Of a DNA stretch of 64,000 nucleotides, positions 1-64,000 are shown piece by piece. The stretch is from Kalmusia sp. IMI 367209 (taxonomy: Eukaryota; Ascomycota; Dothideomycetes; Pleosporales; Didymosphaeriaceae): contig JAPEUQ010000003.1 of assembly GCA_027946365.1 (NCBI GenBank), forward strand, positions 248,001 through 312,000, written 5' to 3'. Under the pieces are notes generated by a model. The model did no database searches and was not told the DNA's origin. It was given only the letters and a program-made list of their open reading frames with translations. The translations under genes and the position numbers were made by a program. Within the stretch, counting starts at the first letter, position 1; each line of letters starts with the position of its first letter.

Positions 1-1125
1 AGTAAGCAGTTGGCGGTCTGAATAAGTGGCATTGTCTGAGCCAGAGATTACATGCCCGCGTGCTATTCTTGCGCGCTGAGCAGGACGCAGCAAGAAATAG
101 AAATACAACATGAGATAGACAAGGAGTCGACCGGTAAACCAAGCCCTCAATGATACCACTTTGACGAAACGCTGAGACCCATCGTGCTTGAACTGTGCAC
201 AAGACGGTTCGTAGCGCGCCGCCGCCGACGGATCTGCGTGGCCGTTAGGCTAGGCTGAAATGGGGTCCACAGGATTGAGCTGTGGGGCCGATGAACCTTG
301 GGTCCACTTCTTCGCTCTACTTCAGGTCTTTTCTTGCGGCATTCGTCGCCGTTGCTGTCCTTGTTGGAATCGTTTAGCAAGGAGAGTACCTCTTCTGCCT
401 GAGAGTTTGCAAGACGATGTACGCAGTAGTACCGCCGGCGTGCCCGACGCGAATTCTTCCCATGGATCGCGATCTCTTCTTAACCGAAGATTTGTGCGAC
501 ATAAGATTCCTATGGGGATCCTACGCTATACCCATCGTGTTCACATAAGAGCAGCTATTTCCTATCGCAGCTAGTTCCCACATACAACAACATGGAAGGA
601 TTCTACTTTCCTTTCGTACAATGGGTATCAGCATGGAAAGATAGGGCCCTTGTTTCCCAGCAACGCAGGGTTAGAAGCTAAGCTACTGGCATGCTTGCAC
701 TGACTCTACACAAGTCCTCCTCGGCTCAGCTGGACGTGAACATGGGCGTTGCCAAGACTGTTTGATTTGGGTACATGATGCGGAACAGACCCGACCCCAA
801 GCATGCGTCCCCGCACCAACTAGCCGGAAAAGAGGAGCGTCCATCCAAAGGCTCACAGTTACTAACACCCGTGCGCTCGGCTAAGTGTTGCTTCTGTGCT
901 CTGAACGTCCGACGCGACGCCATTCAATAAGCCCTTGGTTGCTCTACACGAATGTCAAGCTTCTAACGGGGTCTCGCTGAGCTGTTAGGGAGCAACCGGC
1001 AGCGCTGACACAACAGTCTGGGCAGCGTCACACGATTGATATTTAAACTATCGCGTGTCCTGCACAGCGGTCCTTCCATCCACTTCATCCGACACCGAAG
1101 ACAGGCCGATCAGCTCCACGGACAC
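1..1125. other. Gene-free stretch upstream of the P450
   Basis: I see no convincing gene here. Open frames are short, overlap on both strands and carry no recognisable motif. The last few hundred bases before 1126 presumably hold the P450 promoter and leader; no specific site could be supported. Confidence 0.5.
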
Positions 1126-2980
1126 ATGGCCGACCTTCTTCGCAGCAAGACGGTGGCCGCGGGCCTGGGCCTACTCACCCACTTCATCACGAACAGCGGA
1201 GAATGGGATCAGCGGGCCCATCTTATGGTGTCTGGTGGTTCTCTCCTCTTTGGCGCTCTGGTAGCTTTCGAGTATGCGGCTGATCCGCTGGTTGGCTCCG
1301 TCGTCCAGGCGTTTCAAGTGGTAGCAACGGCGGCTGCCGTTTACCTTGGAACCTTGACGGCGAGCATCATCATCTACCGCACCTACTTCCACCGCCTGCG
1401 AAAGGTACGTGATTCATGTTCAATTACACGTGAGCGTGCATCAATGACGCTGATTCTATAGTTTCCTGGCCCTTTCGCGGCCCGTTTCACCAAATTCCAC
1501 ACCGTCAGCCATGTCATTCCAAATTTCCAACTATACAGTAAGTGTCGTATTTGACAAGCGAACCTCATGTTCACAAACTCACATCTCCACCTTTGATAGA
1601 TGTCATCGAAGGCTTTCACAAGAAATACAAATCCGACATCATTCGCACAGGTCCGCGCGAACTCAGCGTCGCATCTGCGGATGCCGTTCCCCTCATCCAC
1701 GGACCCATGTCCAAGTGCAAGAAGAGTGCATGGTACACCGGTTCGTACCACGTTGAAGGTGCCTCGCTACACACCACGCGCGACAAGCAAGACCATCGAG
1801 AGCGTCGTAAGGCCTGGGATCGCGCATTCAGCGCAAAAGCCCTCCGCGAATACGAGCCTCGTCTAAACCGGCACACACGCGTGCTGATTGATAAATTGAA
1901 GGAGCAAGTGAAAGAGCCCGTGGTGAGGATTTCCAGCTGGATTGGTTTCTTCGCTTTCGATGTCATGGGCGATGTCGGGTTCAATCGCAGTTTTGGCATG
2001 CTGGAGAAGGGCAAGGATGATCCCATGATTGCACTCTTACACAAGAGTATGGCGCCTATAAGCATTTTTGGGCAGATCCCTTGGACCATTGGTATCATGC
2101 TCAGGACGAGCTTTGGAGCAAAGGACCTACTCGATTTTATTCACTGGACGCAGCAGGTGCTGATTGAGCGGAAGAAGGTCGGCTAGCATGGTTCCCTTGC
2201 GTATTGCAGCATTGATAAAATCACAGATCACACCAGCTGAGAACGACGTCTGCAGCTACCTCATCGACGAAAATTCAGAGGAGATTCCTCTACAGCTGAA
2301 CGGCGATGCGCGTCTCTTGATTGTGGCTGGCAGGTACGCCTCCCCCACCTCCCTCATCCCCACTCCAGCAATTGACCACACGCAGCGACACCACCCACGC
2401 AACACTCAGCTGGCTCCTCTGGGAACTCTGCACCCACCAGGACGCCCAAGCCAAACTCCGCAAAATCATCGACGACATCGCCCCCTCCAAGTCCTTCCTC
2501 GATACCGATGACGTAGCAAACTGCCCGCACCTCGACGGCGCCATCAACGAAGCCCTTCGCCTCCACCCCGCCGTCCCCTCGGGCATGTCTCGCGAGACGC
2601 CCCCGTCAGGCATCACGCTCCCAGACGGCACCTACATCCCCGGCGAGACGATCATCTGGATGCCCGTCCACACGATGCAGCGCGACGCGCGCTACTTCCC
2701 CGAGCCGCTCAAGTTCATGCCCGAGCGCTGGACCGACGAAGCGCCCGAGCACATTCAGGACAAGCGCGCCTTCATGCCCTTCTCGACGGGCGTGTACAAC
2801 TGCGTCGGGCAGAAGCTGGCCATGATGGAGATGCGCGTCGTGGTCGCGAACCTGATGCGGTCCTTCGACATCGAATTCGCAGGCGACATGGGCAAGGCCG
2901 TGGTGAAGGAGTCGCGGGATGCGTTCACGCTGAGCGTGGGCCCGTTGGACGTCAAACTGACGCCCAGATATAAAAGCTGA
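1126..2980 (+). CDS. Cytochrome P450 monooxygenase, membrane-anchored
   Basis: Heme-thiolate monooxygenase, expected on the ER facing the cytosol and supplied with electrons by P450 reductase. Five exons: 1126-1404, 1462-1537, 1600-2177, 2227-2333 and 2386-2980. They join in frame to 544 aa, usual for a fungal P450. The long hydrophobic N-terminus (about residues 18-85) suggests more than one membrane segment, as in CYPs annotated as tryprostatin B 6-hydroxylase-like. Visible motifs are FPGP after the anchor, AGSDTT of the I helix (created exactly by removing intron 4), the K-helix ExxR in NEALRLHP, FMPERW, and the heme loop FSTGVYNCVGQKLA with the cysteine ligand. No pathway neighbours are present, so the substrate cannot be inferred. 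The first exon start was chosen because upstream sequence in frame lacks P450 character. Confidence 0.93.
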
Positions 2981-5900
2981 AGCGATAACGTAGGGGGTGG
3001 TGGGCGGAGCGCTTCCGGCTGGTAGGCTAGGGTCCTGGACCCGGGAGATTGGATCGGTGTAGGCGTTGCATACATGAAATGGAATTATCAAATGGGAAGG
3101 GATCACGTGGGGGTTACACAGCGTTGGGCATCTCGCTGGCTGTCGGAAATAGTTTTTTGGTCTTTGCAAACCTGGGCTCTTCGCGTATAACGAAGCGTCA
3201 TGTCATCGAGAATTGCTATCTTCAATTCTAATCATGGATTTTTCCATCACGGTCGTTGTATCTAGATATCCATAAGCGATCGCTACCTTGCTGGCGTCAG
3301 CTCGACGCCCGCCCAAAAGCGGCCCTTTGTCTTGTAATTCCCTTATAGCACACGCACTGCTAAGCAATGGAGGTCAGGTCCAGGAGGAGACAAATGGGTC
3401 TATTGTGAACGATCCGAATCATGTCCACCTCGAGTGGGTAGACCGATACATTGGCGCCCGACTCCTGACCAAGACACACCCAGAGCGCGTCCGTTCCAAG
3501 CTGCTAAGCCTTTATATGTCTACTTTCAATAGTCCAACTCAAATCGCCTCGTAAATGCTAGAAAAAAAGTCGGGCAAGAAGTCGTACAGCAGAGTTATCC
3601 TACGTCACTTCTTTGCCATGCTCTTTCCTATTCGGGCAAAAGGGCGAAGCCCCAAAACTCGCACATTCCATTAGTCGCGGAGGAACGCACCACTCAGCAA
3701 GGAAGACTGGGCTGCGGTGTGAGAGCACGAATCTACTCCACTGTACGCGTAAGCTACGCCGAATCGTATCTCTGCGAGCCAGCCGTGTTGCTGCACGCGC
3801 TCCCGCGTCCTCCTCCGCTCCCGTGTTCCGCCCCTGCGTCCCTTCTTCCGTTGCATCGCCGGCTCCGAAGCCGGTTCTGGAACTAGATTTCCGCAACGGT
3901 AGACAGATGCGAGGAGGAGTCTCTATCTATTCGTTCCGGCTCGGATCCTGGCGTTGCCGCCCTGACTCTGCAAAGCACCCCTTGGCACGCGTTTGCTCCC
4001 AAAGAACGCCCAGGACATACCGAGTGTATTCACTAAAATGAGCCTGCGCCCACGTGTTGCCGCTCCTGGGGCCATATGCGGCTCCCTCGCGCTAAAGATC
4101 CAGGGCAGCGGCCGGGACAAGGGTTGCGTATGCAGACGCAAGTAAGCATAATATTCCCGCAAGCTTGTACGTACGTCGGTGCTGTTGTACGGCTCTCGCG
4201 GCCGTATTGGTAACGCGCCTGTTGAAAAGTCTTGTGGGTGTGAGCTTGTCTTGTGCGCAAATGTTCGGGGATCTAGATGCAAAGGGGGGAGGGTGCTGTG
4301 TTGTGTCACGCGTATAGCAGCTTAGGGGCCGTCGTCACGATGCTGGGAAGTAAGCAGTTCTATCACGTGGAAGGCTTATGGGGGCTATTATTGAGTATGT
4401 AGTCTATGGGGGGTGTAGAGTCTCACGAGGATTGCTCCAGGCTGTGGCTTTGAGGCCGAGGAGAAGCGTCCATGTACTTCCTGAGGACGCGCAGATAGAC
4501 AGGAGACTGGATGTGTTCCTTCTCCCTCGTATGCGTTTCGCCAGTGAGCAGACGCCTCCAGGCAGCGATTGCGACCGCGCCCTTAGTTCACATCTCCTTT
4601 GCGATCTGCCCGTCGGACTTCCGGTCGAAGTAGCGGCGGAGATTTTGCTCGCCTTCTTCTATAGTCTAGACGTGTGTCTTTCTCTTCTTCGCAGCAGAGG
4701 ACTCTGGGGCCGTTTTTTTAGGCAGCTGCTCGGATGTTCTCCCTCTATTGGGGGACGGTCATGTGCGCGATGTTGGTCATTTATTGGGCATAGGATCACT
4801 GGCTATCGGAGTTGCAATAGTCGTTGCTGTCTCTGGCGTGGATATCAATACATTTAAGATCTTCATTATGGTTGAGATCCTGTCCGCCTGTGGACCCTTC
4901 GGTTGAGTGAGCTACTTTCGTTTAGGCATATTCGGTGCGTGAGACTAGTCGCTCAAAGTTGGTAAGTGACGATGGTGTTGGAATTCTGATGGCTTTTGAT
5001 GAGTACATCTTTGTTCAAACGTTGTTCATCAAGAATGCTGGTTGAAAATCGATCGCCTGATACTAGCCTTTGGTTCATATTGTTCATGTCGTTCACGTAT
5101 TTTAATAAGTATCACTTTGAATGAATGGAGATAAAGCGTCTCCATAAGCACTTGCTGTTGTTCTCATTCGGCGTTGAAGGGAAATATTGAAAGCTTTGTT
5201 AATCGTGGTTCGTTTACTTCCCTCCTTTTCCTTTGCAACTTTTGAGATTCGAACTCAGTCTACGCTAAAAAGCAGCCTCTCGTTGATTGACCTGGAAGAA
5301 ACATTGGAGATGGGCTACCGGTATTACACTCGCTGGAATTGATCGGAAAGCTTACCAGGCCGGGCAGATCGGACCGAGGAGGCGAAGGCTATTTCGGTTT
5401 CATCGGATGAGCACAGAAAGAACTTTGACGATCGTCGCTCAAACCTCAAAGTTTGTCTACCAAAAGAAGTGGATTCTCTTGATTACACTGCCAGAAGGTG
5501 ATTAATCTATGGCAACGGCAGAGTCACTGTTTTAGCCTTCACGACAGATCTTGAAAATGAGCTTGTAGAGTCTAGATTTCATCTAGTAACTCGCCAGCCC
5601 AATAGAGTTGCTGTGAACCGAGAAAGTGAGTGGGTGTATAGAACTGACGTCATGGTAGAATCATGAAATCCACCTACATTGGTGGACTTATGACTATTAT
5701 ATTCAAGGTTTTTCTTTGGTTAATTTAATTTTAGACCCCGATGAGTGCTAACATGTCTCATAGTAATTGGGCACACACATACTAGGAGAGTTCGATATCG
5801 AAAGTGAAGATCGTGAGAGGTTGTGTTATGATATTGTAGTTATTCTCCTGAAGAGAGGAGTGACGAGGATCTCAAAGTTTCTTGCAGTCAGTTCTATATC

Positions 5901-8577
5901 CGCCTAGGATGTTTCGTTTTGTTGGATCTCCACTTGCTACGGTGTTAGCAGGAAGGTGGCTGTGATACACGCATGTAGCATTCCACCTATCATGATTGTT
6001 CTTTCATTTTGTCACTACAAATTTGGAGTGTTCTACCCGATTCATTGGTCACATGTATTTTGTGGGGAGAAATGTGTAATAAGTTGATCAGTATTCTTCG
6101 ACTCGTATGCATACGTCACAGGGGGTAAGGCGTCCTGCGTCCTCGTGAGCATTCCAATCACTATGTATTCCCTCATCTCCATTTTCAAGTACGTCCTTGG
6201 TCTCTACGTGTCCTCGGTCTCCAGCAGATAACTACTCGCGAGTCTGACACATTGATACCAAAATCTGGCAAATTGCCGACTATCAACAATTAAGCCGCGT
6301 CAGCCGTAGCCTACTTCATCTCCAATCATTTCCTATACGCGAACACGTCCGTAGACCTAGGTAACTAAACATGTAACTACCCGGACCTCTTCTACACACT
6401 CGTGATATTACCATGTCGACAGCCCAGGCACCGTCTCCTGGATTACTCTTTTAGGAAAGTCTACTATAATAATCCCCGACGCGCTTCGGAGACTCCGCAA
6501 TATCCTGGAAGAAGATCTCTATGTCCTTTGTATAATCACAAGTAATTAAATCGCTGATTGGGTACCGTGTGCGGCACATCATGCCTCGCGCTCTAGCGTA
6601 CCTGCCGATAAACGAGAATTTCCAAACATTTTACTAATGGCAATCGTCGCTATGTTTCAGAATCTGAGACATTGATATCAGAAAATTGAGATGAGGGGCC
6701 ATGTGGTTGTTTGAGGTAGGTGGTAAGGTGGTAAATTCCTGGGAACCTGGGGATATTGCCTGAAGGGCACGACTTGCAGATAGGTGGCGATTGCGTCTTG
6801 CGCGTTCTGATCAGCAACGGCTCTACAGGTCAGCACGTTGACGCCACAGAGGGATCTGGAAATCTCCCGGTCGTGGGGCAAGGGTATGTCGTCTTCTTTA
6901 CATATGTGAGGTCGATCGATCGGGTCGTCTGCCTTTTAAGCGAGTTGCCGAGAGGTCGACCAAGACATGGCATTCTTTCTCTACGACCCTCCAAGCGTAT
7001 CGCAAGCAAAATTTGGAATGTTTAGGCATCAATGCAGCTTCACCGCTGATTAGCCGACCTCGTTCTGGCGCTCATATTCGTCACTGTCGTGAGTACCTAG
7101 ACCGTTCCTCGCATACAAAACCAAATCCCATCCACCGTGGGACACAAATGCTAAACTCGCACCACCCAATCACAAATTCTCCTTAGCCTGGCAGGAACCG
7201 TGATTCGCTCACCTGGTTCAGGTACCCCCGATTAGTTAATCTGTCGAAGTCCGTAGCGTACCCACGCCCCGTACGTGCATCCTTCTCTGGTGGGAAGCTG
7301 CCAGCTATCCGTTCGTACTAAGACAGGGAACATGCGCCACAGCAGTGGACACTATACTCATGATCCGATGCCTAACGAGGAGAAGAGGGCCTGCGGCGTA
7401 TAGCACCGACTGTGGTAGGTCTCGCTACCCGGCACCTGGACGACTGGAAAAATTGCCGCAGCACCAGTACTCGCTAGTGGATCAATAGAGTGGGCGATCA
7501 TCAAGGATAGCGGAGGCGACCTCCGGATATATGCTTCCTGTGTGCCGAAGGCATACTAAGGGACTTGTCCCATATGGGCTAGTATCTGCGAGAGTGTGTG
7601 GGCAAAAAGCCCAGCTTCACATGCGTGGGGACCATCTTAACCCCAACGTGGACATGCCGTATTCACACTGCCTAGGTATGTCGCCATATCGATAGCCCAG
7701 ATTACCACGCTCGTACCGTTAGCGTGAAGTCCAACCTCAAGCGCGGCTCATCTAGTCGACGCTTAAGCGGCTCCAATTTAGTCTTTGGGGCCCATACATG
7801 TAGACCAAACTATATGCTTCGCACGGATCGCCCTCCATTTTAGGAACCCATAATCATCATTTTAGCGTGGTTATCTGTACTATGCCGTACGAACGCCCTT
7901 TATCCACCTACACCAGCGCATGCACGCCACAAGTGGTACACCCCTTGACCCAATCCCTCAAAACGTCATCACGTCCGCCCACCCCACACTCCTAGAATTT
8001 TTTTCACTCATAGCCCCCAAAGCACGCACCGGTTACCCAAACTGGCAGCTCTCAGTATTGCATTTCGCTCGCTAATCTCCGCTTTGCATGACATGGCGTA
8101 GGCTAGCCTTCAACCCTTAAGGGCCGGGGCACGCAGGTACGAGAAAACGGTGTACATGATTGTGTGCTGTTTGAATCCGACTTGATATGTTTGACAAAGG
8201 CCAGGGCATGTGGGTCCAAAAAGAGGTCGACGACCGACTCGATACTTTGCGACCTTCCGGTTCAAGTCTATATTTCCAGAATACGACCCTTGCAATGCAA
8301 CGCTCCCTCTAGCTCAGTTGCAGTATAGCACTTCTACCCTCGGATCCAGAGTTGGTACTGGGATGAGATGGATTCGCCTAAGTGTCCGCTAGTATGGATC
8401 CTCCTTGAATATCAGAACACCAGCTTTCCCATCGCTGTTGCGCCAGCGCTTTGCTAGACCTGAGCCGCGTTAAAGTCGCAACGTATTTCCAGGACATTTC
8501 TTGCCTTATACTCCACATGCGGGCGCTACCGTTAGCTAGAGTCCACTTCGAACACGCAGCTCAAACTACTATACCAG
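2981..8577. other. 5.6-kb gene-poor region
   Basis: No open frame here looks coding: all are short, overlap one another and have no motif I recognise. About 4.7-6.7 kb is visibly more AT-rich than the flanking genes, while 7.0-8.1 kb has ordinary CpG content. I found no terminal repeats, transposase or reverse-transcriptase motif. It could be old degraded transposon sequence or regulatory/untranscribed DNA. Confidence 0.45.
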
Positions 8578-9000
8578 ATGGATCCGAACAAACCGTCCAG
8601 CAACGTCCCAGCGGGCTGGCACCACAACATCCAGCCAAGACCAAGCACGAGCGCTCCAACGACGTCGCCTTCAACTCCGACTTCGAGCACTCCTGCGCAG
8701 CAGTACCCGCCCATACAGCCGCGCCCGCGGTCGCAGCCCCAAGGTCAAGCTCCCGGCCAGCCCACTGTTACTACGCAATTCCACCATTATCAACCCCCGG
8801 TTCCGCCGCCGCCTCCACCCCCAGCACAATATCCTATTACGGCGCCGTTTCAGGTACCACGCGTTCCGCACCCATGGCCGTTTGCTGGAGCGAATCGGGA
8901 GGCGCTTGACGAGAGGGCGGGGTCCGCGTCCGCGCAAGAGCCCCAAGGTAAGGGTAAAGGGAAAGGGAAGGCGGGAGATCCACCGAGCACTGCGGGGTGA
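8578..9000 (+). CDS. Small Pro/Gln/Ser-rich protein, function unknown
   Basis: An uninterrupted 140-codon frame starting at ATG 8578. Its low-complexity composition is rich in Pro, Ser, Thr and Gln, with a nine-proline run around residue 75 (VPPPPPPPA) and a Lys/Gly-rich tail (GKGKGKGKAG) near the C-terminus. Composition of this kind is common in genuine disordered fungal proteins but also arises by chance in GC-rich sequence, and the antisense frame is also open. There is no domain, signal peptide or membrane segment. It sits alone between a gene-poor region and the convergent SGT1/ECD gene. I cannot name a function, and existence as a gene is about even odds. Confidence 0.42.
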   Translation: MDPNKPSSNVPAGWHHNIQPRPSTSAPTTSPSTPTSSTPAQQYPPIQPRPRSQPQGQAPGQPTVTTQFHHYQPPVPPPPPPPAQYPITAPFQVPRVPHPWPFAGANREALDERAGSASAQEPQGKGKGKGKAGDPPSTAG

Positions 9001-9457
9001 CAGCGAGCGAGTGTGGGGAATACGGGCATAATTAATTGCCACCCAACACTGCTGTCGCGTGAGCAAAAGTTCTCCAGGGTTAGGCGAGGATTGGACAGCA
9101 GGAAAGAGGGTTTGTCGACGATTGGGCAGCAAGAAAAAGAAAGTTTGTGGACGACGATACTAGATCGGCGGCAGTCCCGCGCAGCCGACTAGACAAGAAG
9201 AATTGTACACATAGATTAAAAAAACACGGAACAATGTAGGATAGGGAAAGTTATGGGAAATATTATGGGTTATTTTGGGTAGGCATAGACAAAAGGATTG
9301 GAAGGAGTCTTCGGATTCCGACCAGGGTTTGATGTATGGAATTTGTCTCTTGGTAATCGCCGTTCGCTCCGATTGTCATTTGACCGTTGCTAAGTCTAAA
9401 TACAACGGGAAGCCTTGCATCGTGATGGTGCGGTTTTGGTTCGACCGTATGACGATC

Positions 9458-11344
9458 TCAACGCAGTGGTGCCTTATTCTTTCCTCGACTCTCTTGCTCA
9501 TCATCCGCATCAGGTGGAAATTGCACACCCATTAGGCCCATTAAATTACCCGCCGGCCCTGCCATCCCGACTTGGCCCTTGAATGCTTTGAGCATGTTCT
9601 CAGCGAGGTTGTAATCTTCATCCAAAACATCGTCATCACTATTATCTTCGTCTTCCTCGGGCAGTTCCTCTAGTTTCGCCTTCCCTTTACTTTTTGCTGA
9701 CGTGATCGACGTTTTAGCTTGGCCCTTGGCGCCCTGACTCTTTTGGCCCCGTTCAGGATTCAAATCCAGCGCGCCATGGCCGAACAATTCAGCCTCCATC
9801 ATTTCCGAGAGTTTCTTGATCTCCTCGTCTTCCTCGCGATCCGCCTCTTCGGCGAGGGCCAATTCACGGGCATCATCGGTGAGAATGGCTTTCTCGGCGG
9901 CGGAGAGAGACATGAACTTCTCGTAAGCTTTTTCGTACTCGGCATATTCGGCGTCGGCACTCGCGTCGTCGCTTTCTTCGTCTCCGCCTTCACTGTCAGC
10001 TGCTGAGTCAGAGTCCTCAGGGTCCTCCCACGCGCGGCCTTCCGTGTCGGAGTCATTATCCATGTCCATGGGGTCTAGTCCACCAGCACCTTCAAGGCCC
10101 GCTTCATCATCGTTCAAGAACGTATTGAAACGTTCAACCATCTTTTTCAGATTATCCTGTGCAGCCTTGTCCCCAAAGCCATCCCTTCCACCCTTGCCAG
10201 CCAGCTCCCGCTCGAACTCGGCAAAGTCGATGTTCAACCAAGCTTCGTCATCGTCGCGCTTGGGCCACGCTGCAATCTCAGCATTTGTCGAAAGGACATC
10301 GTTGCCTACCTCCAAATCCTCCAAAAGTAGTTGAATCTCTCGCACGGCTTTCTTGTCCGCATAAATTTCGTGTCGGACGAGCATTTCAAACCCTGCCGCT
10401 AGTTTGACACATACCTCCGCTTTTTCTGGGGCCTTGCCCAGGCTCTTGAGCCTTTCAAGTGCCTCACCATAAGGACCAGGTGGGTCCCAATTTTGGCCAA
10501 GGAGCTGCGCATAGAGGACTTTCGTGAATCGGGTGCTGACCTCAACGAAATCATCCGGGGGGAATGTGAGCGGATTGCGCAGCTTTTCTGGCTGCAGCAG
10601 GCGCAAGACGACAGGATCCCGCAGGTAAAAGGCTTCTACAGCAGGTGAAATGTACGATGGGTTTAGATGCAGGATGTGGGCGACCTTTCGAGGCAATGTT
10701 AGAGTGGCATGGTGCTGATTCGTGGATATAGCCGTTGGATAGCCGTTGAGACGATGGAATGCCTCTTTTTCAATCTTGGGATAGTGTTGGGGCCACCCGG
10801 GCGTTTCTCGGAGAACAGAAAGCGCTTCCGCCAACTCCAACGACGCTGGGGACTGTTCTTTGGATAGCGGTATAACAAGGAGTCGACGGTGGTTTATCCA
10901 GACTCTGTTCTCTGCGACCTCTGGGTTTAGCCAATTTGGAAGAGCGTTAGCAGCCTCGATTAGCAAGAACTCGCCGTCTGTGTCGTAAATCCTGATCCAA
11001 GCGTCTTTGAATTCTTTACTTAGCTCTCTTAAGAAATACACGATCAGCCACTCGTCTGCGACGCTGTCGCCGTAATTTGTGCTCCCTTTCAGCAGCCATC
11101 GACCATCTTCCCGGACCAGGTCAAGCTTGATGGGCTCGCGTTGCCAGATGTACTCCTTCAAAAACTTCTTCTCTAGAGCAGTTAGTGCGCGTTGGAATGC
11201 CTGTAGGCGCTCCCTATTCTGGACATCAGAGAGTTTGGAGTCGATGATGAAGACCATGTACTCTACAACATCCTCGGGCAGCCGCTTCGGGAAGCCGTCG
11301 AAGCCTTCGCCGAACCATTTGAGGTTGTCCTGCGGGAAATTCAT
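9458..11344 (-). CDS. SGT1/ecdysoneless (ECD) family protein
   Basis: A single exon of 628 aa. The N-terminal two thirds match the SGT1/ecdysoneless family (Pfam SGT1, PF07093): a start with LKWFGEGFDGFPKRLPEDVV, then DEWLIVYFLRELSKEF, the IYDTDGEFLLIEAANALPNW block, and NRVWINHRRLLVIPL. The C-terminus is very acidic (many Asp/Glu runs between about residues 420 and 610) with a Lys-rich patch before the last acidic cluster. In animals and yeasts ECD proteins act in pre-mRNA splicing and transcription-linked roles; the exact function in moulds is less clear. The length is normal. The gene is divergent from the spindle-pole gene at 11647, with a shared 302-bp intergenic region. The name SGT1 here is unrelated to the Hsp90 co-chaperone SGT1. 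Confidence 0.92.
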   Translation of the reverse strand: MNFPQDNLKWFGEGFDGFPKRLPEDVVEYMVFIIDSKLSDVQNRERLQAFQRALTALEKKFLKEYIWQREPIKLDLVREDGRWLLKGSTNYGDSVADEWLIVYFLRELSKEFKDAWIRIYDTDGEFLLIEAANALPNWLNPEVAENRVWINHRRLLVIPLSKEQSPASLELAEALSVLRETPGWPQHYPKIEKEAFHRLNGYPTAISTNQHHATLTLPRKVAHILHLNPSYISPAVEAFYLRDPVVLRLLQPEKLRNPLTFPPDDFVEVSTRFTKVLYAQLLGQNWDPPGPYGEALERLKSLGKAPEKAEVCVKLAAGFEMLVRHEIYADKKAVREIQLLLEDLEVGNDVLSTNAEIAAWPKRDDDEAWLNIDFAEFERELAGKGGRDGFGDKAAQDNLKKMVERFNTFLNDDEAGLEGAGGLDPMDMDNDSDTEGRAWEDPEDSDSAADSEGGDEESDDASADAEYAEYEKAYEKFMSLSAAEKAILTDDARELALAEEADREEDEEIKKLSEMMEAELFGHGALDLNPERGQKSQGAKGQAKTSITSAKSKGKAKLEELPEEDEDNSDDDVLDEDYNLAENMLKAFKGQVGMAGPAGNLMGLMGVQFPPDADDEQESRGKNKAPLR

Positions 11345-11646
11345 CTATGCAGCTACTGTTGTGTGTCAAGGGAAGACGCAATGGAGGTAGCCGCGGTGCT
11401 TTGAGAAGGTGAAGTTTTCAAGTTCGAAGGCGACGCGAGTGGCGCGTGACCGGCAGCCTTGGCGTGACGCGACGTGCCTTTCCATATCGAGTTAGAGCAA
11501 TTGCAGCATCTTTGGCACGGGCCAATCGACGTGTTTCTGTGTTTGTTTACTTGGGCATACACGATGAGCGTGTTCCTCTCACACTGCTATAGCGCCGCAG
11601 GCCCTCCATTTCTCTCGCTCATGAATTAGCAAGAGATATACCTACC
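11345..11646. promoter_or_regulatory. Shared divergent promoter region
   Basis: The 302 bp between two divergent start codons (SGT1/ECD on minus, spindle-pole protein on plus) must hold both core promoters. No individual element could be assigned. Confidence 0.5.
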
Positions 11647-14600
11647 ATGGCCCACTACATCGAAACCCCGCGCACTGAGCGCGGCGATGCGACGCGTGTC
11701 AGCCAAACCGGCGGCGACTTCAGTGAGCTCGAGTCTTTCCAGGCTCCTGCTGGCCGCGACAACCTCTTCAAGCCAATTACCGGCGCCCGGACACCACGCA
11801 ATCCTCTCACCGCCCTCCGCAACCCGGCTGGAAACGGAAGAAACGAATTCACACCGCTAATGAAGAGCGCGACAGCGAACCGGACGCGGCAGTTGAACGG
11901 CCTGCTCAAAGGCGGCATTTCCACGCCAGCTGCCATGAAACCCGGCTTTCAAATCAGCGGTACGCCGCTACCGGAAGCAAGCACAATAAATGCGCTGTCA
12001 AGCTCGTTCAGCGAGTCGGGAATAGGTAACCAAACACCCGTTCCCCAGGCAGACTCGAGCGATTTAAGCACACCTATGGCGCTGCCCCGTCGCGCTGAGG
12101 GCGAATTAGACAATGGAAATGGAAATGTCCTTACGCTCAGGGAGCAAGAAGCTGTAAGTGCAGAATACAACATAAACAATTAGAGCGCAGACACTTTCGC
12201 CGCGGAATACTTACAAGAAGTAGCGCCTTGAGCAAATCGATAAAGAAAATTTTGGCCTCAAACTAAAGATTCATTTCTTGGAGGAGGGACTTAAGAAGAT
12301 GGGACCCGAATTCAATAAGGTTGCAATGGAGGAGAACATTAATCTCAAAACGGAGAAGGTGCAAATGACGCGTGACATTCAGAAGTATTCTAAAAGCCTC
12401 AAGAATGCGGAAAAGGAGCTTGAAGCATACAAAGAGCAATTTAGAGAGTATGCTGAGAAAGTCAAACGGCGACATGCCGACGAAACCATACGCGAAGAAT
12501 TAGAAGAGCTGCGACGAGTTGCCGACGAGCGCGCCGATGAGGTCGAACGATTAGAAGATAAGTTGGAGGAAGCGCGCGGCGACCAGGAAGAGCTGGAGAA
12601 GGTCAGCGCCGAATTAGAGAATGCACAAGCCGAGCTTGCTGAGCGGGACCAACAGTTAGACGAATATGAGGACAAAATCGAGAAGCTAGAGGAGGAACTC
12701 AGGACACAATGCACAGACGACGCAGCAATGCAAGAAAAGGAGCGTCAACTGGAGGCGCAAGCCCAAAGGATCAGGGATCTGGAAGCGCAGCTACGGTCGC
12801 TCGAGGGATCCAGAACTACAGATCTAGAGGAGAAAGAGCGTCATAATGAGGAACAGGCAGAGAAAATCGAGGATTTGGAGGAAGAACTCAGAACAATAAC
12901 ACGCTCCAAAGACGCCGAAATTGACAAGTTGCAAGATAAGCTCGATGCTGTCTCCGAGGACAGGGACCAGGAAATGCGTGACTTGGAGCAGCAGTTAAAC
13001 GAAGCTGAGAAGCAGCTTAACGAAGTAGAAGATCAGAAACAGCGTGCATCAGCTCTATTAGACGAGCGCTTACGGGCGCTTGAACGCGAAAAGGATATGG
13101 AGACCAAGGCCCTGCAACGGCAACTACAATCGCTCGAAGGCGAGAGACGGACCGAACTCGATGCTTTACATGAAAGACTCCAGCTCGCAGAGTCGCAGGG
13201 TGATGGTCAGGTGCAGCTTGCGCAACAGGCTGCTCGTGATGCGCACCAGAAGGTCCTTGACATTACCCGTGAGAAGAATGTCGAAATCCAGCTTCTTCAG
13301 TCCAGGGTAGATGAGGCCGAAATCAAAGCTGATCAGCTCGATGACTACCGTAAACAGCTTCAAGACGCGATGCAAAAAGTCACGCGTTTGCAGCACGAAA
13401 CATCATCATACGAACAGCAGATACAACAGCTCCACAAGACGCTTGCTCAAAAGGACCACGATCTAGACAGCTTCGAGAAAGTCCGCCGGGAGCGCGACGA
13501 CGCCACGCTAGAGATCAATGGCCTTCGATCCAACCTGTCCAGCAAGGACGCTCAGGTCGACGCATTGCACAAGGCAACTCGCGAACGCGATGCACTTTCA
13601 AGGCAGCTCACGGATCTTCGACGAGAGCTCGATGACGCTGCCCAAGAAGTGGAAGATTTGCAATCCGCTCTATCAGGTAAAGATGCGCAAATCGAAACAC
13701 TACGAAATACCGCTCGTGAACGAGACTCCCTCTCTCAGGAGTTGGACAGCCTACGTCGAGAACGGGATAATGCCAGCCAAGATGCTCTTCATCTGCGTAC
13801 CGCCATGTCAAGCAAAGACAGCCAAATTGAGGCTTTACAGAGGATAACTCGCGAGCGTGACGCGCTGTCGCGTGATCTCACTAACTTGCAATCCTCGCTT
13901 CAGTCTCGTGAGCGCGAGATGTTCAGTTTCCAGGAGAAAATCGAATCCCACGACACCACCGTTCGAGAGCTTAAGCAGCTCAGGATCGAGTTAAATGATC
14001 GTACACGAGATCTAGAGACTGCGCGACGAACCATTTCAGAGCGTGATGCAGAGCTGGATGCTCTCCGAAGCCATGCTGATGAGCCGGGCACGCAACTTGA
14101 TGTCATGCAGGGCCTAGTCCGCGAGCGAGATGATGAATTAGAGACCTTACGAGCGGAAATCAATGCCCATGAAGGTGAACTAGAAGCCCTGCAGCGATTG
14201 GCCGATGAGAGACTCGAGAATTTGAAACAATTCAAGGACCAGATGGAGCAAGAGAAGCAGGATCTAGATGACGAAATCGACGTTTTACAAGAGCAGGTGG
14301 ATGAGGTAAATGACGAGAAGACCTCGTTAGAGGAGAAAATCTCAGTGCTTGAGTCGATGCTCCGCGACAAGGAAAGTGAACAGAAAGTCCTCCAAACCGA
14401 GTGGCGGACTGCTCAGCGCGAGCAAGAAGTCGCCTTGAATGACAAGATTCGCACACTAGAGTCTGTCATCGGCGACAAAGAGGCTCAGCACCGCAGGCTA
14501 CAGTCCGAATTCCAAGCTTCCCAGCGCGACCAGAAGTTATCCTTCGACCAACAGCTTCGCGACCTACACTCACAAATTCGCGAAAAGGAGAGCCAGCACC

Positions 14601-15137
14601 GCCTTCTACAAGCTTCTGTAAAAGCTGTCCAGCAACAAGCTACGAATGGAGCTATAGATTTGGATGTTCAAACACAGGCTCTTGAAAAACGCCACGTTAA
14701 GGAGATCAACGGCTTAGCCAAGCAAATACAGTACCTCCGCGCCCGTTGTGCTCGTGCAGAGAGTTTCCGCGAATCGCTCGGATACCAGAAGCGCTTCTTC
14801 CTCATGATGATCGAGGTTTACAATCAATGGTAAGTTCTCCCGCCTCACACTGCACTTTATCAGATCAACTTACTAACATGTATGCAGTAATCAAGAAGAC
14901 CTGCACCTTATCTCGGAGATGGGTATCACACCAGACATATCAATACATGGGAAAAAGCCCACACTTAAGGCCACTGGATTGGCAGTCGTCGCCGCGCTAC
15001 GTATGAAGAAGCTGAGTGAAGGATGGGCTGCGAACCGTAAGGTGCATGCGCAGCTCGTGAAGACGCTTGAGGGGATGAGGAGGAAGAGTGGAAGGACGGG
15101 CATGACTGGGGGCCCTCAGTTGCGGATTACGAGGTAG
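11647..15137 (+). CDS. Spindle-pole-body/MTOC coiled-coil protein with CM1 and PACT-like ends
   Basis: Large coiled-coil scaffold expected to dock gamma-tubulin complexes at the spindle pole body. Exons 11647-12153, 12224-14829 and 14888-15137 join in frame to 1120 aa; the last intron carries a TACTAAC branch site. Removing intron 1 creates the centrosomin motif 1 (CM1, Cnn_1N) with ENFGLKLKIHFLEE at about residues 175-190, the gamma-tubulin-complex receptor motif. Residues about 200-1010 are almost continuous heptad coiled coil with several near-repeats containing RERDALS. The C-terminal part (IQYLRARCARAESFRESL, then KRFFLMMIEVYNQCNQEDL) resembles the PACT-type centrosome-targeting region of Pcp1/PcpA. 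Best call is the PcpA/Pcp1 orthologue; the alternative is the related Mto1/ApsB family, which shares CM1. Confidence 0.9.
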
Positions 15138-16327
15138 ATGCTGGAAAAATACTTTGGGCTGTGTGTTTTGGAGGGTTTTGATCGCATTGCGGCGGGCGTT
15201 AATTTATTGTTATGCATAGTCTGTCTGGTGTTGGCGCTTTTTGCGTGGGTTATTTGTATTGGATAAGGGATGACGAAATGAATCATTCCGATTTTCTAGA
15301 TATCGGTGATCCGTTACGAGACTATGTGTGAACTGCGTCTGCCATTCTTCTACCTTAATACAGACTGTTGCTTATTTATACATCAGAACCGAACGGACAA
15401 GTTAAACTTAGTATAATCCTGCGGCATCATCTGATTCTGTACGACTACACCATGACACTATCCTGCATTCTTTAGTGTTCGAATTGTTCGACTCAGTCCA
15501 GCGGCTTTTCCAATTATATGGAGAAGCAGCATTATCGAGGTTCATTTGGCGGATCAAACAGATTTCACTATTTGAGGAATGGTTCGAAGGCCTTTTATGG
15601 CCATATGCCAGTATGTCAAGCTACTTGGGAGCGTTGATATTATAGAAGGACCCAGGAAATGGCGTTTTATCATAAGTCAGATGTCTATATATCTTCGTCA
15701 TCTGGAATTCGCATGTCAGTATAAGTTTCCACTCAAAGGCTGTCAAAGCTTTCTAAGATTTCGTTTTCTCATGCGCCGTTCCGCTAGCAAAGATGCATTT
15801 CCAGTGTTATGCTCAATGCTTGCATCGCCGAATCCATGATGTGACCTTGACACTCCTTTGGTACAATCTTTTACGTCGTTATAATTGGCATTTTACCACT
15901 CTCGATAGAGTACATCGTCATTTTTGTCAACCAAAAGTCAAGCGCTGCGAGGTGGGGTGGAATTGCGCTAGTTATGTTACTAATGACAGCTTTACAAAGT
16001 GGCCCGTAGTCACAACATCATTATTACACTCCTTAGATACCAAGCTGAACGATCTATAGACAAACGAGAACATTGGTCAAGAATTAAACTCACATTCACC
16101 CATCCCTTCTCTCATTGTGAGTTAATTAAGTCTCTAAAATTAGATTTTGAACTCACAACTCGTTCCTTCCGGATCGGGTCGAGCCCTGCCTTGTCCTCGC
16201 TTTCATATTCAAAAACACGAGCTCTAACTAGGGTCGATTCTACCACCCAACCGCACCCAGTCAACGCAACCCACAAGCTCAGACATAAACCTATTTTCGT
16301 CATATAGGATCGTTACTCGCCACCGCC
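15138..16327. other. Intergenic, no gene seen
   Basis: About 1.2 kb of AT-rich sequence with only short uninformative frames. It would contain the 3' end of the spindle-pole gene transcript and the promoter of the next gene. Confidence 0.5.
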
Positions 16328-17116
16328 ATGGGTCCGGCTGAGTACCGCAATCACAACACTGGCTTAGTTTGGCCAAATGAAGCCGGCTTATTCATCATTC
16401 CAGGAGGCAGCAGGATCGAATTTGCTGAATTAGAGCCTTTGGATATCGAAAACTTGCGTCTGGAGGAGTCGCCCACTCGTATCAACGCACCTACTGGAGA
16501 TCATGTGCATGCTCGGCAAGATGCAGGTGAGCGGAAGATTATGGTCGATCAAGCCAGTCAATCTCCTCAACATACTAAGCAACCCAATGCCGATTCTGTC
16601 AGTGTGCTACAGGGTCACAATCAGCTTCCATCTCGCAGCTCGTCTAAGATGCGTGGGGATGCCGCGGAGACGGTGACGCCACTTCCAGGATCAAGAGTCC
16701 AACATATTGATGATACCGACGAGATTATAATTATAGACCGTGACTCACCGGAAGTGCTTGTACAATCTGGTCGCAACGTCTCATCTGGATTCAACCAGGT
16801 CCCCGAGGTACCGAATTCAGAGATTGAACAGCCAGGTAGTGAACAAGAACAGCTTGAAGTGACGCAGTTTGATCAGACAGATGAGTCTGTTTCAGAACCG
16901 TCCAATCAAGGCACGCGAAAGCGTTATACATTAGTGGAAACACAAAACCTCATCGACAAGTGGCTCAATAATTGGAGTCCAGGAGAAATCGCCGGGGCAA
17001 TCTGCCCCACCCGTGATAGGATGTCTATCAGTAATCGCATTCGGTATTTGAAGTCTAAAGGAGTGCTTTACTTTGGAGAGAATGATACTCGAGCGGTCAA
17101 CTGGAACGCACTCTAG
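16328..17116 (+). CDS. Hypothetical protein, WP-motif paralogue 1 with Myb/SANT-like C-terminus
   Basis: An uninterrupted 262-aa frame from ATG 16328. Residues about 13-30 (LVWPNEAGLFIIPGG) match the start of the next gene (MIWPERGGIFTLPNG). The middle (about 60-195) is disordered and Ser/Gln/Glu-rich. The C-terminal 60 residues look like a helix-turn-helix of Myb/SANT type: YTLVETQNLIDKWLNNW, then SPGEIAGAICPTRDRMSISN with RIRYLKSKGVL as the third helix. That is an inference from residue spacing, not a family match. A DNA-binding role is therefore possible. There are no neighbours of known function apart from its paralogue. Expansion of fast-evolving genes like this pair is common in fungal accessory DNA. 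Confidence 0.7.
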   Translation: MGPAEYRNHNTGLVWPNEAGLFIIPGGSRIEFAELEPLDIENLRLEESPTRINAPTGDHVHARQDAGERKIMVDQASQSPQHTKQPNADSVSVLQGHNQLPSRSSSKMRGDAAETVTPLPGSRVQHIDDTDEIIIIDRDSPEVLVQSGRNVSSGFNQVPEVPNSEIEQPGSEQEQLEVTQFDQTDESVSEPSNQGTRKRYTLVETQNLIDKWLNNWSPGEIAGAICPTRDRMSISNRIRYLKSKGVLYFGENDTRAVNWNAL

Positions 17117-17917
17117 ACTTTAGCTACAACATGATCGCTGAAGCGGATCCATCGCCGGTCAAGTCATACTGTAGTTTCAAGGTAGTTCTTCCCGGTTCTG
17201 CTGCGGTGCGAACCTCTTTTTCTTTTTCCTTGTCTCTTCATGAACTCCCGTTTCATACGTTTCATGCGCATACTTTCTTGTTGCATTCTCCGAGTTCGTT
17301 ACAGACGAGAACCTTGGTTGATAGTTGAACCTTTCAAGTCTCGGTAAATACCAGGCTTGGGATTCTCGTCCTCGGAGATTGATGGCTCTTATTTGAATAG
17401 TTCAATACAGTCACTCATTTAATTGATATAAGATCCTTCAAAGTTAATGTGCATATTGCTTGTGTATGACCATGCCAACGCTCTAGAATTAAGGGCAATA
17501 ACTGCTTGATTAGGGACTAGACTCTTAGATGAATGATCTATAGCTGCAATGTATGTATATTACAGTTGCGCCGTGAAGTAGCACTTAAAATACTCCCAAA
17601 ATGATCGGGTCAGCTATAAAGTAAGATTTTGTATGGCTTCATATGGAATATTCCTCAAATCCTGCCATAACCTGTTTTGGACATTGTGCATTAACATCAA
17701 TCATGATTCTTCTTGACAGCCATAGTTGTAAATTAACTCCAGTGCAGGAATCTCGCTTGCGCATCAGTACATAAGAATTTCTTTTTCCCTCGAATCAGTC
17801 CCCCCACTGCCACAATCACATCCACAAGGGTACCCACAACATCAACCGCGTTCGTACTTCCGGGGTTAAATTTATACCCTTACGCCCCTACTCTTAAACG
17901 GAGGAATAGTCTCAAGT
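17117..17917. other. Intergenic between the two WP-motif paralogues
   Basis: 800 bp, AT-rich, with no credible frame. It separates two genes in the same orientation that share an N-terminal motif, consistent with an old tandem duplication. Confidence 0.5.
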
Positions 17918-19063
17918 ATGAGTTCTCGCGGTGGAGCTGATGGTGAGGCTTCTCGTGCCATTGCTCGCCGTGGTAGCGAGGAGATGATTTGGCCAGAGCG
18001 GGGTGGAATTTTCACCCTCCCTAATGGGGACATTTGGGCCTTCATTCCCAACAGTCGGAAATCCACGGTTCGTGTGCCGGGGGCAGACCCGGCGCCAGTG
18101 GCCTCTCAACCTCGCGCAATCGTCGATATAAACGTAGCCGAGGCGTACGGCATTGATAACGAGGTAATTGCGTCACCCATCCATGAATCGGAGGATGAAT
18201 ATATGACTGACATTGGTGATGAGCCCCCGTCGGCACCTGCCCATGCATTTGACGAGCAAGGCGATGCATCTGCACCCCAACGAGACGAAGGTTGGCAACC
18301 TGTAGTCTCCGATCAGCAAGATCAAATCTCTGACGGTGAGTCTGAGTTGGACTCCAGCCTATATGAATTGGATGAAATCGACATGGATGAGGAACTCCCG
18401 CTTCGCTCGCTTGTGCGACTGACTCCTGCCCAAGCTGCATACGCTCGCGCTATGTACTCGCCAGCTAATTCTCAGTCAGGTCCGAATAGCGTGTTCAGCC
18501 AATTCAAACCTAACACACCGTACATGGTGCCTGGTCAAGTTGGGTTCAAGCGTCTTTGGAACTCGTCGCTCCGAAAGATCCCGCCTCAAATGCCAACCCG
18601 CCCTGAGTTTCCCGAACCATCCCAGGTGTGCAACCCACAGCCAGAGAGCATTCCCATGCAAAGCCATGAGTCTACACCTCTTCATGGTCTGGAGGTTTTC
18701 TCCATCTCAAGCACCTCCGACCCAAGCTCGGAGTCCACTGATGATCCAAACGTCAATCTTGATTTCCCCCAAGAGCCTCAGAATACTCCAGTTCAGGAGG
18801 AAGCTATGGAAGCAAGACATGCTGACGTTGCTCAGACGACACGCCGCCGTACGCAAACTTTGAGCTATTACACTGCTAATATTCTTCCGCGTCGGCGAGC
18901 ACAAGCACAAGTGGAAGCAGAAATAGACGTTCAGTATCAACCACAATCACAGTGGCAGCCGCAGCCGCAACCGCGACAACCAGAAGCGCAGGCATATGCT
19001 GAGACACAATCATCCCACGAGCCGACCTCTGGCTCTCAGACTGCACGTTACGAGCTAATCTAG
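17918..19063 (+). CDS. Hypothetical protein, WP-motif paralogue 2
   Basis: An uninterrupted 381-aa frame from ATG 17918. It shares with the preceding gene the N-terminal block around residues 24-45 (MIWPERGGIFTLPNGDIWAF), but its C-terminus is different: a Gln/Pro-rich low-complexity tail (QPQSQWQPQPQPRQPEAQ) and no HTH-like region. The middle is acidic and Ser/Pro-rich, with ELDSSLYELDEIDMDEELPL near residue 150, and is predicted to be disordered. No signal peptide or membrane segment is visible. The function is unknown. The pair is best read as a tandem duplicate that kept one short motif and diverged elsewhere. Confidence 0.68.
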   Translation: MSSRGGADGEASRAIARRGSEEMIWPERGGIFTLPNGDIWAFIPNSRKSTVRVPGADPAPVASQPRAIVDINVAEAYGIDNEVIASPIHESEDEYMTDIGDEPPSAPAHAFDEQGDASAPQRDEGWQPVVSDQQDQISDGESELDSSLYELDEIDMDEELPLRSLVRLTPAQAAYARAMYSPANSQSGPNSVFSQFKPNTPYMVPGQVGFKRLWNSSLRKIPPQMPTRPEFPEPSQVCNPQPESIPMQSHESTPLHGLEVFSISSTSDPSSESTDDPNVNLDFPQEPQNTPVQEEAMEARHADVAQTTRRRTQTLSYYTANILPRRRAQAQVEAEIDVQYQPQSQWQPQPQPRQPEAQAYAETQSSHEPTSGSQTARYELI

Positions 19064-19740
19064 GCCACAGCGGATTTTGGATGAAGCGATGTTAGTGATT
19101 GTTTTCCACGCGGTGCTACAATTTCTTCACTCATCGATTGCTTTCTTGCAAAATGTCTAATTAGTCTTCTTGCTCCTTGTTTCATTTTTACATTATCTGA
19201 TTGAGCCACCTTGCTCTTAGATATTCGCGTCATTTCGAGTGTTTCAGAACACAATGCGCTGCGTTACTAAGGTACCTCGTAGTGTGTTCTCTTGCTCTGT
19301 CCGTTTTAGCATTACATAGCAGAACACTGTCGTCTATGCGGACCATTTCTAATTATCTACCTACGGCGTGAGGTACTTGCGTGATAGCTAACAAACAAAC
19401 ATGTACAGTAAGGACCCCTATGGCTACTTCCCCTGGCCTTTGTATAAACGTGGATCCTTATGGACCCCTTAGATGCCGTACTAGCGCGAGCAGATAAGGT
19501 AGGAAATCAAATACAGTGACATGGACGAGCCTGTATCTTGCTACAGGTCTGCAGGCGCGTGCAGGCATAGGCGAAGAGGTCGATTTAGAGGATGAGGAAA
19601 AAGGGAACGGGATTGGGGAGGGACGGATGCAGTATAGTATGACTCATTCCATTCATGTTATCATAAATACTTCTCTCGTAATCAAAGCCATGAACATGAA
19701 GTCTACCCATGGCATAAGGCAACCATATCTCCAACTGCAC
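19064..19740. other. Intergenic, no gene seen
   Basis: The 677 bp between convergent genes hold only short frames without motifs. Expected 3' UTRs of both neighbours. Confidence 0.5.
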
Positions 19741-20885
19741 TCATAGATTCGTCTTCTTTGGCAACGTTTTCGTGCAGTCTTTCAGATCCTTTAGGTTCGT
19801 AACACCCAGCAGACTCATCCTGATATACGCCTTCGCATAGTCCTAGTAAAAGTCAATCGAACAAGTCCAAAGAACAGAGGAAGGCCAAGCGTGGCCCATA
19901 GTGCTAGGAAGACTATACGAACCTCATTCCAATGCGGCTGATCGCCCACAAACTCCAACCACTCATCATTAATCTTCGGATGCACGCTCAGCACCTTGTC
20001 ACTCGGCAGCACGAAAATCCTCTCATCATGCGGATCCTGCAACGTATCGTTATAAAACTCAACATCCCAAACACCAGGCGTAGTATCCAGCGGTTTGCCC
20101 GCCTGGCTGGGGTCGACGAAACGCTGTTTAGCGGCCGCGTGCGCGCCAACAAGGGCCGCGAGATCGTGTGCAGAAAAGCCCTTGCGCTCAAACAGCGCGA
20201 TGAGATTGTCGGCGGAGTCGTGCACGTCGGGGAGTTTTCCGGTGGGTGCAGGGCCCGTGGCATCTTTGCGGCCGATGAATGTGCGGATGCGTGGGCCCTT
20301 AGGGCAAGAGATGGTGGCGTGATTGTGCGCGTACTGCGCTAGATCTGCATACCCGACTCCGAACTTGGACTGTACGCCGCGCAGGACAGTGCGGACGCCT
20401 TGCAGCCCGTTGTTCTCGGGACGGTCGATCTCGCCAAAGTCCATCATGAGTGAGCCGTCTGCGCCACCCGTGATAGTGTCTTTATCCCAGGCTCCTGCAT
20501 CATGGAAACCGAAGCGAATCGCGGCGCGGGCATTGTCGTTACATTCACCGTTGGTTTCCTTGAATAGCTTAGTGAGTTCGGCGGAGACATCGTACCCTAT
20601 GAATATTGTTAGAGAAGAATTAGGTGGAGAGTTCTCATACGTACAGACGCAGCATTTGTCCACGGAATTAAGACAGATCAGCGGCTTTGTTGATATAACA
20701 CCATCTGCAACGCCTGATTTGGCGCCAGTCAATATATCTTTGATCAGTTGTTGGATCTCGTTGAGAACGCCATTGAGGAGGTCTTCGACGATGCCAGGCT
20801 TGGCCTCGCGCGGATCAAGTGGTGTCGCAATGGCAAGCAATGCAAATGACAGCAAGGGCAATGCTACGAACACCTTGTGAAACAT
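19741..20885 (-). CDS. Secreted class II-like heme peroxidase
   Basis: Fungal heme peroxidase expected to reduce H2O2 outside the cell. Three exons on the minus strand, 20645-20885, 19923-20596 and 19741-19842, join in frame to 338 aa. Removing intron 1 restores CCVWYDVSAEL, and removing intron 2 joins WNE to DYAKAYIRMSLLGVTNL, the usual end of the family. A signal peptide is visible (hydrophobic residues 4-20, Ala-rich cleavage region before TPLD). The distal site is IRFGFHDAG with Arg108 and His112. Asp and Ser of GGADGSL fit the calcium site, and the proximal histidine lies in LAALVGAHAAAKQRF. Length and layout fit ascomycete relatives of ligninolytic peroxidases. I could not verify manganese-binding or surface-Trp residues, so the substrate class is open. 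Confidence 0.9.
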
Positions 20886-23456
20886 CCTGATATCTCGAGG
20901 TGCCTAGGTATTGTTTAGTGAGCGTACGACGAAATCACCTTCGTCAGAACGAAGAATGCTGGCTGCTGCTGTGAAAAGGTTGGGTTTCAACCCTCTATTA
21001 TATACTGCGATAATCCTACCTATTCTGGAGCTCGACCGACGTCTAAACCTTGAACCGAGGGTTTACATGGCCACGAGGACCTGCTCGGTTTCAAGACCTG
21101 TCAACGAAGGTTATCATCCAAGAATAGGTCGAGGCGTTATCCACAATGGTCAGGGATCAAGTAGCGGATGCATACTAAACCTAGTCAGTGGCAGCTGAAT
21201 GGCTGGCTCAGACCCCGTTCTGGCCTAGAACAACAAAGTGATAGTTACCCGCAGGCCGGTCGCCGTCTATAGATGCCAAACTTCTCCGAGCATAAGGGTC
21301 CAGTGGAATATGGTGTTGGTCCGTGAGCTTGGCAAGAGCCTCGAACTAGGCTTTCGCTTCGATACTTCGCATTTGGTGCTTACCTTCTCGTATATTCCAG
21401 TTTGCTCCCACCAACACAGCAGGCAACAGAATACTTCCATCCATCGCTCGGTGGCAAAGTGAATCCTCGCTGCAGGTTGTGCGTTGTCAATGCTATACAT
21501 TAGGCTATTGCTTCTTTACACACTGCGAACTCGCTTCTCTACCCCTAATTCAGCTTTGTATCAAGAAGATCGACACAGAGCTAGCATAACGGAGAAAAGG
21601 TTCGCGTAAGCCTGGTTTTCCGAGCATATCTTTTCGCCCTGCTTTTAGTACCAGATTGTCCGGATCGTCGATACCAAAAGCCGGGATTTGGGTCTGGGAA
21701 TGCTCGTAAAGAGGCTGATACGACGATCAGCTATGAAACGATTCCCACGTGCTGACGATATAATTGTACTTGACTGAGCCTGAGCTTGAGGTGTCGATGG
21801 GGAATTGGTATGACGTCTTCCCAAAAGAACAACCTAGGCGTTGGCTCGATCCAGCGTGGAATTCGGTGAGTGGTCAAGTATATGATCTGCGCGCTATGAG
21901 GACCGTACCGTGGAGAGCCGATGGCGCCGGTCCGGTATACAGCTAAGCGTCCCAAGCCACCTCGACGTAAACTCAAATGTTTCACAGGGGATTGGACACG
22001 ATACGAGCTCGATAGCTGTAGTCTGGGCACAGTCCCTTTTGCGCGACATACCGTACTCGACTCCAGCGGTGTGTTGGCCTTCTGGAACATTGTCTTGTTG
22101 TACGGGCTTGGCATTAGCCACCACCTAAGCCGCAGCTGATATCCAACTTGACGGGTCCACGCAATGCCAAGTCTCTTCCGCAGGTACGGACTCGCGTAAC
22201 GTCCTCTTCTTAGAGGCTGCCTTGGAGACAATATTTCTGTGCAGCGGGCGTGTGCAGCTCCGAGCGACGGATCATGACAATGGGCATCTCCGGATTGGCT
22301 AAGCTGAATCGTATAACAGCCTAACACGGGGAACCCGCCTATAGAGATCCGGAGAAGCTACGTGGAGCGGAGCGGAGCCTTGGCGATGGTCTACTGGCCA
22401 TAGTGTATCGATCAAGATTGTCCGAATAATGTTTAGGTGCATACTCTTGTTGGCAAAAGAGAGGTGGTCTCTTGCACGCTGTCGCTACAATTCAGAACTA
22501 CACAGCTTCAGCGCATCCCTTGCTGCACGTTTTCATGTGGCGGTGGAATCGATATAAGCAGCGCCTAGCTGCAGATTCCCTCCTAAAGTGGATGAGTGGG
22601 TCACCCGAAAGAGCTCTTTCTACACTAATTTGATAGTGGGGAACGCGTATGCTGTTTACTGGAGTGACTCCGCGATACGTAAAGGCCTTGCATGAGGTGT
22701 GCGTATCGCCATGCGGTAATACCTTAGCAGTCGACTTCGCCATAGCAATGGCAGGCGCCGACGCCCAACTCCGTGCACCGCGTGGTGTCTACAAGCCGCC
22801 CGATTACACAAGGTGTTGGGTGACCTGTTGAAGGTGTATATTTGCAGCATGAGATTAAAGACAAACCCATGGTATTGTCAAGTCACTAGCAATAGATGTA
22901 TTGCATCCCTCGGCAGCAAGCTTACTCCTTGTTTTTGAGACAAGTAGATTCCTCCTAGAGTCTCTAAAGCCCACGTGAAAGTCACATTGACCATCAATGA
23001 TGTTCTGCAGGAACACGGGCTAGCCCGAAGACCCGATCCTACACACGGGAGCAACGGACATCGAAGCGCTATACGAGTCAGCTTGCGCGACCCGCGCTGG
23101 ATGTTTGCAGAGTTAGAAATTGTAGATGGCAATTGGACAGCAAGTGAAAGGATTGGAGCTGCAGGGGGAAGGTATGCAGGTGTCGGCCGATAAACAGACG
23201 ATTGAAACTTCGGCAACACCACTCCGCGCCTACATGAGTTAGCTTGAGATTCAGAAAGAGTAAATTGGTATAAGTCAGCCTAGCCTGCTTCCGCAAACAT
23301 AGAAGATGAGCTGAGACTGGATCGCCTGATAATACATCCTTATCCTCCACCATTGGATTCGGCGTTATTGCATCCATCCCATCGTGTTACATGCTTTTTA
23401 TAGGCCGAATATCTCCAAACAGCCCTTCAACGCACGCGGTCTCCTTGCGTGATTGT
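20886..23456. other. 2.6-kb region without a supported gene
   Basis: Several overlapping frames up to about 200 codons occur here, the longest on the minus strand at 21731-22327. None has a recognisable motif or a matching partner exon. Part may be a decayed gene or transposon relic. No terminal repeats were found by eye. Confidence 0.4.
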
Positions 23457-23975
23457 TTACTTCTTCCTGGTATCGACTTTCTCCTCAAGTGTCTTGACAT
23501 AGCTCTCTATCCGTTGCACGGCCGACTGCAATGCCTACAAACACGTCAATATGTGGAAGTGGATTTGCTCCAGGCTTTTTGTAATGTATAGATAGGAGAA
23601 AGAATGGGTCGACGCACGTAGATATCCTCGGTCAAAAGCTCGTTCGAAACGCGGTACTCGTCAATAACGTAGTAGTACATACCGGCGCCGGCGGTCGTCG
23701 CTCCAAGCAGGAAGCCGAACAGTCTGTTGATGTTCCAGTCAGCGCTCTTGTCTTGTCTTGTGCCTCCTAAGCTCTTGGGCTTCCATGTAGAGGCCCTCGC
23801 GAATGCTAACGACTATGACTCACCCTCCCCTGAAGGCGCCAACGGGCTTCTTGATAGGCGCAGGCGCAACTGCCTCCTGCCTCAATACATTGCTTGTCTG
23901 AAAGCCGCGGATCGGCGCGCGCTGGATGCTACGGGCCACCGTGCGGGCCGCCGGAACGAGGAGTTGCGATGCCAT
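23457..23975 (-). CDS. MICOS complex subunit Mic12 (Aim5 family)
   Basis: Small inner-membrane protein of the mitochondrial contact-site and cristae-organising system. It is built from three short exons on the minus strand: 23824-23975, 23618-23723 and 23457-23534, with introns of 100 and 83 nt (donors GTGAGT and GTGCGT). The joined product is 111 aa. The N-terminus is Arg/Ser/Ala-rich (RTVARSIQRAPIRGF), typical of a mitochondrial presequence. One membrane span with a glycine-rich face follows (GLFGFLLGATTAGAGMYYYV). The family block EYRVSNELLTEDIYALQSAV and a short helix ending in YVKTLEEKVD complete it. No single frame reveals the gene; it only appears after splicing. Assignment rests on remembered family motifs. 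Confidence 0.85.
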
Positions 23976-24325
23976 TCGTGCCAATGGCGCGTGTAGGCTG
24001 TAGTATGGAATCGTTCGAGAAGTGTGTGTACTGCGACGTGCGCAGGTGTAGGTCGCAAGTTGTAACTAGCTGTGTTTGGTAGGTGACGTTGTTTGTTGGT
24101 TTGGAGCTCCGCACTGGCAGCTCCCCGTCTGAAGCCAAGAGTTACTAACCGCATCTGGTGGACTATACATTTGCCGCCGCCTATCGTGATGCCAGCGCTT
24201 GCCGCTCAATAATTATCACCTAAAATGATCGTCCTTCTCCAGTAGGGTATGATACAATCGTACAATTGTACACGAATTATCTAGCAAGCAAAATTCTAAC
24301 AGTGAGAACACGGGCTAACGCTCTA
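23976..24325. other. Short intergenic region
   Basis: About 350 bp holding the Mic12 promoter and the 3' flank of the glycerophosphodiesterase gene. No gene is seen. Confidence 0.5.
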
Positions 24326-27300
24326 CTAAAAACGCCCAGACTGAACGTCCATCCTTTTCAGCGTCTGAGCAATGAGCCTAACTCGATCTGCTACAATAAG
24401 ATCAATGCCAGACTTGACTTGGAGCTGGTGTGTTGTATTAGCTCTTGCCATATTCTCATAGATCGCAAAGACGTACCTCGACATTTGCTGGCTCATCATT
24501 GAGACCGTTGTAACTCCCACACATCAAGCCCTGTGCTTTGATGAACCCAATCAGACGCGGACACATGACCAGTGAGTCTGCTGCAACCACAATACCGGAA
24601 AGATCCCATTGTTTCGCGAATCTTACTGCAGCCTGTAGACTACCGGCGCGTTTTTCTTTATCAGAAACCGGGCGTTTACCTGCGTTGCTGATGAAGAATA
24701 TTGGATATACGGTTTGCTTGATTGCTAGCAGAATGCAGATCTCTGGTGTGAAGGATGAAAATATGATGCGGCGGTTTCTTCCGAAGCGAGTGAGCACGTC
24801 TAGAATCGTGTCGACGAAGAGGTTGATCTCTATGGTTAAAGGAGCAATTCCAGCTTCGAGCGCCTCATGAATACGAGGGTATTCTGAAGAATATCAGTAT
24901 GGATTGGCTCTCTATCCATCTGGTACGGCTAAACTTTATTCAAGGTAGGGTGATGTTCAACATCTCATCCCTGAATTGAGTTGCCCCTAGAAGAGGTATC
25001 ATTATGCCACCGTAGTACCAGGGGCATAAACTTACTGATCTCTATGTCAAAGGCTATCTCTTCCGGAACCTTGCAAAGCGCATGTCTCAGCGTAGCAAAA
25101 GTGTCCTGGACAAATTCCCCACGCATATTTGGCTTAAAGCCCTTATTCGAGTAGTCAACGGTGTACTTCATCCTTTTGATGACCTCTTCGGCACCGTTCT
25201 CATGTACCGTGGTTACTGACTTTGAGCGCATCCTTGAAGATGTTACGTTGCTGGCGTTCTTAGGTTTTAAAGAATCTCTAATGATGGATGGAGGGTTGCC
25301 TGTTGGGGTTTGAATACTATTGGCATGCATGAACTGAGTTGATCAGCTGATCACAGTCGACGTACAAAGGAGAGGAACATGTACTGACTTGATCAAGTGT
25401 AACATCATGGATCGGCACATCTGTACCTGATTCACTCAACGAGTAGTCGTGAAAAAGTATGGGGATCAGGTCCCTAGTAAGCTGAACATCTGATCAGGTT
25501 GGTCAGCCACAACCTTCATAGCTTTGCTAGACAAATTACCGAACTAAACAAGTCAGTCTAGCTGTTAATATAGACATAATTGATACTTAACATACCTCTA
25601 CAAATGATGCTCCTTGTGTTGCAGCTGCAAGGAAAGACTGGCAAATGTCAGATAGGTTCACTTGTGATCGCAGCCAACCCTACCTCAATTGTGTTTTCAC
25701 CTAGTTGGAGGAAGCGCTTCGAAGAATTTTGCCCAAGGCCTTAACAATGTCAGCATATGGTGATGAAAGAAGACCTAGATTAGGCACCTCTATGTCCAAC
25801 TAATTGAACCGAGTTTGAATCCTGAATATTGGTAGCACTATGCGATCGATTCTGAAGTTGGCTATATGGTTTCACGACCAAGAAGGAGAATGTAATGGTG
25901 CCAAGCTGTCTTAGTGTATCTCTTCTTAATATTGGGATAGTCTGTTCCCTTAGTAGTGTGCTGTGGCGGGCGCCTAAGCAGTTTTTTTGGGCGTACAGAT
26001 TGGCGATTCCAGTGCCGATGAGAGTGTTGTGGCCGCCCCGTTCAGTTCCTTTCTTGTATATGTCGAACACAATGCTTACTTCTTCTGGATCATTCACCTG
26101 AAATACCAATGTATCATCTACGGGGTCGTCCAAGAGAGGCAGCATGCGTTCAACAGGCACAGAGCATGCTGTAGTAGAGATGCCCAAAACAAGCCCATGC
26201 TCGGACATCTCAAAGAGATTCAAGGTTGAAGATTTGGACAATGTCTTATTCTGTAATTCACCCAGATTGAGAACGACGTGGGCCATGCTGCAATCAAACT
26301 GCAATAACGATCGTTTCCAGCTATTCCAACACCCGAGGTCGCTCTTTGGCAGAGGATTGTGAGCTACGAGCATTGCTTTACTAGTTTGAAGCAATTCGGC
26401 TACCGGTAAATGACCTCTGAATGTGGCGTGCTCCTGTGCGGTCCAGCCAAGGAAGTCAAATTGGGTTATATCAGCGCCAGCATTCAACAGTAACTCGACG
26501 ACCGAAACGTGCCCTTCTATACAGGCAATAATAAGAGGTGTCCATTGACATGTAGACTCTGCAGAATCGATAAGTTGAGCGTCCGAGATAGCCAAGAGCA
26601 AGTTAAGATAGTCTCCTCGACCAAGCTGAGATGCTAGATACAGACAACTCTCCCCGGAGCTTGACCTGAATTCAAAGCCCACTTTTCTGGATATCAAGAG
26701 TCGTATCATATCATCGTTCTGGTTCCGAAGTGCTATGTGGAGAAGGTCATCCGGGATCAATGCAGTATTTGGCCCAAGGGTAGATAAGAATAGCTGGGTA
26801 ACCTCGATATGGCCACTAGCGACAGAAACATGTAATGGTGTAAAGCCCATTTTATCCTTAGATAATATTAGTCGCTCAACCGAGTCACCCCTAGATAGTA
26901 CATGTGTGCAAAGGTTGATCATGCCGTACGTGGCACCGATGTGAAGAAGCGTCACTTCTTTCTTGTTATAGACAATGAATAATTTTTCCAGCTCGTCGTA
27001 GATGGGTTCATCCATTTCGAACCTTCGATCAAGTCGGCGGGTATGAGCCTTGATATCGAAGTTGGCGTTCTTGAAAGCCCCGGAACTGGCGCGAACCTTA
27101 TCAAATTGTTCCGCACACTTGTTATACGTTTTCAGGTACTCTTCACCCAGTCTACGGATCTCGATTTGGATGTTTTCCACTTCCGGGCTGTAAGGATGGC
27201 CGGATCGAGTGAGCTTGTCCTGAATGCGACTGATTGCTTCATAGTTGACTCGATAGAAGGAGAGGAGCTTCATCATAGCTTCCTGTAGATAGGCGAATCT

Positions 27301-27609
27301 TATCGAGGCGAAATCATCCATCAAGGCGTTGTTGCTAGGCTGTGGTCGAAGCTGGTCGTCGCCATCTCGTAAGGTGGGATTGCACTGCAGGGCAAATAAA
27401 ACATTGGATTCGATGGCCTGCAAGAATCTAATGTAGAAGTCTGTGGGAATTTAGATAGTATTCGCAAGAAAACACTTCTACGCACCTGCCAGGGGCGTGT
27501 GGCCATTGCGTGTTGCTATCTTCAGAGACGCTTTCAGATGCTGATACGGAATGTAGTATGACTGCCAGGCCGTAACTATTTGTCGATGCAACTTTTGGCG
27601 GAACTTCAT
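24326..27609 (-). CDS. SPX-ankyrin-GDPD glycerophosphocholine phosphodiesterase (GDE1 type)
   Basis: Hydrolyses glycerophosphodiesters to glycerol-3-phosphate and alcohol; the family is tied to phosphate and phospholipid recycling. Nine minus-strand exons: 27486-27609, 25788-27440, 25684-25739, 25596-25637, 25540-25543, 25389-25489, 25036-25333, 24477-24883 and 24326-24424. They join in frame to 927 aa. An SPX start (MKFRQKLHRQIVTAW, then YIPYQHLKASLK) is followed by SPX helices to about residue 190 and ankyrin repeats to about 400. A linker leads to the catalytic GDPD domain from residue 590: GHRGLGQ, GENTIE, FVEFDVQLTRD, ILFHD, then IKYPRIHEALEAG and DLIVADRVRLI. The usual His-Glu-His residues are present. 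Exon 5 is only four bases and is needed to make FVEFDVQ. The 152-nt intron 7 is long for this region. Confidence 0.92.
25540..25543 (-). other. 4-nt micro-exon of the GDE1-type gene
   Basis: On the minus strand TTCG is preceded by ...TTTAG and followed by GTAATT... It lies between introns of 52 nt (25544-25595) and 50 nt (25490-25539). Inserting these four bases restores both the reading frame and the conserved Phe-Asp of the GDPD motif. Without it the next exon is out of frame. Confidence 0.8.
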
Positions 27610-28258
27610 GTCTCCTGTAGCTTCTTAAGACGGTAGAATTGTGGAATGGTGGCGGATGTGAACTGTATATCGTATTGGAGTATAACACCCTAGCCTAGGG
27701 TGACTTGAGAGGTTCTGGTGCACAAAAAGAATAGAAGAGTGAAATGAGACCTTCAAAGGTGATTTACCACAGTGCAAGCGCTGTGAATGTGGCTAGCTTT
27801 GAAAGTCTGCCTTTGTTCCGGGACTGGTAGGCTGGGTCGACAGCAAGAGGCCATACGTTCTATAAAGACTTCAGCTTTGCTAATGCATAGTGAGGTGATT
27901 AATGCAACGTGCGAGTGTTGGCAACCAGTGAAGATGTTTGGATTAGAAGCAAGAGGTTGAGCAGGCTGGCATCGGCGGGGCAGGATTTCTTTGACACAGT
28001 GCACAGACACAAGAACCGCGCGAACCATGGACGAGAGAGTCTGTAGACCACAAGGTACAAGGCTATGTGTCGCAGAGCAGATTGAGACTCTGGGCAAACT
28101 TCAGTATCACCAACAACCATTTAGGACTATTTAGCCCAGGGTCCTATCCCAGGGTTCTGACACAGGATCCACCGAACGCAATGGACCCGCTATCCATCTT
28201 AGCAAGTACAACTGCTATCACAACACTTGTAGGTTAGATTTGTACGGTATTTCGAGAT
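27610..28258. other. Intergenic, no gene seen
   Basis: About 650 bp upstream of the GDE1-type gene. It presumably contains that gene's promoter. No credible frame. Confidence 0.5.
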
Positions 28259-28563
28259 CTGAAGTCGCTATGCCGCAGTCTTCCAGGTCGGCTTGCGGCC
28301 TTGAACAATGAGGTAGCCGACCTTGCGATCGTTCTTTATGAAGTAGCGTCCTCGGTCAAACAGCGAGCTACGCCACCGGACAGCAAGTTGTCCACATTGC
28401 CGCATCTGCTCAAGCAAGCAAACGCGAAGCTGTCGCAGCTCTAGGCCATCGTCGCGCGGTTACGCGTGTCTTATCGCGATGCTCGTCACCATTACAAGCA
28501 GAAACATGCGAAAGCATTGAAATTAGCCACACAGAATAGGGATATACAGATTAACGAATGTTG
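28259..28563 (+). pseudogene. Relic of a fungal STAND/NLR-type N-terminal domain
   Basis: One frame reads LKSLCRSLPGRLAALNNEVA followed by DLAIVLYEVASSV and LSTLPHLLKQANAKLSQL, then an in-frame TAG, then AIVARLRVSYRDARHHYKQ and on to a TGA at 28561. This helical pattern (Leu-rich, LxALNNEVxDLxxVL) is the N-terminal domain often found ahead of ankyrin or NACHT modules in Dothideomycete proteins (compare Pfam PigL_N, PF17111). I recognise it by pattern only. There is no start codon, no downstream domain and one nonsense codon, so this is a fragment. It lies between the ankyrin-containing GDE1 gene and the Wss1 gene. Confidence 0.55.
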
Positions 28564-28874
28564 AGCATAAACCGTGGAACATAAGAATTTATCAAACATC
28601 TTATATGTCGCATGTGGAAAGAAAGTCAGACATGATTTGGGGAAAAAAAAAATAATTAAAAAGGAAAGCACGTAGAGAGTGACCCCGCGTCACAAACGCG
28701 TTTTTAACCCCGCGTTAAGTCCGGCATTGCCACAATTCCCACGCCTTCGCTTTCACCCTACCCTTCCGCTACACGCCCCATAGCCACACGCTCTTAATTA
28801 CTTTAATAATTCGTACCACGACCCTTCACCTTCACTTCACTCACGAACGGATCACGCATGTGCGCACTCTCATC
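28564..28874. promoter_or_regulatory. Upstream region of the Wss1-like gene
   Basis: About 310 bp with a poly-A/AT tract near 28640-28665, then a CG-rich segment containing CCCCGCG twice (around 28683 and 28710). Probable promoter; no factor can be assigned. Confidence 0.35.
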
Positions 28875-30254
28875 ATGCCACTCGGCTTTGAGCGCATCAA
28901 CGAGCGAACCCAGCGCCCGAACGCTCACATCAACTTCATCCGCCCTCTCCCAGGCCCGTCCGCGCAAACCGCCGAAGACATCCTAAACCGCGTCGCTGCT
29001 GTCTGCTATCCGTTTATGAAGTCGCACATGATCCTCGTACAAGCTCTCGAAGAGTTCCCACACAATACGGAGTTCGTTGGCCGCAACTTCAACGCGGGCG
29101 AGGTCATACAACTAGTGCTCAAAGACAGGAATGGTAGGTGGTTGCCCCAGAAGATGATAGAGATGGTCATGGTGCATGAGCTTGCGCATTGCAAGCAAAT
29201 GAATCACTCTCCCGCATTCTGGAAGGTGCGAGATGCGTACGCGGTAGACTTAAGAGCGCTATGGGCTAAAGGATACACTGGCGAGGGTATGTGGGGGAAG
29301 GGTCGAAACCTAGAGTCCGGGACCCTACAACAAGAGAGCGTGGATCCAGGCGATATCCCGGAACACCTTTGTGGCGGGACCTATGGCCGACGGTCTACTA
29401 AGAGACGGAGAGGTGGCAAAGCCAAGGAGAATCTCACTTATGCGGAACGCAAGCAGCGCCGGATTCTTAAGAAGTTTGGCGCCGGGGGCCAAGCATTGGG
29501 AACGGACGAAGAAACCAAAGTCAAGCTTGAGGGCGGTGTGGCTAAGAAAGGCAAGCCTAGAGTGGCTGGCAGCGCGCGCGGCCGAGATCTTCGGGCGGCG
29601 GCAGCACTGGCGCGGTTTGACACATCGAAGAAAGAGCAGGTCGAAGTCAAAAAGGAAGAGATGTCTTCCGAAAGCGAAACAGAAGATGAGTCTGTGGACG
29701 AAGAGGCAGCAATCGACATCGATGGCAAAAGAATGACCGACGGAAAGGGCCGCGCACTAGTCAAGGTGTGCGAAGAAGATGACGATGATGAGAAAAATGT
29801 CAATGCCCGGCGCGAGATGGATGAATTGGAAGGCTTGACAAAACTAAAGCAAAGGTCCAGCTTGGCTTCGAAACCATCGCGTACAAAGGCTTTTCGGTCT
29901 ACAGTAGGCTCAGGGCCATTAAAATCATTTAAAAATTTATCAACTGCCACTCCAAACAATACGGCATCTTCAAAGTCATCAGCACAAGTCATACATATCG
30001 ACGAGATATACGAACGACGCCCGAGTCGCCCTCTAGAATCACAAATCGTGCGCGCGACCACCACGTGCGCCGTCTGCTCGCTAGGAAATGAGACAGGCTC
30101 TATTACATGCACAGTATGCTCCAACGTTCTTAACCCAAAGCTGGATGCGAACCACTGGAAATGCAATAGCCTTGCGTGTAAAGACAGCAACTACATCAAT
30201 GCCGGAGACGCAGGGCGGTGCGGAGCTTGTGGTGCTTCGAAAATAGCTCCTTAA
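28875..30254 (+). CDS. Wss1-type DNA-protein crosslink metalloprotease (WLM domain)
   Basis: Zinc protease of the WLM family (PF08325), which digests proteins crosslinked to DNA and works with Cdc48 and SUMO. Single exon, 459 aa from ATG 28875 (MPLGFERINERTQRP). The catalytic site is MVHELAHCKQMNHSPAFW: His101, Glu102, His105 and a third ligand at His111. The middle is acidic and Lys-rich and predicted disordered. The C-terminus contains two Cys-pair clusters (TTCAVCSLGNETGSITCTVC, then WKCNSLACKDSNYINAGDAG, then CGACG), consistent with RanBP2-like zinc fingers that bind ubiquitin-type modifiers. The start was placed at 28875 because only a GTG precedes it in frame. Confidence 0.93.
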   Translation: MPLGFERINERTQRPNAHINFIRPLPGPSAQTAEDILNRVAAVCYPFMKSHMILVQALEEFPHNTEFVGRNFNAGEVIQLVLKDRNGRWLPQKMIEMVMVHELAHCKQMNHSPAFWKVRDAYAVDLRALWAKGYTGEGMWGKGRNLESGTLQQESVDPGDIPEHLCGGTYGRRSTKRRRGGKAKENLTYAERKQRRILKKFGAGGQALGTDEETKVKLEGGVAKKGKPRVAGSARGRDLRAAAALARFDTSKKEQVEVKKEEMSSESETEDESVDEEAAIDIDGKRMTDGKGRALVKVCEEDDDDEKNVNARREMDELEGLTKLKQRSSLASKPSRTKAFRSTVGSGPLKSFKNLSTATPNNTASSKSSAQVIHIDEIYERRPSRPLESQIVRATTTCAVCSLGNETGSITCTVCSNVLNPKLDANHWKCNSLACKDSNYINAGDAGRCGACGASKIAP

Positions 30255-30776
30255 GGACACGCTGCTGGGTGGGCTAGATGTTCATGGACTGGTCGCGTAT
30301 GTGTTTTTGTAGAGGCCGAGTATGATGGTATTTAGCTTGGTTGAAAGGCGTGAAATAGGTTCGAGTTTGATACCCTAACATAAGACTCATACAATCTCAT
30401 AAAGAACTGTGTCTCCTATCATCTGTCTGTCAATGATTTCGTTCAGCAAGAGTCTCTTTGCAATGCCGTGAAGCTATCAACTCTCAACAGATCTATTACG
30501 TCATATATTTAGGTGCTCAAGCATCTACAGCTAGCAGAGCTGCTAGAAAAATATGTGTATTGTAGCAGTGTGATTGATGTTGCGTTCGAGTATATCGAGC
30601 TGAATACTACAGCAAATGTTTCTTTGGGCCTTCACCAGAAGAAGTGGGGCTATGTCTACAACCTCTGCGCCAGCCCTCTCATTTTTCCCAACCTCCCTTC
30701 TATCTAATAGTCAACTAAATTTATTCCTTTCGCCTGTGTGCAGCTTCGATAACAATACCGTTGTGTACCTGAAGAA
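30255..30776. other. Intergenic, no gene seen
   Basis: 520 bp between two plus-strand genes. Expected 3' UTR of the protease and promoter of the HET gene. Confidence 0.5.
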
Positions 30777-33262
30777 ATGGCCGATGGCCAAGCAGACTCA
30801 AATATCGAGCGGCTTTTATCGCTGTTCGAGTCATTACCTAAACATGATCAGACAATAGCGCTCCAAAAGATCCATGAAAGGATGCAGCCCATACAATCAG
30901 TTAATACCACTGATAATATACACAGCTGCGGGCTTTGTAAGAGAGTTGCACTGTCGTGGGACTCGCCAGATCTACATCAATTTCTAGCCTCGGTTCGTTC
31001 GCGCCAAGGAGACGAAGCCTCCGATGAAGCACAGGCAGAATTTCCCTACATGTCCAAATCGCAATCATTCACCAAAGAAGCTCTCGTTCAAGGGATATCA
31101 CGCCAATGCTTATTATTTAAATGGATCTTCTCTCTATTGAGTCGCAGCCTTGCTCCGTTCAAAACGGAAATCGCTCACAGAGGCATCCTAATGCCACAAC
31201 GACCACAGAATGCCGACTTAGACTTTTTAAGTCATGATCTCAATTACATAGATACCGCAAGGGGACTGCAATTGCGCGTTCGATTTACTGCCGGGACGCA
31301 ACAAGGCTTCCTCACGATCAGCTATGACCCAGAACCCAGTATACTTGACAACCTGTGGACCCATTCGCTGGAGCTGCAGGAGAGCACGCAATATTTGGAA
31401 TTCGAACAGACATACCATGGGTCTGCAAGGATGCTTTTAACAGGATATACAACCTCAGGTTAGTAAGGATGTTTCCTGAATGATGACATCATGTATGTAG
31501 CAGTCTATCACTAGACCTACTGATACTTTTTAATGCCCTATGATTATTGTCTATAATTCCTCAAAAATATTGAAATGAACCGCGATGTTGGTTATTTTCT
31601 GTGGAACTGTTTTTATTACCATGAAAAATATACTCTGACCTCTTGCAGATGATCCAGCCGCAACACGCGTCGTCTCTCGGCCAGCCAAGCAGTTTGTAGA
31701 TGTGGATGACAGTTTCCACCTCGCGCGCGGATGGCTAGGTGAATGCATAAAAGATCATCCAGAATGTTCCAAAGGTGCTGGGATTCTCCCTTCGAGGGTC
31801 ATTGATGTCGGTACACGTTTCCCAATCCGCACAGTCAAGCTATACTGGACAGAGGAAGAAGAAACAGGTCAATACGTTACTCTTTCCTATTGCTGGGGTG
31901 GAAATCAATCTCTTGTAACGACAACACAGACCGCTCAAGAATTTACGGATGGTCTACCCACCTCTAAGATCCCAAGGACAATCCTAGATGCTATTATTCT
32001 CACTTACAAGCTAGGTTTGAGATATTTATGGGTCGATGCTCTATGTATCATCCAAGACGACCCAGAAGATGTGGCACGGGAAGTTAGTAAGATGGCTCAG
32101 ATCTATCAAGAGTCCTGTGTGACTGTCTCTGCCGCTTGCGCTCGGAGCGCGAATGAAGGCTTCCTTTCTCTGCAACGATTGACAACGGAACCATCAATCA
32201 AACTACCTTTCGAAATGAAGGACAATGGAACCGGCTCCATTTATCTTCAGCAGCGACAAACTTACTCTCGGACTGAGAACCCAATTCATCTTCGTGCTTG
32301 TAAGTTCAATTGATTGCTACAGCCACGCGGGTCCACATCATCAAAGATTGGGCTGTGTGCAAGCTCTTAGACACGGAGCTTGACTAGACATCCAAACTAC
32401 TAATACTAGTGTATCAGGGACTTTACAAGAGCATATTCTGGCGCAAAGAATGCTATTATATGGGACACGGGCGCTCTGGTGGAGCTGTGACACAAGCACC
32501 CATTCCGACCGAGAAAGTGATGAGAATGTTGGCAATTCGCTTGACATCCGAGGATACTCTAAGTTCACCCGTTACACTCTCACTTCCTGGAGATCCATAG
32601 TTCGCGACTATAGTCGTCGTTTCCTCACGATTCCGAATGACAAGCTCCCAGCCATCGCCGGAGTTGCAGCTGATTACAGCAAAATTTTCGGCGATTCCTA
32701 TTTCGCGGGCCTTTGGGGAGAATTTCTCATCTCTGAGCTCATGTGGTGCTCAACCCGTTCCGATATTACACGGCCCATCTATCAGCGAGCGCCGTCGTGG
32801 TCCTGGTCTTCTGTGGACGGAGAAATTCACCATGATTGGTGTCAATTGTCTCTGGGTATGCGAAGTCCTGAAATAATTGCCTGTCACGTCGCACCTACAT
32901 CGTTATCATCGCCTTTCGGCTCTGTTGACCCTTTGCGGTGTGTTTTGCGTCTTGAGGGAGAGTTGGCTGAGGTGCTCTGGTCCCAAGATCGCACAATGCT
33001 CTGGAACGAAGAACGAAAACGCCTCGGGGAAACTCGGTCTCGCTATGAGCTGGCAATAGGAAAGACGCGAGCTGATGCACTTGACCCCTCTACCCAAGGG
33101 ACGGAGATACATGTGTGGGCTCTGCTCGTGCAAGACAAACCTCTTCGCGGAATGTTACTTGCGCACGTAGAGGGCGAAATGTATAGGCGCGTGGGGATAT
33201 TTATCCACATCTGGCATCCTAGTGCATGTCGATTTGAACGCAAGGTTATTTCGATTATCTAG
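30777..33262 (+). CDS. HET-domain (heterokaryon incompatibility) protein, intact
   Basis: Fungal self/non-self-recognition type protein. Exons 30777-31458, 31649-32299 and 32418-33262 join in frame to 725 aa. The N-terminal 200 residues include a possible Cys pair (SCGLCKR) and are of unknown function. The HET domain (PF06985) follows: YVTLSYCWGG, LGLRYLWVDALCIIQDD, then SCVTVSAACARSANEGFLSL, and after intron 2 RAWTLQEHILAQR. The acceptor at 32417 was chosen because it creates AWTLQE. A later ISELMWCSTR and RAPSWSWSSVDGEI match the usual C-terminal blocks. Intron 1 is 190 nt, long for this region. This is the only one of three HET genes here without a break. Confidence 0.9.
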
Positions 33263-33536
33263 CGTAGAATCGCGCAATACGAGCTTTGAGGCGCGCGGCA
33301 CTCGGCAGGGAGTACTTGACTGACGAGAAAAAGCTGGAAGTTATATGTCGTAAGTATGCTCTGATTCGGTATAGGAAGAGCTGGTGCTTGATGTGACAAC
33401 TAGATCTACAGAAGACGCGGGTTATAGAAGTACGAGGTGGGTGTGGAGCGTGGGAAAGTTCACGAGTTGACTGCTGTGAGTGGACTTGGGTCGTGAATTC
33501 TATCATGATTCATACATGGATGTTTCTTGGCTCATC

Positions 33537-34534
33537 TCAATAGTTCGTTGGGTACTGGCCAGCCATCTGGGAATACCTCTTCTTCAAGTTTTTCTTGTTG
33601 CCCTTTCTTAATATCACAAACGCATACGTGATCACCGTTAAACCCGCAGCTCCGACCTGCACAAGCCCAATATACCACGAGATACTCTGTCGCATCGTCA
33701 GTACATTCCCTTTCATCATTGAAGCAGATTCCAAAACTCACCTGCACGTTGCAAAACTTGTCGAAGTCCACCTCATGGGCAAATTCCTTCTGAATCGCTT
33801 TCGCAGCCGGACTGCACGTCCACCCCCACAAATCATTACTCTTCCCATCCTTGTCCTTCTCCGTCCGGTACAAGCTCGCCGCCACACACCACACGACCAG
33901 GTTTCCTATCATAACCACCCACGTGAATGCCGTAGCTACTGTGGCCGCCTTGTTCGCCTTCTCGACGCCAAACTTGTACGCGAACAGGATGATAAAGTTG
34001 AGCAGGACAGAGATGCCAGCAATCAGAAAATACATCCATGTAGGCCAGACTTTAGAGTCCTTAGCCCACGCGGTGCGAGTTTTGGTCACGCCGTCGCGCG
34101 TGACATCTCGATAGACGTTTTGCGTTGTGAGGAATTTGTGAAGGGTGAGGGTGATAGGGACGAAGACTGCAATGGAGATTAGGAAGGCGAGGACGCGGGA
34201 TATGACGCGCAAGCGGCGAATGCGTGCTTTGAGGGCCTGGGATAATCAATACAGTGCTGCATAAAGGTAGAGGATTAAATCTACTCACAGCATCCTGTTC
34301 GTGAGCTTTCCTTATGCCATCGAAGTCAACGAGGCTCTCTCGCTTGTGATGCGTCGCGCTATCCATTGAAGCGATTGCGTGAAGCGGCTTCAAAGGCGAC
34401 GACTGCCCCGAGGAGTGTCCCGAATGTTGCCCGGAGTGGTATCCTGGGGAAGACAACGCCGGCGAGAGAAGGTGCTGTTGCTGCTGCTGGTCCATGGACA
34501 GCGGGTGCTGTTCGTAATAAGTACTCGAAGCCAT
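33537..34534 (-). CDS. Four-transmembrane protein, fungal, function unknown
   Basis: Three minus-strand exons, 34289-34534, 33742-34236 and 33537-33686, join in frame to 296 aa. The N-terminal 80 residues are cytosolic-type, Gln/Ser/His-rich (MDQQQQQHLLSP). Four hydrophobic spans are visible: VISRVLAFLISIAVFVPITL, YFLIAGISVLLNFIILFAY, AFTWVVMIGNLVVWCVAASL, and after splicing WYIGLVQVGAAGLTVITYAF. Choosing the acceptor at 33687 is what yields the last helix; reading through gives a Cys-rich non-membrane tail instead. The arrangement resembles fungal MARVEL-like four-TM proteins, but I do not recognise the family. Probably a plasma-membrane or endomembrane protein. Confidence 0.82.
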
Positions 34535-35288
34535 CTCATCTGCTCCCTTTCCCGATCCTTCCCTTAGCGATGCAATTTTACTTTGGCTTTAGTCACGCTC
34601 TCCTATTTCGCAAAATGCGGAAACAGCCTCTTATACGGGCCGTTTCTGCTGATTGCTTCGCCATCCTGCCCGCCTTCAGCTCTGTGCATCGCAAATTTCA
34701 CGGCCGACATGTCGAATTGCTGGACCAATAAGGGATTCCCCGGAGAGAGGCTAATGCAGCCACGCTGACGGCCTCTTGCCTGAAGCAGTGATGACGAAGC
34801 ACGCATTGTTCCTTTATAGGTTTAAGACTTTCCACACTCGGTAGGACGAGTGTGGCTGGTGATAGAGTTGGTGGGGGCGGATCGGCTTATGAGATGGTCG
34901 CGCCAAATATAGATTGCGATTGTCATTCAAAACACATGGTATGTGATTACATTTAAGGTTATGCGGATGCGAAGAAGATCGTAAGCGTGTGGCTGAAGCT
35001 TATTTTACTTGGTTGTCGGGATCCGTGTTTGAAACAATGTTGAAGGAACAGCCAGGAGAGAAGAGAGGCCTAAGCAATGGATATGGTAACGAGAGGGCTG
35101 CGGAATGGATTCAGATGCGATTCTCGAAGGCTAGCGGAGACGAATGGTAAACTGGGGGCTGGTCAGGCTTGGACCAGCGAGGCGACCCTTGGCAAATACC
35201 TAGGCAGCCGTGTGAATATCCGAGGTCTTCTATCCATCAAATATTCATTACCCTATTGTCTTTTCCGCCAACGAATACCATATGAGAG
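34535..35288. other. Intergenic, divergent promoters
   Basis: About 750 bp between the divergent four-TM gene and the DUF7730-like gene. Only short overlapping frames are present, none with motifs. Confidence 0.45.
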
Positions 35289-36571
35289 ATGCCATTCTGG
35301 TACAAGAAAGGGTCTAAAACCCGTACAGAGGCCTCAGCATCAAAATCAGTGCCACAAGCAGCCGTTCGGTCACCGCTTAATCAACACCAATCTCCATTCT
35401 TCAGCAAGCTTCCAAGTGAACTCCGACATTTGATCTATCTCTTTACAATCCCTCCATCGGACTCTATCGGAATCCATCGCAAATGCGGGGGTGCTACACT
35501 TTCTCCGACGCGCTACACGCTCGAACGCAGTGAACAAAATGCCAAACATAAGGGTCTTTGGCAACACAGTCACTATGAAGCCTACCCAAGTTATCATTGG
35601 TGGTGTGGCAACAAATATGTTCCGCAGACATACATTGTATGTTGGAGAATGTAAGTTGTAAAATTTTCCAATATCTAGGCTATCATCATTCCAACATGAA
35701 CTTCGTCTACCCTCTCATGGTCGATATCTTCTTGAAAATCATGAAAAAAAATCCTCCTGTTAGCTACTCTTCCCCATATTTTTTGTTTCTAGTACTCGTA
35801 TACGTCAAAAAGACGTCCACCCGGTCAATGATAGAATATAGCTACGATCGTCATGTAGAATAATACGAACCTCAACAGAATTTAAACCATGGGAGGGTAG
35901 AGGAAGCTGTTTTTGGAAGCACCGATAATCACAAGGGAAAGATAGAAGAAGCCCACAAGATCCTGACTGGTCGCCCGATCGGTCATCCAGAGCGAAACAA
36001 CGAACTAAGACAGCCTAGGTACTACGAGGCTGCTCCACTCTTATATTCCACGCGAACCGTTTGCTTAGACTCGCCTACTCTACTTGTTCACCTCCACCGT
36101 ACGCTCCCTATCACCGTGTTCGACAAAATCGGGAGTATGGAGATTGTCTTCTGCTCCGCGTATGCGGCACCCATCGCCGAACTCAACATCCAAACGGTCG
36201 CAACTTTCCAGTCAATTTTAAAACAGATGTCAAACCTGCGTCTCTTGCATATAATGCTACCATATCTATGCTGGCGCGACTTCTTCTACGAGACGAATCC
36301 TACGCGCAGACTGATTGCGTCGCAGCAATGGGAGCGTGTCACAACCTTCTACGGTAGAGATTTTAACCCATATGTTTGGGACGATGTGGTCTCTTATCTG
36401 GACTGGCTGAAGGAACTTGGAGATAAGACCGAGGTCGTGGTGACCGCGTATGAAGATGTGCATTATAAGGATGGACCGACGAACCAGCTAGGCATAAATC
36501 TCCGAAGTCTGAACCGTATAGATGGGCCGAAACGGACCAGGCGCCGTTTAGAAGGCGATAACTTTGTGTGA
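35289..36571 (+). CDS. F-box-like/DUF7730-type fungal protein with a long intron
   Basis: Exon 1, 35289-35650, encodes an N-terminus with SPFFSKLPSELRHLIYLFTI, the usual opening of fungal DUF7730/F-box-like proteins. Exon 2, 36019-36571, begins in the middle of CWRMYYEAAPLLYSTRTVCL. The donor GTAAGT at 35651 and acceptor CCTAG at 36018 join AT+G to give Met and keep the frame: 915 bp, 304 aa. The family normally has a Cys-Arg pair followed by YxEA at this point, which supports the join. The intron is 368 nt, several times the local norm, and no frame inside it looks like this protein. The role is unknown; F-box-like proteins are often ubiquitin-ligase adaptors, but that is not shown here. Confidence 0.65.
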
Positions 36572-36914
36572 AATAGCGTTATGCTCATGTCAACAGTGTT
36601 GGGGAAGTGGATATTTCACTCTGGGTATTGGAATCTATCCAATCTGAAGATAGTTTGCATGCTTCAATTCTGCTTTATCATCGATGCACAGTGAAATTTT
36701 GATTTAAAAGCGCTAGTCAACAGTGCATATCTTAGTATGTGATAAATTATGGGCTCCTTCGCAACCCATGGACAGATACAGCCACAGACGGGTAGGATAC
36801 AAAGTCTTGAAGGCTACATCAATTTCGACACAGTTTTTCGTGTGATTATTGACAGAAAATGTCTCCTAGGCTGCTTCTCAAATCAACGAGCTGTATCCAG
36901 TGCTCCTCATAAGT
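36572..36914. other. Intergenic, no gene seen
   Basis: About 340 bp between convergent genes. No feature is supported. Confidence 0.45.
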
Positions 36915-38672
36915 TCACTCCTGACCTGACCGCTCTTTTGTACCCATAAAGTTCCTCGCTACCGAATATGCATCTTTGACCGTGCTCCAATTCGCATTGG
37001 TGTAGTCTGCCGAGAAGTCGTTGCCTAATCTCAACAGCTTCCGCCAACGGTCGAGTTCGGTGCATCGAGCCTCCCGCTTACGAGATGTATTCCATGCCCA
37101 GGTGTCCTGGCTGGGATAACCAAAGGCTGCCCAGGTTTCTTCACTCGGCGACATACCTCCTGATTCTAGCATGAGCAGTCGGACCATTTCAGAATTTCCT
37201 GCATCAACGGCGAATACAAATGCCATAGTCGTCAGAGGCGAACCATCGTCCCATTGCTTCTCAGTGAGGCTCAGTCCGACCTCAAGTACTAACCATCGTA
37301 CAACCTCACACTGTCCAGAAACGATCGCTCGAAATAGGGGAAAAGTACTGAAGGTGTTCCCCGGGAGAGAGATGGTCATTTACAGCGGACATTTTGCGTT
37401 CTTTAAGTCCGCTCTCGATTGCGTATCGCGCGAATTCCATATGTCCATGTTCTGCGGCGATAGGCAAAAAATTGTATTCGGTGCTCGATTTCCAAAAATA
37501 ATATTTCTTGAGTAGTTCGAAGAGGGCAAAGTTCCCGCTGATGGCGACATGTCGGGCGAGAACGTCAACATGACATTCGATCTCATCGCCCATGGCGCCG
37601 TTGTCGAGGAGGAGCTGTACTGTGTCTATGGATCCACCGCGGACCGCCTCACGTAACGGTAGCCGGTAGCATCCAAGGGACCTCTCGCTTCGTGGAAGTA
37701 CGCCAAACTTGATTATTTCGATGATCACGTCGTTGATACCATCTGCCGAAGCCCAGCAAAGAACGCTCTTAAGTCTTTCTTCCGAAAGTGCGCTACCGTG
37801 CCAGGCCAGCAGCTTTCTTACGATGTCCCATCCGTGGTAATGAGCGGCCACTTCAATCAGTGTGCTGGCATTTTGAACATTGTTCCGAACTTTTTGCTAG
37901 AATCAGTTGAAGGACTTGGTCATGCTCTCCCTTCATGGCATCTGTTAATGCCTTGTGGAGATCTATGACGTGCTCGAGCTGCACGCCTTTGTCAAAGAAA
38001 ATGCGCACAAAGTTAGCATGACCAAACCGGATCGCCTGGTATAGCGACCGTGCGAAGTGCGCTTCTACAGCGTCATCGCAGTACCTCGTCGGATCAATGA
38101 GCGCTGTGAACACGCTCGTGTATTGCATGATCGTTGCCGTCAGCAGTGCAGTATCTAGAACGTGACATGGTTTGAAGTCGAACCGTTTTCCCTCCTGGGG
38201 TGGTATACATGGCCTGTAATGACGGACCTGGCGGTAAAATCCGTCCCGTATTGCTGCTTCGCACGCATCGCGTAGGATCTCGCTCCGCGCTTTGTGCAGC
38301 CCGCAGCTCTGGAACTCCGCGACGAGCAAATCGACTGCGGCGTGCATCTTGCTAGCTAGCTCACACTCATTGCGATCCTGGGCGCCTACATGTTCTTGCA
38401 GTAGGCGCACAGTGAAATTGAGCGGCTCGTCGGACCTGATCCTCTTGCGGCTCTCACAGAGAGAGTGTCGGGCCCAGAATTTCGTGACTTCGCGTTCAAA
38501 GAGTCCTTCGCATTGGTCAGCGCGCCGATTATTAAAGATTATATTAAAGTTTCTCACTATTGACAAGTCGCAAGTCATGAATTGTGGACCAATCTGATAA
38601 GAATGGCTGTGAGAGGACGACTATCTCGATGATGTCTTGGACTAGAACTAAGGGCAGATCGAGAAGCTGCAT
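36915..38672 (-). pseudogene. F-box/ankyrin-like gene broken by three frameshifts
   Basis: Minus strand. The N-terminus from ATG 38672 reads MQLLDLPLVLVQDIIEIVVL then IHDLRLVN, the typical F-box-like opening of fungal ankyrin proteins. The frame then shifts near 38549 into FNIIFNNRRADQCEGLFERE and a helical ankyrin-like region. It shifts again at an A5 run (37891-37895 on plus) into LIEVAAHYHGWDIVRKLLAW and GSIDTVQLLLDNGAMGD. A third shift near 37380-37384 leads into LFRAIVSGQCEVVRWLVLE and DAGNSEMVRLLMLESGG. At each of the three sites one extra A, in sense orientation, would account for the break. No GT..AG intron fits. Either a decaying gene or repeated single-base errors in the assembly. 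Confidence 0.75.
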
Positions 38673-39752
38673 GATGTACGAAAACGGTCAAACACGATAT
38701 TGTCGCGTAATCATGGGTTAAGACGTGTCTTTTATATCTCTTGTCTCTTTAGAGGGTGGCTGGGATTTTTGTGGGGAAGGAGTGATGCCTAGTAGTTGCC
38801 TGCTTACCGACGACTTGGCTGAAAGATCAACCATGAACTTGGCATGCCCAGGATTATACATCACCAGGAAGTTTATTCCACTCAGATGCACATGTGATTT
38901 CATTGAAGAAGTAGCTAGTACCTAAAATTATGCGAAATCTCTCTGCGTAATGTTAAATATCTCCGGCAGACACTCGCGAAGTGTAGCGGCGAATTTAACA
39001 ACACAGATCCCTTAAATTAGATAAGTGGTAGTAAGTCTCTTTCGCAGATGTTATGCTAGGATACATTCTAAGGATAAAATTGACTCATAATGTTTGAGAA
39101 GCACTTGCTGCATACAGAAATAGTTCAGGCTCGTCGAATCTTAATCTATTACGCATCAATCAATTAAGAGTCGAATCGCTTAATGAAACAATCAAAATAC
39201 GCATGAGTGTTACATGAGTAGGTAAGTGTACTCTTTCATGCTTCATCATATGCGATACGATCCATGTAATCCCACGGATTCTTACTTGACGTGTATCTTG
39301 ATTTTGGTCGCCATTTATATAAAATTGTCAACGTATTTTGGTTAGTCCCGACTGAAATACAAACGATAAAGGAAAGAACGGGTCTACTGTTGACAATGTG
39401 ATGGGAAACATATGTCTTGTACTCGGCCAATATTGTGCGAGATTCATGGACTTGAACAACTTCAGCATTGTACATACCGTTCCCACAATGGTGAAATACT
39501 GTTTAAATTTTGGCTGCAACACTCAACACTCACAAAAGTTTTCCAGAAGACATTGCCAACTACCATTTATATTCCTCCGTCCCCACTCGAATTCACTTGG
39601 ACGCACACTACTTGAGTCCACCCTGAAATAAATGCAACTACACCTTAACTCAACACCCCGAACTTCATCGCGCAAATTATCTCCCACCAAAAGCTGTGTT
39701 CAGCAGTCTACCCCTTCTTCCCTTCCTCAACACATTGAGCCTCACACTACTC
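38673..39752. other. Intergenic, AT-rich
   Basis: About 1.1 kb with low coding character. Only short frames were found. It holds the upstream regions of the divergent neighbours. Confidence 0.45.
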
Positions 39753-40208
39753 ATGGCCTGCAGTCGCCAAACACCCCTCCCCGAAGTCCTCTCCAACCCC
39801 ACCATGTGCTTCGCAAGCGATTTGTACACCAGCCTCGAGGCACATATTACTACTGTCTACACCTATTGCGATAACGGTATGAAGACCTTCTTTACAGCTC
39901 GTTATAAGCTGTTCAATGCGTCTACCATGCCTGAACTTGAAGCAGCGGAGATAGAGTGCTTGGACATACTTATGCGCGTAGAGAAAGAGGCCAAGGAAAT
40001 AGATATTCTCCTGCAACAAGCTGATGTACGTGGTCTTGCGGAGCTGTTGAGGAGTCTTCCTGATTATGAGCAGCTGTCTGTGGAGAAGGCGCACGAAGTG
40101 GTGGGGAAGTATTTAGACTATGTGATGGTGCAATTTCGGCAATTTGGGCCGATGTCCCTGGCTAAGATGAGGAAGATTGTTACGGAGCACGTAAAGGAGA
40201 GTGGCTAG
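39753..40208 (+). CDS. Small helical hypothetical protein
   Basis: A 151-aa frame from ATG 39753 (MACSRQTPLPEVL). After a short N-terminus it is almost entirely amphipathic helix: MPELEAAEIECLDILMRVEK, then IDILLQQADVRGLAELLRSL, and YLDYVMVQFRQFGPMSLAKM near the end. Composition is regular and codon use looks coding, but no domain is recognised. It could be a single-exon gene or one exon of a larger one. It sits alone between the broken F-box/ankyrin gene and the J-protein. Confidence 0.5.
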   Translation: MACSRQTPLPEVLSNPTMCFASDLYTSLEAHITTVYTYCDNGMKTFFTARYKLFNASTMPELEAAEIECLDILMRVEKEAKEIDILLQQADVRGLAELLRSLPDYEQLSVEKAHEVVGKYLDYVMVQFRQFGPMSLAKMRKIVTEHVKESG

Positions 40209-40840
40209 AAATTTACGAGGGTATCGAGGCGGGGCAGGCATGACTAATGCTTAGAATGGTGAAGTGTGCGGTCGCGGTAACGACCATGTGTCTGAGAAGT
40301 TCTTCAAGCTGGGTCTAAGGAGGGCCATGAAAAGCTTTTCCATTGGCGATAATATCTGAAGGACTTTAGTGTGAGACGCACCTAGCTCGTTTGATGACGG
40401 TCTTGGTGAAGCCTCACGCAGCTCATTCAAAAAGAATGAATGAAGTTCTAATACCTTGCCCATGTAGTTTTCAATCAATTAACTTTTGTACGCCATTCAA
40501 TACACTATCAGAAGGATCAGTCTATCTTTGTCTATTTATCTTGTTGAGTATCAGCTTGCCTAGGTATGGTTTTGCACGTTCGATATAAGTATACCTCGCT
40601 CATGTTTCCATTCCACTGCTTCTGAACATTTCTTATCTTCTGCCAAGTCTGATCCTGATTTAATCAAGGACTGGTGATACCATATTTGCCAAGTCATCAT
40701 GCCCCTTGCATCATTGTGGCCTCCCTTAAGGGTTATCTTCACGAGCCTTGACGCCCTTTCTTTCCATTGCCAGTTACCTGATAGCTCGTATCAGGATGAT
40801 CCAAACGTCAAGATACTTTTAAAAGAAAATTCGCTGAGAT
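40209..40840. other. Intergenic, no gene seen
   Basis: About 630 bp upstream of the J-protein. Only short frames; probable promoter and leader. Confidence 0.45.
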
Positions 40841-42227
40841 ATGGCGCCACCTCCAGTTACAGAAGACTATTACATGATACTAAAAGTGGGGCTCACTGCT
40901 ACACTCGAGCAAATCAATAAATCTTACAAACGGCTGGCGCTGGAGCTTCATCCGGACCGAAATACTAAGCCAGACGCTACTGAAGCTTTCCAACTGGTGT
41001 GTCGATCTCCCGGCGCTAAGTTGATCTTCTTGTCGATCATTGTAGTCTTTGCTAACTCTTAGATACTACAGCTCGGGGCAGCCTACGAGACATTGAAGGA
41101 CGAAACCAGACGCCGAGACTACGATCTCCTATATCCCTCTATAAAACGAAGTCATCCTTCCTCTGCAAACACGCAAGCTCCAAATTCGCCTCCTACTTGG
41201 ACGCCGCGATCAGAAGCACTCAGTGATGCGGCGCAATTAGCTGTGCTTGATAAGTCGAAGCAAGAACGTGCGGCACGATGGTCGACTAAGAAGACTGCCT
41301 TCGAGTCATCGATTTCCCGAGTTGCAACGACGAATTCGGCAATTGGAGCTTGAAATTAAGATTCTGGCTAAAATCGAGGCTGCCGAAGCTGCACAGAAGA
41401 ATAGTTGGGTAGCATGGCTGTTGTCACCTGTGTACAGGAAGCCAGAAGAATCCGAGGAGGAGAGGGAACGCAAGGATAGAGCAAGGCAGGAAAGAAGGAT
41501 CGAGAAGGATATGAAGGAGCGGCGTCTGGAGTCAAGGCGGACCGACTTGAAGAACGAACAGAATCTGTTCATAAAGGCAAAGGAGGAAGTCGATGCCGCG
41601 GATCTGAGCGATGACGTGAAGATACGAACTATCCTGGCCAGGATATGGCTTAGAGAGTCTCTAGAAAGGGAAGAGAGGGAGAGGGCAGAGAGAGATAAGG
41701 CTGCGCGGTTCTGGAAAGAGCAGCAGGAGCAATGGGCGCAACAGGCGAGAGAGGCGAGGGAGAGAGTGGAACAGCTAAGGAGACATCAAGAGGGCCAGCG
41801 TTTAAAACGGGAGCAAGAGGCAGTAGAGGCCTTACGGAGACGACATGCAGAGAGGCAAGCAGCAGAGCGGAAACGGAATGAAGAGGGAATCAAAATTTGG
41901 CAGAAAATTCTTGCAGAACAAGCCAAAAGAAACAGGACACAACGCACGAATTTCGATTTTACCGAGGGTAGCATTAATTACGCTGACCCATGTTCCTGCC
42001 GCCGTGGTGGCTGGTGGCCAAAAGTACAAGGTCGTTCAGCATGCCCGGAGTGCGATCAGATTTGGACATATCTACTGCAGTGCCCAGGCTGTGATATGAA
42101 AGCATGTCCGAAATGTCAAGCTGCTGTGCGGCCGAGAAAATCGCGTAATGCCACGAGGAAGAATCATAAGCGCGCTCCGCGGGTGAGAAGTCCAAGCCCA
42201 GATTATGATTATGACATCGACTGGTAG
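40841..42227 (+). CDS. J-domain (DnaJ-like) protein with coiled coil and Cys-rich tail; frameshifted in this sequence
   Basis: Hsp70 co-chaperone type. Exon 1 (40841-40996) gives DYYMILKVGLTATLEQINKS with the HPDRN motif that stimulates Hsp70. Removing the 75-nt intron (40997-41071) yields AFQLLGAAYETLKDETRRRD. The frame then breaks near 41316-41318 (CCC): one C fewer joins AFESSIS to ELQRRIRQLELEIKILAKIE. From there a highly charged coiled coil runs to about 41940. It ends in a Cys-rich zinc-ribbon-like tail (CSCRRGGWW, CPECDQIW, CPGCDMKACPKC). A 79-nt intron 41243-41321 would also keep frame but has a weak donor and a GAG acceptor, and would remove residues that look coding. I favour a one-base frameshift, possibly an assembly error. 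Confidence 0.82.
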
Positions 42228-42905
42228 CTTACTCTGGCTTCTTTGGCAATAAGCAGTCCTGAATAGATTATGAAAATGGGGTTACGGCTGAATGACTCAT
42301 TATCACACGTCGAAGATTGATCAAGTTGGTGTAGGAGTCTTTGTATTTGACTAATGCAATGTAAAGTGCTGTGATAGAAGAAGATCGACCCTCGAAGTCT
42401 TCCACCTCTCTATTTCCCTTCCTCCCTCTATATTATCGCCTCATCCACATCACCTCATCCGGCTCCAGATCGCACGAGTACTCCACGTACGATGGCATAC
42501 CTCACGCTTACACAAACCACGTCCGCGAAACCCGCGCGCTTCGGCCCTACATATACCTCATAATCACTTACCATATCAGTACTCCATTGGAGGCTTTGCG
42601 CGACTATTTCGGATGCGAAGGCTGCTTACGCAAGGGATATGATGAATACGACACCGTTCGGGTGCTAACGGAGCCGCACCGTACGAATTCACGCCAAAGA
42701 CACCAACAACCGTACTAGGGAACTCAATGAACAATCATATGCCGGACAGATATCTGCTAAATGGTGGCTCTAGTAGAAAAATAATCGTATAATCATAGGC
42801 AACCAGTCCCAGACCGATCGCCTGGTATATCCCTCAGAACGTCATCTCCACCAATGCTATACATGAAGTGCGCTCAGATGATCGAATATCAGCTGTGAGC
42901 TAGTT
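42228..42905. other. Intergenic between convergent genes
   Basis: About 680 bp. A 115-codon plus-strand frame at 42371-42718 has no recognisable motif, and I do not call it a gene. Confidence 0.45.
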
Positions 42906-44249
42906 TCATCTCCTGCTCCACAGCCCCTGTTGCGTCTCGTGGATCCTTCGCTCCTGCTCTTTGATCATTTCGTCCGTTTGCCCGTGACCGTTGCCGCGGC
43001 TGTCGATCGTGTCGATGTCCATGGGGTCTTCATCTGCAACGGGCTGCGGCACGTTCATGGGAGGCGCGCGCCGCGGCTCGCCCGATCGAGCACCGTCCAT
43101 CATGCCGGCTGCTCCTCCGGCCCTGAGCTGGTTTATAGCGCGGATGGTGTCGATGGCGGCATGGAGCGTACGCCTAGCGTTGAAGTTCTTCTTGACGGTC
43201 GGGAGTAGGTCTTCCTCGCCCTCTGCGGAAATATCGCCAAGGTCAGCAATCCAGGGATGTGAGAGGGCTTCGTGGGCCGTCATGCGGGCGGCAGGGTCAA
43301 CGGTGAGGCAGCGGCGGATGAACTCGCGGGCTTTGAGGGAGACACCACGCCAGTACTCGAGGGGCGTGAAGGAGTAGTCTGCAACGAGAATGGCTTGCAT
43401 CTCTTCGAGGTTGGAGTCGCGGTCGAAGGGAGTGTAGCCGCAGAGAAGGAAGTAAGTTATCACACCTATGGCCCAGATGTCGCTGCTGGCTATAAGCATG
43501 TTGTAATTGCAAGTCTGGCTCATCACTTACACAGGCTTTCCGTGTCCGGTCTTCCTGAAGATCTCTGGCGCCATGTAGCCCGGCGTGCCGCATGTGGTTG
43601 TCAACACATGGAATTGCTCCTCATCCATTATGCGCGATAGTCCAAAGTCTGCGATGAGCAGGTCGGCATTGTCCTCTGGTGTTCGGAAGAGCAGATTCTC
43701 GGGTTTCAGATCGCGATGCACGATACCGTGGTCGTGTAGGTACGCAACGGCGGACAGGGTGGCGCGAATGAGATCGGCCGCATCCGACTCGTAGTAGTTG
43801 CCTTTGCGGCAAATGCGATCAAACAGCTCGCCTCCCAGGGCAAGATCAGTGACCAGGTAGACTGCGCTCAGCATTAGCAATCGTCTTCAACATGGTTATA
43901 GCCGCGCGTACGGTTGTTCATGGTCTCAAAGTAGTCCACGAGCGTCAAGATGTTCCTGTGGCCCATAGACACACGCTTCAAGACGGCAATCTCGTTCCTG
44001 ACCTAAAAAACATGAGCTACTGTCTGTTGTGACCACCGCGAAACTCACCATATGCTCTCTCCCGGCCATCAGTCGCTTGTTGATCACCTTTGCCGCATAA
44101 TATCTTCCCGTGTCAATGTGCACACACTCTTTCACGACAGAGTAGCTGCCAGCACCCAGCGTTTTCCCGGTCTTGTATCGGCATGGTTGTACCTGAGCTT
44201 GCCCTTGCCCTTGCGGCGTATGCGCGCCCGAACCACCGTTCAAGGCCAT
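42906..44249 (-). CDS. Calcium/calmodulin-dependent protein kinase
   Basis: Ser/Thr kinase of the CaMK group, the fungal CMK1/CmkA-B type. Minus-strand exons 44049-44249, 43912-44002, 43531-43861 and 42906-43482 join in frame to 399 aa; introns are 46, 50 and 48 nt. The core is complete: glycine loop LGAGSYSVVKE, ATP lysine in AAKVINK, HRDLKPEN, DFGLSR, TTTCGTPGYMAPE, and DIWAIGVITYFLLCGYTPFD. After the catalytic domain (ends about residue 290) a basic amphipathic stretch (KKNFNARRTLHAAIDTIRAI) is in the right place for the autoinhibitory and calmodulin-binding helix. The tail is Pro- and Asp-rich. Acts in calcium signalling in the cytosol and nucleus. Confidence 0.94.
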
Positions 44250-45003
44250 TTTCTTTCTTTCGAATTTTTATGTTCGGATAGAGACGGCCGGTCGTTGGTA
44301 CCGGTCGTTGGCACCGATCGAGCGACGTGACGATGCAGGTGCGTTGTTCGGTCGGAGCTGATGACCTGATGTTTCAGGCCAGCTAAGATTCGTTTGCGCG
44401 CTCAGAGCGGAACTGGGGCGGAGACGAAAGCGCAAGGTCGGTTACAGTTACTTCGCGCTGTGAGCGGACGGCGTAGTTGCGAGAAATCAAGGCACTTCTG
44501 GCGTGAAGCGCAAGTGTCAGCTCGGAAAGATGTTCCACACAATTGGAGGGGTAAACAGTGGCGCTACGTCAGCAGAGGTGAGAAGCTGAAACGCAAATAT
44601 ATGAACAAGACGAGTGAAGAGTAAGATGTTTGAAGCGGGCGGCAGCTGAAATGAAGCCGGGGCTGGCCCGTTAGATGTCTCGCATGGTGGGGTGTGCGGG
44701 CGCCGGTGAGGACCCTTGGCTGGCCTGTCATTGGTTGCCCACTAGTTCTGGTTGGTGGGACTTTTCGAAGGGTATCAACAAAGATGGTACGTATCAGACA
44801 CTCATCATCGTCTATGTATGGTCTTTTCGTCTATCTACTCCAAACGTCGTGTCGCCAACCCATTGCGATTGCGAACAAGAAACGCCAATTACTTGTTCAA
44901 GGAAATGAATCTATCTATTCCGTGCGTTGACGCTTCGGAGGTGGACTCGATCCGCTGCTCCTCAAATGCGTTAGAGGCGTAGTGTTGAGAATGAGGTGGT
45001 ACT
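44250..45003. other. Kinase upstream region, no gene seen
   Basis: About 750 bp between the kinase start and the stop codon of the phosphoglycerate mutase, both on the minus strand. Only short frames were found. It includes the kinase promoter. Confidence 0.45.
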
Positions 45004-46676
45004 TTACGACTTGACGAGAAGGCTGTGGCCGTCCATGTCCTCGGGTTGCGGTAGACCCATGACCTCCAGGAGCGTGGGGGCGACGTCCCCGAGCACACCA
45101 TCCTTCTTCTTCAGCGAAAAGCTCTCAGGGGCATTGGCCATGACGAAGGGAACCTTGTTGGTGGTGTGCGACGTCTTAGGCTTGCCCTCGTCGTTGAGCA
45201 TCTCTTCCGCATTACTGGGGTCTGTTAGTAGACATGACGGATGATTGTGGTTGTAGACTTACCCATGATCAGCAGTGACGAACAAGACGTAGCCACTCTC
45301 TTTGCACTGCTCGTAGATCTTCTTGATGGACTTGTCGGTCTCTGTGACGCCTTCGATGGCGGCCTCGTATACACCGGTGTGGCCGACCATATCGGGCGGC
45401 GCAAAGTTGAGCATGATGAACTCAAACTTGCCCTCCTTGATGCGCTCGCACGTCTTATCTGCAACGGCCATGGCACTCATCTTGGGCTCCAGGTCGTAGG
45501 TAGCAACCTTGGGAGAGGGAATCATGTCACGCTCTTCCAGGTCGAACTGCTTCTCCACGCCACCGTTGAAGAAGAAAGTTACGTGCGCGTATTTCTCCGT
45601 CTCTGCAACGTGACACTGCTTGACACCCTGCTTGGCTAGCCACTCTGCGAGCACATCGTTCATGCGCTGCGGCGGGAAAGCAATTGGGTACGGGAATTTT
45701 ACATTGTACTGGGTCATGGTTGTAAGGCTGATGTCCTTGGGGTAGGGAAAGTCGGGCCTGGGTGAGCGGTCGAAACCACCTAGGAGCTGCGTGAGCTCCC
45801 GTACACGGTCGGATCTGTAGTTGAAAGTGAAAACGGTGTCGCCATCTGCGCTGATTAGCTCATGGACATCTGGGTGCTCAGCCTGGAGTATTTACCCTGT
45901 ATTCTTCGCTCCTTTCCTCCCAAAATGATAGGCTTCAGGAACTCGTCGTTTTCGCCCTTCTCGTACCGTGCCTTGATGGCAGCCACAGGGTCGTCTACAT
46001 CCTCGCCCTCTCCGGTCACCAGACCCTTGAGACCGATCTCGACGCGCTCCCACCTCTTGTCACGGTCCATGATGTAGTAGCGACCAACGACGGTCCCAAC
46101 CTCGCCAATGCCAATCTCTTTGGTTGCTTTCAATAGGTCTTCCATGTATCCAGCCGCCGACTTGGGGTCGGTGTCCCGACCATCGCCGAAGAAGTGGATG
46201 AAGACCTTGGGTATTCCGATTTCTTTTGCGACCTTGAGGAGAGCGATGAGGTGGTTGATGTGCGAGTGGACGCCGCCATCAGAGACGAGACCGGCCAGAT
46301 GCAGTCGGCCATTGCCGTTCTTCGCGCGGTTGAACGAGTCCACGATGTTCTTGTTCTGGTTGAGTTCGCCCTTCTTGATGGTCTGGTCAATTCGCACAAC
46401 ATCCTGCCAGACAACACGGCCCGCGCCAATGTTCAAGTGGCCGACCTCGCTGTTGCCCATCAAGCCTTCCGGAAGGCCGACGGCGAGCGAAGAAGCCTCG
46501 AGCTCGGTGTAGCCCTGGGCGGTTTTGGAGCCTTCTTTGGCGAAGTCGTCCATGCATGGCGTGTCGGCTGCGAGAATGGCATCGCCCTCCTTGGGAGACT
46601 TCTCGCCAGCGACCCCCCAGCCGTCAATGACGATGAGGACCGTCTTCTGGTCGACGTTCACCATGCTGAGGGCCAA
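45004..46676 (-). CDS. 2,3-bisphosphoglycerate-independent phosphoglycerate mutase
   Basis: Glycolytic and gluconeogenic enzyme interconverting 3- and 2-phosphoglycerate in the cytosol through a phosphoserine intermediate with two manganese ions. Minus-strand exons 45896-46676, 45263-45845 and 45004-45214 join in frame to 524 aa, the usual length. Metal and nucleophile motifs are present: VLIVIDGWG with Asp18, and GNSEVGHLNIGAGR with the catalytic Ser76. HLAGLVSDGGVHSHINHLIA, FFGDGRDTDP and TADHGNAEEM complete the set. Intron 1 (50 nt) was placed to give RRIQDGDTVFTFNYRSDR; intron 2 splits the GGT codon of DHGN. A second in-frame Met (residue 5, VNVDQ follows) is an alternative start. This cofactor-independent form is the normal one in filamentous ascomycetes. 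Confidence 0.96.
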
Positions 46677-47142
46677 TTGCAGAGGATTTGAATGAGGGGA
46701 TTAGAATGGAGTTCTAAAGGTGAGGGTCTAAGAGGAATTGAGGGTCGGACACCGAGAATGAGTGCGCGCTGACTGCGACTACAAGCTGGGTGCTGCAGAG
46801 GCGCTGCAGAAGATGTTGGAGGGGCACTTTCGCGGCTAAGCGGGGCACTGGATCCCAGCAGAAAAGCCGTGGGCGTCTCACAGCGCGCCGCAACGTCACA
46901 CCCACTGCTCACTCCACCCGCCGTCCACCCGCCGTCCACCCGCCGCTATCAGATAACGCGTCCAAAAAGCAGCAACGCCGTTTTCGTGATTCGTTTGACA
47001 CGTCGAAACACGCGCCTGGCGCCGACGTGATACGGACCTGCAGCCTTTCGTTTCGCACTTGCAAAGGTTGCACGCGTCAGGGCACAAAGACGCCCTCCTC
47101 TCTTCGCCGTCCGACTGCACCTCTTGAACACACCAAGCCATC
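46677..47142. promoter_or_regulatory. Shared divergent promoter region with CCACCCGCCGT repeats
   Basis: The 466 bp between the divergent phosphoglycerate mutase and Med9 genes. Around 46915-46945 an 11-bp unit CCACCCGCCGT is tandemly repeated about three times. No other element can be supported. Confidence 0.4.
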
Positions 47143-47600
47143 ATGTCTGGCGCCCCGACCCCCCCCACGCATCTACGTCGGTAGGAGCGTCAATCGCACC
47201 GACCGGCACCGCGACGCCTTCGCAGCCTGCCCAACCGGCTGCGCCTGCCCTCCCTCCGCCTTCGACGTTCGACATCCTTCCCGACCTGCACCGCGTCCTC
47301 AGTCGTCTCATCAGCACATCCGCTCAGCCTCCAGGGGCTGCTCCGACTCCAGGACATGCCCCCACCGACGGCCCGCTCGACATTCAGCAAGTTGCCACGG
47401 CGGCGACCGAGGTCAAGCTCAAGCTACAGAAGGCGCGCAAGGCTGTCATGGCGCTGCCCGACATTGACCGCTCCGTCGAGGACCAGCAAGAAGAGATTGA
47501 TTACCTCGAGGCGCGGAAGGCGAAGCTGAAGGCGGCGCTGCAGGAGCTCGGCAAGCCTTCTCAGGAAGCAGAGGACGGCGATCAGAGTATGACGGGGTGA
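47143..47600 (+). CDS. Mediator complex subunit 9 (Med9/Cse2 family); start frameshifted
   Basis: Middle-module subunit of the RNA polymerase II Mediator. The Med9 block is clear: STFDILPDLHRVLSRLI, then PLDIQQVATAATEVKLKLQK and DIDRSVEDQQEEIDYLEARK followed by a short coiled coil. The protein is about 150 aa and ends at 47600. The open frame has no ATG near its beginning. A plausible start, ATG 47143 (MSGAPTP), lies in another frame separated by a run of eight C at 47159-47166; nine C (or six) would join the two. No intron reconciles them. Either the C-run length is wrong in this assembly or translation starts at a non-AUG codon. Confidence 0.8.
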
Positions 47601-48606
47601 GAAGCTTTGAAGGCCATAATTGATCCCGTATAGGCACTTCACCGGACTGCATGCAGGCATTATATATGTCGCTCGGGTAACAAAGCGCGGGTAACACCGC
47701 TGAGCGCTATCAAGCTCAATGCTAATATGCGCCTTAGAGAGCATAGCAGTCAGCTATAAGAGACCGATGGTACCCCTTGTTCAAGCAAGATGCCAATCCA
47801 TCCTCGCGAGAAAGTGGTAGTAGTATGCTATACCTGCGCTTTGGCAAAGAACAGAGTTTGATCAGGCCCAGTATTCGATGACGGCACTATCTGATGTATA
47901 ATGTTGAGTGTGGGTGTCGGACAAGGTCTAGCTCGCGCCTCGCCAGGAATGCGCAATTTCGAGTCACATCATTTTTAAAGGAGGTCGTCGCAATGGACTC
48001 GGTATGGATTGTTTCGCCGCTGCTTCTTTTTCGCAGGGATCCTTGGCTGAAGTACGCAACACATGGACGTTAGGAATCTAGATTTTATTACAGTCACTCC
48101 CGTTTCAGTAGGTGATCCCTTCACTATCAACGCTCTTCCTTGGTTCCCTTGACCCAAGAAAATCTACACGTGCAACTCTCGTCACCTAGAAATTTTTTCT
48201 TTTGGCAATAACCTTTCACCTGTATCTCTCCTTCCGTGACACGCGCGTCACCTGTACTTTCTCCCTCTATACTTCCTTTCGTCTCTACCTATAGATTCGT
48301 GGTCACTATAGGATATTTGCTAACTTACCTGTGTACAGTGTATATTAGTGTATCAATACCCCGGCGGACCTATTGTCCTTTCCACCAATCGTTAACCTGT
48401 CATCCTCTCGCTTCTTAGACCATGCACTTGGTTTTGGCCGACTGAGCAAGTACCTATTGTTGTTTGGATTACTCCAGACCACACAATACACCTCACACAC
48501 ACAACGAGTGTGAGACAAGACAAAGAGAATCGTGAGCTAGCGTGGCGTATTTGCCGTCGAACGCAGGTTTGACATCTCATCAGGCCCGACAGCCCCCTTC
48601 AATCCG
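47601..48606. other. Intergenic, no gene seen
   Basis: About 1 kb between plus-strand genes. Only short frames; pyrimidine-rich stretches precede the next start codon, as is usual for fungal leaders. Confidence 0.45.
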
Positions 48607-49851
48607 ATGGTCGATCCACCACCGGCCGATCTCATCCCTGTGGGCTTCGTACGCCGCCTTCGAGACAATATCGAGGCGCGCATTACGTCGCAGAATCAGC
48701 TACAAACCCAGACCCAGCGCCAAGGCGATGCTATTCACATTGACCGAGCCTTGAATAATATGCAGACCTTGATGCAACTGAACCAGACATACGCTGGAAG
48801 ATTACTCGTTGCATCAGCAATCGGCCTGTTCCATCTGAACCCTACTCTTTCTCGCTTCATCGTGGACCATGACAACTTGTGGAAAGTGGTTCTTAGGGCT
48901 CAACGCACCGCACGGCTTGCTGACGAGTATTCCTCTATCGATGCCCTAGCACGGGTTTCTAGTCGCATCATCAACGTGCGGAACAAAATTTCTTGCAAGC
49001 TCATCACGTCGACATTGAATTGGGCTACAGTGTGCGACATGCGAGCCTCAAGCGACTATACAGGCTATATTGTGGACACAATGGGACTGCTTGAGAATGA
49101 GTTCATACGGATACTGACGGAATGGGACAACGTCCCCGCAACACAGCTTGACCTCCACGAGTTGGAGAACGTCGGACCGGATCATGATATTGACGATCTT
49201 GGACAGGACCTTATTGATGAGCACCCAGAGGACAGGAACACATCACCAACTGAAAATTCACTCGCAGCATCTGATTCGAATGGCGAGCCGACTCCTATCT
49301 CTAGTGCTTTCCCTAGCCCTGTACCTAGCCCTGCATCACCTACTGTCCCGAAAGACACTGTCACGACTACGCCGGTAGACGACTACGGTCACTACCAACT
49401 GTGTTGCATCTGCTTTGAACCATACTCCGATACACATCAGGCTTTCATTCTCGGTCCCTGCTCCCACGTGGTCGGCAAGCTTTGCCTCTCGAACTGGGTC
49501 AATTCGACCACCGGCAATGCAAATCTCTGCCCACAATGCCGCGCACCACTTTGCACTCGACGCCCACGTCGCGCTCTCCCGATCGTGCCAACTCTAGAAA
49601 AACCGACCATGTCAGCCAGCTGGACCCGATCAATATTGCAAGAACGACTACATTGCGCGACCGAATTGTATGTGGAGCTGGGCAACGTGTTCGGTAGTCT
49701 ATGGGGTCCAGGATCCCAGGACAAGTTCTTCGACGAGTGCATGCGATATCTGAACGAGCGCTTCTTCTTGGGAGATATGCGGTTCTCAGTCGTCCTTGAT
49801 CAGACGTCAGCTGTTCAGTGGAGGTTGCAGCGGGCGAATTGGCATTCCTAA
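48607..49851 (+). CDS. RING-finger protein, function unknown
   Basis: A single exon of 414 aa from ATG 48607. Residues about 265-310 form a RING-type zinc site: CCICFEPYSDTHQ, GPCSHVVGKLCLSNW, and LCPQCRAPLC. The spacing and the central Cys-Ser-His suit a C3HC4-like ubiquitin-ligase RING. The N-terminal 190 residues are helical with no named domain. A Ser/Pro-rich linker (FPSPVPSPASP) precedes the RING. The C-terminal part (SWTRSILQERLHCATELYVE and following) is conserved-looking but unrecognised. Proteins of this layout are common lineage-specific families in Dothideomycetes. The substrate is unknown. Confidence 0.83.
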   Translation: MVDPPPADLIPVGFVRRLRDNIEARITSQNQLQTQTQRQGDAIHIDRALNNMQTLMQLNQTYAGRLLVASAIGLFHLNPTLSRFIVDHDNLWKVVLRAQRTARLADEYSSIDALARVSSRIINVRNKISCKLITSTLNWATVCDMRASSDYTGYIVDTMGLLENEFIRILTEWDNVPATQLDLHELENVGPDHDIDDLGQDLIDEHPEDRNTSPTENSLAASDSNGEPTPISSAFPSPVPSPASPTVPKDTVTTTPVDDYGHYQLCCICFEPYSDTHQAFILGPCSHVVGKLCLSNWVNSTTGNANLCPQCRAPLCTRRPRRALPIVPTLEKPTMSASWTRSILQERLHCATELYVELGNVFGSLWGPGSQDKFFDECMRYLNERFFLGDMRFSVVLDQTSAVQWRLQRANWHS

Positions 49852-50551
49852 GGAGTTGAAGGACGGGAGCTTCGTGGGGATTGGAGTACCCCGCATTGGA
49901 TATATGTTTCGGATAAGGGAGGGGTGTACAATAGGTACGGCATCTTGGGCGGATTTTCACATGACACACGGGCATGGCGAGCATTTGGATGTATTCACCG
50001 GGAGCGGATGGACCTCCATTGATCCATCCATTCATTCAGAGGCTGTTGATAACCAGACATTAACATCATAGATGGGCATGATTATAAATAGGAATTATGT
50101 TATATACATATTCAGTTTCAGAGCATGTGTTAAGTAAGACAAAGGTCAGCCTCCGGTCGTTCCCTGCGAGTATGTGAATAGTAGTGCGTTATCAACATGA
50201 CCAATGAGGATCATACTGTCGAGATAAGGCTTCCCAGGACATCACACTAGACGCAAGACTCGAAGCATACGAAATAACAATCGCTTCTCGAAAAAGGAAT
50301 CGGCGTTGATGAATCGTGCTTAGCTTCAGCAAAAATGGAGGAGGGCTGGCTAGACCAACCCTAGCTCACGCGCAAAACTCCGACTCGACCACTAGCACCC
50401 CCTGACAGGACCTACCCCACCCACAATGCCCCACTTTGTTCCGTCATTCATCTTGTCGTCCTGACACATGTTACTGACCTCATTTGACTATCGCGCTGGT
50501 ATTTTGCTGTGTATATATATTTTGTTATTGGACTGATGTTCATCAAACACA
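49852..50551. other. Intergenic, no gene seen
   Basis: About 700 bp between the RING gene and the tRNA gene. Nothing else is supported. Confidence 0.5.
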
Positions 50552-50696
50552 TCTTCCTTGGTCTAGTGGTCATGATTTCCGCTTGTCAAGCGTTGAACGA
50601 CGTTAACAAGCGCGGGAGACCGGGGTACGTCAACTTCCATTCTAAACATAGATATCATTCCTAACTTGTAAAAAGGTTCGATTCCCCGAGGGAGAG
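50552..50696 (+). tRNA. tRNA-Asp(GTC) with two insertions
   Basis: The acceptor stem pairs TCTTCCT (50552-50558) with AGGGAGA (50689-50695), with G50696 as discriminator. The A box TGGTCTAGTGG is at 50559-50569. The anticodon stem is TCCGC/GCGGG and the anticodon GTC is at 50585-50587. Segment 50589-50610 (22 nt) is a canonical intron one base after the anticodon; it contains GAC at 50599-50601, able to pair with the anticodon. A second segment, 50625-50675 (51 nt), interrupts the T arm, starts GTACGT and ends AAAAAG. Removing both leaves a 72-nt cloverleaf with T arm CGGGG/TTCGATT/CCCCG. The B box GGTTCGATTCC stays intact at 50675-50685 because the insert ends in G. A T6 run at 50704-50709 is a Pol III terminator. 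Confidence 0.85.
50625..50675 (+). other. Spliceosomal-looking 51-nt insert in the tRNA T arm
   Basis: Begins GTACGT, contains CCTAAC at 50660-50665 (branch-site-like), and ends AAAAAG. Size and ends are like the protein-gene introns in this window. Its removal gives exactly the uninterrupted sequence found at 50925-50955. No bulge-helix-bulge structure is evident at its ends. Confidence 0.7.
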
Positions 50697-50703
50697 CAAA
50701 CAC

Positions 50704-50709
50704 TTTTTT
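50704..50709 (+). terminator. Pol III T6 terminator of tRNA-Asp
   Basis: Six consecutive T residues start eight bases after the discriminator base. Confidence 0.75.
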
Positions 50710-50884
50710 GGCATCTGTTCGATTCGTCACTGCGAAGAGTCGGTTTTTTTGTTTTGCTTATTTACGCTAGAGCGTTTAAGGTCTTCGCTTTTGTGCCCGA
50801 GCGCTACTAGGCCGTGCACCTACTAAAAGTTCCCTAGTCGCTGCCTCCAGCGGTAGGTTCCTTCTATATCTACTCTCCCCAACA

Positions 50885-50909
50885 CTGCAAGGCCCCGCAG
50901 GCCTTGCAG
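50885..50909. repeat. Perfect 10-bp hairpin followed by T5
   Basis: CTGCAAGGCC, a five-base loop, then GGCCTTGCAG, followed shortly by TTTTT at 50915-50919. It stands just upstream of the duplicated tRNA 3' half. Possibly the 3' end of a small Pol III transcript, or chance. Confidence 0.5.
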
Positions 50910-50924
50910 TATCTGTTTTTATAC

Positions 50925-50955
50925 GGAGACCGGGGTTCGATTCCCCGAGGGAGAG
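50925..50955 (+). repeat. Duplicate of the tRNA-Asp 3' half, without the insert
   Basis: 31 bases identical to the spliced 3' part of the tRNA above (variable loop, T arm and acceptor strand), with an intact B box and no insert. No A box or 5' half precedes it. A T5 run follows at 50968-50972. Confidence 0.85.
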
Positions 50956-50972
50956 ATGTCTGCTCTCTTTTT

Positions 50973-51457
50973 GCTTTTGGAGCGTTTATTCATCCCTGTG
51001 TGGCACAGGACGTATGCTGTGGCACTGTTCAGCCTGGCCGTCCATCATATCATACTCTCTCATCTCGTTATCCCCAAGTTCTTGCCTTTTGCCAACACAT
51101 GGTCTATGTGGTTTTTCTTTTGAGAAGGAAGCAAGGATAATAGTTAGTCTCCGTTGGCCGATATCTGTGACTTTAGGCTGTGCACCTCATTTCTGACCTC
51201 CGCATTTGCTAACATGACCTGGAAGTCTAGACATGCGGTAGGAAATTTATTGTAGATGCTTGAATGGAGCCAAGAGTAGTTATGGTGGCGCTGTGCATGA
51301 ACGATTGCCATGTCAAGATTGCTGCCTGCGCCGCCTGCACAGCCTTGTGGTTTGATGCTGATATGAAAACGCGACGCTTTGGACTACGATAAATGGTCTA
51401 GTAAACGACGTCAACTCTTATTCAGTATCAAAGAAGCCAAAATCTGGCTCCGAAAGC
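50973..51457. other. Intergenic, no gene seen
   Basis: About 480 bp between the tRNA fragment and the poly-Glu HET gene. No supported feature. Confidence 0.45.
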
Positions 51458-53329
51458 ATGGCCGTCAATTTCAAAGAGAAGGCTTGTCTTGATGAGGAAT
51501 ATAATGATGTGGAAGAAAAAGATCTGAATGGGCCTGAAGAAGAAGAAGAAGAAGAAGAAGAAGAAGAAGAAGAAGAAGAAGAAGAAGAAGAAGAAGAAGA
51601 AGAAGAAGAAGAAGAAGAAGAAGAAGAAGAAGAAGAAGAAGAAGAAGAAGAAGAAGAAGAAGAAGAAGAAGAAGAAGAAGAAGAAGAAGAAGAAGAAGAA
51701 GAAGAACTAACAGCTCATGAAGCTCTTGTTCAGAATGCGTCAGCATCGCTCTCAAGTACTCATCAGCAGAGAGAAGTGATCTCCATGAAGGATCAATTCT
51801 GCGAAGAATGTTCCAAGGTTCCCTTTGAGACGATGTTTGAAGATATGTGCGAATGCTACGGTCGTCCCGGATCTGTATCAATGGGAGGAATAAAGCTCGC
51901 CACGGTCGAAAAGATCTCTGCCAACTTTTCATGTCCTGCGTGCCGCCTAATCACCTCCCTCATCCAATCCCATCTAAAAAGAGTCCTGAGAGTAGCTATA
52001 GTATACATACACTCTTGCACATATGGATTTCAAAAAAAAAAAATCGAAAGGAACACCGGATTAGGACTGACCTCAGTCCCACAGTGGATTGAGGTTGAGC
52101 TGTGTAGCCACGAGCAGCAAGAGGAAAGAAAAGAACATCATTACGTAGGCTCTTTACTGCCTATCAAAGAAAATGAACACAATAGGAAAGCCGGCGGCGG
52201 CAGCTTTGAAGATTTGTTTGAGGTACCAGTACCTGAAGAACATATCTTTGCTAGGGAGATCCCACGGATCGTTAAACGTGGATTGCTGAGAGGATGGATG
52301 AGGTTCTGTGAAAAGACACATAAAGATTGTCAAAAAAAAATATGTTAATTGAGGACGATGAGACAAGAATTCGTCTTATTGATGTGCGGGAGCGCCGTGT
52401 GATAAATGCAAACTTGAACGAAAGGTATCTTGCTCTGTCGTACGTCTGGGGCCAAAACACTCAAGGGCTTGTAACGAAGAACACTGAAGAGCTTTTTCAG
52501 AAAGAAGGAAGTCTGACAAAAGAGTCGGTCTCTAACATTGTCTTTGACGTCATGAACCTCACTGCTGAGCTCGGTGTGCGATACCTCTGGGTTGACACCG
52601 CTTGCATCAAGACGACGAGATCGACAAACAGTGCCAACTCCCCATTATGGACTCTATATACAGCCATGCAGAGCTTGTTGTTATCGCCGCCATCAATAGT
52701 GCGGACTCCAAGCTCCCACGATGGGAAAAAAAAGCCGGAAAATGGGTAAATTGCACGTTGAGACGCTCCGTGGCATCCGGGTCACAACCAGTCAGGTGAG
52801 CCTGGAGAACGCCATCAATCAGGAAGTCTGGAGCCAACGAGGGTGGATATTTCAAGAAGGGCTGCTTGCCAGGAGGAAACTAGTGTTCACAAAGTATCAG
52901 GTATATTGGCAATGCTGTGAAGAGGCATGGTGCGAGGACAGATCCACAGAGTTTAAGAATTCCCGAAACAACCCAAACAGGTACAATTCGCTAATATCTG
53001 GTTTTTTTGCTAGAGATTGCGACCACGTACAAGTAACAATTAAGGAGCTTTGTCTGGTGGGCGAATATCGCCTTAGAGCGGAAGCGTTCTCCAAACGACA
53101 TTTCGCCAATGGCACAGATGCATTCTGGGCATTCAAGGGGGTACTCAAGAGCTTGAAAGACAAGTTTCCAAAAGGCTACATCTGGGGACTTCCTTACGAC
53201 ATCCTGGATGTGGCCATCCTTTGGCAGGCTGATTGCGACTCGAATGGGTTGGTGATGTTTCTTGGGGTCGTCAACCTGCTCTTTATACACCTCCGTCCGC
53301 GTGCATCTACCTTTGTCTGCGGATTCTGA
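51458..53329 (+). pseudogene. HET-domain gene with 57-residue poly-Glu tract, broken by three frameshifts
   Basis: Starts at ATG 51458 (MAVNFKEKACLDEEYNDV), then 57 consecutive Glu codons. A Cys-containing N-terminal module typical of HET proteins follows (DQFCEECSKVPFETMFED, CPACRLITSLI). The frame breaks at an A9 run (52332-52340) and resumes as IRLIDVRERRVINANL with the HET core YLALSYVWGQ and LGVRYLWVDTACI. It breaks again near 52613-52616 before HQDDEIDKQCQLPIMDSIYS and AELVVIAAINSADSKLPRW. It breaks a third time at an A8 run (52726-52733) before VWSQRGWIFQEGLLARRKLV. One missing base explains each. No stops other than those caused by the shifts are seen, so decay is recent or the runs are misassembled. 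Confidence 0.82.
51536..51706 (+). repeat. (GAA)57 microsatellite inside the HET gene
   Basis: 171 nt of perfect GAA repeats, in frame as 57 Glu codons. The antisense frame reads as poly-Leu/Ser and is a shadow. GAA/TTC tracts of this length are prone to slippage and can form triplex DNA. Confidence 0.97.
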
Positions 53330-54885
53330 TTCCGTTAGCCTAGGGCTCGAAACCTTTGCTCAGGCTGCGCTACTTGCTATTCTCGCGTGCTATAGGCGCT
53401 GGTGTTGCTCGCGAGTTTCAAGCCCGAGATCTGCGGCAGCAAGGCTTGTTGCCTGGTGGGGTCAACGTGAAGGTGTCAAACATAGCTGCCATGCATACTA
53501 AGCTTTTGACAAGCCTTAGTGTGAGCGCTTCCTGGTCGTTGTGCTAGCGTTTGTCACTGGTTTCGAGTAAAACCGAGTATGCGACCAGCCGTACAAAAAG
53601 AAGTCCTCAAAGCCAGTCGAAAATAGATCTCAAGGCCCGAACTTTTAAGTGCACCCAGTGAAATATGGATCCGGTCATCACTGTCAATCATCTAATATGA
53701 TGTTTTCCCATCCTGCAACTCCGTCTCTGCATCGTCGCTTCCTATGTTAGTTAGCGCTCGCCTACACCTGCGAATGTCACAAGTTTCAACGCCTCACCTC
53801 GGCATTTCGAAACCACACATCTCCCCGCACGCGCAGCTAAATCGCGCAAACAGCAAAACCACCCATCGCCGCAGAACGCATTGCATCGTTACAAATGCGG
53901 AATGTGAGATGCTTGTGCTGGATTCCTCTCCATCGGATGCTGAAACGGACGAAACGCTAACATCTTCCGAAGCGCCGACTTGCCCGAAACTGTGACACCA
54001 GGAACCACACGAAGCCATCATCGACGCCAGGATGCCTGATCTCGTGTTTGTAGTGACGCCACTCGAGGCCTATTTGCCTTTAAGCTTCATGGCCCGAGGA
54101 ACCAAGCAATGCTAGTGCGAAACCTAAATCAAACCCAGAATCGGCTCTGGCCGCGGAGCTATGAATGATGAGGCGGGGTGAAAGAAAGCTTGTGTGCTAC
54201 AGCCGATGGTAAGTGGACGTGACAGCAACTTGACGCCGCTGTCAAGTTTCGACAGGGCTGTCGCTGGGGAGTCGTATCCGCGCCATCATTTGTAATACCG
54301 TCTGTTGGTTGATTCGTGTGATTGGCCCCATTTGGCGTGTTGCTCGCGTTTTCAGACGATGGATACTAGAGTGCAAAGCAGCTTGCGGTCAGCATCATGG
54401 CAGCATCTTCACCGCGGTCTGGCATCTCGATGTCAACGTCACAGGAATATGGATGCTCCCCTAGTGTGGTATACTTGGCAAGAGATTACGACTATCCGCT
54501 GTTTTAAATTCACTTTATGATCAAGTAGAATCTGTAGAACGTGACTGTAGGCCCAAGGGATTTCCGACCATAAGAAGGTTCAGGCCAGGAAGCAAGAGAA
54601 ATAAATATGGATGATTATTCGACCCCCATGGGTTAAGCCATGCATGCTTTCGAAACACAGGCTTTAGTAAAAGTCAAGAAGACACTCAAATGGAGGATAG
54701 GTCTTTACGGATTTGCGCATTTTTGAGCAGGTGGTTGTGGCAGTACCCGACCACGTGCACAGGACTCACTAACAGTCACCAAAGAAGTTTCATATTAAGC
54801 CTACATATCTCCGATAGTATAGAGAGCTTGGCCTCCTGCTGGTGTTCGCTCATAATCTAAAGTTTGGAGCTGCAACAGCTTCACG
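53330..54885. other. 1.5-kb region without a supported gene
   Basis: Only short frames lacking motifs lie between two convergent broken HET genes. An 83-codon plus-strand frame at 53744-53995 is not convincing. Confidence 0.45.
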
Positions 54886-55230
54886 TCAGCTTATACTGGT
54901 TCTCAGTGGCCCATCGTGCGCCTGATCGAAATCTTTCTTAGAATCTAGCTCATACCGGCTGGCCTCAAGCAGTTCGACGATAGTAGTGTTTGTCTCCCTG
55001 GGAGTGGCCCGTGATAGCGGTGTCTCGCCGTAAACATCCTCCGCAAAGACATCAGCCTTTCCCGTTGCGAGCAGCAATCTGACTACAGCCTCGTGACTTC
55101 TTCCAGAGGCCCAGGATCGGCGTCCGATACAAGTAATCTTTTGAATCAACTTCAGCCTTGCCTGTTGCGAGTAGTAATTCTACTATGGTATCATGACCGC
55201 TCTCAGCAGCCCACGCTAGGGGTGTTTGAC

Positions 55231-55536
55231 CATATTGATCCTTCGAGTCAATATCAGCATCGCCCGTTGCGAGTAGTAACTTTACTATGGACTCATGACC
55301 GTTCTTAGCAGCGCATGTCAGGGCCGATTGACCATATTGATCCTTCGAGTCAATATCAGCATCGCCCGTTGCGAGTAGTAACTTTACTATGGACTCATGA
55401 CCGTTCTTAGCAGCGCATGTCAGGGCCGATTGACCATATTGATCCTTCGAGTCAATATCAGCATCGCCCGTTGCGAGTAGTAACTTTACTATGGACTCAT
55501 GACCGTTCTCAGCAGCACATGTTAGGGCCGATTGAC
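55231..55536 (-). repeat. Three 102-bp ankyrin repeat units, two identical
   Basis: Units 55231-55332 and 55333-55434 are identical over 102 bp; 55435-55536 differs at three positions. Each encodes 34 residues with GHESIVKLLLATGDADIDSK as the core. Flanking units are more diverged. Confidence 0.95.
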
Positions 55537-57250
55537 CGAAGAGATCCTCTGAGTCAATTTCTGCCTTGCCCGTTGCGAGTAATGATTTTACTATTGACTC
55601 ATGGCCGTTCTTAGCAGCACATATCAGGGGTGATTGACCAAGGTGATCCTTCAGGTTGACTTTTGCCTTCCCTGTTGTGAGTAGTAGTTTGACCACAACC
55701 TCATGTCCTTGCTCAACAGCCCTCGATAGTGGCGTTTGACCATATCCATTTCTTGGATTGACTTCAGCTTTGCCCTTCGTGAGTAGTAGCTCAACTACAG
55801 AGGCATGTCCGTATAAAGCAGCCAGTGATAGCGGCGTTTCATGATTAATGTCCACCACTTCAGCCTTGCCCATCGCGAGCAGCAGTTCCACAACATCGGT
55901 GAATCCATTTGCAGCTGCCGCACATAAAGGTAGAAATACGTGCCGAGTATACAAATTTTCACGCTTTTCGATTCTATAACAGTGTTTCTTTTCATTCAAG
56001 TCGATGTTGGGAAACCTCAATAAACTATGGAGAAGTGGTACATTTCCTGCCTAAATAGCTATCCGAAAAGCCTCTTGAGGACCCAGAGAAGCGATTTCGG
56101 TATCATCTGATAGTATGCTCTTCCAAAAAGTATCGTTATTCTTGGCTTCAAGTTCGGCGGACCTTAGGCGGGGCAAATCCTTAACGAACTCTGAAAGTAT
56201 TTGGTAGCTGGCTGACCTGCTGGATTTGGCCCAGGAATCTGGAAATAAGTATCCGAAAACAGAGTCAACAACTTCTTCCAACTCTTTCCCGTAGTCTACT
56301 ACAGGAAAATTGGCCATGTTTACATCAGTCGCCATGTTAAGTAAAGCGTAGACCTGATCTCTAGGATCCGTTGCTTCACTTCTGTAAAACCTTCGAAGAA
56401 GACTGTATAAGTTCCGCGTGTCGCGCGATGAAAGAAAGTTTCGAGTTGATCGAGTTGCTCCGGGCATCATATCAAGAACTGCTTTACAGTGTGCTTCCGG
56501 AGTGTGGTCTAACAGCCAGGGAGCAAGGGCAAATATATGCGCAGATACTGCTTTCGTTCCGCACAACACTAAGCCAGTTTCAGCGAAGCACACTTCTTGT
56601 AAAATCCAACTGCGTTTGAACCAAGGCCGTTCCAGCAGCGATACTAGGCCTTTGCGGAGTACGGGAAAGTCTTTGGGCGGTACTTCGTCATGCCACAATG
56701 TAACCCATCGCCAATCGCGTACGATCTCTCGAACGATATATCGAGTAGCCAAGGCTCGTGCTTTGAGTCGGATCAAAGATGATAAGAGAAAATTGGTTGC
56801 GCACGTAGGTTCGCCAAGCCAGAAAAGGACCCTCTCTGCATCACGATAAATGGAGGCCATGTGGCTGACTTGGTGATTGCGTTCCGAGATGTGGCTTTGA
56901 TCAATACAAATGGCATCAATCCACAGTATTCGATCTTCGTCGGAACGGAGATACCGCAGAGCCGAGTGGAGATTCTTGGTCACCATGAAGCGTTCGCCAT
57001 TCAGGATGATTTGTTTTGTCCTCTCGTTTGAGCCCCATGTGTACGAAAGTGCCTCGTACGGCATTCCGTTTCCAGTTTTGTGGAGGAACGCCTTGAATAG
57101 GCACGCTTGAATTGGGCCAGTGCCCCCGAAAAGCCGGAGCAGACGGATCGCATGACCTTCTGTATAGATCCTTCCCTCGGCCTCGTATGTGAAGTCATTC
57201 AAGGTTTCCGGCATGCAGACGGAGACGTTCTCTGGATTTCTTTTATCTTC

Positions 57251-57322
57251 ATCAAGATTTCCATCAAGATTTCCATCAAGATTTCCATCAAGATTTCCAT
57301 CAAGATTTCCATCAAGATTTCC
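57251..57322 (-). repeat. Six 12-bp minisatellite units encoding (DGNL)6
   Basis: Six perfect tandem copies of ATCAAGATTTCC (plus strand), read on the minus strand as Asp-Gly-Asn-Leu in the acidic N-terminus of the HET-ankyrin gene. Confidence 0.95.
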
Positions 57323-57526
57323 ATCAATACTCTTCCCACTATCATCACATTCGCCGTCATCACAGTCGTCGAAATCGCCATCGAAATCGTCGTCATTGTG
57401 GCCGTCGGAATCGTCGAAGTCGTACTCGTACTCGACCGAGGACTCCATACCGTCGGTGGAGTCACCCCCATCAACAGAATCGGGATTGTCCATAGAACCC
57501 AAGCGGACAGCCCCAATCTCCTCCAT

Positions 57527-58133
57527 GGCTGTTAAGCCTATATGCAGATTAGTATTGGGGTATGTGTAGTGAGAAGAAGGATGCGAAAGTCACGAATTTG
57601 AAGTTCAATGTAGCTGGAATAACTGTTTTCTTTTCTGGGCTGTCCAGTAAACATCTATATGGATAAGGCTGAAGGCTGGGCTGATTGCGGGGTCTCACAT
57701 GGGCCCACGTTCCAGCCGGTATATAGAGCCGTCTATAACAAGGCAACCGCCAAATCAGCCTTACCTGCGCTCCACCTCACACTAGCCCCGTATACGTAGG
57801 TGTGCTTTCCGCATGTAGACCAGGTACCATGGACCACACAACATGGCCGTCAGCCTTGGCTAATCGTTTCGCCTTTCCGAGCTCTGCATCGGCGTTTTTA
57901 TACGATACCCTACTCGTGTGCTATCTTTCTGTTCCAAGTTTCCTCATACAAAAACCCCTAAGGTAATTTTCATTAAGATACGGATCAGTACATAATTGCA
58001 TTCTATCATTGAGTTGCGATTTACTTCCTACATTCGTGAAGCGTGCGTTGCACTGCATTATTAGCGTGTCTAGTCTATAAGTCATTCAAAGGTGTCATGA
58101 TCTACCCGCTACGTCCATCTATCGTATCCTCCC
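57527..58133. other. Intergenic, no gene seen
   Basis: About 600 bp between the HET-ankyrin start and the end of the pyruvate decarboxylase gene. No feature is supported. Confidence 0.45.
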
Positions 58134-59904
58134 TTACGACGCCTCCGCGTTTCTCTTCGCGGCTGCTTCCGCCGTAGACTTGAGCGCTGAGGGCGCATCA
58201 TCCCACGGGATCACCAGCTCGACGAAGCGTAGCTTCTGCGTGTCGCCACTTGAGAACTCCTTATCCAAGAACAGCTCCTCGACCTGCTGCTTTGTCTCCA
58301 CTCTGTACGTGAGATATTCCTCCTTGCTTGCGCCGAAAGCCGCAGGCAAGTCCTTGTACTTCCACTCCTGGACGTCATTATACGAGTCTTCCCAGCCGTG
58401 GATGAAGCGCTCGATTGTGTAACCGTTGTTGCAGATGATGAAGATGATGGGGTTCAGCTTATTGCGAAGCATCGTGCTGACTTCTTGTGCCGTGAGTTGG
58501 AAAGACCCATCACCCGTGAAAAGAATGGTGCGCTTGATGCCCTTCTCCTTGGCGGCCAGCGCAGCACCTTGAGCGGATCCGGTGGCGTAGCCGATGCTGC
58601 CCCAAAGGACCTGCGAGATGGCGGTCACATCGTCTGGGAACCGCGTCTCCCAGATTCCGAAGTTTGCGGTGCCGGTCTCGGTGACAACGATGTCCTTCGG
58701 CTGTAGCCACTGGCCTAGGCGCGGCCAGAACCAGGCCTGGGTTATCGTCGGCTCTGGTGACTTGATTTCCTCGTTCGGGATTTCGTTATTCGGTTGCGGT
58801 CCACGCTCGATGTTGAGCTTGCCTAGCTTGGCCGTGACCTTCTTTAGGACGCCGTTCATGCGCACACCTGGATACTCGGAATACCGCACTTTGATACCGT
58901 AGCTGTGGAAGTCGATCGTGTTGAGCTGCGAGACGCGGTATGTGAAGCCGGCAGTGTTGAAGTCGCTCTTGATTGCTCCGATGCTGAGAACTAGGTCCGC
59001 CGATTCGACACGCTCACGTACGCCCTTGTTGCTGCCATCACCTGCGTAGACACCGCCGTAGTTTGGTAGTGTCTCGTTCACGGCGCCTTTACCCATCGGC
59101 GTGACAAATACGGGGATGCCGGATTTCTCGACGAATTCGTGGGTCTCTTCCAGTGCGCGGTGACGGATTGCACAAGCATCGACGAGTATGACTGGGTTAC
59201 GGGCTGCGTGGAGATACTTGAGAACAACATCAACAACATAGTCTTCCTTTTCGGGGTCGTTTGACGGATAAGCGAGGTCTAGCGGTGTCTTCAGCCTATC
59301 GCCGTCAATTTTCTTCTGGACCATGTCCGTCGGGAGCGCAATGTAGACGGGCCGTGATTGCAGGATGCACTCGCGGATGGCATTGTCGATCAAGGTGGCT
59401 GCTTCGTGCTGGTGATTTAGCATCGAGACAGCGCACGATATTTGAGCGGACATCTTGGAGAAAACATTGAAATCGCCATTGCCGAGTGTGTGGTGGAGCA
59501 AAAGTCCGTCTCTCTGCGCTGTTGTTGTGGGATATCCAACAATGTGAACAATCGGGACGTATTCGCTGTATGCTCCCGCGATTGCGTTGACAGCGGAAAG
59601 CTCGCCTACGCCAAAAGTAGTTATGATGGCCGAAATACCGTTTACACGTGCGTAACCGTCGGCGGCGTATCCAGCGTTCAGTTCATTGCAATTGCCTACC
59701 CAGTGGAGACCGGCAGGTTTGAGGTAGTCGAGAGCCACGAGATTGTAGTCGCCCGGTAAGCCGTGCACTGAGCGGACGCCGACTTCGTGAAGGCGTTTAA
59801 AGAGGTACTGGCACGTGTTAGCGCTGACTTGACGAGATAGGGAAAATAATCACCTCAGCGACGTCTATTGGGTTCTTGATTTCCTGCGTTCGCAGATCTG
59901 CCAT
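58134..59904 (-). CDS. Pyruvate decarboxylase
   Basis: Thiamine-diphosphate enzyme converting pyruvate to acetaldehyde and CO2 in the cytosol; first step of ethanol fermentation. Exon 1 59854-59904 (17 codons, [17 protein letters not shown]) and exon 2 58134-59807 are joined across a 46-nt intron to 574 aa, the normal length. Motifs: [10 protein letters not shown], then [17 protein letters not shown] with the catalytic Glu59. [18 protein letters not shown] follows, with the paired active-site histidines in [11 protein letters not shown]. The thiamine-diphosphate motif begins [14 protein letters not shown] and ends at ICNNGYTIE. The C-terminus ([12 protein letters not shown]) is Ala-rich as in relatives. 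Indolepyruvate or phenylpyruvate decarboxylases are similar, but length and motifs favour pyruvate decarboxylase. Confidence 0.95.
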
Positions 59905-61529
59905 GTTGACAATACAATGCACGTAGATTTATGTGTGCTGAAGATTCTTTGTTGCGATGATGCAGCAGTTCGGCAGCTCGCGGGAGCTCTTTGAAGATAT
60001 AGGTGGCTATGACGAAGTTAATAGCGGGACCAGGCGCGTTAGTAAGGCACTGCGTCGCCCCATGTGGTGTGACAGATCCCAACAACATGCAACAGTTCAA
60101 AAAAAAAAATTGAACATCATCGGGAGAGAAGATATCGCGAGCGGATCTCTCTGGGCGTGCTTATCTTTTCGTACGCGGACCATTGTTGTCCGAGATTTGC
60201 ACGTCCTACCAAAAGTATTCTTCATCATACTTTGTCTACCCTGAACATCACCGGTCAAGCAAGGACAGGATCGTTGTTGATACGGCCGAAGCTCGTCGTC
60301 GATCACAGCCGTGGTGTTTTTGCGGTTTATCCAACCTGGGTGAAGTGGCATGTCCCTGCAGCCACCAGACATGCGATACGTGTGCGTGGAGTGACTTGGC
60401 GCTGCGGACCACGGGTAGTCCCATTGGGCTCGACGTCCCGACACGCGGATAGCGGATCCGTGCAAGCCTGTATCTTTGTCGCAAGACTTCGAGACGAACA
60501 GTCTGGTAGAAGCTCGCGCCGGTGGCGTCGCCACAGTCAGATGGTATACTTTGAAGTCTAGAACGTGCTCGTCGTAAGAAGGCGCAAAGATGGTCCGCAC
60601 GAGGACAACAAAGGGGGCTTATCTGAGCCTTCGAACCTCTCTTGCGATGGAATTGTGACTGTCGAATGCCCATAGCATTGCGAGTCGTCGGGCCGATGGC
60701 AAGAGGTTCCTGTTCCAAAATCCACACCAAGTCTCACTAGTGAGGCGCAGAAGCCACAGCCAAGCTTGTCGAACGTTGCGCTGGCGAACCTGCGCGCTGG
60801 AACAGTGTGGAATTGGGAGTGTACTAGCCGCACGTCTACGCTCTGCGCACATTGTTCATTGTGCATCAGTTACAGGGCTGTGAGCGAAGACAGCCCACAT
60901 GCTTGCCTCCGTCCCGACTCCATCGCGGCGAATCAGATAGCACGCACGGGCCACTTGAAGGCGGCATCCCATCATCTCACTGGCACTCCAGCTCAGCCAG
61001 GCCAGCAGTCTCTCTCCCTCTCTCCAGCGCCCACGAAGACTTCCTCGCCGCCGTCGTCCCCCGTGTCATCCCTCTGCGAGCGCAGCTCCCGCCCGCTGCG
61101 TCGCTGCATCCGCCCACTAACCGCCCGCGCAACTACGCCTTTGTTGCCGCGAGCCTGGTCTCGTGCAAGCGCCGACCCAAATCGAGTGCTGCAGGCCGCA
61201 TTTTCAGACAGAAGCTTACGCCAAACCTCGCGACCGATCGCTCGCATCCTAGTGCACCGTGTCGACTGTCATTGCTGTCGCGACGACACTTCGCGACTTT
61301 GACGTCTGCTGTCACCAGTCGACTGCACGCCGTCGCCTCGGAACGAGCTCCGCACGCCGCTCCAGCTACCCACGAGTCAGACTGGGCAGAGCTCGAACAC
61401 GCATTTTCCCGCAAGACGACGCCCGGTGTTCAGTCACATTGGGCCTCTGGACGTCTTGTAGCATCGTCATGCCGTGACGCGCGGTGCCTACCCCCACAGC
61501 ACTGAGGCGCCCGCTTTCGAGGCCTCGAC
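59905..61529. other. Long leader/promoter region before the Bck1-like gene
   Basis: About 1.6 kb between divergent genes. The right part (60.9-61.5 kb) is GC- and pyrimidine-rich, with long open frames on both strands that have no motifs. It looks like a long 5' leader, common for fungal signalling kinases. Confidence 0.45.
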
Positions 61530-64000
61530 ATGACAATTGCTTCGCGCAAGCGCTCCACGTCGAACATATCGAACACCTCGGATCGTTCAGGCCGTCGCGG
61601 TCCTCCCACGCCGCTCTCTGGCGTGCGCGCGAACCTTGGTCTTCCTGAGCACGACGTGTCGACCGTAGGCTCGCCTCCACTCCTGACACCCTCTGGTGGG
61701 GCCGGCTCGCCGTACTCGTTGCTCTCCCCTGGGAGCAATTACTCAACCAGCCCGCGCGGCCGGGCGCATACAGTCGCAGACCCAAATTTGATCCAGAGGC
61801 AGCAGGGTTACCTGCCGCAGTCAACCATGCATCAGTACATCCCTCCTCCGCCTCCCCAACCAACCTCGAACCCCGCGACCCACAACATGAATCTACCACC
61901 TCCGCCTCCACGACCGCCGACAAACCTCAATGGAATGCCAATGGGCCCTCCACCACATCAAAATTATGGCTGGGGGGCACCACGCCAGCAATACAACCCG
62001 GGCGCGTACCATGGGTATCAACAGCTCCCTCCTCCACCAGGACCCCCACCTGTACAGCAAGCACAGCCTGAGGCGCCGCTGACTTCTGCTACGTACATTC
62101 CGGGTGGGGAGTCATTTGGACCGGGAGTTGGCATCCCGCCGTTACACACCTCGAGACACTACCAGGAGCCAGCTTTTTACAGTGAAGAATCTTACTCGGC
62201 GAATACAGATACTTCAGCGACTAGCTTCCCAGTGCAGAACTATGGTGCTAACACAGGTTACCCTGCTACTAGTCGCAGCCATTTGAACATTCCTACCGAA
62301 AGAGCGCAGACCTACGACTCTCCAGGACCGCCCACAGCTACGATGCAGAACCCGATGGTTCAGACACACGGCAGCCTCTACTACCGCAACGAGAATACCG
62401 GCACGACTCCGATCTCGCCCCACGATGCATCCGCCCAATGGCCTGCGGAGCGTGTTCAGATGTGGCTGGCGAGTTATGGTTTTTCAAGAGACTGGCAGGA
62501 GACATTCAAAACGTTAGGATTGGAGGGTACTAGGTTCTTGGAGATTGGGCGCGGACATGGTGGGAAAGGCAATGTCGGCATGATGCATCAGGTCATCTTT
62601 CCGCAACTAGCGAAGCAGTGTACTGCAAGCGGAACTGGCTGGGACCAGAATAGAGAAAGAGATGAAGGTCGAAAGCTGCGGAGATTGGTCCGCGCAATCG
62701 TGGAAACGGGAAGCGCGAGCAACGTGCGAATGCCGCAGCGACAAGACACTGGCATGACACTGGCTAGCGCAGGTACTGAAGGCACCCTCGAGAACTCTCC
62801 GTACCTGGGCACGGCCCCGAACTTTGGGACGCCTACGACCGCTGGGGGTGGTGAAGAAAGTCCCGGACGCCAGATGCCTCTCAATTCGCCTGGTTCCGCG
62901 ACCGCCCCTCGCCGCGTATCTACTCAGCGCAACTTCACTGTGCCCGGATTCGGTCCGCCACCCGACTACAATGAAACAACCGGTCGCAGTGCTTACTCAA
63001 AGGAGGTATTGCGCGACTTGGATGCCAAGCCTAAACGACATAGCCCTAATGCTTCTGGCGAATTCGCGCCGTCTTCATTCGGTGCTCCAAATCACCGCGA
63101 AGCAATGAGACAAGCAAGCCCGCAACATAGTCCCGGCTTACAGTCAGCACGCCTGGCTACCAATGGCCAGCTCAGCGCGGGATTGAACTCGTCAGCGTCT
63201 AGATATTACAGCCATCACATTCGCGGCAACAGCTCCGAATCCAACCTATCGACGTTCGCTACGGCTGGCTCTGTTAATGGCGGGGTATCCGGACCACCTT
63301 CGGGCAGGTCATTCGATGGCAGGTCTGAGAGTCGCAACGAGAAGAGGAATGGCTACGATGGCTCTAGGCCAGGCACTGGCATGTCGAGGCATGACAGCGC
63401 AGAGATTCCCACCAGTGCCAAGGAACACAAGGGATTTCTGCCTAAATTCATGAGGAGGGATAAGAAACGGGAAGAAGGCCATCCTTCACCCGATGATACC
63501 AGTCTTGAATCTCCCACAAGCCCAGCGAGCCATCGAAATCTTGCCGGAGGGTCGCTGTTTGGTAAATCGGGATTGAACTCCAGCGAGACATCACTGAACG
63601 AGCGCCCATCTTCTCGCCGTTCAGCCCAAACTGACTCGGACAGCCGTACAGGCGTTCGTGGTCAGGGCTCATCTTCAAAAGAAAGCGATCGAAAATTTGC
63701 ATTCGTCACCCCCGACGGGTGGAACTATCGCTTGGTAGACATCTCTAGCGCCAACAGCGCAGCAGCGTTGAGGGAAGTCGTCTGCGAAGAGCTTAGTCGA
63801 GGTTTAAGCCAGACAACTGGCGTGCAACTTCATTTGACATCTCCTGGGCAAAGCGAACACAATGACCCCCTCACCGATTCCAAACTGTTGAATGCTCGAT
63901 CGCAGCATGGTAACAAGCTAGGCGATCTCAAAATATTCGTCAAGGTTCCTCGGGATGGTCAGGTACCATCTTCTACTGGGTTGGGTGTATCTATCCCGCC
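61530..64000 (+). CDS. Bck1-type MAP kinase kinase kinase, N-terminal part (runs off window)
   Basis: Open from ATG 61530 to the window edge without a stop: 823 complete codons, 3' partial. The N-terminus (MTIASRKRSTSNISN) is Ser-rich, followed by a long Pro-rich region (several PPPPP runs). A SAM-like domain sits at about residues 304-365 (WPAERVQMWLASYGFSRDWQ, then FKTLGLEGTRFLEIG and HQVIFPQLAKQC). After a long disordered Ser/Arg-rich stretch comes a Ras-association-like domain from about residue 720 (KFAFVTPDGWNYRLVDISS, then LREVVCEELSRGLSQ and LGDLKIFVKVPRDG). This order (SAM, RA-like, then kinase) matches the cell-wall-integrity MAPKKK Bck1/BckA. The kinase domain would lie beyond 64000. 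Ste11 has a similar order but a shorter N-terminus. Confidence 0.85.
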   Translation, partial: MTIASRKRSTSNISNTSDRSGRRGPPTPLSGVRANLGLPEHDVSTVGSPPLLTPSGGAGSPYSLLSPGSNYSTSPRGRAHTVADPNLIQRQQGYLPQSTMHQYIPPPPPQPTSNPATHNMNLPPPPPRPPTNLNGMPMGPPPHQNYGWGAPRQQYNPGAYHGYQQLPPPPGPPPVQQAQPEAPLTSATYIPGGESFGPGVGIPPLHTSRHYQEPAFYSEESYSANTDTSATSFPVQNYGANTGYPATSRSHLNIPTERAQTYDSPGPPTATMQNPMVQTHGSLYYRNENTGTTPISPHDASAQWPAERVQMWLASYGFSRDWQETFKTLGLEGTRFLEIGRGHGGKGNVGMMHQVIFPQLAKQCTASGTGWDQNRERDEGRKLRRLVRAIVETGSASNVRMPQRQDTGMTLASAGTEGTLENSPYLGTAPNFGTPTTAGGGEESPGRQMPLNSPGSATAPRRVSTQRNFTVPGFGPPPDYNETTGRSAYSKEVLRDLDAKPKRHSPNASGEFAPSSFGAPNHREAMRQASPQHSPGLQSARLATNGQLSAGLNSSASRYYSHHIRGNSSESNLSTFATAGSVNGGVSGPPSGRSFDGRSESRNEKRNGYDGSRPGTGMSRHDSAEIPTSAKEHKGFLPKFMRRDKKREEGHPSPDDTSLESPTSPASHRNLAGGSLFGKSGLNSSETSLNERPSSRRSAQTDSDSRTGVRGQGSSSKESDRKFAFVTPDGWNYRLVDISSANSAAALREVVCEELSRGLSQTTGVQLHLTSPGQSEHNDPLTDSKLLNARSQHGNKLGDLKIFVKVPRDGQVPSSTGLGVSIP

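Follow-up and report, generated by a model that had tools for sequence, protein, structure and literature searches.

Several nuclear tRNA genes of the fungus Kalmusia sp. IMI 367209 (Didymosphaeriaceae, Pleosporales) very probably contain U2-type spliceosomal introns. We describe at least 12 inserts in 11 nuclear tRNA genes, all of them apparently Pol III genes, which the spliceosome would remove from the transcript; splicing itself, the machine, and the order of the steps are what we infer from the signals set out below. The split genes are real, recurrent, and most likely functional. In standard teaching, nuclear tRNA introns belong to a protein endonuclease that works apart from the spliceosome.

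The tRNA-Asp gene in the window and its copies

One of the split genes, a tRNA-Asp(GTC) gene, lies in the window, the whole stretch of 64,000 nucleotides of DNA that was analyzed. An earlier note on this DNA had proposed that the gene, placed in a fungal nuclear genome, carries a canonical 22-nt intron beside the anticodon and a second, 51-nt intron with spliceosomal-looking ends in its T arm. Sequence and parsing bear this out to the base for both introns (50589-50610 and 50625-50675), and the GTACGT, CCTAAC, and AG named for the second are all present; the fungal nuclear host is supported as well. The parts of the gene and its surroundings are as follows.

50512-50520, + strand: TATA-like stretch upstream of the gene, of a kind found at 36/62 unsplit tRNA genes of the same genome
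50541-50546, + strand: CATCAA motif upstream of the gene, of the CATCR kind found at 30/62 unsplit tRNA genes
50552-50696, + strand: whole tRNA-Asp(GTC) gene, read from the sequence and by pattern parsing
50552-50588, + strand: exon 1, with the acceptor 5' strand, the D arm, and the anticodon GTC, up to position 37
Within exon 1, in the D arm, + strand: A box, TGGTCTAGTGG
50589-50610, + strand: anticodon intron, 22 nt, at the canonical site 37/38; tRNA splicing endonuclease type by position
50611-50624, + strand: exon 2, positions 38-52, with the anticodon 3' strand, the variable loop, and the T-stem start CGGG
50625-50675, + strand: T-stem insert of putative spliceosome type, 51 nt, between positions 52 and 53; GTACGT...CCTAACTTGTAAAAAG
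50625-50630, + strand: predicted 5' splice site of the insert, GTACGT, the same hexamer as in beta-tubulin intron 2 of the Kalmusia genome
50661-50665, + strand: branch-site motif CTAAC of the insert; its branch A, 50664, lies 11 nt from the insert end
50674-50675, + strand: predicted 3' splice site AG of the insert (AAAAAG)
50675-50685, + strand: B box, GGTTCGATTCC, including the last G of the insert
50676-50696, + strand: exon 3, positions 53-73
50704-50709, + strand: T6 run resembling a Pol III terminator, with no T4 run inside the gene
50925-50955, + strand: tRNA-Asp fragment, positions 42-73 without the T-stem insert, 31/31 identical to the joined sequence; not a gene

Removal of both introns leaves 72 nt, which ARAGORN calls as tRNA-Asp(gtc), in keeping with the canonical 72-nt tRNA that had been predicted. 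The B box is intact, as had also been claimed: its first base is the last G of the insert, so it is contiguous in the DNA. ARAGORN makes no call on the unspliced gene, and scans of the whole window with ARAGORN and with Rfam at the gathering threshold missed it. At a loose threshold the Rfam tRNA model gave 25 bits (cut-off, 29) for two of the four genomic tRNA-Asp copies, those on contigs C26 and C8, and the window copy was absent from its matches even then. Directly past the T run, at 50717-50725, lies a B-box-like GTTCGATTC, in a stretch kept downstream of all four tRNA-Asp genes (13/61 columns vary). Just upstream of the tRNA-Asp fragment, at 50884-50910, is an inverted repeat whose 11-nt arms match perfectly. 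The SGT1 frame in the window yielded no intron and matches relatives along its entire length.

The earlier note had advised a search of the genome for other Asp-GTC genes. With the gene as query, four loci matched, on C23 (the window's contig), C1, C26, and C8, and every one carries the insert. A 36-nt 5' probe allowing up to 3 mismatches returned the same four loci, and a 22-nt 3' probe returned these and two fragments; the joined 72-nt tRNA matched the four split genes piecewise and two 3' fragments of 31 nt, and nothing else. None of these searches of the assembly (gene query, 5' and 3' probes, joined tRNA) turned up a tRNA-Asp gene without interruption. An exact-pattern scan for the split tRNA-Asp in viral and non-fungal genome contig collections gave no match.

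Across the four copies, 0/72 exon columns vary, exon 1 thus being the same in 4/4. The T-stem insert varies at 12/51 columns (one copy is 50 nt long), the anticodon intron, present in all four, at 11/22, and the flanks (60 nt each) at 13/61 columns downstream and 63/76 upstream. Within the insert, GTACGT and TCCTAACTTGT are fixed and the variation falls in the middle. Identical exons combined with drifted inserts are what a functioning tRNA would show if the insert is cut out of it. The suggestion of a dead gene, raised in the earlier note, finds no support here, since all four Asp genes found are split, their exons do not vary, and no intact alternative was found.

The second fragment, also a 31-nt tRNA-Asp 3' end without the insert, lies at C26:487047-487077. 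Both fragments cross the predicted splice junction, and the junction that they carry is the predicted spliced one; each is either the remnant of an earlier gene that lacked the insert or a copy of the spliced product. A few hundred bases upstream of each, on the same strand, is a split tRNA-Asp gene. They also have about 23 nt upstream in common, and the C26 fragment is followed by a T run.

Split genes in other tRNA families

Genome-wide, the Rfam tRNA model gave 61 matches, mitochondrial ones included, with the 63 best of 1,270 candidates scored; three long matches were the two tRNA-His genes and the split tRNA-Ser. A B-box survey covered 99 regions, 46 picked by motif from 100 listed of 347 and 53 from 100 listed of 108, places already covered being left out. 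ARAGORN and acceptor pairing served to find tRNAs in these regions, splice motifs being kept out of the search, and ARAGORN made 7 calls in 40 regions and 18 in 59. The split His, Ser, Ala, Leu, and Pro genes were found either through the covariance model or by a B box plus acceptor pairing. The total is 12 inserts at 7 sites in 11 genes of 6 tRNA families (Asp, His, Ser, Ala, Leu, and Pro), or at least 11/73 of the nuclear tRNA genes predicted. The 73 comprise these 11 and 62 unsplit genes predicted by ARAGORN, among which a few are doubtful. Because only the best candidates were scored, the number of tRNA genes and that of split ones are both minimum figures.

tRNA-Asp(GTC), four genes, on C23, C1, C26, and C8: insert of 50-51 nt at 52/53, plus a 37/38 intron
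tRNA-His(GTG), two genes, at C27:659754 and C1:1650189: inserts of 69 and 71 nt at 53/54
tRNA-Ser(AGA), one gene, at C11:717554: 54-nt insert at 47/48
tRNA-Ala(CGC), two genes, on C1 and C3: inserts of 50 and 53 nt at 25/26, plus a 37/38 intron
tRNA-Leu(CAG), one gene, in the region C25:2183286-2183666: two inserts, at 19/20 and 30/31, 49 and 51 nt
tRNA-Pro(CGG), one gene, on C25: 54-nt insert at 34/35, inside the anticodon, plus a 37/38 intron

The inserts range from 49 to 71 nt, and none of the sites (19/20, 25/26, 30/31, 34/35, 47/48, 52/53, and 53/54, in our numbering) is 37/38. The tRNA-Leu gene has no 37/38 intron in our parse, and one of its two inserts comes directly after the A box. 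A query with the tRNA-His gene matched the two split His genes and nothing else; no uninterrupted tRNA-His gene was detected in the genome searches or in the partial tRNA survey. In the two His genes 0/71 exon columns vary versus 14/71 insert columns, and in the two Ala genes 0/72 versus 34/57.

Uninterrupted copies exist for tRNA-Ser(AGA), on C12 and C3, and for tRNA-Pro(CGG), on C2. Compared with these paralogs, the insert is a clean addition that ends at GT-AG, so in both families the insert ends are fixed; the ends in His, Ala, and Leu, for which there is no insert-free paralog, rest on tRNA structure and the GT-AG rule. Of the 4/81 bases at which the split Ser gene and the C12 paralog differ, two face each other in acceptor pair 7-66, which is G-C in the C12 copy and A-T in the split copy, so that pairing is kept. 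At C29:314465-314506 the 5' 42 nt of tRNA-Ser(AGA) are followed by unrelated DNA, with an AGAAA that looks by eye like a direct repeat further on; this piece is probably a broken copy.

Run on the 11 unspliced split genes, ARAGORN reported nothing in 7 and fitted 4 (the two Ala genes, Leu, and Pro) as tRNAs with a single intron, assigning a wrong isotype to 3; our own parse of the Ala, Leu, and Pro genes used tRNA structure, paralogs, and the GT-AG rule. With the inserts removed, it gives the expected tRNA in 10/11 genes. For the joined Pro gene it leaves the anticodon undetermined, as it does for the unsplit paralog, the parsed end of the anticodon intron being off by one; the joined Pro sequence equals that of the uninterrupted paralog. 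Phe and elongator Met are absent from the ARAGORN calls in this partial survey, and tRNA genes holding at least two inserts may therefore have escaped detection.

Some further loci were recorded along the way. A tRNA-like locus on the minus strand (C23:1747410-1747790) has A and B boxes and a middle formed by a long, hairpin-like inverted repeat. In a tRNA-Trp gene, also on the minus strand (C23:3758026-3758406), the anticodon intron measures about 80 nt and lacks spliceosomal ends. Four U6 matches (104, 98, 99, and 73 nt) lie on C25, C23, and C28 and are intron-free as judged by match length.

The signals expected of Pol III genes are retained. None of the 11 split genes has its A or B box interrupted in the DNA; the tRNA-His B box reads AGTTCGATTCC. 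No T4 run lies inside any of the 11, and a run of T4 or longer begins within 25 nt downstream of each; the lack of T4 in the inserts is not significant, as 17% of shuffles also give zero. A TATA-like stretch or a CATCR motif is found upstream of 7/11 split and 46/62 unsplit genes, versus 14% of random window stretches, and both motifs are missing at 4/11 split and 16/62 unsplit genes.

Splice signals and the machine of removal

Each of the 12 inserts can be read in 2-4 registers that yield the same mature tRNA, and in every case exactly one of these is GT-AG. All 12 also contain CTRAY, its branch A followed by 9-12 nt. We applied a strict test, namely a GTR start, CTRAY with 7-20 nt after the branch A, and an AG end. 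The test was passed by 11/12 inserts, the exception being the second Leu insert, which starts GTTAGT; by 15/200,000 random 52-mers of insert composition; and by 0/52 anticodon-loop introns in any of nine registers (44 placed by ARAGORN and 8 parsed). A small sample of seven pre-mRNA introns of the fungus, six from beta-tubulin and one from pyruvate decarboxylase, passed in full; their positions had been set from reading frame and homology. Six of the seven have 9-11 nt after the branch A and are 46-61 nt long; the other has 18 nt and is 114 nt long. The 5' hexamers of the tRNA inserts are GTACGT, GTAGGT, GTAAGT, GTAAGA, and GTTAGT, and those of the pre-mRNA introns are GTACGT, GTAAGT, GTGAGT, GTGCGT, GTGATT, GTATAT, and GTGCGC, with no GTT start among the seven. 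Given this shared layout, the tRNA inserts resemble the ordinary short introns of the fungus.

Canonical 37/38 introns, the substrates of the Sen/TSEN endonuclease, are found in many Kalmusia tRNA genes, those for Asp, Ala, and Pro among them. They differ from the inserts in position, and none of the 52 has the spliceosomal signal set. Group I and group II introns are far longer than these inserts; such an identity was dropped, the inserts being far too short. An assembly artifact was rejected, as split genes occur at 11 separate loci.

A different account, which we regard as improbable, has the inserts as ectopic tRNA introns that the tRNA splicing endonuclease would cut, through a bulge-helix-bulge (BHB) motif or a ruler, as in the red alga Cyanidioschyzon merolae and algal nucleomorphs. 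According to PMC9602550 and PMC4090602, those genomes, like Kalmusia, have introns outside 37/38, including at 53/54, and several per tRNA gene. C. merolae has D-arm and T-arm introns with BHB motifs (PMC9602550), one of them at 53/54, the very site of the His insert, and PMC4090602 states that eukaryotic endonucleases can be flexible. The Kalmusia inserts differ in kind, however: the C. merolae introns described carry BHB motifs, and the ectopic tRNA introns of the Guillardia theta nucleomorph measure 3-24 nt (PMC9602550, PMC4090602), whereas here, in a fungus, inserts of 49-71 nt carry GT, CTRAY, and AG. A strict BHB is absent at 12/12 inserts, which weighs little, because 0/8 anticodon introns serving as a positive control pass the same test, and the endonuclease keeps some standing for that reason. 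What it leaves unexplained is the presence of GT, CTRAY, and AG at every insert when 0/52 anticodon-loop introns have the signal set, and the constancy of GTACGT and TCCTAACTTGT in the Asp copies while the middle of the insert varies.

If the spliceosome is the machine, as we hold, maturation might proceed as follows. Transcription by Pol III would be directed by the A and B boxes, cover the gene in full, and stop at the downstream T run, as the intact boxes and the T runs imply. The spliceosome would then recognize GTACGT, CTAAC, and AG in the pre-tRNA, and the insert would leave as a lariat; in tRNA-Asp, G52 would be joined to G53 and the T arm restored. Where a 37/38 intron is present, it would be taken out by the endonuclease. 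In Pro, whose insert splits the anticodon beside the 37/38 intron, this enzyme probably acts second.

Origin of the inserts and their meaning

The inserts could have come from introner-like elements, a mobile intron family jumping into tRNA genes, an origin compatible with spliceosomal removal and one that the earlier note had put forward. We think it quite unlikely. The sizes of 49-71 nt and the complete splice signals would suit such elements, and the presence and absence of inserts between the Ser and Pro paralogs suggests recent gain. Against this, genome-wide copy searches, which covered the Asp, Ser, and His genes, matched tRNA loci or their fragments only; very common words were skipped, so these searches are no proof. 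Inserts of different tRNA families are also unlike one another: when inserts trimmed of their splice signals were paired across families, or with pre-mRNA introns, none of the best 14 pairs listed beat all 100 of its shuffles. Within Asp and within His the insert is common to the copies, which fits gene duplication. The two Ala-CGC inserts, at the same site between identical exons, have no detectable likeness (6/100 shuffles score as well) and are either old or two separate gains at one site. Independent gains appear more likely than a single introner family.

That the interrupted genes are pseudogenes, each with a neutral insertion, is highly unlikely: eukaryotic D- and T-arm insertions have been taken as pseudogenes, mostly being in one of many synonymous copies (PMC4090602), uninterrupted Ser-AGA and Pro-CGG copies exist in this genome, and two 3' fragments of tRNA-Asp are close to split genes, but every Asp (4/4) and His (2/2) gene found is split and no alternative to them was detected, exons are identical where inserts and flanks have diverged, an acceptor pair is compensated in the split Ser gene, and removal of the insert restores a tRNA in every case.

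Spliceosomal introns in the tRNA genes would have close relatives elsewhere. Ascomycete nuclear rRNA genes carry mRNA-type (spliceosome-type) introns. As in Kalmusia, these are spliceosome-type introns in a noncoding RNA gene, the host being rRNA and not tRNA. In fungi, U6 and U3 RNA genes carry spliceosomal introns, and PMC5832005 named U3 and U6, in 2017, as the only small structured RNAs so far known to be often interrupted by introns; a title cited there speaks of multiple U6 intron gains. The fungal U6 and U3 genes are like the Kalmusia tRNA genes in being small structured RNA genes with mRNA-type introns, U6 itself being a Pol III transcript. Unlike them, the Kalmusia hosts are tRNAs, of several families and with several sites, and the Asp, Ala, and Pro transcripts hold a second intron that is, by position, of the endonuclease type. 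Among the matches listed in our literature search, which covered subscription papers and bioRxiv thinly, there was no report of spliceosomal introns in nuclear tRNA genes, and prior work may exist.

We consider it likely that the spliceosome is obligatory for tRNA maturation in this lineage, with no mature tRNA-Asp or tRNA-His formed without it, that some pre-tRNAs require the spliceosome as well as the endonuclease, and that Pol III genes are still gaining introns; for the gain we point to the Ser-AGA and Pro-CGG copies with and without the insert. If this is true, the endonuclease and the spliceosome meet on one transcript, and translation depends directly on pre-mRNA splicing. Essential genes could then escape tRNA-finding software, as ARAGORN, which saw nothing in 7/11 and misread 3, illustrates. 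Where the exact mature product is known, intron origin would become testable through paralogs of the same genome that have or lack an insert. The split genes suggest that in this fungus the machine that splices mRNA is also needed to finish Asp, His, and other tRNAs.
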